NCBI GenBank assembly: GCA_944321205.1
Contig: CALUKK010000140.1
Coordinates: forward strand, 1-46,824
Reading direction: 5' to 3'
Origin: an uncultured Alistipes sp.
GTDB lineage: Bacteria; Bacteroidota; Bacteroidia; Bacteroidales; Rikenellaceae
DNA: 46,824 nt
Shown: in pieces, positions 1 to 46,824 of the stretch
Position numbering within the stretch: the stretch's first letter is position 1
Layout: the number at the start of each line of letters is the position of its first letter
Position numbers and translations under genes: made by a program
Notes under the pieces: generated by a model
The model's input: the letters and a program-made list of their open reading frames with translations, nothing else
What the model was told of the DNA's origin: nothing
The model's database searches: none

Positions 1-142
1 GACAGAATTCAACTGCTTCGACGGCGGTAGCGCCCGCCACCGCGGGGAGTCCCCTCTCCGTTCCGCCTCCGCCCGGCGCCGGGAAGCCGTTGCCGCGGCA
101 TCCGGATCTGCCGCCGCTGCGCAGCGACGGGCGGCTGCCGCT

Positions 143-541
143 CTATTCGGCCGTCAGCCGCTCCCGCCATGCGTCGGGAACGGGACGCGAGCACTGATTC
201 GGAAAGTCGAAGACGACCATCACCGAGCGGCTTTCGCTGCGCACCTCGTCGCCGACGAGCAGCTGCTGGTAGAGGGTGAGGCTCTTGTTGCCGACCCGCT
301 CGCAGGTGGTGGTGATGCGCACCGGATCGGTCATGCGCACCTGACCCATGTAGGAGGTCGAGGTCGAGACGGTGACGATGCGCAGATCGCCCAGCAGGGC
401 GCCGGCGCCGCCGAGCACCTGGTCGTAATACTCCATCTTGCCGACGTCGAAGTACATCTGCTGCGAGACGTTGTTCACGTGCTGGAAGGGATCGACGTCC
501 GAAAAGCGTTTCTGAATCGGTGTAACGAGGGTGCGTGCCAT
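143..541 (-). CDS. acyl-CoA thioesterase, 4HBT hotdog family
   Basis: 132 residues, the usual length for a single hotdog-fold thioesterase. Residues 13-24 (FSDVDPFQHVNN) carry the DxDxxxHVNN signature of the 4-hydroxybenzoyl-CoA thioesterase/YbgC/FadM group, whose Asp supports thioester hydrolysis. The family cleaves acyl- or aryl-CoA (sometimes acyl-ACP) in the cytoplasm; the substrate cannot be read from the sequence. No signal peptide or membrane segment is visible. The start lies one base after the stop of the YrdC-family gene, so it is the last visible gene of a three-gene minus-strand operon. Family call is firm, physiological role unknown. Confidence 0.88.
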   Translation of the reverse strand: MARTLVTPIQKRFSDVDPFQHVNNVSQQMYFDVGKMEYYDQVLGGAGALLGDLRIVTVSTSTSYMGQVRMTDPVRITTTCERVGNKSLTLYQQLLVGDEVRSESRSVMVVFDFPNQCSRPVPDAWRERLTAE

Positions 542-542
542 C

Positions 543-1139
543 TTACTCGCGGATGATCTTCACCTCGCCGCCCTCGCCGAACGCGATGATCGACGATGCC
601 TTGCGGGTAGGTTTTCCTTCGAAACGGGGATTGACGACGAAGTCCACGCCGTCGATGATCTCACGGGTGACGTCCTGCAGTCCGACGGCCGTCGGCTCTC
701 CGGAGATGTTGGCCGAGGTCGAGACCACGGGCCGCCCCAGGGCGCGCAGCATGCGCTGGCAGAATTCGTGGTCGGGGATCCTTACGCCGAGGGTCCCCTC
801 CTCGGGGATGAGGTTCGGGGCCAGCCCCGCGGCGCCGGGCAGGATGGCCGTCAGCGGCGTGGTGGCCATCTCCATCACCTCGAAGGCGATGCCGGGAGCG
901 CGGTTGACATAGCGCACGACCATGTCGGCCGAGGCGCACAGCACGAGCATCGACTTCTTGTTTTCGCTGCGTTTGAGCCGGCAGATGCGGTCGACGGCTT
1001 CGGCGTTCGTGGCGTCGCAGCCGATGCCCCAGACCGTATCGGTAGGGTAGAGGATGATGCCGCCGCGGCGCAGCACCTCCACGGCGCGTTCGACCTCCTC
1101 CTGCAGGGGGGCGTTCTTTTTTTCGCTGGTCTTCTGCAT
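543..1139 (-). CDS. YrdC/Sua5/YciO-family protein (L-threonylcarbamoyladenylate synthase type)
   Basis: 198 residues, the length of the single-domain YrdC/YciO form without the C-terminal Sua5 domain. Family motifs are clear: the N-terminal GGIILYPTDTVWGIGCD stretch, KRSENK in the nucleotide and bicarbonate pocket, and STSANISGEPT near residue 145. True family enzymes make threonylcarbamoyl-AMP from Thr, bicarbonate and ATP for t6A in tRNA; YciO paralogues share the fold but may do otherwise. I chose the ATG at 1139 because homology begins there and the 61 upstream in-frame residues are a shadow of the glyoxalase gene. It sits 7 bases after the glyoxalase stop and 1 base before the thioesterase. 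A second family member elsewhere in the genome cannot be excluded. Confidence 0.88.
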   Translation of the reverse strand: MQKTSEKKNAPLQEEVERAVEVLRRGGIILYPTDTVWGIGCDATNAEAVDRICRLKRSENKKSMLVLCASADMVVRYVNRAPGIAFEVMEMATTPLTAILPGAAGLAPNLIPEEGTLGVRIPDHEFCQRMLRALGRPVVSTSANISGEPTAVGLQDVTREIIDGVDFVVNPRFEGKPTRKASSIIAFGEGGEVKIIRE

Positions 1140-1146
1140 GTTCGTC

Positions 1147-1530
1147 CTATTTTTGGAGCGGAAGGATCTCGATCCAGTAGTCGTCGGGATCGTTGATGAA
1201 GTAGAGACCCATCTCGTGGTTCTCGAAGCACAGGCAGCCCATCGCGCGGTGGTACTCGCGTACGGCGTCGTAATCGCCCGCCACGCGCACGCAGAGATGG
1301 CTCTCGTTGTCGCCCAGCTCATAGGGTGTTGCGGCGTGGTCGCGCAGCCACGTCAGCTCGAGCTTGAACGACGACTCGCCGTCGCCGACGAAGACGATCT
1401 CGTACGATCCGTCGGCAGCCTTCTGGCGGCTGATCTCCTTGAGTCCAAGGGCCTTGTCGTAGAACTTCAGACTACGTTCGAGGTCGGTGACATTGACATT
1501 GAAATGGTCGAAACGGCTTTTGATCTCCAT
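1147..1530 (-). CDS. VOC-family glyoxalase I-like protein (lactoylglutathione lyase type)
   Basis: 127 residues with two beta-alpha-beta-beta-beta halves of the vicinal oxygen chelate fold. The four expected metal ligands are visible: His in FDHFNV near the N terminus, Glu in KLELTW, His in ESHLCV, and Glu in YWIEILP near the C terminus. The phrase LERSLKFYDKALGL is typical of glyoxalase I. The family converts hemithioacetals such as that of methylglyoxal; the thiol used in this organism is unknown. The ATG at 1530 is chosen because homology starts there; the in-frame extension to 1704 covers the probable promoter. First gene of the operon with the YrdC and thioesterase genes. Confidence 0.85.
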   Translation of the reverse strand: MEIKSRFDHFNVNVTDLERSLKFYDKALGLKEISRQKAADGSYEIVFVGDGESSFKLELTWLRDHAATPYELGDNESHLCVRVAGDYDAVREYHRAMGCLCFENHEMGLYFINDPDDYWIEILPLQK

Positions 1531-1628
1531 GGTATTTTCTTTTTTCGTGTGACAAAGTTTTGCCGCCGGGCGGCGGTCCGGATCCGCGTCTTGCCTCCGG
1601 TTCGGTCCCGGCGGGATGGTTTCCGCTG

Positions 1629-1636
1629 CAAAAATA
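1629..1636 (-). promoter_or_regulatory. -7 element (TATTTTTG) for the glyoxalase operon
   Basis: On the minus strand the eight bases read TATTTTTG, a match to the Bacteroidota TAnnTTTG -7 box, about 100 bases before the glyoxalase ATG. No clear TTTG lies 19-20 bases upstream, so this is a half-site call. Confidence 0.4.
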
Positions 1637-1721
1637 GACAATTCTCGGGAGAATCCCCGCCGCAGGCGTGGAATCGTATGGAATATTTTTTGCGGCACTT
1701 CCATTTTTTTTCTGAATTTTA

Positions 1722-1729
1722 TACCTTTG
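1722..1729 (+). promoter_or_regulatory. -7 element (TACCTTTG) for yebC
   Basis: TACCTTTG matches TAnnTTTG exactly and lies in an AT-rich stretch about 40 bases before the yebC ATG, giving a leader of roughly 35 bases. A TTTG occurs at 1689-1692 but at 29 bases spacing it is too far for the usual 19-20. Confidence 0.6.
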
Positions 1730-1770
1730 TACGCTGAAAGAAAAAATCCGAAAATAAAAATTCATCATTT

Positions 1771-2499
1771 ATGGGAAGAGCCTTTGAATACCGCAAAGCG
1801 CGGAAGTTGAAGCGTTGGGGGCACATGGCCCGCACCTTCACCAAACTGGGTAAGGAGATCGAAATCGCCGTGAAGGCCGCCGGAGCGGATCCTTCGGGCA
1901 ATACGCGTCTGCGTATTCTGATCCAGAACGCCAAGGAGGAGAACATGCCCAAGGAGAATATCGAGCGTGCGATCAAACGTGCCACGGAGAAGGATGCGGC
2001 CGACTACAAGGAGGTCATCTACGAGGGATACGGTCCTCACGGAATCGCCTTCCTGGTCGAGACGGCCACGGACAACACCAACCGTACGGTGGCCAACATC
2101 CGCATGCACTTCAACAAATGCGGCGGTACGCTGGGCAACAGCGGTTCGGTGGGCTTCCTCTTCGACCACAAGTGCGTCTTCAAGTTCAAGGCTCCGGGTG
2201 CCGATCCCGAGGAGCTGGAGCTGGAGATGATCGACCTGGGCGTGGACGAGTTCTACCCCGAGGAGGACGGCATCACGGTCTATGCCCCCTACGAGTCGTT
2301 CGGCGCCATCCAGAAGTGGCTCGATGACAAGGGATTCGAGATTGTCTCGGGAGAGTCGGTACGCATCCCGACCGACACGAAGGAGCTCGATGCCGAGGGG
2401 CGCGAATCGGTTGAGAAACTCGTCGAGCGCCTCGAGGAGGATGACGATGTGGTGAACGTCTACCACACGATGAAGGAACCCGAGGCCGAGGAGGAGTAG
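1771..2499 (+). CDS. yebC: YebC/PmpR-family protein
   Basis: 242 residues, full family length. The N terminus begins MGRAFEYRKARKLKRW and contains the strongly conserved GADPSGNTRLRILIQNAK and NMPKENIERAIKRA segments; the central GYGPHGIAFLVETATDNTNRTV and the GSVGFLF strand follow. YebC proteins were long listed as transcriptional regulators and are now also linked to relief of ribosome stalling; this sequence does not decide between the two. The C-terminal end is acidic (EPEAEEE). It is a single-gene plus-strand unit with its own -7 box at 1722-1729 and ends 26 bases from the stop of the convergent rubrerythrin-like gene, with only a short GC-rich dyad between them. Confidence 0.96.
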   Translation: MGRAFEYRKARKLKRWGHMARTFTKLGKEIEIAVKAAGADPSGNTRLRILIQNAKEENMPKENIERAIKRATEKDAADYKEVIYEGYGPHGIAFLVETATDNTNRTVANIRMHFNKCGGTLGNSGSVGFLFDHKCVFKFKAPGADPEELELEMIDLGVDEFYPEEDGITVYAPYESFGAIQKWLDDKGFEIVSGESVRIPTDTKELDAEGRESVEKLVERLEEDDDVVNVYHTMKEPEAEEE

Positions 2500-2525
2500 C
2501 CCCGGGCGGGGCCTCGCCGGCCCGA

Positions 2526-3245
2526 TCAGATGCCGGATACGGAGAGCGGAGAGGATTCCGAGGCTTCGTGTCCGGCTTTTTCGTCCCCGGATCCGACGGC
2601 GTTCTCCGGCCCGAACCGGATGAACTCCTCGCCCGAGGTCAGACAGTGCGGACAGTAGCGGTCCAGATGTTGTGATTCATAGAGATTCCCGCAAACGGGA
2701 CATACGGCAAACTCTTCAGCTCCGATGGCATTCAGATTCTCCAGCAGGATGATTTCACGCAGATCCGTCGCTGCGGCCCATATCTGCAGGCGGGCGGCAT
2801 AACGGTTCCCGCGACTCATCGCGCGCCGGATCTCGGCGTCGGTGTGCTTCCCGAAGCGGTGTCGTTCGACTCCGATGCAGCGTTCCAGGTTCCTCGATGT
2901 CGAACCGCCGTAAAGTGCGATCTCCTGCGGCGGAGCGTAATTCCCGCCCAATCGGCGGATGGCCGCGGCAAGATTCTCCTCCTGGAGGTGCTCGGAGCAG
3001 GCGATGGCCCGGAAAAGACGGGCGGCACCGATTCGATTCTCGGCGGCGGCGATGTCGGCAAAATGTTCGTATTGACGGGCCTTGAGGTGCTTGCGGCGTC
3101 CGCAGGCCTCCAGGTCGACGAGGATCTCGTGCCAGGTCGATCTTCCGTGTCTCGGCGGCAGGAAGGCCTTGCCGTCGTAGAGCCAGACGAGTACGCCGAC
3201 GGAGACGACGAATAACGACAGAATCAACAATAATCGCGGTTTCAT
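2526..3245 (-). CDS. membrane-anchored rubrerythrin-like protein, degenerate di-iron site
   Basis: 239 residues. An N-terminal membrane helix or uncleaved signal (about residues 4-23, LLLILSLFVVSVGVLVWL) is followed by an all-helical region resembling the ferritin-like domain of rubrerythrin (about 40-175) and a rubredoxin-like metal site CPVC...CPHC (Cys 182, 185, 198, 201). By eye, most di-iron ligands of true rubrerythrins are replaced: Lys or Arg where the first Glu sits, and Gln and Asn where His residues sit. It may therefore keep the fold and the Cys4 metal site without peroxidase chemistry. The ATG at 3245 is chosen because the hydrophobic segment follows at once; 39 upstream in-frame residues are not protein-like. 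A near-consensus TATCTTTTG lies about 20 bases upstream. Confidence 0.65.
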   Translation of the reverse strand: MKPRLLLILSLFVVSVGVLVWLYDGKAFLPPRHGRSTWHEILVDLEACGRRKHLKARQYEHFADIAAAENRIGAARLFRAIACSEHLQEENLAAAIRRLGGNYAPPQEIALYGGSTSRNLERCIGVERHRFGKHTDAEIRRAMSRGNRYAARLQIWAAATDLREIILLENLNAIGAEEFAVCPVCGNLYESQHLDRYCPHCLTSGEEFIRFGPENAVGSGDEKAGHEASESSPLSVSGI

Positions 3246-3343
3246 GGCTGCCTCTCTTCGTGGACAAAAGATACTCGTGCGGTGCATTTTCCGTGCCACA
3301 GGTGCGGATGCCGGGAGCGGGAATCGGATTTTTGACGTGCGGT

Positions 3344-3374
3344 TTTGGATTTCCCGGATCAATTTTTAACTTTG
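3344..3374 (+). promoter_or_regulatory. Bacteroidota promoter TTTG-N19-TAACTTTG
   Basis: TTTG at 3344-3347 and TAACTTTG at 3367-3374 are separated by exactly 19 bases, a full match to the Bacteroidota sigma-ABfr promoter. It precedes the lipoprotein ATG at 3408 by 33 bases and rules out the longer in-frame start at 3345. Confidence 0.8.
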
Positions 3375-3407
3375 CAAACCGCGCTGTTGCGAAAAAACTG
3401 GTTGTCT

Positions 3408-3890
3408 ATGCGATGGAATCTTGCACTGTGTGTCGTAGTGATGTGGGTTGTGGGGAGTGTCTCCTGCTCGAAGCGGAGCGGAGAGGATGCGGGTGGTTCC
3501 GAGCCTGTGGACCAGGGGTGGGAGCTGATCTCCTGGGACGGTGGTACGGCGATTGCCGGCCATGTCTTTTTGCAGTTGGTGGACAACCGCTTCACCCTTT
3601 ATCAGTCGGTCGGTGATCTGTCGACGGCCGGATACCTTTCGTATACCGGAACCTATACCCTTACGGAAAGTTCGGAGCAGGGAACGTTGCTCCGGGGAGT
3701 CTACGCCGACGGGAATCCCTGGAAACGTGTCTATGTGGTTGAAGCCTGGACGTCGTCGGAACTCCGCTTGCGGTCGCTCGACGAACAGATTGTCTCGGTC
3801 TATGCGTGGAGTGTGATCCCCGACTATGTGAAGTTGGACCCCGTCACGATCCGATCCCGGGGGCCGGGTCTTGAGGAGCCGTTTTTGTAA
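3408..3890 (+). CDS. putative lipoprotein with lipocalin-like domain
   Basis: 160 residues. Residues 1-20 form a lipoprotein signal peptide (MRWNLALCVVVMWVVGSVSC); the lipobox ends at Cys20. The mature part begins WELISWDGG and is rich in short beta strands with a YTGTYTL hairpin, resembling the small lipocalin-like proteins common in Bacteroidota; this domain call is tentative. The protein probably sits on the periplasmic or outer face of a membrane. Ligand unknown. The ATG at 3408 is fixed by the perfect promoter at 3344-3374. It is a single-gene unit followed by a rho-independent terminator. Confidence 0.7.
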   Translation: MRWNLALCVVVMWVVGSVSCSKRSGEDAGGSEPVDQGWELISWDGGTAIAGHVFLQLVDNRFTLYQSVGDLSTAGYLSYTGTYTLTESSEQGTLLRGVYADGNPWKRVYVVEAWTSSELRLRSLDEQIVSVYAWSVIPDYVKLDPVTIRSRGPGLEEPFL

Positions 3891-3919
3891 GAGCTGTTGA
3901 TTCTGAGTCCTTCCGATAA

Positions 3920-3951
3920 GCCTGTCCTCTTCCCGGGACGGGCCTTTTTTT
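3920..3951 (+). terminator. rho-independent terminator after the lipocalin-like gene
   Basis: GCCTGTCC pairs with GGACGGGC (8 bp including one G-T) around an 8-base loop, followed by a run of seven T. In the opposite direction there is no T run, so it serves the plus strand only. Confidence 0.75.
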
Positions 3952-3970
3952 GCCTTCTTCCGGAATCGGT

Positions 3971-5209
3971 TTAGAAAACGGCGCAGACCTCCAGTCCGAG
4001 CGTCAGCTTGTGCAGCGGTTTGTTCGAGGACCGGGAGATGGAGGGCGCCAGATCGTAATCCATGGCAAAACGTACACCCAGATTCTGTGTGGCCAGATAG
4101 GTGGTCGAGAGTCCGGTTCCGAGGGCAAGGCCATTGCGTGCCGGAAGATCCCCCAGATGCGTTTCACAACTTTTATAGAATTCGTATCCTCCGAGGAGCT
4201 TGCTTCCGACCTGCCACCGCAACGATATGGGATAGGAGAAGTAGGGACCGACATAGGCCGAGGCACATTCGAAATTGTCGTTTTGTGCGACGTTGTTCAC
4301 CTCCATCCGCAGATTGGAACAGGACAGACGTCCTCCCACTCCCCAATAGGGGGATGCGAACCACGCCCCCTGTACGCCGGTCGTGGGACCGGAATGGAAC
4401 TGCATGCGAAGCCCTTCGTAGGGGATATAGGTCCCCGGAACGGTTGTCATGCCGATTCCGAATCCCAGGAATGACGGATGGCGGTAGCGGTCATGGACCG
4501 AGAAGGTCTCGTAGACGTTCAATCCCCGCTCCTTGAAGATCAGATCGGCCAGAAAGTAGCCGAATTCGGTGGCCAGGACACCGATGCCGGCACCGACCAT
4601 GATGTCGCTCATCCAGTGTCGGTTGTTGAGCTGTCGCGTGACGCCGATAGCCGTGGCCACGGCATATCCGCCGATGCTGTACCAGGGGCTGCGGTGTCCG
4701 TACTCCTTGTGGAGCATCGTGGCGGTCATGAAGGCCGTGGCGGTGTGTCCCGAGGGGAAGGAGTTGCGGGTTGAACCGTCGGGGCGCATGACGCGGCAGG
4801 TATACTTGAGCGAGTTGACGGCAATGGCCATCAACCCGGCCGAGAAGGCGTCCGAAACCAGCATCCGGCCCCAGGAGCTGCGCCCCTTGACGCCACAGGC
4901 CTTCAGGGCCAGCATGGCTCCGGCCGGCGCATACTGGAGCCAGTCGTCGTAACTCTGGTGGAACGAAGGGGCGTATCCGTTTCTGAGGCGGCGGAAGTCC
5001 GCGTCATAGCTCTGCATGATGACCCCGCCGACGATCAGCGGCGTGCCGATGTAGAGCATCCGGTAGGCTTTCGTGGAGGTGTGGCGATCGATCCGTTTGC
5101 GGAATTCGCCGCCGGCACTCCAATCCACGCTGTCGCGCCGTTGGGCCCGGGCCTCGCTTCCGAAGAGCACCAGCACGAACAGCAGGGCTAGGGTCATCGT
5201 TTTGAACAT
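3971..5209 (-). CDS. PAP2-family phosphatase with C-terminal beta-rich (outer membrane-like) domain
   Basis: 412 residues. A signal peptide (residues 1-22, ending EARAQ) precedes an acid phosphatase/PAP2 domain (about 50-225). All three PAP2 motifs are present: K135 with R142-P143, SFPSGHT at 150-156, and the third motif with R192, H198 and D202. Residues 230-412 alternate aromatic and polar residues in short strands and end in a Phe, as outer-membrane barrels often do. The catalytic domain likely removes phosphate from a lipid phosphate such as undecaprenyl diphosphate, phosphatidylglycerophosphate or lipid A; which one is unknown. It is the last gene of the mreB operon, 19 bases after the P-type ATPase, which suggests an envelope role. 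Confidence 0.85.
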   Translation of the reverse strand: MFKTMTLALLFVLVLFGSEARAQRRDSVDWSAGGEFRKRIDRHTSTKAYRMLYIGTPLIVGGVIMQSYDADFRRLRNGYAPSFHQSYDDWLQYAPAGAMLALKACGVKGRSSWGRMLVSDAFSAGLMAIAVNSLKYTCRVMRPDGSTRNSFPSGHTATAFMTATMLHKEYGHRSPWYSIGGYAVATAIGVTRQLNNRHWMSDIMVGAGIGVLATEFGYFLADLIFKERGLNVYETFSVHDRYRHPSFLGFGIGMTTVPGTYIPYEGLRMQFHSGPTTGVQGAWFASPYWGVGGRLSCSNLRMEVNNVAQNDNFECASAYVGPYFSYPISLRWQVGSKLLGGYEFYKSCETHLGDLPARNGLALGTGLSTTYLATQNLGVRFAMDYDLAPSISRSSNKPLHKLTLGLEVCAVF

Positions 5210-5228
5210 CTTTTCGGATTTTTGGGGG

Positions 5229-7814
5229 TTATCTTCTGCTTGGACGGTGGCGCCGGATGGCCCGGACGGTCTCGCCGCCGAAGGCCAGCAGGGAGGTCAG
5301 CCCGATGATCTCGATCCACTCCTGCCACGAGAGCGGCACGGTACGGAAGACCTGTCCGCCGAACTCGACAATGAGCACCTGCCCGACGGCGATGGCGGCG
5401 AGGATCAGGAAGAATTCGCGACATCCCTTCAGATGGGTAAAGACCGAGTGGTGTGTTTCGAAGCCTTTGGCGTTGAACATGTTCCAGAATTGCAGGAAGA
5501 CGAACGTCGAGAAGAAGAGCGTCAACTGACACACCGACAGTCCGCCGTCGCGGAGCGTCCACCCGAAGAGCATGCCCAGCAGTACGACAACCATGATGCC
5601 GCCGCAGGTAAAGATCGTGCGGGCCATCGAAGGCGAGATGATGAATTCGTCGCGTGAGCGGGGTTTGTCCTGCATGACCTCGGCACTTGGCGGAAGCGAG
5701 GCCATGGCCATGGCGGCGAAGGTGTCCATGATGATGTTGACCCAGAGGATCTGCACCACGGTCAGCGGCATCTCGGTACCGAAGACGGCCCCGATGAAAC
5801 AGATCAGAATCGCGGCAAAGTTGATCGTCAGCTGGAAGAGTACGAAACGCTGGATGTTGCGGTAGAGCGAGCGTCCCCACATGACGGCCGTGGCGATCGA
5901 GGCAAAGGAGTCGTCCAGCAGGGTGATGTCCGAGGCGTCCTTGGCCACGGAGGTTCCCGAACCCATCGAGAGCCCGACATTGGCGAAATTCAGTGCCGGG
6001 GCGTCGTTTGTTCCGTCCCCCGTCACGGCGACGACCTCTCCGCGCTGTTGCAGCAGTTTGACGAGCCGCTGTTTGTCGAGCGGTCGGGCCCGCGACATGA
6101 TTTTCAACTCCTGGACGCGGTCGAGCAGCTCCTCGTCGCTCATGGCGGCGAACTCCGCACCGGTTATGCAGTTCCGTTCTCCGTCCGTCGCATCGTTCCA
6201 GAGTCCGATCTGGCGGGCGATCTCGCGTGCCGTGGCGGGGGTGTCGCCCGTGACGATCTTCACGGCGATGCCGGCCCGCAGACACTGTCCGACAGCCGCC
6301 GGAACATCCTCACGCACGGGGTCCGAGATGGCTGCCACGGCCGCGAAGTGCAATCCTCCGGCACGGACGGCCTCGGTGCAGTCCGACGCTTCGGTTTCGA
6401 TCCACGCCACGCCCAGTGTCCGCATGGCGCGGTTCTGGAAGGTTGTGAGTTGGGCGGAGACCTCTTCGTCGTGTCCGTCCGGCGCACACATCGCGCGCAC
6501 GATCTCCGGGGCTCCCTTGACACAGAGCAACCGGCGTCTCGTCAGGCCGCTTTCGATGATCGTGGCCATGTATTTGCGTTCGGTCGAGAAGGTCAGCCGG
6601 TCGACGATCTTCGCTCCGGCACGCAGCGTCTCGTAGTCGTTGCCGCCGCGACGCAGCCACTCGAGCAGCGCCCCTTCGGTCGGATTGCCGATGATCTTGC
6701 CCTCGGCGTCGAGGAAGGCCGTGGAGTTGAGCGCCACCACCTCGGCGAACTCCCGATCCGGGAGGGCGTCGTAGCGCACGAGCTCCTGGACGTGCATGCG
6801 GTTCTGGGTCAGCGTGCCGGTCTTGTCGGTGCAGATGACCGTCACGGCGCCCATCGTCTCGCAGGCGTGCATCTTGCGCACGAGGTTGTTGGTCTTGAGC
6901 ATCCGCCGCATGGACATGGCCAGCGAGAGGGTGATCGACATCGGAAGCCCCTCGGGTACGGCCATGACGATGATGGCCACCGAGACCATGAAGATGTTGA
7001 GCACGTGCTGCGAGATGGTGAGCCAGTCCTGCTGGAGCAGGTCGCCCACGAGGAAGGCCTTGGCCAGCATCACACAGAAGATCAGCCCCGAGAGGATGAT
7101 GCCCACGCGGCCGATCAGATGCGAGAGGCGGGTCAGCTGGCGGTCCAGCGGGGTCTGCTCGTCGCTCTGGACGGTCGACTGTTCGGTGACGCGCCCCGCT
7201 TCGGAATTGTCGCCCACGGCTGTCGTGACCATCACACCGTAGCCGTCGGCAACGGTTGTGCCGCGCATGGCGACGTTCGACGGATAGGTTGCTTCGGGGT
7301 CGAAGTGCGCCTCGTCGACCGTCTTGTCGACTTCGGGTTCCCCGGTGAGGGTCGACTCGTTGATCTTCAGCGAGACGGCCTCGACCAGTTCGCCGTCGGC
7401 CGGGACGGTCTCGCCGCCCTCGATGTAGACCACGTCGCCCACCACTACTTCCCGACGGGGTATTTCGCGGATCGTGCCGTTGCGCATCACCTTGACGGGA
7501 ATGTCGTCGTTGACCTGATTCAGCCGGCGGAATCGCCGCTGGGCGTCCCACTCGAACCAGAAACCCACGCACGTGGCCAGGATGATGGCGCAGATGATGC
7601 CGATCGATTCGGTGAAGTCCCGGTGAACGAATCCGATGGCCAGCGAGAGCACGGCGGCCAGCAGCAGGATCCGGATGATCGGATCCCGGAACTTTTCGAG
7701 CAGAAGTTTCCAGGCCGAATCGTCTTTCGGTGGGGTGATGATGTTGTTGCCGTGTTCCGCACGGCTCTTTTCGACCTCGGAGTCGGTCAGACCTTTGGGG
7801 TTGTAGTGTATCAT
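5229..7814 (-). CDS. calcium-transporting P-type ATPase (P2B, PMCA-like)
   Basis: 861 residues, full length for a P2 ATPase. An N-terminal cation-ATPase domain starts the protein. TGEP (157-160) belongs to the actuator domain; AVPEGLP (285-291) lies in TM4 with the ion-binding Glu. The phosphorylated Asp330 is in DKTGTLTQN, with KGAPE at 433-437 for nucleotide binding and GDGTNDAPA at 599-607 in the P domain; further C-terminal membrane helices follow. The AVPEGLP motif and lack of heavy-metal domains point to Ca2+ export, similar to plasma-membrane-type pumps. The start lies 3 bases after the rodA stop, so it is part of the mre/rodA transcript. Family sure; ion inferred. Confidence 0.93.
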   Translation of the reverse strand: MIHYNPKGLTDSEVEKSRAEHGNNIITPPKDDSAWKLLLEKFRDPIIRILLLAAVLSLAIGFVHRDFTESIGIICAIILATCVGFWFEWDAQRRFRRLNQVNDDIPVKVMRNGTIREIPRREVVVGDVVYIEGGETVPADGELVEAVSLKINESTLTGEPEVDKTVDEAHFDPEATYPSNVAMRGTTVADGYGVMVTTAVGDNSEAGRVTEQSTVQSDEQTPLDRQLTRLSHLIGRVGIILSGLIFCVMLAKAFLVGDLLQQDWLTISQHVLNIFMVSVAIIVMAVPEGLPMSITLSLAMSMRRMLKTNNLVRKMHACETMGAVTVICTDKTGTLTQNRMHVQELVRYDALPDREFAEVVALNSTAFLDAEGKIIGNPTEGALLEWLRRGGNDYETLRAGAKIVDRLTFSTERKYMATIIESGLTRRRLLCVKGAPEIVRAMCAPDGHDEEVSAQLTTFQNRAMRTLGVAWIETEASDCTEAVRAGGLHFAAVAAISDPVREDVPAAVGQCLRAGIAVKIVTGDTPATAREIARQIGLWNDATDGERNCITGAEFAAMSDEELLDRVQELKIMSRARPLDKQRLVKLLQQRGEVVAVTGDGTNDAPALNFANVGLSMGSGTSVAKDASDITLLDDSFASIATAVMWGRSLYRNIQRFVLFQLTINFAAILICFIGAVFGTEMPLTVVQILWVNIIMDTFAAMAMASLPPSAEVMQDKPRSRDEFIISPSMARTIFTCGGIMVVVLLGMLFGWTLRDGGLSVCQLTLFFSTFVFLQFWNMFNAKGFETHHSVFTHLKGCREFFLILAAIAVGQVLIVEFGGQVFRTVPLSWQEWIEIIGLTSLLAFGGETVRAIRRHRPSRR

Positions 7815-7817
7815 GTG

Positions 7818-9263
7818 TCAGGAGAATTTGTTCAAGGAAAACTGTCGGGTGGAGGCATCCAGCCGCACGGCGATGAAGAGCAGGATGGTGAAGGCGATGA
7901 GCGACGACCCGCCGTAGCTCATGAACGGCAGCGGAATGCCCATCACGGGCATCAACCCGATGGTCATGCCGACGTTCACCAGCACGTGGAACAGCAGGAT
8001 CGAGGCCACGCAGTAGCAATAGATCCGTCCGAAGGGCTCCTCCTGGCGTTCGCCCATGCGCATGAGCCGCAGGATGAGCAGACACAGCAGCACCAGCACG
8101 AAGGTGGTGCCGAGAAATCCCCACTCTTCACCGACGGTACAGAAGATGAAGTCGGTGTGCTTTTCGGGAACGAAGCCGTATTTGATCTGCGTACCCTGGA
8201 GAAAGCCTTTTCCGGCGAAGCCCCCCGAGCCGATGGCGATCTTGGCCTGGTTGACGTTGTAGTCCGTGCCCAGGGGGTCGCTGATGATGCCCAGGAAGCT
8301 GAGGATCCGGTCCCGCTGGTGCTGTTTGAGAATCGAGGTGAAGATGTAGTCGGTTGTCGGGAGGAAGATCATCGAGCCGACGAAGAGCCCCAGGATGATG
8401 AAGATGTTCGTCAGATGGGTGCGCAGGGCGTAGCCTGCAGCGAAGAGCACCGCGACGAGCGTCATGATGAGCAGACTGTGGTAGATGTCCAGTGTTCCCG
8501 GGCTGATGAGGGCTGCGGCCAGACAGAGCAGGATGCTGGCGAGCATCAGGGCGGCGAGGAAGATGATGCGCGAGCGCCAGCGGCCGTTCATCATCGCCTC
8601 GGAGAGCGTGCAGACCAGAATCAGGCTCACAAGCAGGATCATCGGCGAGAGGAGGAACGAGACGATGAACAACGCCCCGATCAGCAGCACCGGAATGCAC
8701 AGCCATCTGTTCAGTCCTTCGCGGTAGAGGACGAAGAGGAACGAGCAGAGGACGATGCCCGACCCGGTGTCGTTCTGCAGAATGATGATCAGCAGCGGGA
8801 TGCAGATGACCATCGCCACCTTGAAGAGATCGCCCGGGCGGTTGATCGAGAAGGAGTAGTTGCTCATCACGCGGGCCAGAGCGAGCGCCGTTGCGATCTT
8901 GGCGAATTCGACGGGCTGTATGCGCACCGACCCGAATTCGAACCAGGCCTTGGCACCGTTGACCTCGCGGCCGAAGAGCAGGGCGGCGACGAGCAGCGCC
9001 AGCCCGGCGAAATAGGCCGGATAGGCGAACATGTGGTAGAAGCGTTCGTCGAGCAGCAGGACGACGAGGGCCGTCACCCAGGCCACGGCAATCCAGACGA
9101 GTTGCTTCATGTAGAAGTGCGAGAGCGAGAAGATCCGGGCCGTGGAGTCGTCGTACGAGGCGGAGATGATCGAGACGAATCCGGCCAGAACGATCAGCAC
9201 GTACAGGAGAACGGTGCCGCGGTCCACGCCGTCGAGGATGCCCGTATGCCGGTTACTTGTCAT
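7818..9263 (-). CDS. rodA: RodA, SEDS-family peptidoglycan glycosyltransferase
   Basis: 481 residues, longer than the 370-residue E. coli RodA; the extra length lies mainly in hydrophobic segments between about 185 and 300. SEDS hallmarks are present: NGAKAWFEFGSVRIQPVEFAK (split here as residues 102-111 and 112-122), QNDTGS at 163-168, PEKHTDFIF with the conserved Asp371, and the C-terminal MSYGGSSL. RodA polymerises lipid II glycan in the inner membrane together with PBP2. The ATG at 9263 overlaps the end of mrdA by 11 bases; the upstream in-frame extension is a shadow of mrdA. Position in mreBCD-mrdA-rodA confirms the role in elongation rather than division (FtsW). Confidence 0.95.
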   Translation of the reverse strand: MTSNRHTGILDGVDRGTVLLYVLIVLAGFVSIISASYDDSTARIFSLSHFYMKQLVWIAVAWVTALVVLLLDERFYHMFAYPAYFAGLALLVAALLFGREVNGAKAWFEFGSVRIQPVEFAKIATALALARVMSNYSFSINRPGDLFKVAMVICIPLLIIILQNDTGSGIVLCSFLFVLYREGLNRWLCIPVLLIGALFIVSFLLSPMILLVSLILVCTLSEAMMNGRWRSRIIFLAALMLASILLCLAAALISPGTLDIYHSLLIMTLVAVLFAAGYALRTHLTNIFIILGLFVGSMIFLPTTDYIFTSILKQHQRDRILSFLGIISDPLGTDYNVNQAKIAIGSGGFAGKGFLQGTQIKYGFVPEKHTDFIFCTVGEEWGFLGTTFVLVLLCLLILRLMRMGERQEEPFGRIYCYCVASILLFHVLVNVGMTIGLMPVMGIPLPFMSYGGSSLIAFTILLFIAVRLDASTRQFSLNKFS

Positions 9264-11079
9264 AGGCCGGATAGTAGAGTTGCATGTTTTTGACGTAATC
9301 GAGCAGATAGGGCCTCCGGATCGTATCCGTGAGGTAATACTCCTCGAGCAGACTGGCGATCGGCAGGGCCGATGTAGCTCCGAATCCGCCGTTCTCGACA
9401 TAGACCGAGATGGCGATCTTCGGATTGTCCTTCGGGGCGAAGCTCAGGAAGGTCGAGTGGTCGCGGCCGCGGGGATTCTCGGCCGTTCCGGTCTTTCCGC
9501 AGACGTCCCACCCCTCGAGCCGGGCCATCGTCGAGGTGCCGCCGACATTGACGCCGCGCCACATGCCCTCGACGATCGGTTCGAAATGTTTCGGATCGAC
9601 CTTCGTATAGTGGCGTTCGTAGAAGCGGCGGTCGAGGGAATCCTGTCCTTCGACCTGCTTGACGATGTGCGGGATGTAGTAGTAGCCGCGGTTGGCGATG
9701 ATGCAGGCCAGGTTGGCCAGCTGCAGCGGCGTGCAGCCCAGGGCATCCTGCCCGATCGAGAGCGAGAGGACCGTCAGGGAGTTCCACGAGCCGCGGTACT
9801 GGCGGTCATAGTAGGCGCGGTCGGGGACATAGCCGTTCCCCTCGTCGAGGAAGTCCGAACCGAGCTTGCGGCCGAATCCGAAACTTTCGACATACTCCTT
9901 CCAGACGTCGAAACCCTCCTTGACGTTGTCGTACTTCGGGTTGTCGAGGATGTCGCGGAAGACGTAGCAGAAGTAGGCGTTGCACGACGTGGCCACGGCA
10001 AAACGCAGATCGAGCGGCGAGGCGTGGGAGTGACAGGCCATGCGCAGACGCCCGGCCTGATAGCCGTTGTGGCAGACGTGCAGGTCCGAAGGCCGCAGAA
10101 CGCCCTCCTGCAGCCCGATGAGCCCCTGTACGAGCTTGAAGGTCGATCCGGGAGGATATTTGGCCTTCACGGCGCGGTTGAACAGCGGTTTGCGCTTGTT
10201 GTAGAGCATCTTCATGTAGTTGTTGCCGCGTTCGCGGCCCACCAGCTCGTCGGGGTCGTACGTCGGCGAGGAGACCATCATCAGAATCTCGCCCGTCGAA
10301 GGTTCGATGGCCACGGCGGCTCCGACCTTTCCGCGCATCAGCTCTTCACCCAAAAGTTGCAGCCGGGCGTCGATCGTGCTGACCAGATAGCTGCCGGGCT
10401 CGGGAATCGAGTCGTAACGGCCGTTCATGTAGGAGCCCTTGATGGCTCCGTGGGTGTCGATCTCCTGGATCTTGACCCCTTTGACACCGCGCAGTTCGGG
10501 CTCGTAGGCCGACTCCACGCCGCTCATGCCGACGTAGTCGCCGACCTTGTATTCGGGATGACGTTTCAGATAGGTGTCGTTCACCTCGCTGACATAGCCC
10601 AGAAGGTTCCCGCCGATTTTGCGCGGATACTGCCGGACGGTACGGTCGACGGTGTAGAAGCCGCGGAAGTTGCCCTCGTCGAAACGGAGCTTGTCCTCTT
10701 TGGGGATGTAGCTTGTCACCAGCCGGGGAGCACGCGGGCGGACCCGGGCATTGGCCAGTTCGCGGTCGAGTTTCGCCCGGGAGATGCCGGCCACTTCGCA
10801 CAGCCGTGCGGTATCGAATCCGCGTTTGTCGATTTCGCGGTAGATGACCATCAGGTCGTAGCATTCGCGGCTCTGGACGAGGTATTCGCCGTTGCGGTCG
10901 AAGACCTCGCCGCGTGGCGGATACTGCACGACGTGCCGCAGGACGTTTGCCTCGGCCAGCTCGGCATAGCGGGGGTTGAAGAGCTGCAGGTAGGCCAGAC
11001 GGGCGACGATCACCGCGAAGATGAAGATCACGATGACCTGGAGAGTCCTCATTCTCACGAAGTTTTCGTTCTCGCTCAT
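9253..11079 (-). CDS. mrdA: penicillin-binding protein 2 (elongasome transpeptidase)
   Basis: 608 residues. One N-terminal membrane helix (about 11-27), a PBP dimerisation domain (about 50-220) and a transpeptidase domain (about 250-580). Active-site motifs: SxxK at 312-315 (STFK), SxN at 365-367 (SCN) and KTG at 529-531. It cross-links peptidoglycan stems in the periplasm as RodA's partner. The ATG at 11079 overlaps the mreD stop in an ATGA arrangement (11076-11079), a strong sign of translational coupling; this is preferred over the in-frame start at 11124. Family and operon position agree. Confidence 0.96.
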   Translation of the reverse strand: MSENENFVRMRTLQVIVIFIFAVIVARLAYLQLFNPRYAELAEANVLRHVVQYPPRGEVFDRNGEYLVQSRECYDLMVIYREIDKRGFDTARLCEVAGISRAKLDRELANARVRPRAPRLVTSYIPKEDKLRFDEGNFRGFYTVDRTVRQYPRKIGGNLLGYVSEVNDTYLKRHPEYKVGDYVGMSGVESAYEPELRGVKGVKIQEIDTHGAIKGSYMNGRYDSIPEPGSYLVSTIDARLQLLGEELMRGKVGAAVAIEPSTGEILMMVSSPTYDPDELVGRERGNNYMKMLYNKRKPLFNRAVKAKYPPGSTFKLVQGLIGLQEGVLRPSDLHVCHNGYQAGRLRMACHSHASPLDLRFAVATSCNAYFCYVFRDILDNPKYDNVKEGFDVWKEYVESFGFGRKLGSDFLDEGNGYVPDRAYYDRQYRGSWNSLTVLSLSIGQDALGCTPLQLANLACIIANRGYYYIPHIVKQVEGQDSLDRRFYERHYTKVDPKHFEPIVEGMWRGVNVGGTSTMARLEGWDVCGKTGTAENPRGRDHSTFLSFAPKDNPKIAISVYVENGGFGATSALPIASLLEEYYLTDTIRRPYLLDYVKNMQLYYPAYDK

Positions 11080-11594
11080 ACGCGCACGGGGAGTTTTGCG
11101 GTGAAGATGCGCACGATGATCCATCCGAAGGCCACCGAGACGGCCGAACTGAGGAGAATGCGGAGCACGGTATGGAACAGATGGCTCCAGGAGAGCGCCT
11201 CGAGCAGGAAGAAGATCGCGTGGTGGAGGAGTGTGAGCGTCGACAGGTAGAGAAAGAACTTGCGCGTTCCGAGACGCCCGGGCGAGGGGATTCCCCCTTC
11301 GCGGACGTTTTCACGGCCGCAGATCATGGCGGCGAGCTGCGGGCGGAAGAAGGCGACGGGCAGCGTGGCGACGGTGTTGATGCCGGCGGCGCCCATGGCG
11401 AAGTCCATCGTCATTCCCAGCAGCAGCCCGGAGCCCAGCAGCGTGACGGGTTGGGCATCGAGCGGCAGCAGGGCGATGAAGATGATGTAGACGAGCGGAT
11501 TGAGGTAGATGCTGATCGAGAGGTTGTCGAACAGAAAGACCTGCAACAGCACGGCTGCAACGAAGAGTCCGATATATGGGATTGTCCGATACAT
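11076..11594 (-). CDS. mreD: rod shape-determining protein MreD
   Basis: 172 residues, almost wholly hydrophobic with about five membrane helices (starting at YIGLFVAAVLLQVFLF, then PLVYIIFIALLPL), as expected for this inner-membrane subunit that links MreC to the PBP2/RodA enzymes. MreD sequences diverge widely, so the call rests on size, topology, the FLFDNLSI-type N terminus and its place between mreC and mrdA. It starts one base after the mreC stop and shares ATGA with mrdA. Confidence 0.9.
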   Translation of the reverse strand: MYRTIPYIGLFVAAVLLQVFLFDNLSISIYLNPLVYIIFIALLPLDAQPVTLLGSGLLLGMTMDFAMGAAGINTVATLPVAFFRPQLAAMICGRENVREGGIPSPGRLGTRKFFLYLSTLTLLHHAIFFLLEALSWSHLFHTVLRILLSSAVSVAFGWIIVRIFTAKLPVRV

Positions 11595-11595
11595 G

Positions 11596-12450
11596 TCAAT
11601 TCAAACGGGTATGTTGTTCGACCTGTTCACTTTGCTGGAGTTCGCGGATTTCGTAGCGGTCGCGGTCGGCGACCAGGATGACTTCGTTGAGCCGCGACAT
11701 CTCGGCGGCCAGGCGTACGCGAACGGTGTAGGAGGTTTTCGTTTCGTTCAGTTCGGCGCTCTCGACCCAGCCGATCAGCACGTCGGCGGGAAAGTATTCC
11801 GACAATCCGGCCGTGACGACCTCCTGGCCGGGTTGCGGGTCGGCATATTTGGAGAGCTCTCCGAGGATGACCGTATTGGGATCCACGCCGTCCCAGTAGA
11901 TGGATCCGGAGTAGTCGGAGTCGGCGATTTTCCCGCTGGTACGGAACGAGGTGTTCAGTACGGACATGGCTACGGAGTAGCGTTCCGTGCAGGCGATGAC
12001 ATATCCGACCATCGAGCCGTCGGGGGCCAGTACGGCCATCTCCTCTTCGATTCCGTCCTTACGGCCGCGGTTCAGCGTCACGAGATTCTGGACACGGTTG
12101 AGGGTGTTTCCGACGACGGAGGCCGTGGCGAAGCGGTATCTTGACTCTCCGATATTCTGCAGGTAGGAGTCGAGGCGTGCGGCGGTTTCGGCCTCCTGGT
12201 ATTGGGCGAGTTGTTCTTCGAGCCGGGCGACGCGTTGGGCCAGGTCCCGGTTTTCGCGTCCGAGGAAGAGATAGCGGCGGATGCCGGCAAAGAGTCCGTG
12301 TACGCCGCCCACGACCTGGTTCGAGCGGGCGAGAAGCCGGGCCTGGGTGTAGCTGGAGGAGTGGGCATAGTACCCGATGGCCGCAGCCTCCAGCACCACG
12401 AAGAGCACGGCGACATAGATGCTCCGTATGAACTCGATCAGCTTTCGCAA
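11596..12450 (-). CDS. mreC: rod shape-determining protein MreC
   Basis: 284 residues: an N-terminal membrane helix (about 10-29), a coiled coil (about 60-92, with ENRDLAQRVARLEEQLAQYQ) and a periplasmic double beta-barrel (about 105-270) containing the characteristic VVGNTLNRVQNLVTLNRGRKDG-type segment and a GxVxxV-like strand pair. MreC forms the periplasmic scaffold that activates PBP2. It follows mreB after an 88-base gap that holds a strong hairpin (12489-12516), the only sizeable gap inside the operon core. Confidence 0.94.
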   Translation of the reverse strand: MRKLIEFIRSIYVAVLFVVLEAAAIGYYAHSSSYTQARLLARSNQVVGGVHGLFAGIRRYLFLGRENRDLAQRVARLEEQLAQYQEAETAARLDSYLQNIGESRYRFATASVVGNTLNRVQNLVTLNRGRKDGIEEEMAVLAPDGSMVGYVIACTERYSVAMSVLNTSFRTSGKIADSDYSGSIYWDGVDPNTVILGELSKYADPQPGQEVVTAGLSEYFPADVLIGWVESAELNETKTSYTVRVRLAAEMSRLNEVILVADRDRYEIRELQQSEQVEQHTRLN

Positions 12451-12488
12451 GGTGATTCCCGATTAAAAATGTGGACAGATCCTTAATT

Positions 12489-12516
12489 CAGATTGCGGAC
12501 CGAGGCCCGCAATCTG
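12489..12516. other. 10-bp perfect hairpin between mreB and mreC
   Basis: CAGATTGCGG (12489-12498) and CCGCAATCTG (12507-12516) form a perfect 10-bp stem with an 8-base loop. No T run follows on either strand, so it is not a classical terminator. On the mreB-mreC transcript it could be a processing or stability element that lets mreB mRNA accumulate above mreC. Confidence 0.6.
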
Positions 12517-12538
12517 TAAAATAATATGTGTCAACAGC

Positions 12539-13558
12539 TTATCGCATGAGGAACGAGAAGCGGTTGATGTTTTTCAGGGCGATGCCCGTTCCTCGGGCGA
12601 TAGCCCGCAGGGGGTCTTCGGCGATGTGGAACGGAATGCCTGTTTTTTCGTTCAGACGACGGTCCAGACCCTTGATCAGGGCACCTCCGCCGGCCAGATA
12701 GATTCCATTCTTGACGATGTCGGCGTAGAGTTCGGGGGGCATCGATTCGAGGACCTTCATCAGGGCGGCATCGATCTTCGTCAGCGACTTTTCGAGGGCG
12801 TAGGCGATCTCGCTGTAGGAGAGCGAGACGGTCTGAGGCAGTGCCGTGAGCATGTTGGGTCCCGTGACGACGAAATCTTCGGGCTCCTCCTCCAGATCGG
12901 AGACGGCGGCGCCGATCGAGCATTTGATGGCTTCGGCCGTCCGTTCGCCGATGCGGATGTTGTGCTGTTGGCGGACGTAGCTCTGGATGTCGTTCGTGAA
13001 GACGTCGCCGGCGGTATTGATCGATTCGGAGCAGACGATGCCGCCGAGCGAGATGCAGGCGATTTCGGAGGTTCCGCCGCCGATGTCGATGACCATGTTT
13101 CCTTCGGGGGCCTCGACGTCGAGACCGGCTCCGAGGGCTGCGGCCATGGGTTCGTAGATCATGTAGACCTCACGCCCTCCGGCGTGCTCGGCCGAATCGC
13201 GCACGGCGCGGATCTCGACGTTGGTCGAGCCCGAAGGGATGCAGATGACCATGCGCAGCGACGGCGCAAAGAGACTTCCGGAGGTTTTGACCTTCTTGAT
13301 CATGCCGCGCAGCATGAGTTCCGTGGCGTTGAAGTCGGCGATGACGCCATCCTTGAGCGGACGGATGGTCTTGATGTTCGGATTGGTTTTCTCGTGCATC
13401 TGCCGGGCCTGTTGGCCGATGGCGACGAGTTTTCCGGTGTGGACGTCGAGGGCGACGATCGAAGGTTCGTCGACGACGACCTTTCCGTTGTAGATTATCA
13501 GCGTATTGGCCGTTCCGAGGTCGATGGCCAACTCCTGTGTCAAAGAAAAGATTCCCAT
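12539..13558 (-). CDS. mreB: rod shape-determining protein MreB (bacterial actin)
   Basis: 339 residues, full family length. Actin-fold nucleotide motifs are clear: IDLGTANT (12-19) for phosphate 1, DIGGGTSEI near 163 for phosphate 2, and LAGGGALIKGLD near the C terminus for adenosine binding. The membrane-binding hydrophobic N terminus (MGIFSL) is typical. MreB filaments position the elongation synthases under the membrane. It is the first gene of the operon, with a -7 box about 100 bases upstream. Confidence 0.98.
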   Translation of the reverse strand: MGIFSLTQELAIDLGTANTLIIYNGKVVVDEPSIVALDVHTGKLVAIGQQARQMHEKTNPNIKTIRPLKDGVIADFNATELMLRGMIKKVKTSGSLFAPSLRMVICIPSGSTNVEIRAVRDSAEHAGGREVYMIYEPMAAALGAGLDVEAPEGNMVIDIGGGTSEIACISLGGIVCSESINTAGDVFTNDIQSYVRQQHNIRIGERTAEAIKCSIGAAVSDLEEEPEDFVVTGPNMLTALPQTVSLSYSEIAYALEKSLTKIDAALMKVLESMPPELYADIVKNGIYLAGGGALIKGLDRRLNEKTGIPFHIAEDPLRAIARGTGIALKNINRFSFLMR

Positions 13559-13658
13559 AAAGCTACACCCAACTCAGTATGTTTCGTAAAAACGTTTATT
13601 GTCAATCGGATAGATGGATTGAGGGCGGTTCGATGCCACGAACGCCGACATATCCGGA

Positions 13659-13666
13659 CAAAGGTA
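13659..13666 (-). promoter_or_regulatory. -7 element (TACCTTTG) for the mreB operon
   Basis: Minus-strand TACCTTTG matches TAnnTTTG exactly. It would give an mreB leader of about 95 bases. The -33 position has no clear TTTG. Confidence 0.55.
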
Positions 13667-13829
13667 GCAAAAACCCCTGGAAAATGAAGCGTTTCGGGGT
13701 GTATTTTTTTCTTGAAACGGGGATTTCTTCCGGGAGCGGCGTGTGTGGAGAGATCGATTCCGGACTCCCGGGGGCTCCGTTTCCCGGAGGAAGAGCGGGG
13801 AAAGTTGTGCGATATTTGCAAAATTTGTT

Positions 13830-13837
13830 TACTTTTG
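13830..13837 (+). promoter_or_regulatory. -7 element (TACTTTTG) for gpsA-pgi
   Basis: TACTTTTG matches TAnnTTTG and lies 23 bases before the gpsA ATG. A TTG at 13805-13807 sits 22 bases upstream, slightly longer than the ideal spacing. Confidence 0.6.
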
Positions 13838-13860
13838 TAAGCTAAACAGAATTCCGCAGC

Positions 13861-14868
13861 ATGGAGTATAAAATCGGAACCGACGCGCGATGTGCGGTGA
13901 TCGGCTATGGCAGTTGGGCAACGGCTCTGGTGGGTTTGCTGACGGCCAACGGACAGCAGGTGGGCTGGTATGTCCGCAATGCGGAGGTGTTGGCCTCGTT
14001 GCGTACCGAGGGTCGCAATCCGCGCTATCTGAGCGATCTGGAGTTCGATCCGTCGAGGCTCCGGCCTTCGGATGATCTGGATGCCGTGGTGCAGGGGGCC
14101 GATATCGTGATTCTGGCCACGCCGTCGGCCTATCTGAAGGATTTTCTGGCACCCTTGACGGTCTCGCTCAAGGACAAATTCATCGTGTCGGCCATCAAGG
14201 GCATCGTCCCCGGGGACTACCAGACCGTCGTGGAGTACATACACGATCATTACAGCCTCTCCTACAAGCAATTGGGACTCTTCACCGGGCCGTCGCACGC
14301 CGAGGAGGTCTCGCGCGGGAAACTCTCCTACCTGACGGTCGTCTGCACCGATCCGGAGAATGCCCGCCTGATCGGTTCGCGCTTTGCCGGCGGCAACATC
14401 CGCCTGAGCTACTCGACCGATCTCTATGGCATCGAATATGCAGCCATCCTGAAGAACATCTACGCGTTGGCCGTAGGCATGGCCGTGGGGTTGGGGTATG
14501 GCGACAACTTCCTGGCGGTGCTTATCGCCAACTCGGCCGGGGAGATGACGCGTTTCCTGGAGGAGAGCTATCCGGATCGTCGCAATACGCAGGTCTCGGC
14601 CTATCTGGGAGATCTGCTCGTGACCTGCTATTCGACCTACAGCCGCAACCGCCGGCTGGGGCTGCTGATCGGCCACGGCTGTACGGTGAAGAGCGCCTTG
14701 AACGAGATGACGATGGTGGCCGAGGGCTACTTCGCCGCCGACTGTATCCGCCACATCAATACGCGTCACCGTGTGGAGATGCCCATCGCCGAGATGGTCC
14801 ATCGGGTGCTCTACGAGGGCGCTTCGCCGCGCAGGGAGATGCAGGAACTGACAACCAAACTCATTTGA
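13861..14868 (+). CDS. gpsA: NAD(P)H-dependent glycerol-3-phosphate dehydrogenase
   Basis: 335 residues. The N-terminal Rossmann fold has the GxGxWxxA motif as GYGSWATAL (about 15-23), then [17 protein letters not shown] and the catalytic-lysine segment [14 protein letters not shown] follow, as in GpsA. It reduces dihydroxyacetone phosphate to sn-glycerol 3-phosphate for phospholipid synthesis in the cytoplasm. pgi follows after 7 bases, so the two sugar-phosphate enzymes are probably co-transcribed from the promoter at 13830. Confidence 0.95.
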
Positions 14869-14875
14869 CAAACAT

Positions 14876-16207
14876 ATGAAAAACGTAAAACTGGACATTT
14901 CGAAGGCCGGCGTCGAGATCAGCGCCGAGATGGAGTCGAAAGCACAGGCTGCCAATGCGCTGCTGCATTCGGGCAAGGGTGCGGGAAACGATTTCCTGGG
15001 TTGGGTGCACCTCCCCTCGTCGATTACGCAGAGCGATCTTGCCGCCATCGAGGCAACGGCCGCGAAGCTGCGTGCAAAGGCCGACGTGGTGATCTGCATC
15101 GGCATCGGCGGTTCGTATCTGGGCGCCAAGGCCGTTCTGGAGGCGATGAGCAATCCCTTCGAACTGCTGCACAAGGAGCATAAGAACCCCACGGTGCTCT
15201 TCGCCGGACAGAACATCTCGGAGGACTATACGGCCGAACTGCTGGAGGCCGTCAAGGAGCACTCGATTGCCGCCATCGTGATCTCGAAATCGGGAACGAC
15301 AACCGAACCGGCCATCGCTTTCCGACTGATCAAGGCCGAGATCGAGAAGCGTTACGGCAAGAAGGAGGCTGCCGAACGGATCGTCGCCGTGACGGACAAG
15401 GCACGCGGAGCCTTGAAGACCCTGGCTACCCAGGAGGGGTATCCGACCTTCGTCATTCCGGACGACGTGGGCGGACGTTTCTCGGTGCTGACCCCCGTGG
15501 GTCTGCTTCCGCTGGCCGTGGCAGGTGTGGATATCGCCGCTCTGGTTCGCGGAGCACAGGAGATGGAGAAGGCCACTTCGGAGGAGGTTCCCTTCGCCGA
15601 AAATCCTTCGGCCATCTACGCCGTGGCGCGCAACCTGCTCTATGCCTCGGGCAAGAAGATCGAGATCCTGGGCTCCTACGAGCCTAAGCTGCAATACATC
15701 AACGAGTGGTGGAAACAGCTCTACGGCGAGAGCGAAGGCAAGGAGGGCAAGGGTATCTTCCCGGCCAGCGTGACGCTGACGGCCGACCTGCACTCGATGG
15801 GACAGTATATCCAGCAGGGAGAGCGCGAGTTGTTCGAGACGATCATCTCGGTGGGCAAACCGGCCTCGAAGGTCGTGATCGAACCCGATCCGGAGAATCT
15901 CGACGGCCTGAACTACCTGGCCGGCAAACGGATCTCGGAGGTGAACCGCATGGCTGAACTGGGCGTTCAGTTGGCTCATGTCGACGGCGGGGTTCCCAAT
16001 CTGCGGGTGGAGATCCCGGCCATTACGCCCGAGGTGATCGGTTCGCTGCTCTACTTCTTCGAGAAGGCGTGCGGCATCAGCGGTTACCTGCTGGGTGTCA
16101 ATCCGTTCGATCAGCCGGGTGTGGAGGCCTACAAGAAGAACATGTTCGCACTTCTGGAGAAGCCGGGCTACGAGGAGGCTACCAAGGCCATCAAGGCGCG
16201 TCTGTAA
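14876..16207 (+). CDS. pgi: glucose-6-phosphate isomerase
   Basis: 443 residues, the length of the shorter bacterial form rather than the ~550-residue E. coli type. Signatures: [16 protein letters not shown] in the first SIS domain, [14 protein letters not shown] for phosphate binding, [17 protein letters not shown], and the C-terminal [16 protein letters not shown] with the conserved Lys. It interconverts glucose 6-phosphate and fructose 6-phosphate. Second gene of the gpsA-pgi unit, followed by a strong terminator. Confidence 0.97.
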
Positions 16208-16222
16208 TCGCTGCAACGGTAG

Positions 16223-16261
16223 AAAAAGAGGCGGTTCCGAATTTCGGAACCGCCTCTTTTT
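16223..16261. terminator. strong bidirectional terminator between pgi and the convergent lipoprotein gene
   Basis: An 18-bp perfect stem (16223-16240 with 16244-16261) encloses a 3-base loop. It is flanked by A5 on the left and T5 on the right, so it can end transcription from both converging genes. Confidence 0.92.
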
Positions 16262-16286
16262 CGTCGGACCGCCTGCCGGGGGCCTG

Positions 16287-16868
16287 CTATTGTTTGCGGG
16301 CCGTGAAGATCAGCTCGTTGACCAGACTGGCCGGCTCGAAGCTCCCCATCTGATACTGGGTCGTTTTGAGCGTGAATTCCAGAAGCCCCTCTTTCGTGAA
16401 GGAGAGCTCCTGCGGCGATTCGATGGTGATCACAACCTCCAATCCGATGTTGATTCGCAGGACGGGGGTGGTGAGCGATGCCGAAAGCCGGGAGGCATTG
16501 GCCGAGACATCGATCATATTGGCGTCGTAGGAGATGGTCCCGATCTGTTCAAGCAGCGTTTCGGCCGCACTCTCCCCGACAAGCGCCTTGAGGATCGCTT
16601 CAATCGGGAACTCCGGGAAGTGGATCGTTGCCTGGTCTGTCACCTCGAACGAAACGGGAATGTCGGTCTGGGGTTGCGGGTTGGGGTTCAAATCGCTCGG
16701 CGAAGCCTTGAAGTCGAAACTCCCGCTGTAATTGCCCACCATCTGCTGAAGTGTCAGGTCCGGATCCGTTTTGGTGTCGTCGTCCTTGTCGCAGGCGACC
16801 AGCGCCAGCGTGAGACAGGCCATCGTTACGGAGGCCAGTCGATTCATGAATGTCTGCATCTGTTTCAT
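16287..16868 (-). CDS. putative lipoprotein, possibly DUF4840-like
   Basis: 193 residues with a lipoprotein signal peptide (about 1-26, ending LALVACDKDDD; the Cys would be lipidated). The mature part is beta-rich (NYSGSFDF, TDIPVSFEVTD, LRINIGLEVVITIE). It resembles small Bacteroidota surface lipoproteins of the DUF4840 kind, but that name is a guess. The acidic DKDDD after the Cys may favour surface export in this phylum. The ATG at 16868 is supported by a perfect promoter at 16898-16929; an alternative ATG lies at 16859. Monocistronic. Confidence 0.7.
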   Translation of the reverse strand: MKQMQTFMNRLASVTMACLTLALVACDKDDDTKTDPDLTLQQMVGNYSGSFDFKASPSDLNPNPQPQTDIPVSFEVTDQATIHFPEFPIEAILKALVGESAAETLLEQIGTISYDANMIDVSANASRLSASLTTPVLRINIGLEVVITIESPQELSFTKEGLLEFTLKTTQYQMGSFEPASLVNELIFTARKQ

Positions 16869-16897
16869 GTGTCCGTGTTTTAGAAGTTTGTCATTGA

Positions 16898-16929
16898 CAA
16901 AATTAAGTCGAGGGGGTATATGCGGCAAA
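16898..16929 (-). promoter_or_regulatory. Bacteroidota promoter TTTG-N20-TAATTTTG
   Basis: On the minus strand TTTG (16929-16926) and TAATTTTG (16905-16898) are 20 bases apart. The leader to the ATG at 16868 is about 24 bases. Confidence 0.78.
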
Positions 16930-17021
16930 TAAATTCAACCGACGCCCGGAATTTGATCACGAAATGCCCTCCCAGGATCATGAAACATAAATTAACGGAC
17001 TGATATTGTGTATGATATAAG

Positions 17022-17056
17022 AAAAGGGCCGTCCGGTGTTCCGGACAGCCCCTTTC
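17022..17056 (-). terminator. rho-independent terminator of gdhA
   Basis: On the minus strand a stem built on CTGTCCGG/CCGGACGG-type pairing with a 4-base loop and one internal mismatch is followed by TTTTCTTAT. It lies 22 bases past the gdhA stop. Confidence 0.8.
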
Positions 17057-17078
17057 GTCTTTAATGGCGCGGGAGCGC

Positions 17079-18416
17079 TTAGAGGATACCCTGCTCGACC
17101 ATCGACTTGGCCACCTTCATGAAGCCGGCGATGTTGGCGCCCTTCATGTAGTTGATGTATCCGTCGGGTTCGGTGCCATACTCCAGGCAGGCGTGGTGAA
17201 TCGACGACATGATGTGGTGCAGTTTGGCGTCGACCTCCTCGGCCGTCCAGTTGAGTTTCTGGGCGTTCTGCGTCATTTCGAGACCCGAGGTGGCCACGCC
17301 GCCGGCGTTGACGGCCTTGCCCGGTCCATAGGGGATCCTGGCGGCGATGAAGGCGTCGATGGCCTCCGGACGGCAACCCATGTTCGAAACCTCGGCCACG
17401 ATCTTCACACCGTTGGCCAGCAGCTTCTTGGCATCCTCGCCGTCCAGTTCGTTCTGCGTGGCGCACGGCATGGCGATGTCGACCTTGACCTCCCAGGGCT
17501 TGCGGCCGGCGAAGAACTTCGCGCCGGGGAATTTCTCCACGTAGGGCTCCACGACGTCGTTGTTCGAGGCGCGCAACTCCAACATGTAGGCGATCTTTTC
17601 GTCGTTCAGACCGTCGGGATCATAGACATAGCCGTCGGGGCCCGAGAGGGTCACGACCTTGGCCCCGAGTTCCGTCGCCTTCTTGGCGGCACCCCAGGCG
17701 ACGTTGCCGAAGCCCGAGATGGCGATCGTCTGGCCCTTGATGTCCATGCCGGCCTTCTGGAGCATCTGGCGCAGGAAGTAGACGGCGCCGTAGCCCGTAG
17801 CCTCGGGGCGGATGAGCGAACCTCCGTAGGTCATTCCTTTTCCGGTGAGTACGCCGGTATTTTCGCGTGCGAGTTTGCGGTACATGCCGTAGAGGTATCC
17901 GATTTCGCGGCCGCCGACGCCGATGTCACCGGCCGGGACGTCGGTCTCGGGACCGATATGACGCCAGAGTTCGGTCATGAAGGCCTGGCAGAAACGCATC
18001 ACTTCGCGATCCGACTTGCCCTTGGGGTTGAAGTCCGAACCTCCCTTGGCACCGCCCATCGGCAGGGTGGTCAGGGCATTCTTGAAGATCTGCTCGAAAC
18101 CGAGGAACTTGAGGATCGAGAGGTTGACCGAGGGGTGGAAACGCAGACCGCCCTTGTAGGGGCCGATGGCGTTGTTGAACTGGATGCGGTAACCGAGGTT
18201 GGTCTGGACCTCCCCCTTGTCATCCACCCATACGACCTTGAACGTGAAGATCCGGTCGGGCTCGACGATCCGTTCGGCGATGCGGTTGGCCTCGAATTCG
18301 GGATGCTGGTTGTAAGCGCCCTCCACGGTCATCAGAACTTCGCGCACGGCTTGCAGGTATTCGCTTTCGCCGGGGTGCTTGCGCTCGAGTTCCGTCATGA
18401 TTTTGTTAACGTTCAT
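17079..18416 (-). CDS. gdhA: NADP-type glutamate dehydrogenase
   Basis: 445 residues, the length of the hexameric small GDH. Signatures are IQFNNAIGPYKGGLRFHP around the substrate lysines, LPMGGAKGGSDFNPKGKSD with the catalytic Lys, TDVPAGDIGVGGREIGYL, and the Rossmann segment IAISGFGNVAWGAAK. It aminates 2-oxoglutarate to glutamate in the cytoplasm. NADP use is inferred from overall similarity to the assimilatory class. It has its own -7 box and terminator, so it is probably transcribed alone. Confidence 0.97.
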   Translation of the reverse strand: MNVNKIMTELERKHPGESEYLQAVREVLMTVEGAYNQHPEFEANRIAERIVEPDRIFTFKVVWVDDKGEVQTNLGYRIQFNNAIGPYKGGLRFHPSVNLSILKFLGFEQIFKNALTTLPMGGAKGGSDFNPKGKSDREVMRFCQAFMTELWRHIGPETDVPAGDIGVGGREIGYLYGMYRKLARENTGVLTGKGMTYGGSLIRPEATGYGAVYFLRQMLQKAGMDIKGQTIAISGFGNVAWGAAKKATELGAKVVTLSGPDGYVYDPDGLNDEKIAYMLELRASNNDVVEPYVEKFPGAKFFAGRKPWEVKVDIAMPCATQNELDGEDAKKLLANGVKIVAEVSNMGCRPEAIDAFIAARIPYGPGKAVNAGGVATSGLEMTQNAQKLNWTAEEVDAKLHHIMSSIHHACLEYGTEPDGYINYMKGANIAGFMKVAKSMVEQGIL

Positions 18417-18452
18417 AACATTGAAGCTTTTAGGTTTGGTATTCTTCTGTTA

Positions 18453-18460
18453 CAAATATA
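18453..18460 (-). promoter_or_regulatory. -7 element (TATATTTG) for gdhA
   Basis: Minus-strand TATATTTG matches TAnnTTTG and gives a leader of about 30 bases before the gdhA ATG at 18416. The -33 position is weak. Confidence 0.6.
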
Positions 18461-18511
18461 GCAATATTCCTTATGGATTGTAACTTTTTTCGGGAATTTT
18501 TCGGAAAAATC

Positions 18512-21493
18512 TCACTCTTCCGAATTTTCCCGGACCATTCCCCGGTTCGAGCGTCCGTCGATGCAGACCCAGAGGGATCTGTCGAAGCGCACCTGACGCA
18601 GATAGGTCCCGTCGTAGAGCGCTTCACGGGCGTTGAGCACCTCTTCGCGGAAGAGCCCGTCGCCCCGGAAGGGGCTGATGGTCAGATATCCCACGCCCAG
18701 CGAGGTGACATTCTGGAAGAAGTGGGTACCCTGCGAGGGCTCGACCTCGAACTTCTCGATGCCGCACTCGACGATGACCTTGGCCTCGGAGATATGGTTC
18801 CATTTGACCGGAACTCCGAGATGGGGATCCGAAGACCCCCAGCGACCCGGGCCCACAAGGATATAGGGACGGCCTTCGTCTCGCATGCGGTTGTTCAGGG
18901 CCAGAAGTTCGTCGGCGATCTTTTCGGTGCACATCGAATCGAAGGCCTCGCTTTTCACATAGATAATGTCCGCAATGTCGGACATCATGCCGATCCCGAG
19001 GGCCTGTTCGCCGTAGATCAGCGCCCGGGCGGGATCCTCCTCGGACCAGTCGATGGCCCGGTTGTCCTGATTGTCGATGATGGGACGGATCTGCAGCAGA
19101 TTGAAGATCTGCTGCTGTCCGGCAGCGACGTCCATGTTCACGGCAAACTCCACCTCCACCGGGCAGCGCATCTCCTCGGCACCCAGCCGAAGAATGTCCG
19201 TGATGATCTCGGCCAGCGGGAAGGTGTTGTACTTCAGGATGTTGTTGAATGTAATCACCTTGCGTCCCCGATCGAACGGACTGTCGGAGATCCGTTCATT
19301 TTCGCGGTCCCAGACCGAGCAGACGAATTTCGAGTTGCGGTAGTCTCCGATTTCGCGCAGGGAGAGTTTACGCAGGTTCACCGCATCGTCGATCGACGTG
19401 CGGAACTCTTCGGGGCGCAGACTCAGGGCCAGGACCTCGTTCTGCGTGTCGCTCAGGGCCAGTTCGGGCGTTGAGGTCTGGAGCACCTTCTGCGGGTAGC
19501 GGGGTGAGAAGCGGAGCGTGCGTCCTCCGTCGACGACGAGTTTTCCGAGGCCCATGGCGAGGTTGCAGACGCCGTCCGAGGCCTTTTCGTCTCCGATGGG
19601 GTAGTAGTTGATCGAGCGGGCGACGCCCGAGCAGGTGGGGAACCAGAGTCCGTTCTGCTCCGTGCCGCAGACCTCCTGGATGATGACGGCCATCTTCTCC
19701 TCGGAGATGAGGTTCTGCGATGAGGCGATGTAGGCCCTCGAGGCGGCGAAGTAGACCGAGGCGTAGACGCTCTTGACGGCACGCAGCAGCAGGCGCAGCA
19801 TCTGATCCTCGTTGGGGGTGTAGGGGATCATGTAGGTGGAGTAGATGCCGGCAAAGGGCTGGTAGTGCGAATCCTCGAGTTTGGATGAGGAGCGCACGGC
19901 AAGCGGCGTATGGACGGTTCGGATGTAGGCTTTCAGCTCCTCCTGGAGGCGTTGCGGCACGGTTGAGGTGACGAACTCCGAGAGGATCTCCTCGTCGGAG
20001 AAATCCTGCGAGATGATGTATTGAAGGTCGTTGCGGCGGATGAATTCGTCGAAATACTCCGTGGCGATGACCACCGAGCGCGGGATCATGATACGCACGT
20101 TGTCGTACTTGTCATACTGGCGGTGCTTCATGAGCATGGAGTTCATGAAGGCCAGACCGCGGGCCTTGCCGCCAAGCGAACCCTCGCCGATGCGGGCGAA
20201 GGCCACGGCATCGGAATAGGTCTCGGGGTCGAAGCGTGCCACGACACCCTGCCCGAGCAGCGTGCGGTAGTCGCGGATCAGATTCACCAGGACCCGACGG
20301 TGTTCCGCCACCGACGAGAAGTGGCTCTTGTTGTACTGGCGGATCGAGGCGGCCAGGGGAAAGAGTCCCCGGGAGTAGAGCCACTTGGAGAGGTGGTTCT
20401 GGGAGGTGTGGTATTCGAAGGCCTTGTCGGGGATCGTGGCGATCATCTGCTGCATCTGCGTGAGATCCTTGGCGCGGCCGATTTCGGCTCCGGTTTCGGG
20501 ATCCTCGAAGACGAAATCCCCGAAGGCGAACTCCTTGGCGATGTATTCGCTCAATTCGGAGAGGAGCGTTTTGGAGTTCTTGGCGATGAAGCCGGCCCCG
20601 AGGGCCCGGGCCTGCTCCCGGAAGGCCGTCTGGGACGACTGCAACAGCACGGGCATCAGCGGATTGTCCTCCTTGATCCGGCGGCAGAGGTCGATGCCGG
20701 CATCGAGTTTCTCGCTCTCCGAGGGGTCGTTGCGATGGAGGACGAACCCCACGTCGGAGATCACGCCGAGCAGGTTCTTGCGGTAGCGGAGGTAGAGTTC
20801 CGAGGCTTCGTCGTAGCTGCGGGCCAGCAGGATCTTGGGCCGGGCGCGCTTGCGGAGGACCTGTTGCTGTTCGTTGAAGGCATCCTTCAGGAACTCGGTG
20901 TTCTGGAGCAGGATCAGCTTGTAGAGTTCGGGCAGATAGGTCGAATAGAAGCGGATCGAGTCCTCGACCAGCAGAATGGCCTGTACGCCTCCTTCGAGAA
21001 TATCTTCGTCGGCATTCATCTTGTCCTCGATGAGTTTGATGATACCGATGATCAGGTCGGTGTTTCCGTGCCAGGAGAAGATGTAGTCGAGGCCGGAGTG
21101 GTCCTGCTCCTCGATGCGGCGGTAGATGTCCTTGGAGAAGGAGGTCAGCAGCGCCACGGGAATCTGGGGATGACGCTCCTTGACGATGCGGGCAAAGGCG
21201 AAGACGTCGGGCTCTCCGACGTTGTACATCGTGAGGATGAAGTCGTAGGAGTCGTCCTCGGCCAACGCCTCGAGGGCTTCGGCCGTGGAGCTTACCCGGG
21301 TCAGCGAGGGGGGATTCGACATGTTGAGGTCGATGTACTCCTGATTGATCTGGGATTCGATGTGTCCGTCCTCTTCGAGAATATAGCCGTCGTAGCTGCA
21401 GCAGACGAGCAGGATCTTGTGGATCCGGTATTTCATGAACCGGTAGGGGAGTTTGCTCCCGTCGGGCATGTACTGTTCCAGGCTTTGGGTCAT
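18512..21493 (-). CDS. REC-REC-PPDK_N protein (PEP/pyruvate-binding, PEP synthase-like)
   Basis: 993 residues, no signal peptide. Two receiver-like domains come first. Domain 1 (about 25-155) is degenerate: Met89 stands where the phospho-acceptor Asp should be and the acidic pair is lost. Domain 2 (about 170-320) keeps E177-D178, acceptor D247, S286-S287 and K305. An ATP-grasp pyruvate/PEP-binding domain follows (about 430-810) with GGKARG (441-446), VRSSS (533-537), E540-D541 and QIRP (801-804). The C-terminal part (810-993) contains GPGRWGSSDPHLGVP. I see no phosphohistidine swivel motif (TSH type) and no PEP-binding barrel, so PEP synthase activity is doubtful, although such proteins are often annotated that way. 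Divergent from the GNAT-like gene. Confidence 0.85.
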   Translation of the reverse strand: MTQSLEQYMPDGSKLPYRFMKYRIHKILLVCCSYDGYILEEDGHIESQINQEYIDLNMSNPPSLTRVSSTAEALEALAEDDSYDFILTMYNVGEPDVFAFARIVKERHPQIPVALLTSFSKDIYRRIEEQDHSGLDYIFSWHGNTDLIIGIIKLIEDKMNADEDILEGGVQAILLVEDSIRFYSTYLPELYKLILLQNTEFLKDAFNEQQQVLRKRARPKILLARSYDEASELYLRYRKNLLGVISDVGFVLHRNDPSESEKLDAGIDLCRRIKEDNPLMPVLLQSSQTAFREQARALGAGFIAKNSKTLLSELSEYIAKEFAFGDFVFEDPETGAEIGRAKDLTQMQQMIATIPDKAFEYHTSQNHLSKWLYSRGLFPLAASIRQYNKSHFSSVAEHRRVLVNLIRDYRTLLGQGVVARFDPETYSDAVAFARIGEGSLGGKARGLAFMNSMLMKHRQYDKYDNVRIMIPRSVVIATEYFDEFIRRNDLQYIISQDFSDEEILSEFVTSTVPQRLQEELKAYIRTVHTPLAVRSSSKLEDSHYQPFAGIYSTYMIPYTPNEDQMLRLLLRAVKSVYASVYFAASRAYIASSQNLISEEKMAVIIQEVCGTEQNGLWFPTCSGVARSINYYPIGDEKASDGVCNLAMGLGKLVVDGGRTLRFSPRYPQKVLQTSTPELALSDTQNEVLALSLRPEEFRTSIDDAVNLRKLSLREIGDYRNSKFVCSVWDRENERISDSPFDRGRKVITFNNILKYNTFPLAEIITDILRLGAEEMRCPVEVEFAVNMDVAAGQQQIFNLLQIRPIIDNQDNRAIDWSEEDPARALIYGEQALGIGMMSDIADIIYVKSEAFDSMCTEKIADELLALNNRMRDEGRPYILVGPGRWGSSDPHLGVPVKWNHISEAKVIVECGIEKFEVEPSQGTHFFQNVTSLGVGYLTISPFRGDGLFREEVLNAREALYDGTYLRQVRFDRSLWVCIDGRSNRGMVRENSEE

Positions 21494-21518
21494 TCGGATT
21501 TGAAATTTGATGTATGAA

Positions 21519-21526
21519 CAAAAATA
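21519..21526 (-). promoter_or_regulatory. -7 element (TATTTTTG) for the REC-REC-PPDK_N gene
   Basis: Minus-strand TATTTTTG fits TAnnTTTG and lies 25 bases before the ATG at 21493. It almost abuts the plus-strand -7 box at 21540, so the two divergent promoters must compete for space. Confidence 0.5.
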
Positions 21527-21539
21527 AGGAAAAATTTGT

Positions 21540-21547
21540 TACCTTTG
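21540..21547 (+). promoter_or_regulatory. -7 element (TACCTTTG) for the GNAT-gcvT-DHODH-like operon
   Basis: TACCTTTG is an exact match. It predicts a start of transcription near 21554, which rules out the TTG start at 21552 and supports the ATG at 21582. Confidence 0.6.
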
Positions 21548-21581
21548 AACGTTGAAAACATTGAAATTAACCGTCAAGCAG

Positions 21582-22787
21582 ATGAACAGGGAAAAATATA
21601 CGTTGCAGGAGGTCACGACTCCGGCCGTCGAGCGGGAGTGGCTGGATCTTCCGAAGCGGATCTACAAGGGCAACCGCAATTGGGTCTGTCCGTTGGATGT
21701 GGATGTACTGGAGGTCTTCGACCCGAAGCGGAACGAGCTTTTCGCCGACGGGGAGGCGATTCGCTGGGTGGTGCGCGATGCCCGGGGCGAGGTGGTGGGT
21801 CGTATAGCGGCCTTCTACAACCGCGAGAAGGCCGCCATCGAGGAGCAGCCCACCGGCGGCTGTGGCTTCTTCGAGTCGATCGAGGATCAGCAGGTGGCCA
21901 ACATGCTCTTCGATGCCGCGCGGATGTGGCTGGCGAGCCGTGGCATGGAGGCCATGGACGGCCCCGTGAATTTCGGACAGCGCCGCGACTGGTGGGGCCT
22001 TCTGGTCGAGGGCTACGAGTTCCAGCCGCTGTACAAGAACCCCTACAATCCGCCTTACTACAAGGACCTGTTCGAGAACTACGGTTTTCAGAACTACTTC
22101 AACCAGCACAGCTTCATCTGGCGGGTGAACAACTCGGAGGCCAACAAGCAGATCTTTGCACGTGCCAAACGCCTCTATACCGTTCCGGGCTACCGCGTCG
22201 AGAACATCGACATGAAGAACCTCGAAGAGGCTGCCGAGAACTTCCGGGTGATCTACAACAAGGCGTGGGCCCTCTTCTCGGGTGTGCGCCCCATGTCGCA
22301 GGAAGAGGCACTGGAGATGGTCCGCGAAATGAAGCCGATCATCGACCCGAACATCATCTTCTTCGCCTATTTCAACGACGAGCCGATCGGTTTCTTCATC
22401 ACGGTCCCGGATCTGAACCGTCTGATCGGGAAGTTCAACGGCAAGTTCGGGCTGTGGCAGAAGCTGCGCCTGATGTGGGATCTGAAGGTGCGCAAGTCGT
22501 GCGACCGGATCTTCGGGGTGATCTTCGGCATTACGCCGGAGTTCCACGGCAAGGGGGTCGAGTCGGCCATCATGGTGAAATACTACGAATTCCTGGAGTT
22601 GACGAAGAATCCCTACAAGACGATGGAACTGGCGTGGATCGGGGATTTCAACCCGGTGATGAACCGCATGATCGAGACCTATGTCTGCGCCACGCGCCAC
22701 AAGGTGCACACCACGTACCGCTACCTGTTCGACCGTACGAAGGAGTTCCACCGCTGCCCGCGTCTGGGCGTGAAACGTCGCGAGTAA
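21582..22787 (+). CDS. GNAT-fold N-acetyltransferase-like protein
   Basis: 401 residues. The N-terminal half (PKRIYKGNRNWVCPLDVDV, RNELFADGEAIRWVVRD, VVGRIAAFYN) and the C-terminal half (IIFFAYFNDEPIGFFITVPD, GITPEFHGKGVESAIM) each resemble a GNAT-like fold. HGKGVESA is in the place of the acetyl-CoA loop Q/RxxGxG/A. Bacteroidota carry this as a conserved protein of unknown substrate. The ATG at 21582 is chosen because the promoter at 21540 leaves no room for the earlier TTG. gcvT follows after 15 bases, so an operon is likely. Function unassigned. Confidence 0.75.
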   Translation: MNREKYTLQEVTTPAVEREWLDLPKRIYKGNRNWVCPLDVDVLEVFDPKRNELFADGEAIRWVVRDARGEVVGRIAAFYNREKAAIEEQPTGGCGFFESIEDQQVANMLFDAARMWLASRGMEAMDGPVNFGQRRDWWGLLVEGYEFQPLYKNPYNPPYYKDLFENYGFQNYFNQHSFIWRVNNSEANKQIFARAKRLYTVPGYRVENIDMKNLEEAAENFRVIYNKAWALFSGVRPMSQEEALEMVREMKPIIDPNIIFFAYFNDEPIGFFITVPDLNRLIGKFNGKFGLWQKLRLMWDLKVRKSCDRIFGVIFGITPEFHGKGVESAIMVKYYEFLELTKNPYKTMELAWIGDFNPVMNRMIETYVCATRHKVHTTYRYLFDRTKEFHRCPRLGVKRRE

Positions 22788-22802
22788 TACCAAACCACCT
22801 AT

Positions 22803-23906
22803 ATGAAAACCACCGTATTTACCGATTATCACATTGCCGCAGGGGCCAAAATGGCCGAGTTTGCGGGTTATAACATGCCCATCGAGTTCACGGGCATCAA
22901 CGACGAGCACATGACCGTGCGTCAGGGTGCGAGCGTCTTCGACGTGAGCCACATGGGCGAGATCTGGGTCAAGGGCCCCAAGGCGCTGGCGCTGCTGCAG
23001 CGCATCACGACCAACGACGTGTCGAAACTCTACGACGGCAAGGTGCAGTATTCCTGCATGCCGAACGGTCGCGGAGGTATTGTCGATGACATTCTGGTCT
23101 ATCGCATCGATGCCGAGACCTACATGCTGTGCGTCAACGCCGCCAACATAGACAAGGACTGGGCGCACATCTGCCGCGTGGGCGGCGAGGAGTTCGGCAT
23201 GGAGGCCGGAGCGGGCAAGGAGCTCTACAATGCCTCGGACGAGATCTGCCAGCTGGCCGTCCAGGGACCGCTGGCCATGAAGATCGTGCAGAAGATGTGC
23301 GCGGAGCCGGTCGAGGAGATGGAGTATTACACGTTCCGCAAGATGGAGGTGGCCGGCTGCCGGGCCATTCTCTCGATCACGGGCTACACGGGGGCCGGCG
23401 GTTGCGAGATCTATGTGGCCAACGAGGATGGCGCCCGGCTGTGGAAGGCCCTCTGGGAGGCCGGAGCCGAATACGGATTGAAAAACATCGGCCTGGGAGC
23501 CCGTGACACGCTGCGTCTGGAGAAGGGCTTCTGCCTCTACGGCAACGACATCGACGACACGACCTCGCCCATTGAGGCTGGGCTGGGCTGGATCACGAAG
23601 TTTGCCGAGGGTAAGAACTTCATCGACCGTCCGCTGCTGGAGCGCCAGAAGGCCGAAGGGGTTGCCCGCAAGCTCGTCGGGTTGAAGATGGTCGAGCGGG
23701 GCATCCCGCGCCACGGCTATGCGCTGGCTTCGCCCGACGGCCGGACGATCGGACACGTCACCTCGGGGACCATGTCGCCGTGTCTGAAGGTGGGCGTGGC
23801 CCTGGGTTACGTCGAGACCGCCTTCGCCAAACCCGGTACGGAGATTGCCGTCATCATCCGCGAAAAACCCGTGCGGGCCGAGGTGGTAAAGATCCCCTTT
23901 GTATAA
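22803..23906 (+). CDS. gcvT: glycine cleavage system aminomethyltransferase (T protein)
   Basis: 367 residues, full length. Signatures: N-terminal [27 protein letters not shown] with conserved Asp, [11 protein letters not shown] with the Asp that helps folate chemistry, [15 protein letters not shown], and [21 protein letters not shown]. It transfers the aminomethyl carbon from H protein to tetrahydrofolate, giving methylene-THF and ammonia. No other gcv gene is adjacent, so P and H proteins must be elsewhere. No glycine riboswitch is visible upstream. Confidence 0.97.
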
Positions 23907-23931
23907 TGTATCACGAAAAAATACGGAAAAG

Positions 23932-24900
23932 ATGAAAACCGAATACCTGGGACTTGCACTGTCGAGTCCGGTCGTTGTGAGCAGTTCGCCCTATACGTCG
24001 AACTTGGCTCATATCGAAGCGTGCGTACGTCAGGGTGCGGGCGCCGTTGTTTTGAAATCGATCTTCGAGGAGCAGATCTACCGCCAGGCCGCTTCGCTGG
24101 ACAAGATGGAGGGGTATGGCGACGCCGGAGAGTATCTCGAGCGTTATCTGGGCGATGCCTACAAGGCGGAGTTGCTGCAACTCGTGAAGGATGCTTCGAA
24201 AACGGGCGTGCCGGTGATCGGAAGCATCAACTGCGTGGGAACGGGAGATGCATGGCTCGACTATGCCACGTCGATGGAGGCTGCCGGAGCCTCGGCCCTC
24301 GAACTGAACATCTTCCTGCTGCCGACCGATCGCCATGCTTCGGCGGCGGAGATTGAGCAGCACTATGCCGATATTGTCCGGAAGGTTGCCGGAGCCGTCC
24401 GGATTCCGGTTTCGGTGAAGTTGCCGATGCGTCTGACCAACGTACTCTCGACGTGCGACATGCTGCTGGCCCGCGGTGCAAAGGGCGTGGTGCTCTACAA
24501 CCGCTTCTTCGAACCCGACATCGACATCGAGAAGATGACTTTCCAGCCGGCCGATCCCTTCAGCGAACCGAGTGAACTGCGCAATGTCTTGCGGAGTACG
24601 GCTTTGTGTTCCCACCTCCTGCCGCAGCTGGACGTGTCGGTGTCGACGGGTGTACACGACGGCGCGGCGGCCGTCAAGGCGCTGCTGTGCGGCGCGAAGG
24701 CCGTTCAGGTCTGCACGGCGATCCACAAGCACGGTTACGAGGTGATCGGTCAGATCGGCCGCTTCGTCGATGAATGGGCTGCCCGTCACGGTTTCGATAC
24801 GCTGGAGTCTTTCCGCGGACGGATGGACTACGGCTCCTCGCAGGGCGAGTTCTTCCAGCGTGTACAGTACATGAAGTATTTCCCGCACGACGCCGAGTAG
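23932..24900 (+). CDS. dihydroorotate dehydrogenase-like flavoprotein (catalytic loop lost)
   Basis: 322 residues forming an FMN-binding TIM barrel. SVKLPMRL (Lys163) and the GAKGVVLYNRFF strand match the DHODH family, as does VSTGVHDGAAAVKALLCGAKAVQVCTA at the phosphate-binding end. The place of the catalytic N-x-S-C/S-P-N loop reads ELNIFLLPTD (124-133), so the active-site Cys or Ser is missing. A true PyrD is encoded at 35638-36771. It may therefore be a flavoprotein with another substrate. The ATG at 23932 is chosen over the in-frame start at 23899, which overlaps gcvT. Last gene of the operon. Confidence 0.8.
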   Translation: MKTEYLGLALSSPVVVSSSPYTSNLAHIEACVRQGAGAVVLKSIFEEQIYRQAASLDKMEGYGDAGEYLERYLGDAYKAELLQLVKDASKTGVPVIGSINCVGTGDAWLDYATSMEAAGASALELNIFLLPTDRHASAAEIEQHYADIVRKVAGAVRIPVSVKLPMRLTNVLSTCDMLLARGAKGVVLYNRFFEPDIDIEKMTFQPADPFSEPSELRNVLRSTALCSHLLPQLDVSVSTGVHDGAAAVKALLCGAKAVQVCTAIHKHGYEVIGQIGRFVDEWAARHGFDTLESFRGRMDYGSSQGEFFQRVQYMKYFPHDAE

Positions 24901-24945
24901 CCTTTTTGTACCGGATATTCGGGTATTTGCATCCGGATGTTTAAG

Positions 24946-24985
24946 ACGCCCCGACTCGTTTGGAGTCGGGGCGTTGTCTGTTTGT
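24946..24985 (+). terminator. rho-independent terminator after the DHODH-like gene
   Basis: A perfect 12-bp stem (ACGCCCCGACTC with GAGTCGGGGCGT, 24946-24957 and 24963-24974) with a 5-base loop is followed by TTGTCTGTTTGTT. The T run is interrupted but U-rich. Confidence 0.75.
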
Positions 24986-25033
24986 TCTGTTCCTGTCCCG
25001 GATCTTTCATGCCGGAGCTTCGGTTGTCGGCGG

Positions 25034-25726
25034 TTATTGTTTTTTAGGGCCGTCTTTACCCTCGATGGCTTTTCGGACTCCGGACTCTTTCCCTGTCGTT
25101 GTCTCGGCTTCGAAGAGCTTGTCGAAGATCTCCCGTAGCCGTTGCGGATCGCGGATGATTTGTCGCAGGGCGTCAAGGCGGCGGGCGTTCTCCGACTCCT
25201 CGATCCACAGACGCAGGTAACCCCCTTCGGCATATTTCTCCCGCAGGTGTTTTACGCATCGGTCGTAGTGCCCTTCCCGGTCGAGTGCGGGGTAGTGGGC
25301 CAGTCCGTATTGAACGGTGCGGCGGATGATTGTCTCGGGATCAATCATCCGGTCGGCTTCAGCGACGATGCATCCATAGATCGATCGTGGTGCGTGGCTG
25401 GAGGAGGCCCGGTGGTCCTCGACGGCCTCACGCATTGTGCGGATCTCTTCGGCCGAGAACCAGCGGCGCAGTTCCGGGTCGGATTCGAGGATCTGTCCTG
25501 CATCGAGGTGGTGGTTTTCGCGTCCGTTGACAAGTCCCGTATCGTGGTAGGCGGCGATCGTGTAGACCATTTCGGGGTTGACCTCATAATTCGCGGCCAG
25601 CGTCAGGCTGCGGGTGATGACCGTTTGGACATGGTCGAGATTGTGTGCCCGGTCGAACGTCCGGTAGCGCGGGATGATCTCTTGTTCGATATAGTTTCGG
25701 AGTTCGTGGCGGATTTCGGGTTTCAT
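25034..25726 (-). CDS. HD-domain hydrolase
   Basis: 230 residues. Metal-binding HD residues: DRAHNLDHV (first His), AAYHDTGLV (HD pair), the following ENHH, and a C-terminal Asp in AEADRMID. This is the small HD phosphohydrolase type; the substrate is unknown. It lacks a signal peptide and ends in a charged tail (GKDGPKKQ). The ATG at 25726 is chosen because homology starts there. It lies downstream of RNase Y on the same strand but beyond a terminator hairpin, so it may be transcribed separately; I see no clear -7 box. Confidence 0.8.
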   Translation of the reverse strand: MKPEIRHELRNYIEQEIIPRYRTFDRAHNLDHVQTVITRSLTLAANYEVNPEMVYTIAAYHDTGLVNGRENHHLDAGQILESDPELRRWFSAEEIRTMREAVEDHRASSSHAPRSIYGCIVAEADRMIDPETIIRRTVQYGLAHYPALDREGHYDRCVKHLREKYAEGGYLRLWIEESENARRLDALRQIIRDPQRLREIFDKLFEAETTTGKESGVRKAIEGKDGPKKQ

Positions 25727-25755
25727 GGTCTCACTTTTTTCAAGGTTTATATACA

Positions 25756-25787
25756 AAAAATCCTCCGGTCGGCTCCGAAGGATTTTT
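25756..25787 (-). terminator. terminator hairpin downstream of rny
   Basis: AAAAATCCT-CGG/CCG-AGGATTTTT type stem: 12 pairs with one mismatch and a 6-base loop, with T runs on both strands (minus T6 at 25760-25755). It can end the rny transcript before the HD gene. Confidence 0.7.
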
Positions 25788-25927
25788 CGCGTATGTTTTT
25801 TCGGATTTTTCGGGGTGCTGGTATCCCATTCGGGTGTTCTGGTGGTATTTAAGACAGGCTGTTTCCGTACCGCGGAGCTTTTGTGCGTTTCCCGGCAGCT
25901 CCCTCCGTTTCCCAGAATTTCCTCCGC

Positions 25928-25979
25928 CTTCTCGTCCAGCCTTCTTGTCCAGCCTTCTCGTCCAGCCTTCTTGTCCAGC
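25928..25979. repeat. four tandem 13-base repeats
   Basis: Unit CTTCTYGTCCAGC is repeated four times with Y alternating C, T, C, T, so it is also two 26-base units. It lies 52 bases past the rny stop. Perfect apart from that one position. Confidence 0.92.
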
Positions 25980-26031
25980 CCTTCGTCGGCCCTTCGAGGC
26001 TCTCGCTCAGCCCCTTGTCGGTCCCTCCGGC

Positions 26032-27579
26032 CTACTTGGCGTAGGCGACGGCGCGGGTTTCGCGGATAACCGTGATCTTCACCTGTCCGGGGTAGGTCAT
26101 CTCGTCCTGGATCTTCTTGGCGATATCGTGCGAAAGGCCCTCCGACTCCTGGTCTGAAAGTTTGTCAGCCCCGACAATCACCCGCAACTCGCGACCGGCC
26201 TGGATGGCGTAGGTCTTTACGACTCCCGGATACGACAGCGCTATATCCTCCATCTCCTTGAGACGTTTGATGTAGCTCTCGACCACTTCGCGGCGGGCTC
26301 CCGGCCGGGCTCCCGAGATGGCATCACAGGCCTGGATGATCGGTGCGATGAGCGAGGTCATCTCCACTTCGTCGTGGTGGGCGCCGATTGCGTTGCAGAC
26401 TTCGGGGCGCTCCTTGTATTTCTCGGCGAGTTTCATGCCGATAATAGCGTGTGGGAGTTCGGGCTCGTCGTCGGGCACCTTGCCGATGTCGTGCAGCAGC
26501 CCGGCACGGCGGGCAATCTTGGGATTCAGCCCCAGTTCCGCCGCCATGATTCCTGCGAGATTCGCCGTCTCCCGGGCATGTTGCAGGAGGTTCTGACCGT
26601 AGGATGAGCGATATTTCATCTTACCGATCAGTCGGATCATTTCGGGGTGCAGTCCGTGGATTCCAAGGTCGATGGCCGTCCGTTTGCCGACCTCGACGAT
26701 CTCCTCCTCGATCTGTTTCTTGACCTTGGCCACGACCTCCTCAATACGGGCTGGGTGGATGCGTCCGTCGGTAACGAGTTGATGGAGAGCCAATCTCGCG
26801 ATTTCACGGCGCACGGGATCAAAGCCTGAAAGGATGATGGCCTCGGGAGTATCGTCGACGATGATCTCGATTCCCGTGGCTGCCTCCAGGGCCCGGATGT
26901 TGCGTCCTTCTCGGCCGATGATACGACCTTTGACCTCGTCGCTCTCGATGTTGAACACCGTGACGGCATTCTCAATGGCGGTTTCGGTGGCGACACGCTG
27001 AATCGAGGCGACGATGATGCGTTTCGCCTCTTTCGAGGCCGTCATCTTGGCCTCTTCGATGGTTTCGTTGATGTAGGCGGCAGCTTCGGTCTTGGCCTCG
27101 GCCTTCATGTTCTCCATGAGGATGTTCTTGGCCTCCTCGGTGCTCATGCCGGAGATCTGTTCGAGGCGAACGTTCTGTTCGCGGCGGACCTGATCGATCT
27201 CCTCCTTTTTGTGTTCGAGCAGCTGCAACTGGTTTTGCATCTGCTCCTTGAGACGATCGTTCTCCCGGAGTTTGTTTTCCAGATCACGCTCCTTGTTCTG
27301 GAGATTCTGTTCAAGTTGTTTGGCCCGTTGCTCGCTTTGGTTGAGTTTCTGGTTGCGTTCGTTAACCTGGCGGTCGTATTCGCTCTTGAGTTGGATGAAC
27401 TTCTCCTTGGCCTGAAGGATTCGCTCCTTCTTGATCATCTCGGCTTCGGCTTCGGCCTCCTTGAGTGCGGTTTCGCGGCGCTTGCGGATCGTGTTCTTCA
27501 CGACGAAATTCGTAATGACCGCGTAAATCGCAATGGCGACCACCGCAGCGATGCAGGCTACCAAAATGGTGGTATACAT
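26032..27579 (-). CDS. rny: ribonuclease Y
   Basis: 515 residues. An N-terminal membrane helix (about 4-26) is followed by a long charged coiled coil (to about 190). A KH domain carries the GxxG loop in RIIGREGRN. The HD domain contains AGLLHDIGK and the H..HD..D ligands, and the C terminus ends RAVAYAK. RNase Y is the membrane-bound endonuclease that initiates mRNA decay in bacteria without RNase E-type control. It sits downstream of the 6S-like RNA and zapA on the same strand. Confidence 0.97.
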
Positions 27580-27626
27580 TGTTTCTTACGTGTTTTAATT
27601 ATTTAATAGGTTACTGTGTTGTTGTC

Positions 27627-27832
27627 AAAAAAAAACCGCATAGGCTTCCTTATTCTTGTTTGACGAATCTGCAAGATAGGTCATGTGTGGGGGCTCCGAG
27701 TATCGCAATCTTCCAACGGTGCGCCGGAACGCACTCCCCAATGCGGGTAGTAAGGCCTGATTTTGAAGCATCGGGAGTTGCCCCAATTTAAAAAGTGTTC
27801 AGTTTCGCAAAGCTTTAAGGAATCTATGCGGG
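27627..27832 (-). ncRNA. ssrS: 6S RNA candidate (RNA polymerase-binding RNA)
   Basis: About 200 bases on the minus strand fold as a long rod. The ends pair: CCGCATAG (27831-27824) with CTATGCGG (27643-27636), then a small loop, then TTCCTTA (27822-27816) with TAAGGAA (27652-27646), 15 bp in all. Inside are GGGG/CCCC and CTCC/GGAG pairs flanking an open central region and an apical GTGCG/CGCAC hairpin. Nine T follow the closing stem as in a terminator. 6S RNA imitates an open promoter and sequesters the housekeeping RNA polymerase. Its position next to zapA is the same as for E. coli ssrS. No covariance search was possible, so this is a structural and positional call. Confidence 0.72.
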
Positions 27833-27845
27833 TAGATTCTGATAT

Positions 27846-27899
27846 GTAAAAAGAACGTTTTCCCGAGACATGACGGTTTATCGTTGACCGTCGGTCTCG
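27846..27899 (-). terminator. terminator-like hairpin after zapA, upstream of the 6S candidate
   Basis: GAGAC and GACGGT pair with GTCTC and ACCGTC (27864-27899) around a 9-base loop. On the minus strand TTCTTTTTA follows after a short spacer. It may end the zapA transcript or shape the 6S promoter region. Confidence 0.45.
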
Positions 27900-27989
27900 C
27901 TCTTTGAGCTATCTTTTCGAGGATGTCCGGCTTTCGGGTTTCCCTTCCCTGCCAAATTCCCCGGTTTGTTCCGCTTCCTTTTTCTTCCT

Positions 27990-28040
27990 CTCACCTTTCT
28001 TCTCCTCTCACCTTTCTTCTCCTCTCACCATTCTTCCTTC
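27990..28040. repeat. three tandem 17-base repeats in a polypyrimidine tract
   Basis: CTCACCTTTCTTCTCCT occurs at 27990-28006 and 28007-28023 exactly, and a diverged third copy follows at 28024-28040. Confidence 0.85.
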
Positions 28041-28050
28041 CTCTCTTTTC

Positions 28051-28075
28051 CTCTCCTCTCCTCTCCTCTCCTCTT
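28051..28075. repeat. pentanucleotide microsatellite (CTCTC)n
   Basis: Four exact CTCTC units and a fifth with one change run without interruption. Such simple repeats are prone to slippage. Confidence 0.9.
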
Positions 28076-28130
28076 TCTCTGTCCCTGGCCCCCTCCCTCC
28101 TTTTCAAGGGGACTTTCGGGCGGCCTCCGG

Positions 28131-28424
28131 TCAGAGGGCGTTGAGGTAATCGTCAATCTGTGCGCCGATTTTTTCGAGCTGCCGGAGATCCTCGTTGTCG
28201 AGTTCGCGGCTTTGTCGCATGCCAACGTTGGCTATCGCGAACTTCAAGGCTGCCATCGCCAGATAATCCTGTTCACCCCAGCCCTTGATGTTCTGCTGTT
28301 TGATCAGCGCAATATAACTGTTTACCTCCCGTTCGGCCAGTCGATATACCTCTTCTTTTCCACTCTCGATGTTGAAGGGGTAGCTTTTTCCCGCTATTTT
28401 GAGCGTTATCGCCTGTTTCGCCAT
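28131..28424 (-). CDS. zapA: cell division protein ZapA
   Basis: 97 residues. The N-terminal beta strands (AITLKIAGKSYPFNIE) and the helix starting EEVYRLAEREVNSYI fit the ZapA head, and the C-terminal helix (DNEDLRQLEKIGAQIDDYL) forms the dimer coil. ZapA bundles FtsZ filaments at midcell. The gene is preceded by the small coiled-coil gene at 28551-28874 and followed by a 6S-like RNA and rny. Sequence divergence is normal for the family; the context strengthens the call. Confidence 0.9.
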   Translation of the reverse strand: MAKQAITLKIAGKSYPFNIESGKEEVYRLAEREVNSYIALIKQQNIKGWGEQDYLAMAALKFAIANVGMRQSRELDNEDLRQLEKIGAQIDDYLNAL

Positions 28425-28499
28425 TGTTTCGCTTCGTTATTTCCGCCTCTTCCGCTCCTCCTCACACTCTTTCTCTTCCTTCCTCCGTCTTCCTTTTCT

Positions 28500-28526
28500 C
28501 CCTCTCTTCCCTCTCTTCCCTCTCTC
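28500..28526. repeat. three tandem 9-base repeats upstream of zapA
   Basis: CCCTCTCTT twice (28500-28508, 28509-28517), then CCCTCTCTC (28518-28526), inside a polypyrimidine run (about 28439-28538) that mirrors the one downstream of zapA. Confidence 0.85.
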
Positions 28527-28550
28527 CTCTTCTTCCTCAGCCCCTCCCGG

Positions 28551-28874
28551 CTATTCCCGGATGGCCCAAGGCCCGGAGTCTTCGGCCGGACGGCTTACCA
28601 AGGCTATGCATTTGTCAACTTCCCGCATCAGCCTGTTGACGCGCGCTCTTGCCTTTTCACGATCCGAACCACCCCCGGCAAGCCCCTCGACGAGCTGCAT
28701 TCTTGCTACCTCGGCATCAAGCTCCTTGACACGCTCCTCCAGAGAACGCTTCTCCATGCGTAAGGCCTCACACTGTTGCGTGAGCTCGGTGCAGAGCCTC
28801 GACAGCCTCCTGTGGTCGTCAATCAACTGCCTGACTCGGGCTTCGATGTTCGTTATCACACTCTTATCGGCCAT
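28551..28874 (-). CDS. small coiled-coil protein upstream of zapA (ZapB-position)
   Basis: 107 residues, mostly one long heptad helix (about 8-65: IEARVRQLIDDHRRLSRL, then ELTQQCEALRMEKRSLEERV), followed by a Gly-rich break and a second helix. No enzyme motif. A small coiled-coil protein next to zapA suggests a division or Z-ring partner similar in idea to ZapB, but homology to ZapB is not shown. The ATG at 28874 is chosen because a perfect promoter lies at 28904-28935; the longer in-frame start would overlap it. zapA follows after 126 bases of polypurine sequence. Confidence 0.75.
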   Translation of the reverse strand: MADKSVITNIEARVRQLIDDHRRLSRLCTELTQQCEALRMEKRSLEERVKELDAEVARMQLVEGLAGGGSDREKARARVNRLMREVDKCIALVSRPAEDSGPWAIRE

Positions 28875-28903
28875 CAGTATCGGAAAGAGTCCGTTTTGTT
28901 TTT

Positions 28904-28935
28904 CAAAGGTAAGAAAAAAAAGGATAAAACACAAA
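28904..28935 (-). promoter_or_regulatory. Bacteroidota promoter TTTG-N20-TACCTTTG
   Basis: On the minus strand TTTG (28935-28932) and TACCTTTG (28911-28904) are 20 bases apart. It drives the coiled-coil gene and probably zapA. Confidence 0.8.
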
Positions 28936-28961
28936 TTATTTTGTTTCGCACTGAGAACTTC

Positions 28962-30257
28962 TTACTCCACAATGGAGGCGTAGAGATCGTAATCCTCGGC
29001 CTCGTTGATCCTCGCCTGATAGAAGTGCCCCTTCAGCAAACGCCTCTCTGCAACGGGAATCAGTATCTCCTGATCTACCTCCGGGGAGTCGTACTGCGTA
29101 CGCCCGACGTACCAGTCACCTTGCCGGGAATCGATCAATACCCGCTCGATACGTCCGAGCCGGCGGCGGTTGTTCTCGCGCGAAATCTCGTTCTGTAAGG
29201 CCATGATGCGCTCGACGCGCTGCTGCTTGACCTCCTCGGGAACATCGTTGCGCAGCTTCTCGGCCGACCAGGTCCCCTCTTCCTCGGAGTAGGCGAAGAC
29301 ACCGAGACGCTCGAAACGGATCTCACGCACGAAGTCGAGCAACTCCTCGAAATCGGCTTCCGTCTCCCCCGGGTAACCGACCAGCAGCGTCGTACGCAGC
29401 GCCAGGTCGGGAATTGCCGTGCGCAGCTTGTGGATCAACTCCAGCGCCTCGGCCTTGGTGTGGCGGCGCAACATGGCCGCGAGCTGGGCGTCGGAGATGT
29501 GCTGGAAGGGTATGTCGAGGTATTTGCAGATCTTGGGCTCCGAGGCCATCACCTCGATAAGATCTTCGGGGAATGCCGCAGGATAGGCATAATGGAGCCG
29601 GATCCATTCAATCCCGTCGATGCGGCAGAGACGTCGCAGCAACTCGGCAATCCGACGTTTCCCGTAGAGATCGAGCCCGTAATAGGTCGTATCCTGCGCA
29701 ATGACGATCAGTTCGCGCACCCCTGCGGCGGCCAGCTTGCGGGCCTCCTCCTCCAACTCCTCCATCGGCACGGAGACGTGGGCCCCGCGGATGAGCGGAA
29801 TGGCACAGTAACCGCACTTCCAGTTACATCCTTCGGAGATCTTCAGGTAGGCGTAGTGTTTCGGAGTGGTCAGGTGGCGTTCGGTTGCCAGCGCGGGGTC
29901 CTCCGAGGCGCCCAGCGCGCGGACGATTCCGTCCCAGGTGCGGGCTCCGAAGTAGTCGTCGACCTCGGGAATCTCGCGGCGCAACTCGTCGGCATAGCGT
30001 TCCGAGAGGCATCCGATGACGAAAAGCCGCTCTATCTTTCCGGCTTTCTTGGCCTCGGCGGCCCGGAGGATCATGTCGATGGACTCCTGTTTGGCATCGC
30101 CGATGAACCCGCAGGTGTTGATCACGACAACCTTGGCATCCGTACGGTCACTGTCAAAGAGAACTTCGTAACCTGCGGCGGCCAGCCGGGCCATGAGATG
30201 CTCGCTGTCGACGATGTTCTTCGAGCAGCCGAGCGTGATGACGTTAATTTTTTTCAT
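28962..30257 (-). CDS. rimO: ribosomal protein uS12 methylthiotransferase RimO
   Basis: 431 residues. The N-terminal UPF0004 domain has its three cluster Cys in TLGCSKN, NTCGF and IGCLSER. The radical SAM domain has CNWKCGYCAIP (CxxxCxxC), and a C-terminal TRAM domain ends the protein. LGCSKNxVDSE is the RimO version of the motif; MiaB would read GCQMN. It methylthiolates an Asp of ribosomal protein S12 using SAM and a sulfide donor. The ATG at 30257 overlaps the end of ftsY by 14 bases, showing coupling. Confidence 0.96.
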   Translation of the reverse strand: MKKINVITLGCSKNIVDSEHLMARLAAAGYEVLFDSDRTDAKVVVINTCGFIGDAKQESIDMILRAAEAKKAGKIERLFVIGCLSERYADELRREIPEVDDYFGARTWDGIVRALGASEDPALATERHLTTPKHYAYLKISEGCNWKCGYCAIPLIRGAHVSVPMEELEEEARKLAAAGVRELIVIAQDTTYYGLDLYGKRRIAELLRRLCRIDGIEWIRLHYAYPAAFPEDLIEVMASEPKICKYLDIPFQHISDAQLAAMLRRHTKAEALELIHKLRTAIPDLALRTTLLVGYPGETEADFEELLDFVREIRFERLGVFAYSEEEGTWSAEKLRNDVPEEVKQQRVERIMALQNEISRENNRRRLGRIERVLIDSRQGDWYVGRTQYDSPEVDQEILIPVAERRLLKGHFYQARINEAEDYDLYASIVE

Positions 30258-31245
30258 CGCCGAACAATGCATTGACAAACTCCTTGCGGTCGAAGATGCG
30301 CAACTGGTCGATCCCCTCGCCGATGCCGATATAGCGGACCGGAATGTGGAACTGGTCGCTGATGCCGATCACCACGCCGCCCTTGGCCGTACCGTCGAGT
30401 TTGGTGATGGCCAGCGAGGTGACCTGCGTGGCCTGGGTGAACTGCCGCGCCTGCTCGAAGGCGTTCTGTCCGGTGGATCCGTCCAGCACGAGCATCACCT
30501 CGTGGGGCGCTCCGGGGATCACCTTGCCCATGACGTTGCGGATCTTCGTCAGTTCGTTCATCAGGTTGATCTTGTTGTGCAGGCGCCCCGCCGTGTCGAT
30601 CAGCACCACGTCGGCACCGTTCGCCTTGGCCGACGTGAGGGTGTCGAAGGCTACCGAGGCCGGGTCGGATCCCATCTGCTGGTGGATCATCGTGGCTCCG
30701 GCACGGTCGGCCCAGACCTGCAACTGGTCGATGGCTGCGGCGCGGAACGTGTCGGCCGCTCCGATCCAGACCTTGCGTCCGGCCTTGACCAGCTGTGCGG
30801 CGAGCTTGCCGATAGTCGTGGTCTTGCCGGCGCCGTTCACCCCGACGACCATCACCACGTAGGGTTCTCCCTCGCGGGCGTCAAGCCCGAAGTGGTCGGC
30901 GGATCCGTGAGCCTGTTCCAGCAGTGCCGCAATCTCCTCGCGCAGGATCCGCTGCAACTCGGAGGTGCTCATGTATTTGTCCCTGGCGACCCGTTCCTCG
31001 ATGCGGTGGATGATCTTTACGGTGGTCTCGACCCCGACGTCCGAGGTGATGAGCACCTCCTCGAGGTCGTCGAGCACGTCGGCGTCGACCGTCGACCGTC
31101 CGGCTACGGCACGGGCCAGTTTCGTGAAAAGCCCGGTTTTGGTCTTCTCCAGTCCGGCATTCAGCTCCTGTTGCTGCTGTTGTGCCTGCTCTTCGGAGAC
31201 GGGGGTCTCCTGTTGTTTTTTGCGGAAGATATCGAAAAAAGCCAT
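30244..31245 (-). CDS. ftsY: signal recognition particle receptor FtsY
   Basis: 333 residues with a short acidic/Gln-rich A region (about 8-35), then the NG domain. G1 is GVNGAGKTTTIGKL, followed by ADTFRAAA, DTAGRLHNK (G3), TKLDGTAKGG (G4) and IGIGEGIDQL. It receives SRP-ribosome complexes at the membrane as a GTPase. The gene is translationally coupled to rimO. In many Bacteroidota it follows the bL28-bL33-DUF4295 cluster directly; here two genes separate them and it has its own -7 box. Confidence 0.97.
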   Translation of the reverse strand: MAFFDIFRKKQQETPVSEEQAQQQQQELNAGLEKTKTGLFTKLARAVAGRSTVDADVLDDLEEVLITSDVGVETTVKIIHRIEERVARDKYMSTSELQRILREEIAALLEQAHGSADHFGLDAREGEPYVVMVVGVNGAGKTTTIGKLAAQLVKAGRKVWIGAADTFRAAAIDQLQVWADRAGATMIHQQMGSDPASVAFDTLTSAKANGADVVLIDTAGRLHNKINLMNELTKIRNVMGKVIPGAPHEVMLVLDGSTGQNAFEQARQFTQATQVTSLAITKLDGTAKGGVVIGISDQFHIPVRYIGIGEGIDQLRIFDRKEFVNALFGDEKN

Positions 31246-31267
31246 GTTCGAACTATTTATCTTGGGA

Positions 31268-31275
31268 CAAAGATA
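31268..31275 (-). promoter_or_regulatory. -7 element (TATCTTTG) for ftsY-rimO
   Basis: Minus-strand TATCTTTG lies 23 bases before the ftsY ATG. It mirrors the identical plus-strand box at 31298-31305. Confidence 0.6.
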
Positions 31276-31297
31276 ACAAGAATGTTTGGAAAAGCGT

Positions 31298-31305
31298 TAT
31301 CTTTG
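31298..31305 (+). promoter_or_regulatory. -7 element (TATCTTTG) for the DUF1566-like gene
   Basis: Exact TAnnTTTG match 24 bases before the ATG at 31329. No good -33 element; it shares a 30-base region with the divergent ftsY promoter. Confidence 0.55.
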
Positions 31306-31328
31306 CGAAACAACCCGTACCAGAGAAC

Positions 31329-32198
31329 ATGAAAAGAAGTTTATTGTTGCTGATAGCAGCCTTTTTCGGGGTCCTGACGACCTCGGCCCAGGATCTGATC
31401 GTGAAGAACGACTCGATGAAGATCGAATCCAAAGTAATTGAAATCACCCCGGAGCAGGTCCGTTACAAGCGATTCTCGAATCCCGAGGGTCCGACGTATG
31501 TCCTGCCGACACTCGAGATCCACTACATCCGCTATGCCAATGGCGAAACGGAATATTATACGCGCAGCGTGCCGGCCTCCGGGTCCGAAGCTCCGGTTGC
31601 CGACGTGCCGACGGCTCCGGCAATCCCCGGGAACGATCAATATGTACCGAAGGAGTATGAGATCGGGGAGTTGTACGACCGGAACGGCGTGAAGGGCATT
31701 GTCTGCCTGTTGTCGGAGGACAAGCGCCACGGTCTGGTGCTTTCGCTCGACGAGATCTACCTCCACTGGAGTGAATTCCGCAAACCCGATCTGCGGCTCG
31801 TGGGGGCCGACAACCGGACCGACGGCCAGGCCAATATGGAGGCCGTTGCCCGCTACATCGCCGAACAGGAACTTTCGTGGACGGATTTTCCGGCCTTCAA
31901 ATGGTGCCGGGACAAGGGCGAAGGGTGGTACCTTCCGGCCATCGACGAGCTGTTGACGATCGGTCACAACTACAACGGCGGAACCCGGATGCACAACGAC
32001 CGTCAGGCTCGCAACAAATTCAACGGCGCCCTGAAGGATGCCGGAGGCGAGCGGATGGATCGCATGGTCTACTACTTCTCGTCGACCGAAATGGATGAGA
32101 AGAACGCCTATACGTCTCACATGAGTATCGAACCGCCCTACGTGGTGGAGATTCCGAAGTACAACAAGTTTCTGGTGCGGGCCGTGCATCGCTTCTGA
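31329..32198 (+). CDS. secreted protein with DUF1566 (Lcl)-like C-terminal domain
   Basis: 289 residues. A signal peptide (about 1-20, ending LTTSAQ) is followed by a beta-rich N-terminal part (SKVIEITPEQVRYKRFSNP). A linker rich in Pro and Ala and a C-terminal part with WCRDKGEGWYLPAIDELLTI come next, like the WYLPSIDEL signature of the DUF1566/Lcl fold. Such domains are found in surface and fibre-associated proteins; function unknown. The ATG at 31329 is chosen from the signal peptide and promoter; the longer frame overlaps ftsY. It stands between ftsY and a glycosyltransferase, inside an otherwise conserved gene cluster. Confidence 0.72.
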   Translation: MKRSLLLLIAAFFGVLTTSAQDLIVKNDSMKIESKVIEITPEQVRYKRFSNPEGPTYVLPTLEIHYIRYANGETEYYTRSVPASGSEAPVADVPTAPAIPGNDQYVPKEYEIGELYDRNGVKGIVCLLSEDKRHGLVLSLDEIYLHWSEFRKPDLRLVGADNRTDGQANMEAVARYIAEQELSWTDFPAFKWCRDKGEGWYLPAIDELLTIGHNYNGGTRMHNDRQARNKFNGALKDAGGERMDRMVYYFSSTEMDEKNAYTSHMSIEPPYVVEIPKYNKFLVRAVHRF

Positions 32199-32248
32199 TG
32201 CCGGAGAGCCCGTTGCCGGTTCCGTCCCTTTCGGACGGGTCTGCAAAG

Positions 32249-32277
32249 AGGCGGATCGTCACACGGTCCGCCTTTTT
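32249..32277 (+). terminator. rho-independent terminator after the DUF1566-like gene
   Basis: An 11-bp stem (32249-32259 with 32263-32273, one G-T) and a 3-base loop are followed by T5. It stands between this gene and the convergent glycosyltransferase. Confidence 0.85.
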
Positions 32278-32294
32278 CGTTGTCACGGCTCTTT

Positions 32295-33530
32295 TCAAAG
32301 ATGGTCGATGATGTGTCTGAGCTTGGGAATGACCACCTCCCAGGCATAGTTCTTCCGCACGTAGTCCGGGCCCTTCCGGGCCATTTGGCTTCTGAGCTCC
32401 CCGTCTTCGAGAAGCCGGTGCAGTTTTTTGCGGAAATCGCGCCAGTTGTCATACCAGAGCGCCGCACCGCTCTGTTTGCAGTGATCCTTCATCACCTCGC
32501 TCCGGCCGTTGACCAGGACGGGAATGCGGTTCTGCATGGCTTCGAGCATCAGCAGCGAGAGACTCTCCAGCCGCGAGGGGTTGACCATGACGGTGGCATG
32601 GCGGATGATCGCACTCTTCTCCGCCTCGGAGACAAATCCGGTCATGAGGACATCCCCGGAGTCGGGGCGCGTGATGCCGTTGTCGACGCCTCCCACCAGA
32701 ACCAGCTTGACGTCTCCTCCGTACTGGCGTTTGTAGCGCAGGAATTCGGGAATGATGCAATCGATCTTCGGCGGCGTCACGCGACCCAGATAGAGCACGT
32801 ATCGGTCGGGCAGGGCGTAGCGTCTGCGAACCTCCTCCCAATCGGCCGGGGGTACCTCCTCGATGCCGCATCCGACCAGACTCCAGGGTGCCATCGACCT
32901 CCCGAAGATCCCTTCGCAGAGCCGCTCCTCGGCCGCCGTATTGAAGGCGATATGTCTGACGCGGGTGAACATCGCGACGTTCATCCCGAAATAGAGCGGA
33001 TTGCAGGGGTGTGCCAGCGGGATGAGAATGCTCTTTTCGGGGGCGATGGCGATCCCCAGCACCGTCTGGCTGAAATAATAGTTCAGAAAGAGAAAGGCCT
33101 GGTACTCGTCGCGGTGTGTGCGGATGAAATCCAGCAGTTGCGGCGTGTGCTCGGGGTGTGATTCGAAGGTGCGCCGTTCGGCCTCGAGGCCGAGGCTCCA
33201 GTCGGGATGCCGGGATGCCCAGTATTTCAGGATTCCCAGGCGATGGAGTCTTGCCCGGATTCTCCGACCCCATTTCCCGTGTTTGCGGTAATACGCGTGG
33301 CGTTGGCCGTCGACGGGTTGCGGCTTGAAGCGTCGGATCAGCACGCCGTTTTCGCGGGACACCCCTTCGGGGAAGTCCTGCCCCGGATCATTGAACACTC
33401 GGGTGGTGGAGGTCAGAACCTCGACCTCGTAGTAGGGTGTCAACCTTTCGGCCAGCATCCGGCAATGGACTTCGGCCCCACCGTTGACCCCTTCGCCGTA
33501 ACGGATGATGATGAATGCGATTTTCTTCAT
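32295..33530 (-). CDS. GT4-like glycosyltransferase
   Basis: 411 residues with a GT-B fold. The N-terminal GEGVNGGAEVHCRMLAERL is the usual acceptor-domain start. YVLYLGRVTPPK begins the second Rossmann domain, and NPSRLESLSLLMLEAM carries the E-x7-E donor motif of family GT4. It would add a sugar from a nucleotide donor to a glycan or lipid acceptor; neither is known. No membrane segment. It is a lone gene between the DUF1566-like gene and the ribosomal cluster. A weak TATTTTTA stretch lies about 40 bases upstream. Confidence 0.88.
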   Translation of the reverse strand: MKKIAFIIIRYGEGVNGGAEVHCRMLAERLTPYYEVEVLTSTTRVFNDPGQDFPEGVSRENGVLIRRFKPQPVDGQRHAYYRKHGKWGRRIRARLHRLGILKYWASRHPDWSLGLEAERRTFESHPEHTPQLLDFIRTHRDEYQAFLFLNYYFSQTVLGIAIAPEKSILIPLAHPCNPLYFGMNVAMFTRVRHIAFNTAAEERLCEGIFGRSMAPWSLVGCGIEEVPPADWEEVRRRYALPDRYVLYLGRVTPPKIDCIIPEFLRYKRQYGGDVKLVLVGGVDNGITRPDSGDVLMTGFVSEAEKSAIIRHATVMVNPSRLESLSLLMLEAMQNRIPVLVNGRSEVMKDHCKQSGAALWYDNWRDFRKKLHRLLEDGELRSQMARKGPDYVRKNYAWEVVIPKLRHIIDHL

Positions 33531-33617
33531 GACGGTACCTCCTCCCGGGCGGAGCGTGCGGTTTACGGGTTAAAAATAGTGAAAAAAAACGAGATCCGGC
33601 TCTCCGGACCAAAAAAC

Positions 33618-33646
33618 ACAAAGGGCATCGGTAAGATGCCCTTTGT
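33618..33646 (-). terminator. terminator of the rpmB-rpmG-DUF4295 operon
   Basis: A perfect 12-bp stem (33618-33629 with 33635-33646, loop GGTAA on the plus strand) is followed on the minus strand by GTTTTTT. A second 9-bp hairpin (33647-33669) lies just before it. Confidence 0.9.
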
Positions 33647-33669
33647 ATTTAAGAGACCGGCTCTTAAAT
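33647..33669 (-). other. 9-bp hairpin immediately before the ribosomal operon terminator
   Basis: ATTTAAGAG pairs perfectly with CTCTTAAAT around ACCGG. Together with the terminator it makes a double stem-loop 3' end, perhaps protecting the mRNA from 3' exonucleases. Confidence 0.55.
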
Positions 33670-33679
33670 AAAACGTGAT

Positions 33680-33838
33680 TTACTTCTTTTCCTCGAAGAA
33701 ATCCTTTACCTGGTCGTTGGTAATGATGCCCTCCTTGAACATGTAGGCTCCGGTCTTGTCGGACTTGACCATCTTGATGCACTTGGTGAACTGCTTGCCG
33801 GTACCGGTTTTCAGCGTTGCGACTACTTTCTTTGCCAT
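33680..33838 (-). CDS. DUF4295 family protein
   Basis: 52 residues: begins MAKKVVATLKTGTGKQFTK and ends VKDFFEEKK. Lys-rich and very short. This matches the small Bacteroidota-specific DUF4295 proteins encoded right after rpmG; the position suggests a ribosome-associated role, which is inference only. It starts 13 bases after the rpmG stop. Too short to appear among usual long ORFs; the frame, ATG and stop were read directly. Confidence 0.88.
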   Translation of the reverse strand: MAKKVVATLKTGTGKQFTKCIKMVKSDKTGAYMFKEGIITNDQVKDFFEEKK

Positions 33839-33851
33839 AGAGCTGTTCTAA

Positions 33852-34034
33852 CTATTTGATTTCACGGTGTAAGGTGACACGCTTGAGGAACGGATTGTAC
33901 TTTCTGCGTTCGAGACGTTCGGGCGTGTTTTTCTTGTTCTTGGTGGTGATGTAACGGGACATTCCCGCAACGCCACTCTCTTTCTGCTCGGTGCACTCGA
34001 GGATTACCTGCACTCTGTTGCCTTTCTTTGCCAT
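33852..34034 (-). CDS. rpmG: 50S ribosomal protein bL33
   Basis: 60 residues: [18 protein letters not shown] at the start, then [17 protein letters not shown] and [16 protein letters not shown], all typical of bL33. Only one Cys (Cys14) remains, so this is the zinc-free C- form without CxxC pairs. It lies between rpmB and DUF4295, 15 bases after rpmB. Confidence 0.97.
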
Positions 34035-34049
34035 GGATGGGGGTTGATT

Positions 34050-34283
34050 TTAGTAGACGCTTTTGGGAGCGGCAGCCTCACGCAGAGCCACTGCAAGCCC
34101 TTTCTTGTTGATGGTTTTCATACCGGCGGTGGATACCTTCAGGGTGATCCAGCGGCCTTCCTGTTCGGACCAGAAACGCTTGGTTTTCAGATTGGGACTG
34201 AATTTGCGTTTGGTCTTGTGGTGGGAGTGGGAGACGTTGTTGCCCACGACGGCCACCTTGCCTGTGATTTCGCAAACTTTCAT
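34050..34283 (-). CDS. rpmB: 50S ribosomal protein bL28
   Basis: 77 residues: begins MKVCEITGKVAVVGNNVSHSH and continues with KRKFSPNLKTKRFW, the bL28 core, then WITLKVSTAGMKTINKKGL. The Cys4 zinc residues of some forms are absent apart from one Cys. First gene of the ribosomal cluster, with a perfect promoter about 36 bases upstream. Confidence 0.97.
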   Translation of the reverse strand: MKVCEITGKVAVVGNNVSHSHHKTKRKFSPNLKTKRFWSEQEGRWITLKVSTAGMKTINKKGLAVALREAAAPKSVY

Positions 34284-34318
34284 GGTTCAAAATTTTGTTA
34301 AGGCCCTTTTCGGGCTTG

Positions 34319-34349
34319 CAAATATACAACCTTTTCGTCAAAACGCAAA
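34319..34349 (-). promoter_or_regulatory. Bacteroidota promoter TTTG-N19-TATATTTG for the ribosomal operon
   Basis: On the minus strand TTTG (34349-34346) and TATATTTG (34326-34319) are 19 bases apart, a textbook match. Leader about 30 bases. Confidence 0.82.
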
Positions 34350-34370
34350 ACGCGTTGACTTTTTTTCGGT

Positions 34371-35633
34371 TCAGCGGTTCTTTTCGTCCGCATGCTCCTC
34401 GCCGAGGGCATCCCTGAGCAGGGAGATGGCGAAGGCGCTGGCACGGTCGATGATCTGCCCGCGGTCCGTTCCGCACTGTTTCAGCACGGCGGTGGTTCCG
34501 GCGGGGGACGCCACGGCGATCCAGACCGTTCCGACGGGTTTCTCGGCCGAACCGCCCGTCGGACCGGCGATTCCGGTCGTGGCTACGGCGTAGTCGGCAC
34601 GGGCCACGCGACGGACCCCCTCGGCCATCTGGCGGGCGACCTGTTCGCTCACGGCGCCGTAGCGGGCGATATCCTCGGCGCGGACACCCAGCACGTCGAC
34701 CTTGGCGTCGTTGCTGTAAGCCACCACTCCGCACCGGAAGTAGACCGAGGCTCCGGGCATGGCCGTGAAGCGTGCGGCGATGGTCCCTCCCGTACAGCTT
34801 TCGGCCGTGGCCAGGGTCTGTTTCCGCGAGGTGAGGATTTCGTGGACGAGCTCCTGCATCGAGGCCCGTTCGAATCCGATGACGTTGTGGGGGATCAGCT
34901 GACGCAGCTTCTCGAACTGCCGGTCGATCTCGCGGGCAACGCTCTCGCCCTCGACCTCATAGGCCGACAGACGCAGCCGTACGGCTCCCGGATTGGGCAG
35001 ATAGGCCAGTTTGAGATAGGGCGGGAGGGCATTCTCCCAACTTTCGATCCGCTTGGCCAGCATCGATTCGGCCAGCCCTGCGGTGATCATCGTACGGTGG
35101 ACGATCTGCCGCAGCGAGAAGTGCGCCTTGAGACGGGGCATCACCTCGTCCTGCATCAGATGCTCCATCTCGAACGGCACGCCGGGCAGCGAGACCACGA
35201 CGTGCCCGTTGCGTTCGAACCACATGCCGGGGGCCGTGCCGTGGGCATTGAAGAGTACCGTGCAGCAGTCCGGCACCATGGCCTGCGAACGGTTCAGTTC
35301 ATTGAAGTCGATGCCGCGTGCCGTGAGCATCCGCTCGACGTGGTCGGCCACCGTCTGGTCGTAATGCATCCCGCTGTGGAACATCTCGGCAAGGGTCTTT
35401 TTGGTGATGTCGTCCTTCGTGGGGCCGAGGCCGCCGGTGAGGATCGTCACCTCGAAGTTGTCCAGGGCCCGGGTGACGGTCTGTACGATCTGTTCGCGGT
35501 CGTCGCCGATGGAGATCTTTTCGCGGACGACGATGCCTGCCGAGTTGAGGTGTTTGGCAATGGATACCGAATTGGTATCCACGATCTGGCCGATGAGAAT
35601 CTCATCGCCGATGGTAATGATCGAAGCTTTCAT
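34371..35633 (-). CDS. cinA: CinA family protein (competence/damage-inducible; nicotinamide mononucleotide deamidase type)
   Basis: 420 residues with both domains. The N-terminal MoaB/MogA-like domain contains IGDEILIGQIVDTNS and LTGGLGPTKDDITK. The C-terminal CinA/PncC domain contains LATAESCTGGTIAARF and TTGIAGPTGGSAEKPVGTVWI. The PncC-type domain hydrolyses NMN to NaMN; the first domain is a pyrophosphatase in related proteins. The ATG at 35633 lies 4 bases after the pyrD stop, so the two are co-transcribed; the earlier in-frame start overlaps pyrD. Confidence 0.96.
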   Translation of the reverse strand: MKASIITIGDEILIGQIVDTNSVSIAKHLNSAGIVVREKISIGDDREQIVQTVTRALDNFEVTILTGGLGPTKDDITKKTLAEMFHSGMHYDQTVADHVERMLTARGIDFNELNRSQAMVPDCCTVLFNAHGTAPGMWFERNGHVVVSLPGVPFEMEHLMQDEVMPRLKAHFSLRQIVHRTMITAGLAESMLAKRIESWENALPPYLKLAYLPNPGAVRLRLSAYEVEGESVAREIDRQFEKLRQLIPHNVIGFERASMQELVHEILTSRKQTLATAESCTGGTIAARFTAMPGASVYFRCGVVAYSNDAKVDVLGVRAEDIARYGAVSEQVARQMAEGVRRVARADYAVATTGIAGPTGGSAEKPVGTVWIAVASPAGTTAVLKQCGTDRGQIIDRASAFAISLLRDALGEEHADEKNR

Positions 35634-35637
35634 GATT

Positions 35638-36771
35638 TCATGCCTGTTTTTCGGGCTCTTCCGTTGCGGGGGTTTCACCCGTGTCGGGGTTCTTCGGAAC
35701 GGAGGGGGTGGCTGCCGCCTTGTCGGTTTCGCGGGGCTCGCCTTGTTCGAGCAGCGAGCGGCAGATCTTCGCCACGAATCCGGGGCCTTCGTAGATGTAT
35801 CCGGTATAGATTTGTACGAGGTCGGCGCCGGCGTCGAGCATCGCCCGCACGTCCTCGGGGGTCATCAGCCCTCCCACTCCGATGATCGGGTAGGTGCCGC
35901 CCGAACGGGTGTGGATGCGGCGGACGATCTCGACGGCCCGCCGGGTGAGGGGAGCTCCGCTGAGTCGGCCGTTGCCGATCTTTTCGAGCGACGTGCGGCT
36001 GGTTTGCAGGCCTTCGCGGCGGTGTGTGCCGTTTGTTGCGACGATTCCGTCGAGCGGGGTTTCGAGCAGAATGTCCGTCACGCGGTCCACCACCTCGTCG
36101 GGCATGTCGGGCGAGACCTTGAGCATGATGGGGCGGTACTGGTTCTGTCCGCGGCGGAAGTCGAAGAGCGGTTCGAGGATGCGCAGAATGTGCTCCCGGG
36201 TGTGGGAGAACCCTTCGCGGCAGGCATTGTCACAGCTGATGTTGACGGTGAAGTAGTCCGCATACTGGTAGAGGTTGCGGAAGACCTTCAGATAGTCGGC
36301 CGATGCGTTTTCGACGGGAGTCGCCGTATTCTTGCCGATGTTGCAACCCACGATCACGCCGTCATGGGGACGGCGGAGGTGGCGGATGGCAACCTCCAGA
36401 CCCCGGTTTGCCAGTCCGATGCGATTGATGATCGCCCGGTCCTTCGGAAGCCGGAAGACCCGGGGGCGGGGATTTCCCGGCTGGGGGCGGGGAGTGATGG
36501 TTCCGATTTCGATGAAGCCGAAGCCCAAGGCGGCCAGTTCGCGATAGGCTTCGCCGTTACGGTCGAATCCGGCGGCCAGGCCGACGGGGTTCGGGAAGCG
36601 GATTCCGAAGACTTCGCGTTCGAGTGCGGGGTGCTCCACGGCGTAGCATTTGTGCAGCAGCCAGCGGCCTCCGGGAATCAGCCCGACGATGCGCAGGAAG
36701 AGTATGACGATCCTGTGTGCCCGCTCGATGGAGAGCGAGAAGAGCAAAGGCTTTATGATCTTACGGTACAT
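35638..36771 (-). CDS. pyrD: dihydroorotate dehydrogenase, class 2-like (quinone type) with Cys at the catalytic position
   Basis: 377 residues. The N-terminal helices (KPLLFSLSIERAHRIVI) are the membrane-associated quinone-tunnel element of class 2 enzymes. FMN barrel motifs follow: GLAAGFDRNGEAY, GTITPRPQPGNPRPR and INRIGLANRG. The catalytic loop reads N177-I-S-C180-D-N182, where class 2 enzymes usually have NxSSPN; Cys is the class 1 base. It oxidises dihydroorotate to orotate for pyrimidine synthesis. The C terminus has a charged, Pro/Thr-rich tail (about 345-377) beyond the normal end. The ATG at 36771 lies only about 9 bases after a -7 box. Confidence 0.93.
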   Translation of the reverse strand: MYRKIIKPLLFSLSIERAHRIVILFLRIVGLIPGGRWLLHKCYAVEHPALEREVFGIRFPNPVGLAAGFDRNGEAYRELAALGFGFIEIGTITPRPQPGNPRPRVFRLPKDRAIINRIGLANRGLEVAIRHLRRPHDGVIVGCNIGKNTATPVENASADYLKVFRNLYQYADYFTVNISCDNACREGFSHTREHILRILEPLFDFRRGQNQYRPIMLKVSPDMPDEVVDRVTDILLETPLDGIVATNGTHRREGLQTSRTSLEKIGNGRLSGAPLTRRAVEIVRRIHTRSGGTYPIIGVGGLMTPEDVRAMLDAGADLVQIYTGYIYEGPGFVAKICRSLLEQGEPRETDKAAATPSVPKNPDTGETPATEEPEKQA

Positions 36772-36779
36772 ATCGCGGG

Positions 36780-36787
36780 CAAAGGTA
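36780..36787 (-). promoter_or_regulatory. -7 element (TACCTTTG) between pdxB and pyrD
   Basis: Exact TACCTTTG on the minus strand ending 8 bases before the pyrD ATG. Transcription from it would give an almost leaderless pyrD-cinA mRNA. No -33 element is seen. Confidence 0.45.
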
Positions 36788-36817
36788 GTGAAAAAACGGA
36801 TACGCTGAACGGGCAAG

Positions 36818-37813
36818 TCAAAAATACTCACGCCGATAGGCGTAGTTGTCGCGCAGGGCCTCGAACTCTTCGGCATGGTGTTTCAGGCGGGAGCTTTCGG
36901 CCGCGATGTCGTAGTGCTGCGGGATGGTGCGGCAAAGTTCCTGCCAGGAGATGGCCCGGGGCCGGGAGGGCTCGACCTCGGAGGGGTACCATCCTTCGAG
37001 CGGAAGCGGGAATTTGTGGCTCAGGGCCGAGATGGCCATGGCGGTGGCATTGGCCTTTCCCTGTTGGGAGTATCCGGCGATGTGGGGGGTTGCCAGCAGG
37101 GCCTTTGCAAGGAGGCGCGGGTCGAGTCGGGGCTCATGCTCCCAGACGTCGAGGACCCAGTTCAGGGGGCTCTCCCGCAGGGCTTCGCCGTCCACGACCT
37201 CTCCGCGCGAAGAGTTTATGAGGATGCTCCCGGGCTTCATGAGTTCGAAGAGGCGTTTCGAGGCCATGTGTCGGGTGCTGTCGTCGAGCGGGGTGTGGAA
37301 GGTGAGCAGGTCGGCCTGGCGGGCCACCTCTTCGAGGGGGAGGAAGCCGCACCGCTCCTTTGCTTCGCGCGGGGGATCGCAGCACAGAACCCGAAATCCC
37401 CACGACTCGGCATAACTTTTGACCAGCGAGCCGACGTGTCCCACTCCGACGATTCCCAACGTCCGCTCTTCGGGGCGCCAGCCCTGCCGGTTCGCGAGCC
37501 AGACCAGAACGGCGGCGACCCATTGGAGCACGCCGCGGGCGTTGCACCCGGCGGCGGTGGCCACCTCGATGCCGTGTGCGGCGCACCAGTCGAGATCGAT
37601 GTGGTCGAATCCGATGGTGGCCGTGGCGATCAACCGGACGCGGGAGCCTTCGAGCAACGGGCCGTCGCAACGCGTGCGGGTCCGGATGATGAGGGCGTCG
37701 GCATCGAGAACCTCGTCGTGCGAGATCTCCCGTCCGGGACGGTAGTGAACCTCGGCGAAGGGCTCCAGAACACCCTTCAGATAGGGAATGGCTTGATCGG
37801 CAATGATCTTCAT
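36818..37813 (-). CDS. pdxB: erythronate-4-phosphate dehydrogenase
   Basis: 331 residues. Catalytic 2-hydroxyacid dehydrogenase frame with the NAD motif GIVGVGHVGS; substrate-domain residues IIRTRTRCDGPLLEGSRV and TIGFDHIDL are PdxB-specific. INSSRGEVVDGEAL and WEHEP hold the catalytic Glu, and the last His-containing stretch is TPHIAGYS. A C-terminal dimerisation tail (about 270-331) also fits PdxB rather than other hydroxyacid dehydrogenases. It acts in DXP-dependent pyridoxal phosphate synthesis. The ATG at 37813 is chosen over 37855 because homology starts there. pyrD follows after 46 bases. Confidence 0.92.
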   Translation of the reverse strand: MKIIADQAIPYLKGVLEPFAEVHYRPGREISHDEVLDADALIIRTRTRCDGPLLEGSRVRLIATATIGFDHIDLDWCAAHGIEVATAAGCNARGVLQWVAAVLVWLANRQGWRPEERTLGIVGVGHVGSLVKSYAESWGFRVLCCDPPREAKERCGFLPLEEVARQADLLTFHTPLDDSTRHMASKRLFELMKPGSILINSSRGEVVDGEALRESPLNWVLDVWEHEPRLDPRLLAKALLATPHIAGYSQQGKANATAMAISALSHKFPLPLEGWYPSEVEPSRPRAISWQELCRTIPQHYDIAAESSRLKHHAEEFEALRDNYAYRREYF

Positions 37814-37852
37814 GGTGTGAACGGTTTTCCGCGGCAGCAGGCCGCGGGTGCG

Positions 37853-37860
37853 CAAAGATA
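37853..37860 (-). promoter_or_regulatory. -7 element (TATCTTTG) for pdxB
   Basis: Exact TAnnTTTG match on the minus strand, 39 bases before the pdxB ATG. No clear -33 element. Confidence 0.55.
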
Positions 37861-37934
37861 GTGAAAAAAGCCGGTGTTGTTCGCGATTTTTGCCGTGAGG
37901 CTCTCCGGGAACTGGGAATATGGGTAAAAATTAA

Positions 37935-37942
37935 TATCTTTG
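37935..37942 (+). promoter_or_regulatory. -7 element (TATCTTTG) for the ureohydrolase-nhaA operon
   Basis: Exact match 17 bases before the ATG at 37960, leaving a leader of about 10 bases. It argues against the in-frame start at 37861. Confidence 0.6.
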
Positions 37943-37959
37943 TGATTCAAAAGCGTGTT

Positions 37960-39009
37960 ATGGAACAGAAAACCTTCGATCCGGACGGTGTGGGGGTCGC
38001 CACCGGGAGCTATTTCGGACTTCCGTTCGACCCCGAGACGGCAGCCCTGGTGTTGATCTCGGCACCGTGGGACGTGACCGTCTCCTATGGAGCCGGTACG
38101 GCCTGCGGACCCGACGCCATCATCGAAGCCTCGACACAACTCGATTTCTATGAACCGCTGGCTCCGGATTTCTGGCGGCGGGGGATCGCCACGGCCGACG
38201 TGGACTACACCCTTCAGGAGCAGTCGCAGCGGCTGCGCTCCGATGCCGAACGGGTGATCGACCATCTGGAGGGCGGAGGAACCCTGGAGGAGGATGGCGT
38301 GGTGCGCAGGCTCCGCCGGGTGAATGAAGGCTGCCGGGCGATGAATGCCAACATCGAGGCCCAGGCCGCGCATTGGCTGGAGCGGGGCCGGATCGTGGGG
38401 CTGGTCGGCGGCGACCACTCGACCCCCTATGGACTGCTCCGTGCGTTGGGAAGGCGTCACGCCTCGTTCGGAATCCTGCATGTCGACGCTCACCGCGATC
38501 TGCGCAGGGCCTATGAAGGTTTCGAATACTCCCATGCCTCGATCATGTACAATGTCCTGCGGGATGTTCCGCAGGTGAACCGGCTGGTCCAAGTGGCCGT
38601 GCGGGATTTCAGCGCCCGCGAGGCGGCCCTGGCCGCTTCGGACGAACGGATCGTGTCGTTCGAGGATCTCGAACTGGCCGGCGGACGTTTCCGGGGCGAG
38701 ACGTGGGAGGCCCAGTGCCGCCGGATTGTCGGGACACTGCCCGATGACGTCTATGTGAGCTTCGATATCGACGGGTTGAGTTTCGACAACTGCCCCCATA
38801 CGGGAACGCCGGTTTGCGGCGGATTGAGTTTCAACGAGGCCGTATGGCTGCTCCGTACGCTGGTCGACTCCGGACGCCGGATCATCGGATTCGATGTGGT
38901 GGAGGTCTGCCCGGCTCCCGGGGAGCGCCTCGACGCCATTACCGGAGCCCGTATTCTGTGGAAACTCTGCTCGCTGACGCTCAAGTCCCAGGACTCCTCA
39001 AACCGATAG
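37960..39009 (+). CDS. ureohydrolase (arginase/agmatinase/formimidoylglutamase family)
   Basis: 349 residues. All six Mn ligands are visible: His153 in GGDHS, Asp176-His178-Asp180 in DAHRD, and Asp269 and Asp271 in SFDIDG. The usual DP after the last pair reads SF, but TGTPVCGGLSFNE follows as expected. The family cuts guanidino or formimino groups to release urea or formamide; arginine, agmatine or formiminoglutamate cannot be chosen from the motifs. Start set by the -7 box at 37935. nhaA follows after 4 bases, so they are co-transcribed. Confidence 0.88.
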   Translation: MEQKTFDPDGVGVATGSYFGLPFDPETAALVLISAPWDVTVSYGAGTACGPDAIIEASTQLDFYEPLAPDFWRRGIATADVDYTLQEQSQRLRSDAERVIDHLEGGGTLEEDGVVRRLRRVNEGCRAMNANIEAQAAHWLERGRIVGLVGGDHSTPYGLLRALGRRHASFGILHVDAHRDLRRAYEGFEYSHASIMYNVLRDVPQVNRLVQVAVRDFSAREAALAASDERIVSFEDLELAGGRFRGETWEAQCRRIVGTLPDDVYVSFDIDGLSFDNCPHTGTPVCGGLSFNEAVWLLRTLVDSGRRIIGFDVVEVCPAPGERLDAITGARILWKLCSLTLKSQDSSNR

Positions 39010-39013
39010 CGCG

Positions 39014-40423
39014 ATGAGACTCTTTTCGATGTTTCGCTGGGTTCGCCGGCGCCACCTGATGGGTTTGCGCGGGCAGGTCATCCTTGAGGCTCCGTGGGCG
39101 GGCGGCGCCGTACTTTTCGTCTGCGTGGTCATCGCCATGCTGTTGGCGAACCTTCCGGCGACGAAACTCTATTACCATCATCTGCTGCAGACGGATCTTT
39201 CGCTGCTGGTCCGTTCGCCGGACGGGGTGATCGACTGGCTCTTTCCGCGGGGTATGACCGTGGAGAAGTTCGTCAACGACGGGTTGATGGTTGTCTTTTT
39301 CTTTGCCGTGGGGCTGGAGATCAAGCGGGAGGTGGTCTGCGGACAGCTCTCGACCTTCCGTCGGGCGATCCTTCCGGTTCTGGCCGCCGCGGGCGGCATG
39401 TTGGCGCCGGCACTCATCTTCCTGGCCTTCAACCACGGAACGGCCGCGGCCAACGGCTGGGGAATCCCCACCGCCACGGATATTGCCTTTGCCGTCGGCG
39501 TGTTGTCGATGTTGGGCGATCGGGTCCCGGCCTCGCTGAAGATCTTTCTCACGGCGCTGGCCGTGGCCGATGATCTGGGGGCCGTTCTGGTCATCGCACT
39601 CTTCTACGGCGGACATGTACAGATCGTCTGCCTGCTGCTGGCTCTGGTGATCATGCTGGGGGTCTATCTGATGAATCGCATGGGCGAGAAGCGCGTTTTC
39701 GCCTATCTGCTCCCTGCCGTGGCGGTCTGGGGCCTCTTCTACTATTCGGGCGTGCATTCGACGATCTCGGGGGTGGCCATGGCGCTGCTGATCCCCATGG
39801 AGCCCCGTTACAGCCGGGAGTATTTCGCCCACAAGATGCGATGGCTCAATGCCCGGGTGCTGCGGGCCGCGACGCACGAGGATTTCCCCAACGAGGAGCA
39901 GCGCTTCTACCTGCGGCGCATCCACGACCTTTCGAGCAATTCGGTGGGGTTGAGCTACCGGCTGGAACATGCCCTGGCCCCCTATGTGGCCTTTCTGGTC
40001 ATGCCGATCTTCGCCCTGGCGAATGCCGGAGTGGAGATTTCGTCGGTGGAGTATCTGAACATTTTCCACCGCTCGGCCGAGTCGGGATCCGTGGGGATGG
40101 GCGTCTTCTTCGGCTTGCTGGCGGGCAAGCCGCTGGGGATTTTCCTGGCCAGCTGGATCGCCGTGCGGGCGGGTCTTGCCGAACGTCCCGCAGGCGTTAC
40201 GTGGCGGATGCTGCTGGCGGTGGCCTGTCTGGGCGGTATCGGCTTCACGATGTCGCTCTTTGTGGATTCGCTGGCCTTTGACGATCCGACGCTCGTCGAT
40301 CGGGGCAAGATCTCGATCCTGATGGGATCGCTGGCTGCGGCCCTGGCCGGAAGCCTGCTGATCGTCCTCTTTTCGAAAGGTGCGCAATCCCGGAAGCCTG
40401 CGAAAAACGAAATGAACAAGTGA
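39014..40423 (+). CDS. nhaA: Na+/H+ antiporter NhaA
   Basis: 469 residues with about 11-12 membrane helices. Hallmarks: LEIKREVVCGQL, GWGIPTATDIAFAVGVL (ATDIAFA 154-160) and ADDLGA with Asp186-Asp187, which correspond to the E. coli ion-binding D163-D164. GKPLGI and GGIGFTMSLF are in the C-terminal half. It exchanges Na+ for H+ for pH and salt homeostasis. The segment 285-315 (ATHEDFPNEEQRFY and neighbours) is a longer cytoplasmic loop than in E. coli. Coupled to the ureohydrolase; the next FKBP gene begins 2 bases past its stop. Confidence 0.95.
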   Translation: MRLFSMFRWVRRRHLMGLRGQVILEAPWAGGAVLFVCVVIAMLLANLPATKLYYHHLLQTDLSLLVRSPDGVIDWLFPRGMTVEKFVNDGLMVVFFFAVGLEIKREVVCGQLSTFRRAILPVLAAAGGMLAPALIFLAFNHGTAAANGWGIPTATDIAFAVGVLSMLGDRVPASLKIFLTALAVADDLGAVLVIALFYGGHVQIVCLLLALVIMLGVYLMNRMGEKRVFAYLLPAVAVWGLFYYSGVHSTISGVAMALLIPMEPRYSREYFAHKMRWLNARVLRAATHEDFPNEEQRFYLRRIHDLSSNSVGLSYRLEHALAPYVAFLVMPIFALANAGVEISSVEYLNIFHRSAESGSVGMGVFFGLLAGKPLGIFLASWIAVRAGLAERPAGVTWRMLLAVACLGGIGFTMSLFVDSLAFDDPTLVDRGKISILMGSLAAALAGSLLIVLFSKGAQSRKPAKNEMNK

Positions 40424-40425
40424 TT

Positions 40426-41139
40426 ATGGATATGATGAAAAAATTGTTGCTGATTCTTCCGGCTGTGGCGATGCTGGGCGCCTCCTGCTCGAAAAAGTCG
40501 GGAAACGGCGGTGTGAAACTCCGCAATGATCTGGATTCGGTGGCCTATGTGATCGGCATGAACGTGGGACTGAACCTGCAACGCATGGATTCGACGCTCA
40601 ACGTGGCGGCCGTGTGCGAGGGAATCCGGGACATCTTCCGGCAGGAGCCGCGCATGACGGTCGCCCAGGCCGAGACCTTCTATCTGAGCTATGTGAACTA
40701 TGCGTTGCCGGAGAAGGCCCGGGCCTATGAGGAGCAGTTCCTGGCCGATATCGCCAAGTCGAATCGGTCGTATGCCCGGACCTCGTCGGGTGTGACCTAT
40801 ACGGTCGAGGAGGTCGGCGACCAGAATCGGATCCCGACGTCGGATCGTGACAGCGTGGCCCTGCGGTGGATCATCCGCACGTCCGACGGCACGCAGATCA
40901 CCTCCTCCTACGAACGCGGCGACACGGTGCGTTCGGCGCTGCGCGACTTGACTCGCGGCGTGCAGGAGAGCGTGAAACTGATCGGTGTGGGCGGACGCAT
41001 CAACGCCTGGATGCCTGCGAACGTGGCTTATGGTGCCGATGGAAACCGGGAGCTGGGAATCGGGGCGAATGCCACGCTCTATTACGAGATCGAACTCCTG
41101 GATGTGGACAAATATGCGAATCGTTTTCGCCGTAGATAA
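40426..41139 (+). CDS. FKBP-type peptidyl-prolyl isomerase-like lipoprotein (degenerate)
   Basis: 237 residues. A lipoprotein signal peptide ends MLGASC. An FKBP N-terminal dimerisation-type region (LDSVAYVIGMNVGLNLQRM) comes first, then an FKBP-like fold (about 135-230). Active-site positions look altered: the HYTG, FD and PGW stretches of FKBPs read RWII, IT and no Trp, while the AYG strand is kept. It may be a chaperone rather than an isomerase. Start chosen at ATG 40426; a GTG at 40420 and ATGs at 40432 and 40435 are alternatives. The start is 2 bases after nhaA, and a second FKBP lipoprotein follows. Confidence 0.83.
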   Translation: MDMMKKLLLILPAVAMLGASCSKKSGNGGVKLRNDLDSVAYVIGMNVGLNLQRMDSTLNVAAVCEGIRDIFRQEPRMTVAQAETFYLSYVNYALPEKARAYEEQFLADIAKSNRSYARTSSGVTYTVEEVGDQNRIPTSDRDSVALRWIIRTSDGTQITSSYERGDTVRSALRDLTRGVQESVKLIGVGGRINAWMPANVAYGADGNRELGIGANATLYYEIELLDVDKYANRFRRR

Positions 41140-41177
41140 TTTACACGAATAAACTCGGGCTTTATACAATATTTTAC

Positions 41178-41185
41178 TATCTTTG
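41178..41185 (+). promoter_or_regulatory. -7 element (TATCTTTG) for the second FKBP gene
   Basis: Exact TAnnTTTG in an AT-rich gap, 43 bases before the ATG at 41229; suggests separate transcription from the first FKBP gene. Confidence 0.6.
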
Positions 41186-41228
41186 CGCGTACGAAAAAAG
41201 CAAACATCTAACATATTCAAAAACAACC

Positions 41229-42341
41229 ATGAAAAAACTCTTTTTTGTTGCAGCACTTGCGGGTGCTGCGATGCTTGCCTCCTGTGGGGGGAACAAGACC
41301 GGAGTCCAGATGGGCAGCCTCTCGGAGTTCGACTCGCTGTCGTACGCCCTGGGTGCGAACATCGGTTACGGAATCAGCTATGAAATGAAGGATATTCCTT
41401 TCGATTTCCAGGCCGTGGATCAGGGAATCCGTGAGGGAGCCCTTGGCAAGGCTTCGCAGCCGCACGACGAATCCCTGAATCTGTTGCGCGAATATTTCAT
41501 GTCGAAACGCGGGGAGCGTGCCCAGGCCATTGCCAAGAAACGGGCTCAGGCCGACAGCGTGCGTCTTGCCGGCGGTGATTCCACGAAGGTGGAGTACCCG
41601 GCTGCGGATCCGGAGATGTTCGAGACCGAGGAGGAGCGTACGGAGCTGTCGTATGCCTTCGGAAACGACATCGGTTACAACATCGCCCAGAGCGGCATGC
41701 CGATCCAGCTGGTGTGGATCTGCGAGGCCATGCAGAACGTTCGTGACAACAACTCGAAGATGGATGAGGATGCCGTGAACCAGTATCTGCAGTATTACTT
41801 CATGGTAAAGCGCCCGGCCGAGAACGCCGAGGCTTCGAAAGCCTGGTTGGAGAAGATCTCCAAGAAGTCGGGCGTGAAGAAGACCGAATCGGGCCTGCTC
41901 TACAAGGTGACGGAGATGGGCGATACGACGGTGATGGCCAAGGATCCGCGCGACGTGGTGAAGGTGCACTACACGGGCCGCACGCGGGAAGGCAAGGTCT
42001 TCGACACCTCGAAGTTCGCCAACCGTCCGAAGGAGCAGCAGGAGATCATCAAGAAGCAGCGTCCGGACGACTATGACAAGGATGAACCCGTGGAGTTCCC
42101 GTTGAACCGCGTGATCCCGGGCTGGACCGAGGGCATGCAGCTGGTGGGCAAAGGCGGTACGATCACGCTGTGGATCCCCTCCGAACTGGCTTACGGTCCT
42201 CGTGGAGCAGGTCGTGACATCGGCCCGAACGAGGCTCTGGAGTTCGAAGTCGAGCTGATCGACGTGACGCCGTACGAGGAGCCGGCTCCTGCCGATTCGA
42301 CGGCTGCGGCCGAGAAACCGGCCGTGGAACCCGCCAAATAA
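41229..42341 (+). CDS. FKBP-type peptidyl-prolyl cis-trans isomerase lipoprotein
   Basis: 370 residues. Lipobox MLASC near residue 19. Two similar N-terminal helical units follow, one starting FDSLSYALGANIGYGI and the other TELSYAFGNDIGYNI, so the dimerisation domain is duplicated. A linker leads to an intact FKBP domain (about 235-345) with VKVHYTGRT, FDTS, VIPGWTEGMQLV, AYGPRGAG and FEVELIDV. It should fold or isomerise envelope proteins on the periplasmic side. The C terminus is a Pro/Ala/Glu-rich tail (EEPAPADSTAAAEKPAVEPAK is longer than needed and looks unstructured). Strong terminator follows. Confidence 0.93.
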   Translation: MKKLFFVAALAGAAMLASCGGNKTGVQMGSLSEFDSLSYALGANIGYGISYEMKDIPFDFQAVDQGIREGALGKASQPHDESLNLLREYFMSKRGERAQAIAKKRAQADSVRLAGGDSTKVEYPAADPEMFETEEERTELSYAFGNDIGYNIAQSGMPIQLVWICEAMQNVRDNNSKMDEDAVNQYLQYYFMVKRPAENAEASKAWLEKISKKSGVKKTESGLLYKVTEMGDTTVMAKDPRDVVKVHYTGRTREGKVFDTSKFANRPKEQQEIIKKQRPDDYDKDEPVEFPLNRVIPGWTEGMQLVGKGGTITLWIPSELAYGPRGAGRDIGPNEALEFEVELIDVTPYEEPAPADSTAAAEKPAVEPAK

Positions 42342-42365
42342 ACGGCACGTTCCGGAAAAATACCG

Positions 42366-42402
42366 CGAAGGCGATCTCATTGCGAGATCGCCTTCGTTGT
42401 TT
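42366..42402 (+). terminator. rho-independent terminator after the second FKBP gene
   Basis: A perfect 13-bp stem (42366-42378 with 42384-42396) with a 5-base loop is followed by TTGTTTT. Confidence 0.88.
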
Positions 42403-42449
42403 TCCGTCGGGAGGCGTGAGGGGGTCTGGAAGAGCGGATAACGGACGAA

Positions 42450-42481
42450 AAAGAGGCTGCGGAGAAATCCGCAGCCTCTTT
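42450..42481 (-). terminator. terminator of the DUF3127 gene
   Basis: A perfect 14-bp stem (42450-42463 with 42468-42481) has a GAAA loop on the plus strand. It is followed by T on the minus strand. Confidence 0.88.
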
Positions 42482-42508
42482 GGTTTCGGGATGTTGGGGC
42501 GCAGCGGC

Positions 42509-42877
42509 TCAGAAGGGGAGATCGTCAACCTCCTGGGCGGGCGCCGAAGCATAGGCGGGCTCTTCGACGATGGGCGGCATGTCGGGCATCGGGGCCGGTG
42601 CGGCCTCCTGCTGTTTGGGCTGAATCCGCCAGGCCCGGACATCGGTATACCAACGTCCGTTGTACTCCCGCGACTCGATGTTTACCGAGACGTTGTAGGC
42701 GGCACCCTCCTTCAGCCGGGCCACATCATCGGGCTTGTTGAAGAACGTGACACAGATCTTCCGCGTGAACGAGCCTTCGTTCATTTCGAAAACCACATCC
42801 TGACGCTGCCATTCGCCACGGGCCGAGGTGCCCTTCGTAACCGGCAGTATTTTGTAGACGGTTCCTTCGAATTCCAT
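42509..42877 (-). CDS. DUF3127 family OB-fold protein with SSB-like tail
   Basis: 122 residues. The OB-like core (about 1-90: MEFEGTVYKILPVTKGTS, then QDVVFEMNEGSFTRKICVTFF) matches DUF3127, a Bacteroidota family that looks like a small single-stranded-nucleic-acid binder. A disordered Pro/Glu/Ala linker follows, and the last residues are VDDLPF, close to the DDxPF tip of SSB that recruits repair enzymes. No other SSB-specific motif was identified. Expressed alone from a -7 box at 42960-42967 with its own terminator. Confidence 0.82.
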   Translation of the reverse strand: MEFEGTVYKILPVTKGTSARGEWQRQDVVFEMNEGSFTRKICVTFFNKPDDVARLKEGAAYNVSVNIESREYNGRWYTDVRAWRIQPKQQEAAPAPMPDMPPIVEEPAYASAPAQEVDDLPF

Positions 42878-42959
42878 ATTGACGTATTGTTTTTAAGATT
42901 GACTTTCCGGTTTTGCGGACCGCCCGGCGTGGAATTCCGGTACGATTCGCCACGCTCTG

Positions 42960-42967
42960 CAAAGATA
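42960..42967 (-). promoter_or_regulatory. -7 element (TATCTTTG) for the DUF3127 gene
   Basis: Exact match on the minus strand; leader about 75 bases. No -33 element. Confidence 0.5.
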
Positions 42968-43119
42968 GGCAATTTTTGGAATTCCCGGGGCCTGCGGTTC
43001 GAAAATTCGACCGGGCGAAGCGAGGCTCGGCCTGTTTGCCATCTTGTGACGGTTCGTCCCCTTCGCCCTCCCCCGTGGGGCGTGTCACACGGGGATTCGT
43101 CCGCACCGCCGGAGTCGGA

Positions 43120-43740
43120 TCACGAGTGCCGCCGGGCCAGTTCGCGTTCGAGATCGGCGATCGTGCAGCCGGTTGCTTCGAGCAGAACGAGCAGGTGGTA
43201 GATCAGATCCGAAGCTTCGTAGATCATGGCGTCACGATTGCGGGCCACGGCCTCGATGACCGTTTCGACGGCCTCTTCCCCGACCTTCTGGGCAATCTTG
43301 TTCACGCCGCGGGTGAAGAGTTTCGAGGTGTAGGAGCCTTCGGGCATCTCGGCGTGGCGCCCCTGGATGACGCTTTGCAGGTAGCGGATGAACCCTTCGG
43401 TCTCGGGAACGGCCTCTCCGAAGCAGGTCTTCGAGCCGGTATGGCAGGTGGGGCCGTGGGGGATGACGCGTACAAGCAGCGTGTCGGCATCGCAGTCGGC
43501 GGCTATGGAGACGATGTCGAGCCAGTTTCCGCTGGTCTCGCCCTTGGTCCAGAGCCTCTGCTTCGAACGGCTGTAAAAGGTGACGCGACCCTCTTCGAGA
43601 CTCTTCTCGTAGGCTTCGCGATTCATGTAACCCAACATCAGCACCTGCAGCGTGCGGTCGTCCTGAATGACGGCGGGGACGAGACCGCCGGGGAGTTTTT
43701 CGACGTTGAGCTCCGAAAACGGGATTGCTTGAATTTTCAT
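43120..43740 (-). CDS. hisIE: bifunctional phosphoribosyl-AMP cyclohydrolase / phosphoribosyl-ATP pyrophosphatase
   Basis: 206 residues. The HisI half (about 1-115) has FYSRSKQRLWTKGETSGN, DCDADTLL and HGPTCHTGSKTC with the zinc Cys. The HisE half (about 116-206) has SYTSKLFTRG and KVGEEAVETVIEA. It catalyses the second and third steps of histidine synthesis. The ATG at 43740 lies 52 bases after the hisF stop; the long upstream in-frame extension is a shadow of hisF. Last gene of the his operon in this window. Confidence 0.96.
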   Translation of the reverse strand: MKIQAIPFSELNVEKLPGGLVPAVIQDDRTLQVLMLGYMNREAYEKSLEEGRVTFYSRSKQRLWTKGETSGNWLDIVSIAADCDADTLLVRVIPHGPTCHTGSKTCFGEAVPETEGFIRYLQSVIQGRHAEMPEGSYTSKLFTRGVNKIAQKVGEEAVETVIEAVARNRDAMIYEASDLIYHLLVLLEATGCTIADLERELARRHS

Positions 43741-43792
43741 GACGTGTCGTATGTTTTTGTTGTAGATGTCCGTTGTGTCGGGGAGTCCTGGC

Positions 43793-44545
43793 TCAGAGGC
43801 GTACGGCGATTCCTCTTTGTGCCAGCTCGCGCTTGAGAGCGGGGATCGGGATCTCGTTGTAGTGGAAGATGCTGGCGGCGAGGGCCGCATCGGCACATCC
43901 GCGTGTGAGGACCTCGGCAATGTGGTCCACGGACCCGGCACCTCCCGAGGCGATGATCGGTACGGGCAGTTCGGCCAGACGTGCAAAGGTCTCGCACGGG
44001 TATCCGTTTTTCGTGCCGTCGTGGTCCATCGAGGTGAAGAGGATCTCGCCGGCACCCCGATCCACGGCCTCGCGGGCCCAGGTGAAGAGCTCCCGGTCGG
44101 TGGATCGTTTGCCGCCGTGCGTCGTGACGACCCAGCGCCCGTCGACCGTCCGGGCATCGATTGCCGCAACGATGAATTGCGAACCGTACTTGGCGGCGAT
44201 GGCATCGATCAGCGCGGGATTGCGTACGGCGGCGCTGTTGACCGTCACCTTGTCGGCTCCGGCGTCGAGCAGCCGTCCGGCGTCTTCCACGGAGGAGATG
44301 CCGCCGCCCACGGTGAAAGGTATGTCGATCCGTGCGGCGATGCGTGTCACCAGATCGGTGAAGGTCCGGCGCCCCTCCTGCGAGGCGCTGATATCGAGAT
44401 AGACCAGTTCGTCAGCTCCCTGGGCGGCATACTTCGCCCCCAGCTCTACGGGGTCGCCGACCTTGCGCAACCCCTCGAAATGAATCCCCTTGACGGTCTG
44501 ACTGTCGCGGATGTCCAGGCAGGGAATTATCCGTTTTGCAAGCAT
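43793..44545 (-). CDS. hisF: imidazole glycerol phosphate synthase cyclase subunit
   Basis: 250 residues, full length. [20 protein letters not shown] holds catalytic Asp11, and [17 protein letters not shown] and VIASGGAGS-type strands (IIASGGAGS) follow. Asp at AAIDAR is the second catalytic residue. It uses ammonia from HisH to form IGP and AICAR. The ATG overlaps hisA by 19 bases. Confidence 0.97.
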
Positions 44546-45258
44546 CGTTCAAGATCCTGAAGGGTGATACGTCCTTCGTAGAGAGCCTTGCCGACGATGA
44601 CGCTGCGCAGCTCTTTGTCGTCGAGGCGGCGGATATCGTCCAGCGACGAGATGCCGCCGCTGACGGTGATCTCCACGTCGGGGAATTGTCGTTGCAGCCC
44701 GGCGTACAGCTCCACGGAGGGACCGCAGAGCATGCCGTCCCGGGAGATGTCGGTGCAAATGACCTGGGCAACGCCTTGGGGCTGAAACTCTTTGATCAGT
44801 TCGGCGGCCGTTGTCGAGGAGGTCTCGAGCCACCCCTGTACGGCAACCTTTCCGTCGCGGATGTCGGCTCCGAGGATCAGCCGTTCGGGTCCGAACTCCG
44901 TGAGCCAGGCGGCGAAGAGCTCCGGATGCCGTACGGCAATACTGCCGCAGATGGCCCGTCGGGCCCCGGCATTGAAGACGCTTTGCAGCGCCTCGCGGCT
45001 CTTGATGCCGCCGCCGTACTGCACCTCGAGCGAGGTGCGTGTCGCCACGCGCTCCAGAACCCGGAGGTTCCGGGGCTCTGCGGCCTTGGCACCGTCGAGA
45101 TCGACCATGTGCAGACGGCGGATCCCCGCCTCTTCGAAGCGAAGGGCCGCCTCCAGCGGGTCGCGGTAGTAGGTCTTCCGACTGGTGTAGTCCCCCTGGG
45201 TGAGGCGGACGCACTGTCCGTCGATCAGGTCCGTAGCCGGTATGATGGTGATGTTCAT
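44527..45258 (-). CDS. hisA: ProFAR isomerase
   Basis: 243 residues. The TIM barrel begins [17 protein letters not shown], with the Asp acting as base, and has VQYGGGIKS and [11 protein letters not shown] repeats, typical of HisA. It isomerises ProFAR to PRFAR. It starts after a 175-base gap from hisH and overlaps hisF at its end. Confidence 0.97.
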
Positions 45259-45433
45259 GGATAGAGGGTTAAATTGCGTTTTTATTGGTTTTCCGAACGG
45301 TCGGAGTCGTTGTTCCCGTACTTTCTCGGAACGGAGGGTTGCCGTCTGATGCCCTCTTCGGGCTCTGGAAGGCTGCGACCCTCTGGACAGCGTTGTCCGC
45401 CCTTTCCGGTCTGTGGGGAGAGTTTCCGGTTCC

Positions 45434-46117
45434 TCACAGACTCAGAAAATTCCGGAGAAGACGGGCTCCCGTCGCACCGCTCTTCTCGGGGTGGAACTGC
45501 GTGCCGTAGAAATTGTCGCGGTTGAGGGCCGCACTGAAGCAGCGCCCGTAGTCTGTCGTGGCGATCGTGGCCGGACAGGGGTCCGCCGCGAAGGAGTGGA
45601 CGTAGTAGACGTAGCTCTCCTCCGGGATCCCCTCGAAGAGCGGCGAGCGAACTCCCTGGATCGTATCCCAGCCTACGTGGGGAATCTTCAGCCGGGTGTG
45701 TGGAGCGGTTGCGGCGGCTGATGACCCGGAACGGGGCGTATCTCCGGCAAGGGCGGGCCCGTTGGCCGGTCCGGTCGGGTTCTGCGGGGTCTCGGAAACG
45801 GTGGGGAGGCGCCGTACCCGCGTGGGGAAGATCCCCAGACACCGGGCGTCGCCCTCTTCACTCGAAAGACACAGCAGCTGCATCCCGATGCAGATCCCCA
45901 ACACGGGACAGGTCAATGTCGGCAATACCTCGTCCAGTCCCCGCTGTCGGAGTTTTGCCATGGCGCTGGAGGCTTCGCCCACGCCCGGAAGAATCACCCG
46001 CTCGGCGCGGCGCAACAGGGCGGCATCGCTCGTGAGCGTGAACTCCGCTCCGGCACGCCGCAAGGCTTCGGCAACCGATCGCAGGTTGCCCGTATCGTAA
46101 TCGACGACTGCTATCAT
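45434..46117 (-). CDS. hisH: imidazole glycerol phosphate synthase glutaminase subunit with insertion
   Basis: 227 residues, about 30 longer than usual. The triad is present: Cys76 in GICIGMQLL and His209-x-Glu211 in FHPEKS; the oxyanion strand PGVGE is at 45-49. Between the normal FPTRVRRLP (about 97-105) and LKIPHVGWD (about 143-151) lies an inserted run rich in Pro, Gly, Ala, Ser and Thr (106-141). HisH feeds ammonia to HisF. The start overlaps the hisB stop in ATGA (46114-46117). Confidence 0.95.
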   Translation of the reverse strand: MIAVVDYDTGNLRSVAEALRRAGAEFTLTSDAALLRRAERVILPGVGEASSAMAKLRQRGLDEVLPTLTCPVLGICIGMQLLCLSSEEGDARCLGIFPTRVRRLPTVSETPQNPTGPANGPALAGDTPRSGSSAAATAPHTRLKIPHVGWDTIQGVRSPLFEGIPEESYVYYVHSFAADPCPATIATTDYGRCFSAALNRDNFYGTQFHPEKSGATGARLLRNFLSL

Positions 46118-46824
46118 AGGACTCCTTTGCTGCTGGGTATGTCGTATCCGAACCCTTGCCGCGAGACGGCCATGCGTAGCGCCCGGGCAAAGGCCTTGAA
46201 GATGGCTTCGGCCTTGTGGTGCTCGTTGTCACCGCGGGCCGCGATCTGGAGATTGCACCGTGCCGCACAGCACAGCGACTGGAAGAAGTGACGGAACATC
46301 TCGGTCGGAACGTCTCCCACCCGCTCGCGGTGGAATTCGACCTCCCATTCGAAATCGATCCGCCCGCCGAAGTCGAGGAGCACCAGTGCCCGGCAATCGT
46401 CCATCGGCAGCGCAAAGCCGTAGCGGGCGATGCCGGCCTTCGATCCCAGGGCGCGGTCGATGGCCTCGCCCAGGGTGATGGCCACATCCTCCATCGTGTG
46501 GTGTTCGTCGATGTCGAGATCTCCGTGGGCCTCCACGGCGAGTGAAACTCCTCCGTGGTGGGCGATCTGCGAGAGCATGTGGTCCAGAAACCGAAGACCC
46601 GTCGAGATGCGGTCGTTGAAGTCGCCCCGGCCGTCGAGATCCAACCGTACGCGGATCTGCGTCTCGCGCGTCTCGCGCCGCAGGTCCACGTACCGCTCGC
46701 CGCGGCGGATGAATTCGGCGATCTGCTCCCACGAATCCGTGACCAGTGCGCAGGCCGCTTCGACGCCGGCCTCCGCCAGCATCCGCTCCCCTTCGGCCGT
46801 CGGGCGAAGCAGGATCCCCCGAGC
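46114..46824 (-). CDS. hisB: bifunctional histidinol-phosphatase / imidazoleglycerol-phosphate dehydratase, 5' end cut by window
   Basis: The frame stays open to the right end of the window, so the N terminus is missing. Residues before the internal Met at 46782 (RGILLRPTAEGER) read as the end of a HAD phosphatase domain; the dehydratase follows from SWEQIAEFIRRGERYV. Its Mn motifs are DEHHTMED and GDNEHHKAEA, and the start of the domain has TRETQIRVRLDLDG. The bifunctional form is inferred from this continuity. Part of the his operon; the end shares ATGA with hisH. Confidence 0.93.
   Translation of the reverse strand, partial: ARGILLRPTAEGERMLAEAGVEAACALVTDSWEQIAEFIRRGERYVDLRRETRETQIRVRLDLDGRGDFNDRISTGLRFLDHMLSQIAHHGGVSLAVEAHGDLDIDEHHTMEDVAITLGEAIDRALGSKAGIARYGFALPMDDCRALVLLDFGGRIDFEWEVEFHRERVGDVPTEMFRHFFQSLCCAARCNLQIAARGDNEHHKAEAIFKAFARALRMAVSRQGFGYDIPSSKGVL

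Follow-up and report, generated by a model that had tools for sequence, protein, structure and literature searches.

PPDK and PEP synthase combine an ATP-grasp domain (PPDK_N, PF01326) with a phosphohistidine domain (PF00391) and a PEP barrel. Rifampin phosphotransferase, which is not known to have receivers, shares the PPDK_N ATP-grasp domain, as do the PigC/RedH ligases; besides this domain, rifampin phosphotransferase is reported to have a swivel domain with a His and a domain that binds rifampin. A fusion of receivers to a PPDK-type domain (REC-PPDK) has been named in print. In Desulfovibrio, the PPDK-type protein DVU0246 and the receiver protein DVU0247 belong to a nitrate-resistance cluster and have mutant phenotypes (PMC4001038).

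Here we analysed a 46,824-nucleotide stretch of DNA from an uncultured Alistipes sp. (the window), which encodes a protein with two receivers, a PPDK-type ATP-grasp domain and a C-terminal domain of no known family, next to a glutamate dehydrogenase (GDH) gene. Its features are:

18512..21493, minus strand: whole gene, 993 aa, class A (REC-REC-linker-PPDK_N-C-terminal domain)
21014..21436, minus strand: receiver 1, residues 20-160, lacking the acceptor Asp; matched weakly by Pfam at 61-124 and homologous to receiver 2 (E 8e-9)
20519..20992, minus strand: receiver 2, residues 168-325, with E177, D178, D247, S286 and K305; modelled receiver fold
20753..20755, minus strand: codon of D247, where receiver 2 is expected to be phosphorylated (D in 78/78)
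20204..20518, minus strand: helical linker, residues 326-430, from the model
19058..20203, minus strand: PPDK-type ATP-grasp domain, residues 431-812 (PF01326, 4.8e-39)
18515..19057, minus strand: C-terminal domain of no known family, residues 813-993, from an isolated model; no convincing Pfam, PDB or Foldseek match
18815..18853, minus strand: GPGRWGSSDPHLG motif, residues 881-893 (G883, R884, W885, G886, L892 and G893 in 107/107)
18722..18724, minus strand: codon of His924, in PSQGTHFFQN, candidate phospho-carrier (H in 107/107)
17079..18416, minus strand: GDH, 445 aa, immediately following on the same strand after a gap of 95 bp (PF00208 1.4e-85, PF02812 5.4e-51)

The 993-residue frame is unbroken, and the nearest loci in our genome scan, from Alistipes records, are 93-95% identical. 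It is no chance open reading frame, since its C-terminal domain is present in 49 of 296 Bacteroidota genomes and, within the window's order, in 131 of 149 genomes. A Pfam scan of the whole protein at E<=1 returned PPDK_N at residues 439-812 and Response_reg in two stretches (2.1e-5, with a score under the family's own cut-off), and no match to PF00391 or to the PEP-barrel families. Only 181 residues follow the ATP-grasp domain, with no C-terminal PEP/pyruvate barrel. The original prediction, that the ATP-grasp domain is intact and the architecture of PEP synthase missing, is borne out on both points, and all four of its ATP-grasp motifs were located, three of them starting at residues 441 (GGKARG), 533 (VRSSS) and 801 (QIRP) and ED lying at 540-541; GPGRWGSSD follows at 881. 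It had also foreseen a misleading database name, and a Parabacteroides relative is indeed annotated 'PEP/pyruvate-binding domain-containing protein'. The AlphaFold model of the full-length protein shows receiver-like, linker, ATP-grasp and C-terminal parts, and because of its mean pLDDT of 81 and pTM of 0.54 we left the domain arrangement unused. Top Foldseek matches of the whole protein were rifampin phosphotransferase (2.7e-9; 5.4e-9 for its ATP-binding domain by itself) and proteins with tandem receivers, among them PleD. In general, the protein does not look like PEP synthase; it looks like a signal-controlled, ATP-binding protein.

The ATP-grasp domain contains the PPDK_N domain of PEP synthase and PPDK (135 bits against a cut-off of 27). 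All 107 aligned members of the family carry the ATP-grasp residues (78 class A, 8 class B and 21 class C sequences, one identical row having been merged): K443, R534, E540, E782 and Q801 never vary among the 107, R803 is kept in 106, and we take these six to be the counterparts of the ATP-site residues of PPDK. By profile and by fold, the nearest PPDK_N enzymes are the PigC/RedH ligases and rifampin phosphotransferase. The NCBIfam model for the latter reached 23 bits, below its cut-off of 999, and only over residues 506-618, and PDB matches were confined to 526-620; the set of ATP, rifampin-binding and His domains of that enzyme is not present here.

Of the two receivers that the original prediction places in front, only receiver 2 is fit for the phosphorylation control that it proposes. 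Among the 78 class A sequences, receiver 2 retains the acidic pair (E177 in 78, D178 in 77), the acceptor Asp (D247 in 78), the Ser/Thr (S286 in 77, T in one) and the Lys (K305 in 78) of a response regulator. The corresponding acceptor place of receiver 1, at the end of the third strand, is residue 89, which was located by eye where the profile alignment is gapped, and is T in 43 of the 78 sequences, M in 33, W in one and a gap in one. Thus receiver 1, which is homologous to receiver 2 by profile and has no phospho-acceptor Asp, is an Aspartate-less receiver (ALR). In five clusters (L099, L187, L190, L193 and L196) a histidine kinase gene adjoins the class A gene, which fits phosphorylation of receiver 2. 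A 210-aa regulator, forming one BLAST cluster, then follows, immediately in four of them and with a 178-aa gene in between in L187; both of the regulators scanned have a receiver and a LuxR-type HTH, and the histidine kinase may serve only this regulator.

The region around GPGRWGSSDPHLG, to which the original prediction assigned no role, belongs to a conserved folded domain with an invariant histidine. Structure prediction and fold search of this region, which had been proposed as a check, were run on residues 806-993: modelled alone they gave a pLDDT of 89.0 and a pTM of 0.88, and no known family was matched. Identical in all 107 members are G883, R884, W885, G886, L892, G893, E909, S920, G922, H924, F925, F926 and Y936. 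His924 lies in an SxG[ST]HFF motif, and is the first residue of a helix in the isolated-domain model; residues 920-932 around it have a pLDDT <50 in the full-length model and are better in the isolated one. One survey of the domain by motif left out L138, and the motif matched nothing in L142 and L150. As an invariant residue of a conserved loop, His924 is, on sequence grounds, a candidate for the phospho-carrier that is otherwise absent.

We looked for a relationship of this domain to swivelling phosphohistidine domains by several routes. Pfam searches with 37 of its members at E<=10 gave scattered weak matches to unrelated families (best 0.0036, at most four members each), and PF00391 was not among the three families matched. 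The best E value in a PDB profile search was 0.16, and Foldseek against the PDB and a viral library found nothing at E<=0.001, with no phosphohistidine domain among the best 50 of 687 rows. By hhalign, the C-terminal domains of classes A and B match those of class C at 2.9e-26, and the His domains of PPDK, PEP synthase and PtsI-like proteins, used as positive controls, match one another at 8.6e-18 to 5.4e-14; the C-terminal domain matched none of these three kinds (P 0.18-0.93), so a swivelling His domain of a known family is not recognisable in it. The predicted lack of such a domain is thus supported by Pfam, profile-profile and fold searches. A separate His-domain partner, also suggested for follow-up, was sought in the organism's own genome (assembly 87% complete) and none was found; its single PF00391 domain lies in a 964-aa frame that also carries PPDK_N, and is therefore that of the genome's ordinary PPDK. 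Two records labelled 'Bacteriophage sp.' from faecal samples (MT835667.1 and MT835811.1) encode the C-terminal domain with 79.8% and 46.7% identity, which is possibly explained by host DNA filed as phage.

The family falls into classes of different architecture. Class A proteins (~1000 aa) have receivers, class B proteins (~585 aa) consist of the ATP-grasp and C-terminal domains, and class C proteins span 777-1084 aa in the phylum sample, mostly ~1065, two of the four scanned ending in a nucleotidyltransferase-like domain. Class D, in the window's order, comprises longer open frames, mostly of 1150-1300 aa, and the example read (L287) is a receiver-PPDK_N protein with SHFF; its gene (1-2868, plus strand), a further paralogue, precedes a class A gene at a distance of 10 bases, and a GDH gene comes after that class A gene. 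Neighbouring genes of classes B and C share a few bases, as in L095, where a class B gene (779-2527, plus strand) and a class C gene (2521-5715, plus strand) lie behind a GDH of ~429 aa. The class C protein of L095 has a nucleotidyltransferase-like C-terminal end (E 1e-4), possibly a second modifying activity beside GDH. An Ignavibacteria copy (L063, 6001-8888) is in two frames, possibly through a frameshift or sequencing error, and was used as separate pieces only.

The GDH gene next to the window's family gene, whose product carries the PMGGAKGG motif, is our best clue to the acceptor or target. Of the 83 family genes in the 49 family-positive Bacteroidota genomes, 70 have a GDH gene within 8 kb, where the numbers of genes and the sizes of the genomes would predict 0.8, and for 68 the GDH is on the same strand. 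This holds for class A (43/50), class B (10/11) and class C (17/22). Conversely, 76 of the 103 GDH rows used (E up to 2e-30, weaker rows excluded) lie near a family gene, and in a control of ten of the same genomes none of 20 PF00391 genes was near a GDH. In an Alistipes-centred scan, GDH was present in 40 of 62 loci, 39 times downstream on the same strand, mostly within ~320 bases (~0.9 kb in L040, ~1.3 kb in L049), and once upstream (L063); several of the other 22 loci end too soon to tell. Recurrent gene orders are GDH-kinase, GDH-kinase-GDH and GDH-kinase-GDH-kinase-GDH, with the family gene as the kinase. In Parabacteroides distasonis the gene (product WP_041525632.1, beside gdhA) is flanked by two genes annotated as NADP-GDH, of which the nearer is divergent; in Phocaeicola massiliensis it likewise lies between two GDHs, and in a Prevotella record there is no GDH within 9 kb. 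A Parabacteroides 'plasmid' (L294, NZ_OY725790.1, 277,666 bases) carries ruvC, rapZ and two GDH genes, and has the appearance of a chromosomal fragment.

GDH linkage is weaker in the window's own order. Among the matches listed there, 31 of the 101 class A genes and 11 of the 41 class D genes lie near a GDH (0.5 and 0.2 by chance), counting GDHs found with the window GDH only and excluding the window's own rows and the GDH of G378. Because of this degree of linkage, and since 16 of 18 genomes of the order that lack the kinase have a GDH match and 6 of 131 that possess it have no match to the window GDH, the pairing is not obligatory. In the gap between the window's two genes (18417-18511) a promoter-like match, TATATTTG, lies on the minus strand; it resembles what we take to be the Bacteroidota -7 element, so the GDH may be transcribed from a promoter of its own. 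The gap showed no terminator-like site, and in a check for co-transcription promoter and terminator counts were not above those of shuffles. We also considered an 'HPE' acceptor or docking motif in GDH, which at first split 64 paired from 16 unpaired GDHs (H in 59 and E in 61 of the paired, one each in the unpaired), and rejected it because 9 of 14 GDHs from kinase-lacking genomes of the window's order also carry HPEF.

The pairing extends to individual GDH paralogues. Two of these, 'g446' and 'g453', directly precede 30 of 45 class A genes (12 and 18, from the 44 regions read). In a quick tree of the kinases the type of the partner GDH changes only twice over the 30 labelled kinases, where 300 shuffles averaged 9.6 changes and never gave fewer than 5; the g446-type clade of 19 kinases has a support of 91 (not starred), and one discordant kinase (L200) lies inside the clade of the other type. 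In the phylum sample, seven class A genes lack a GDH in their neighbourhood. The tree puts six of them (from genomes G014, G236, G132, G216, G019 and G074) into one or other of the two clades, and in all six genomes the matching GDH is present elsewhere, as contig-end pieces in G216; the seventh (G271, L173) forms a long branch and was left unplaced. Similarly, the genomes of all ten unlinked Alistipes-type loci (L023, L027, L028, L030, L037, L043, L044, L045, L055 and L057) contain a GDH of the window's clade, a typing that excludes L036, L038 and L039, and for which L022, L041, L046 and others are too short. Part of this pairing could arise without any interaction, if linked pairs were inherited together, and the keeping of the matching GDH type after separation argues for a working relation.

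As a phosphotransferase-type reading, the original prediction stands in its ATP-grasp domain, a receiver and the overall architecture; it treated the two receivers as equal and missed the neighbouring GDH gene. Both gene neighbourhood and paralogue pairing associate the protein with GDH, and we infer the chemistry and the target. We hypothesize, with a little less than even confidence, that the protein is a two-component-controlled, PPDK-type ATP-grasp phosphotransferase that regulates GDH or acts with it; that it has some functional link to GDH is likelier than this whole model, and in our view quite probable. In the proposed mechanism, a histidine kinase would phosphorylate D247 of receiver 2, and the phosphorylated receiver would switch the ATP-grasp domain, which would use dikinase-like chemistry to pass a phosphate of ATP on to an acceptor. 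Most likely, the absent swivelling phosphohistidine domain would be replaced by the C-terminal domain, through the invariant His924. The target would be GDH or a molecule of its pathway, and the output would be control of GDH flux among 2-oxoglutarate, ammonium and glutamate, for which covalent modification of GDH would be the simplest route. On the input side, the intact receiver 2 and the histidine kinase gene beside class A genes in five clusters fit the model, and against it stand the failed acceptor motif in GDH, the discordant L200, a C-terminal domain without profile or fold similarity to phosphohistidine domains, the promoter-like match before GDH, the non-obligatory pairing and linked co-inheritance; nor is any PPDK-type ATP-grasp enzyme known to modify another protein. 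Its most specific form, in which each GDH paralogue has a dedicated ATP-grasp kinase that modifies it covalently through a non-homologous phosphohistidine domain carrying His924, seems to us rather unlikely.

Other explanations would give the protein a different task beside GDH. It could be a metabolic enzyme whose receiver-controlled reaction is the phosphorylation or ligation of a small pathway metabolite (2-oxoglutarate, glutamate or a product); the C-terminal domain would then bind the substrate or carry the phosphate. The GDH link is consistent with a shared pathway, and the nearest PPDK_N enzymes, the PigC/RedH ligases and rifampin phosphotransferase, use other acceptors; however, the sensor and receiver architectures and the paralogue-specific GDH pairing suit a regulator better, and no substrate domain of a known type appeared in the Pfam scans, so we consider this explanation unlikely. 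That the protein is instead a non-catalytic regulator, which would sense ATP or energy state through the ATP-grasp domain and control GDH allosterically by binding it, is in keeping with receivers and an ATP-binding domain adjoining GDH. We find it quite improbable, as the presence of catalytic-type residues and the His in 106-107 of 107 members suggests chemistry beyond binding.

The remaining alternatives concern the ancestry of the C-terminal domain and the meaning of the neighbourhood. By eye, the domain has a strand, a loop, a His at the start of a helix, a strand and a final hairpin-like ...DG..G.. segment, a likeness that would make it a very divergent swivel domain of PEP utilizers, with His924 as the ancestral phosphohistidine, and the whole protein a barrel-less remote relative of PEP synthase. 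Foldseek listed protease-associated domains among its matches (E 0.12 and 0.25), and the protease-associated fold also swivels. Yet the profile-profile P values of 0.18-0.93 contrast with the 5e-14 or better at which the known kinds of His domain find each other, and the best Foldseek rows offered no phosphohistidine domain, so a hidden swivel domain was rejected as a finding and is retained as a rival only, which we judge distinctly improbable. Finally, the GDH neighbourhood might reflect mere co-regulation or inherited gene order, with the protein acting elsewhere; the weak linkage in the window's order (31/101 among the matches listed), its lack in the Prevotella record and the retention of GDH by kinase-lacking genomes point that way. 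Linkage of 70 of 83 genes over 49 genomes, its extension to several GDH paralogues and the matching types retained after separation make this very unlikely.

GDH links carbon and nitrogen metabolism and is a key enzyme of the latter. If our preferred model of a GDH-directed phosphotransferase is true, a dedicated, signal-controlled and paralogue-specific ATP-grasp partner would be a new mode of GDH control in Bacteroidota, and the long-listed REC-PPDK output would gain a directly testable function, with Parabacteroides distasonis as one suitable organism. A conserved domain of no known family would likewise gain a likely role, and a misleading annotation would be corrected.

We found no paper on a GDH-linked REC-PPDK protein or on the C-terminal domain in the open-licence literature. 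The published REC-PPDK fusion, which we compare by its description, is of the same kind, with receiver 1 Asp-less here too; the part of the text available names the fusion only and gives no C-terminal domain, GDH link or function. Thus the fusion is already in print, and the C-terminal domain and the GDH association did not turn up in the open-licence papers searched. DVU0246 and DVU0247 resemble the present protein in that a single genetic pathway includes both a PPDK_N protein and a receiver, although DVU0246, again compared by description, is annotated with a PEP-utilizing mobile domain, and GDH is not mentioned in the part of that text available (PMC4001038). Rifampin phosphotransferase and the PigC/RedH ligases, the best profile and fold matches, have the PPDK_N ATP-grasp domain in common with it. 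PPDK and PEP synthase share the ATP-grasp domain together with its conserved ATP-site residues; in contrast to them, this protein lacks PF00391 and the barrel, ends in a C-terminal domain of another family and carries receivers in front, in a genome that has a separate PPDK.
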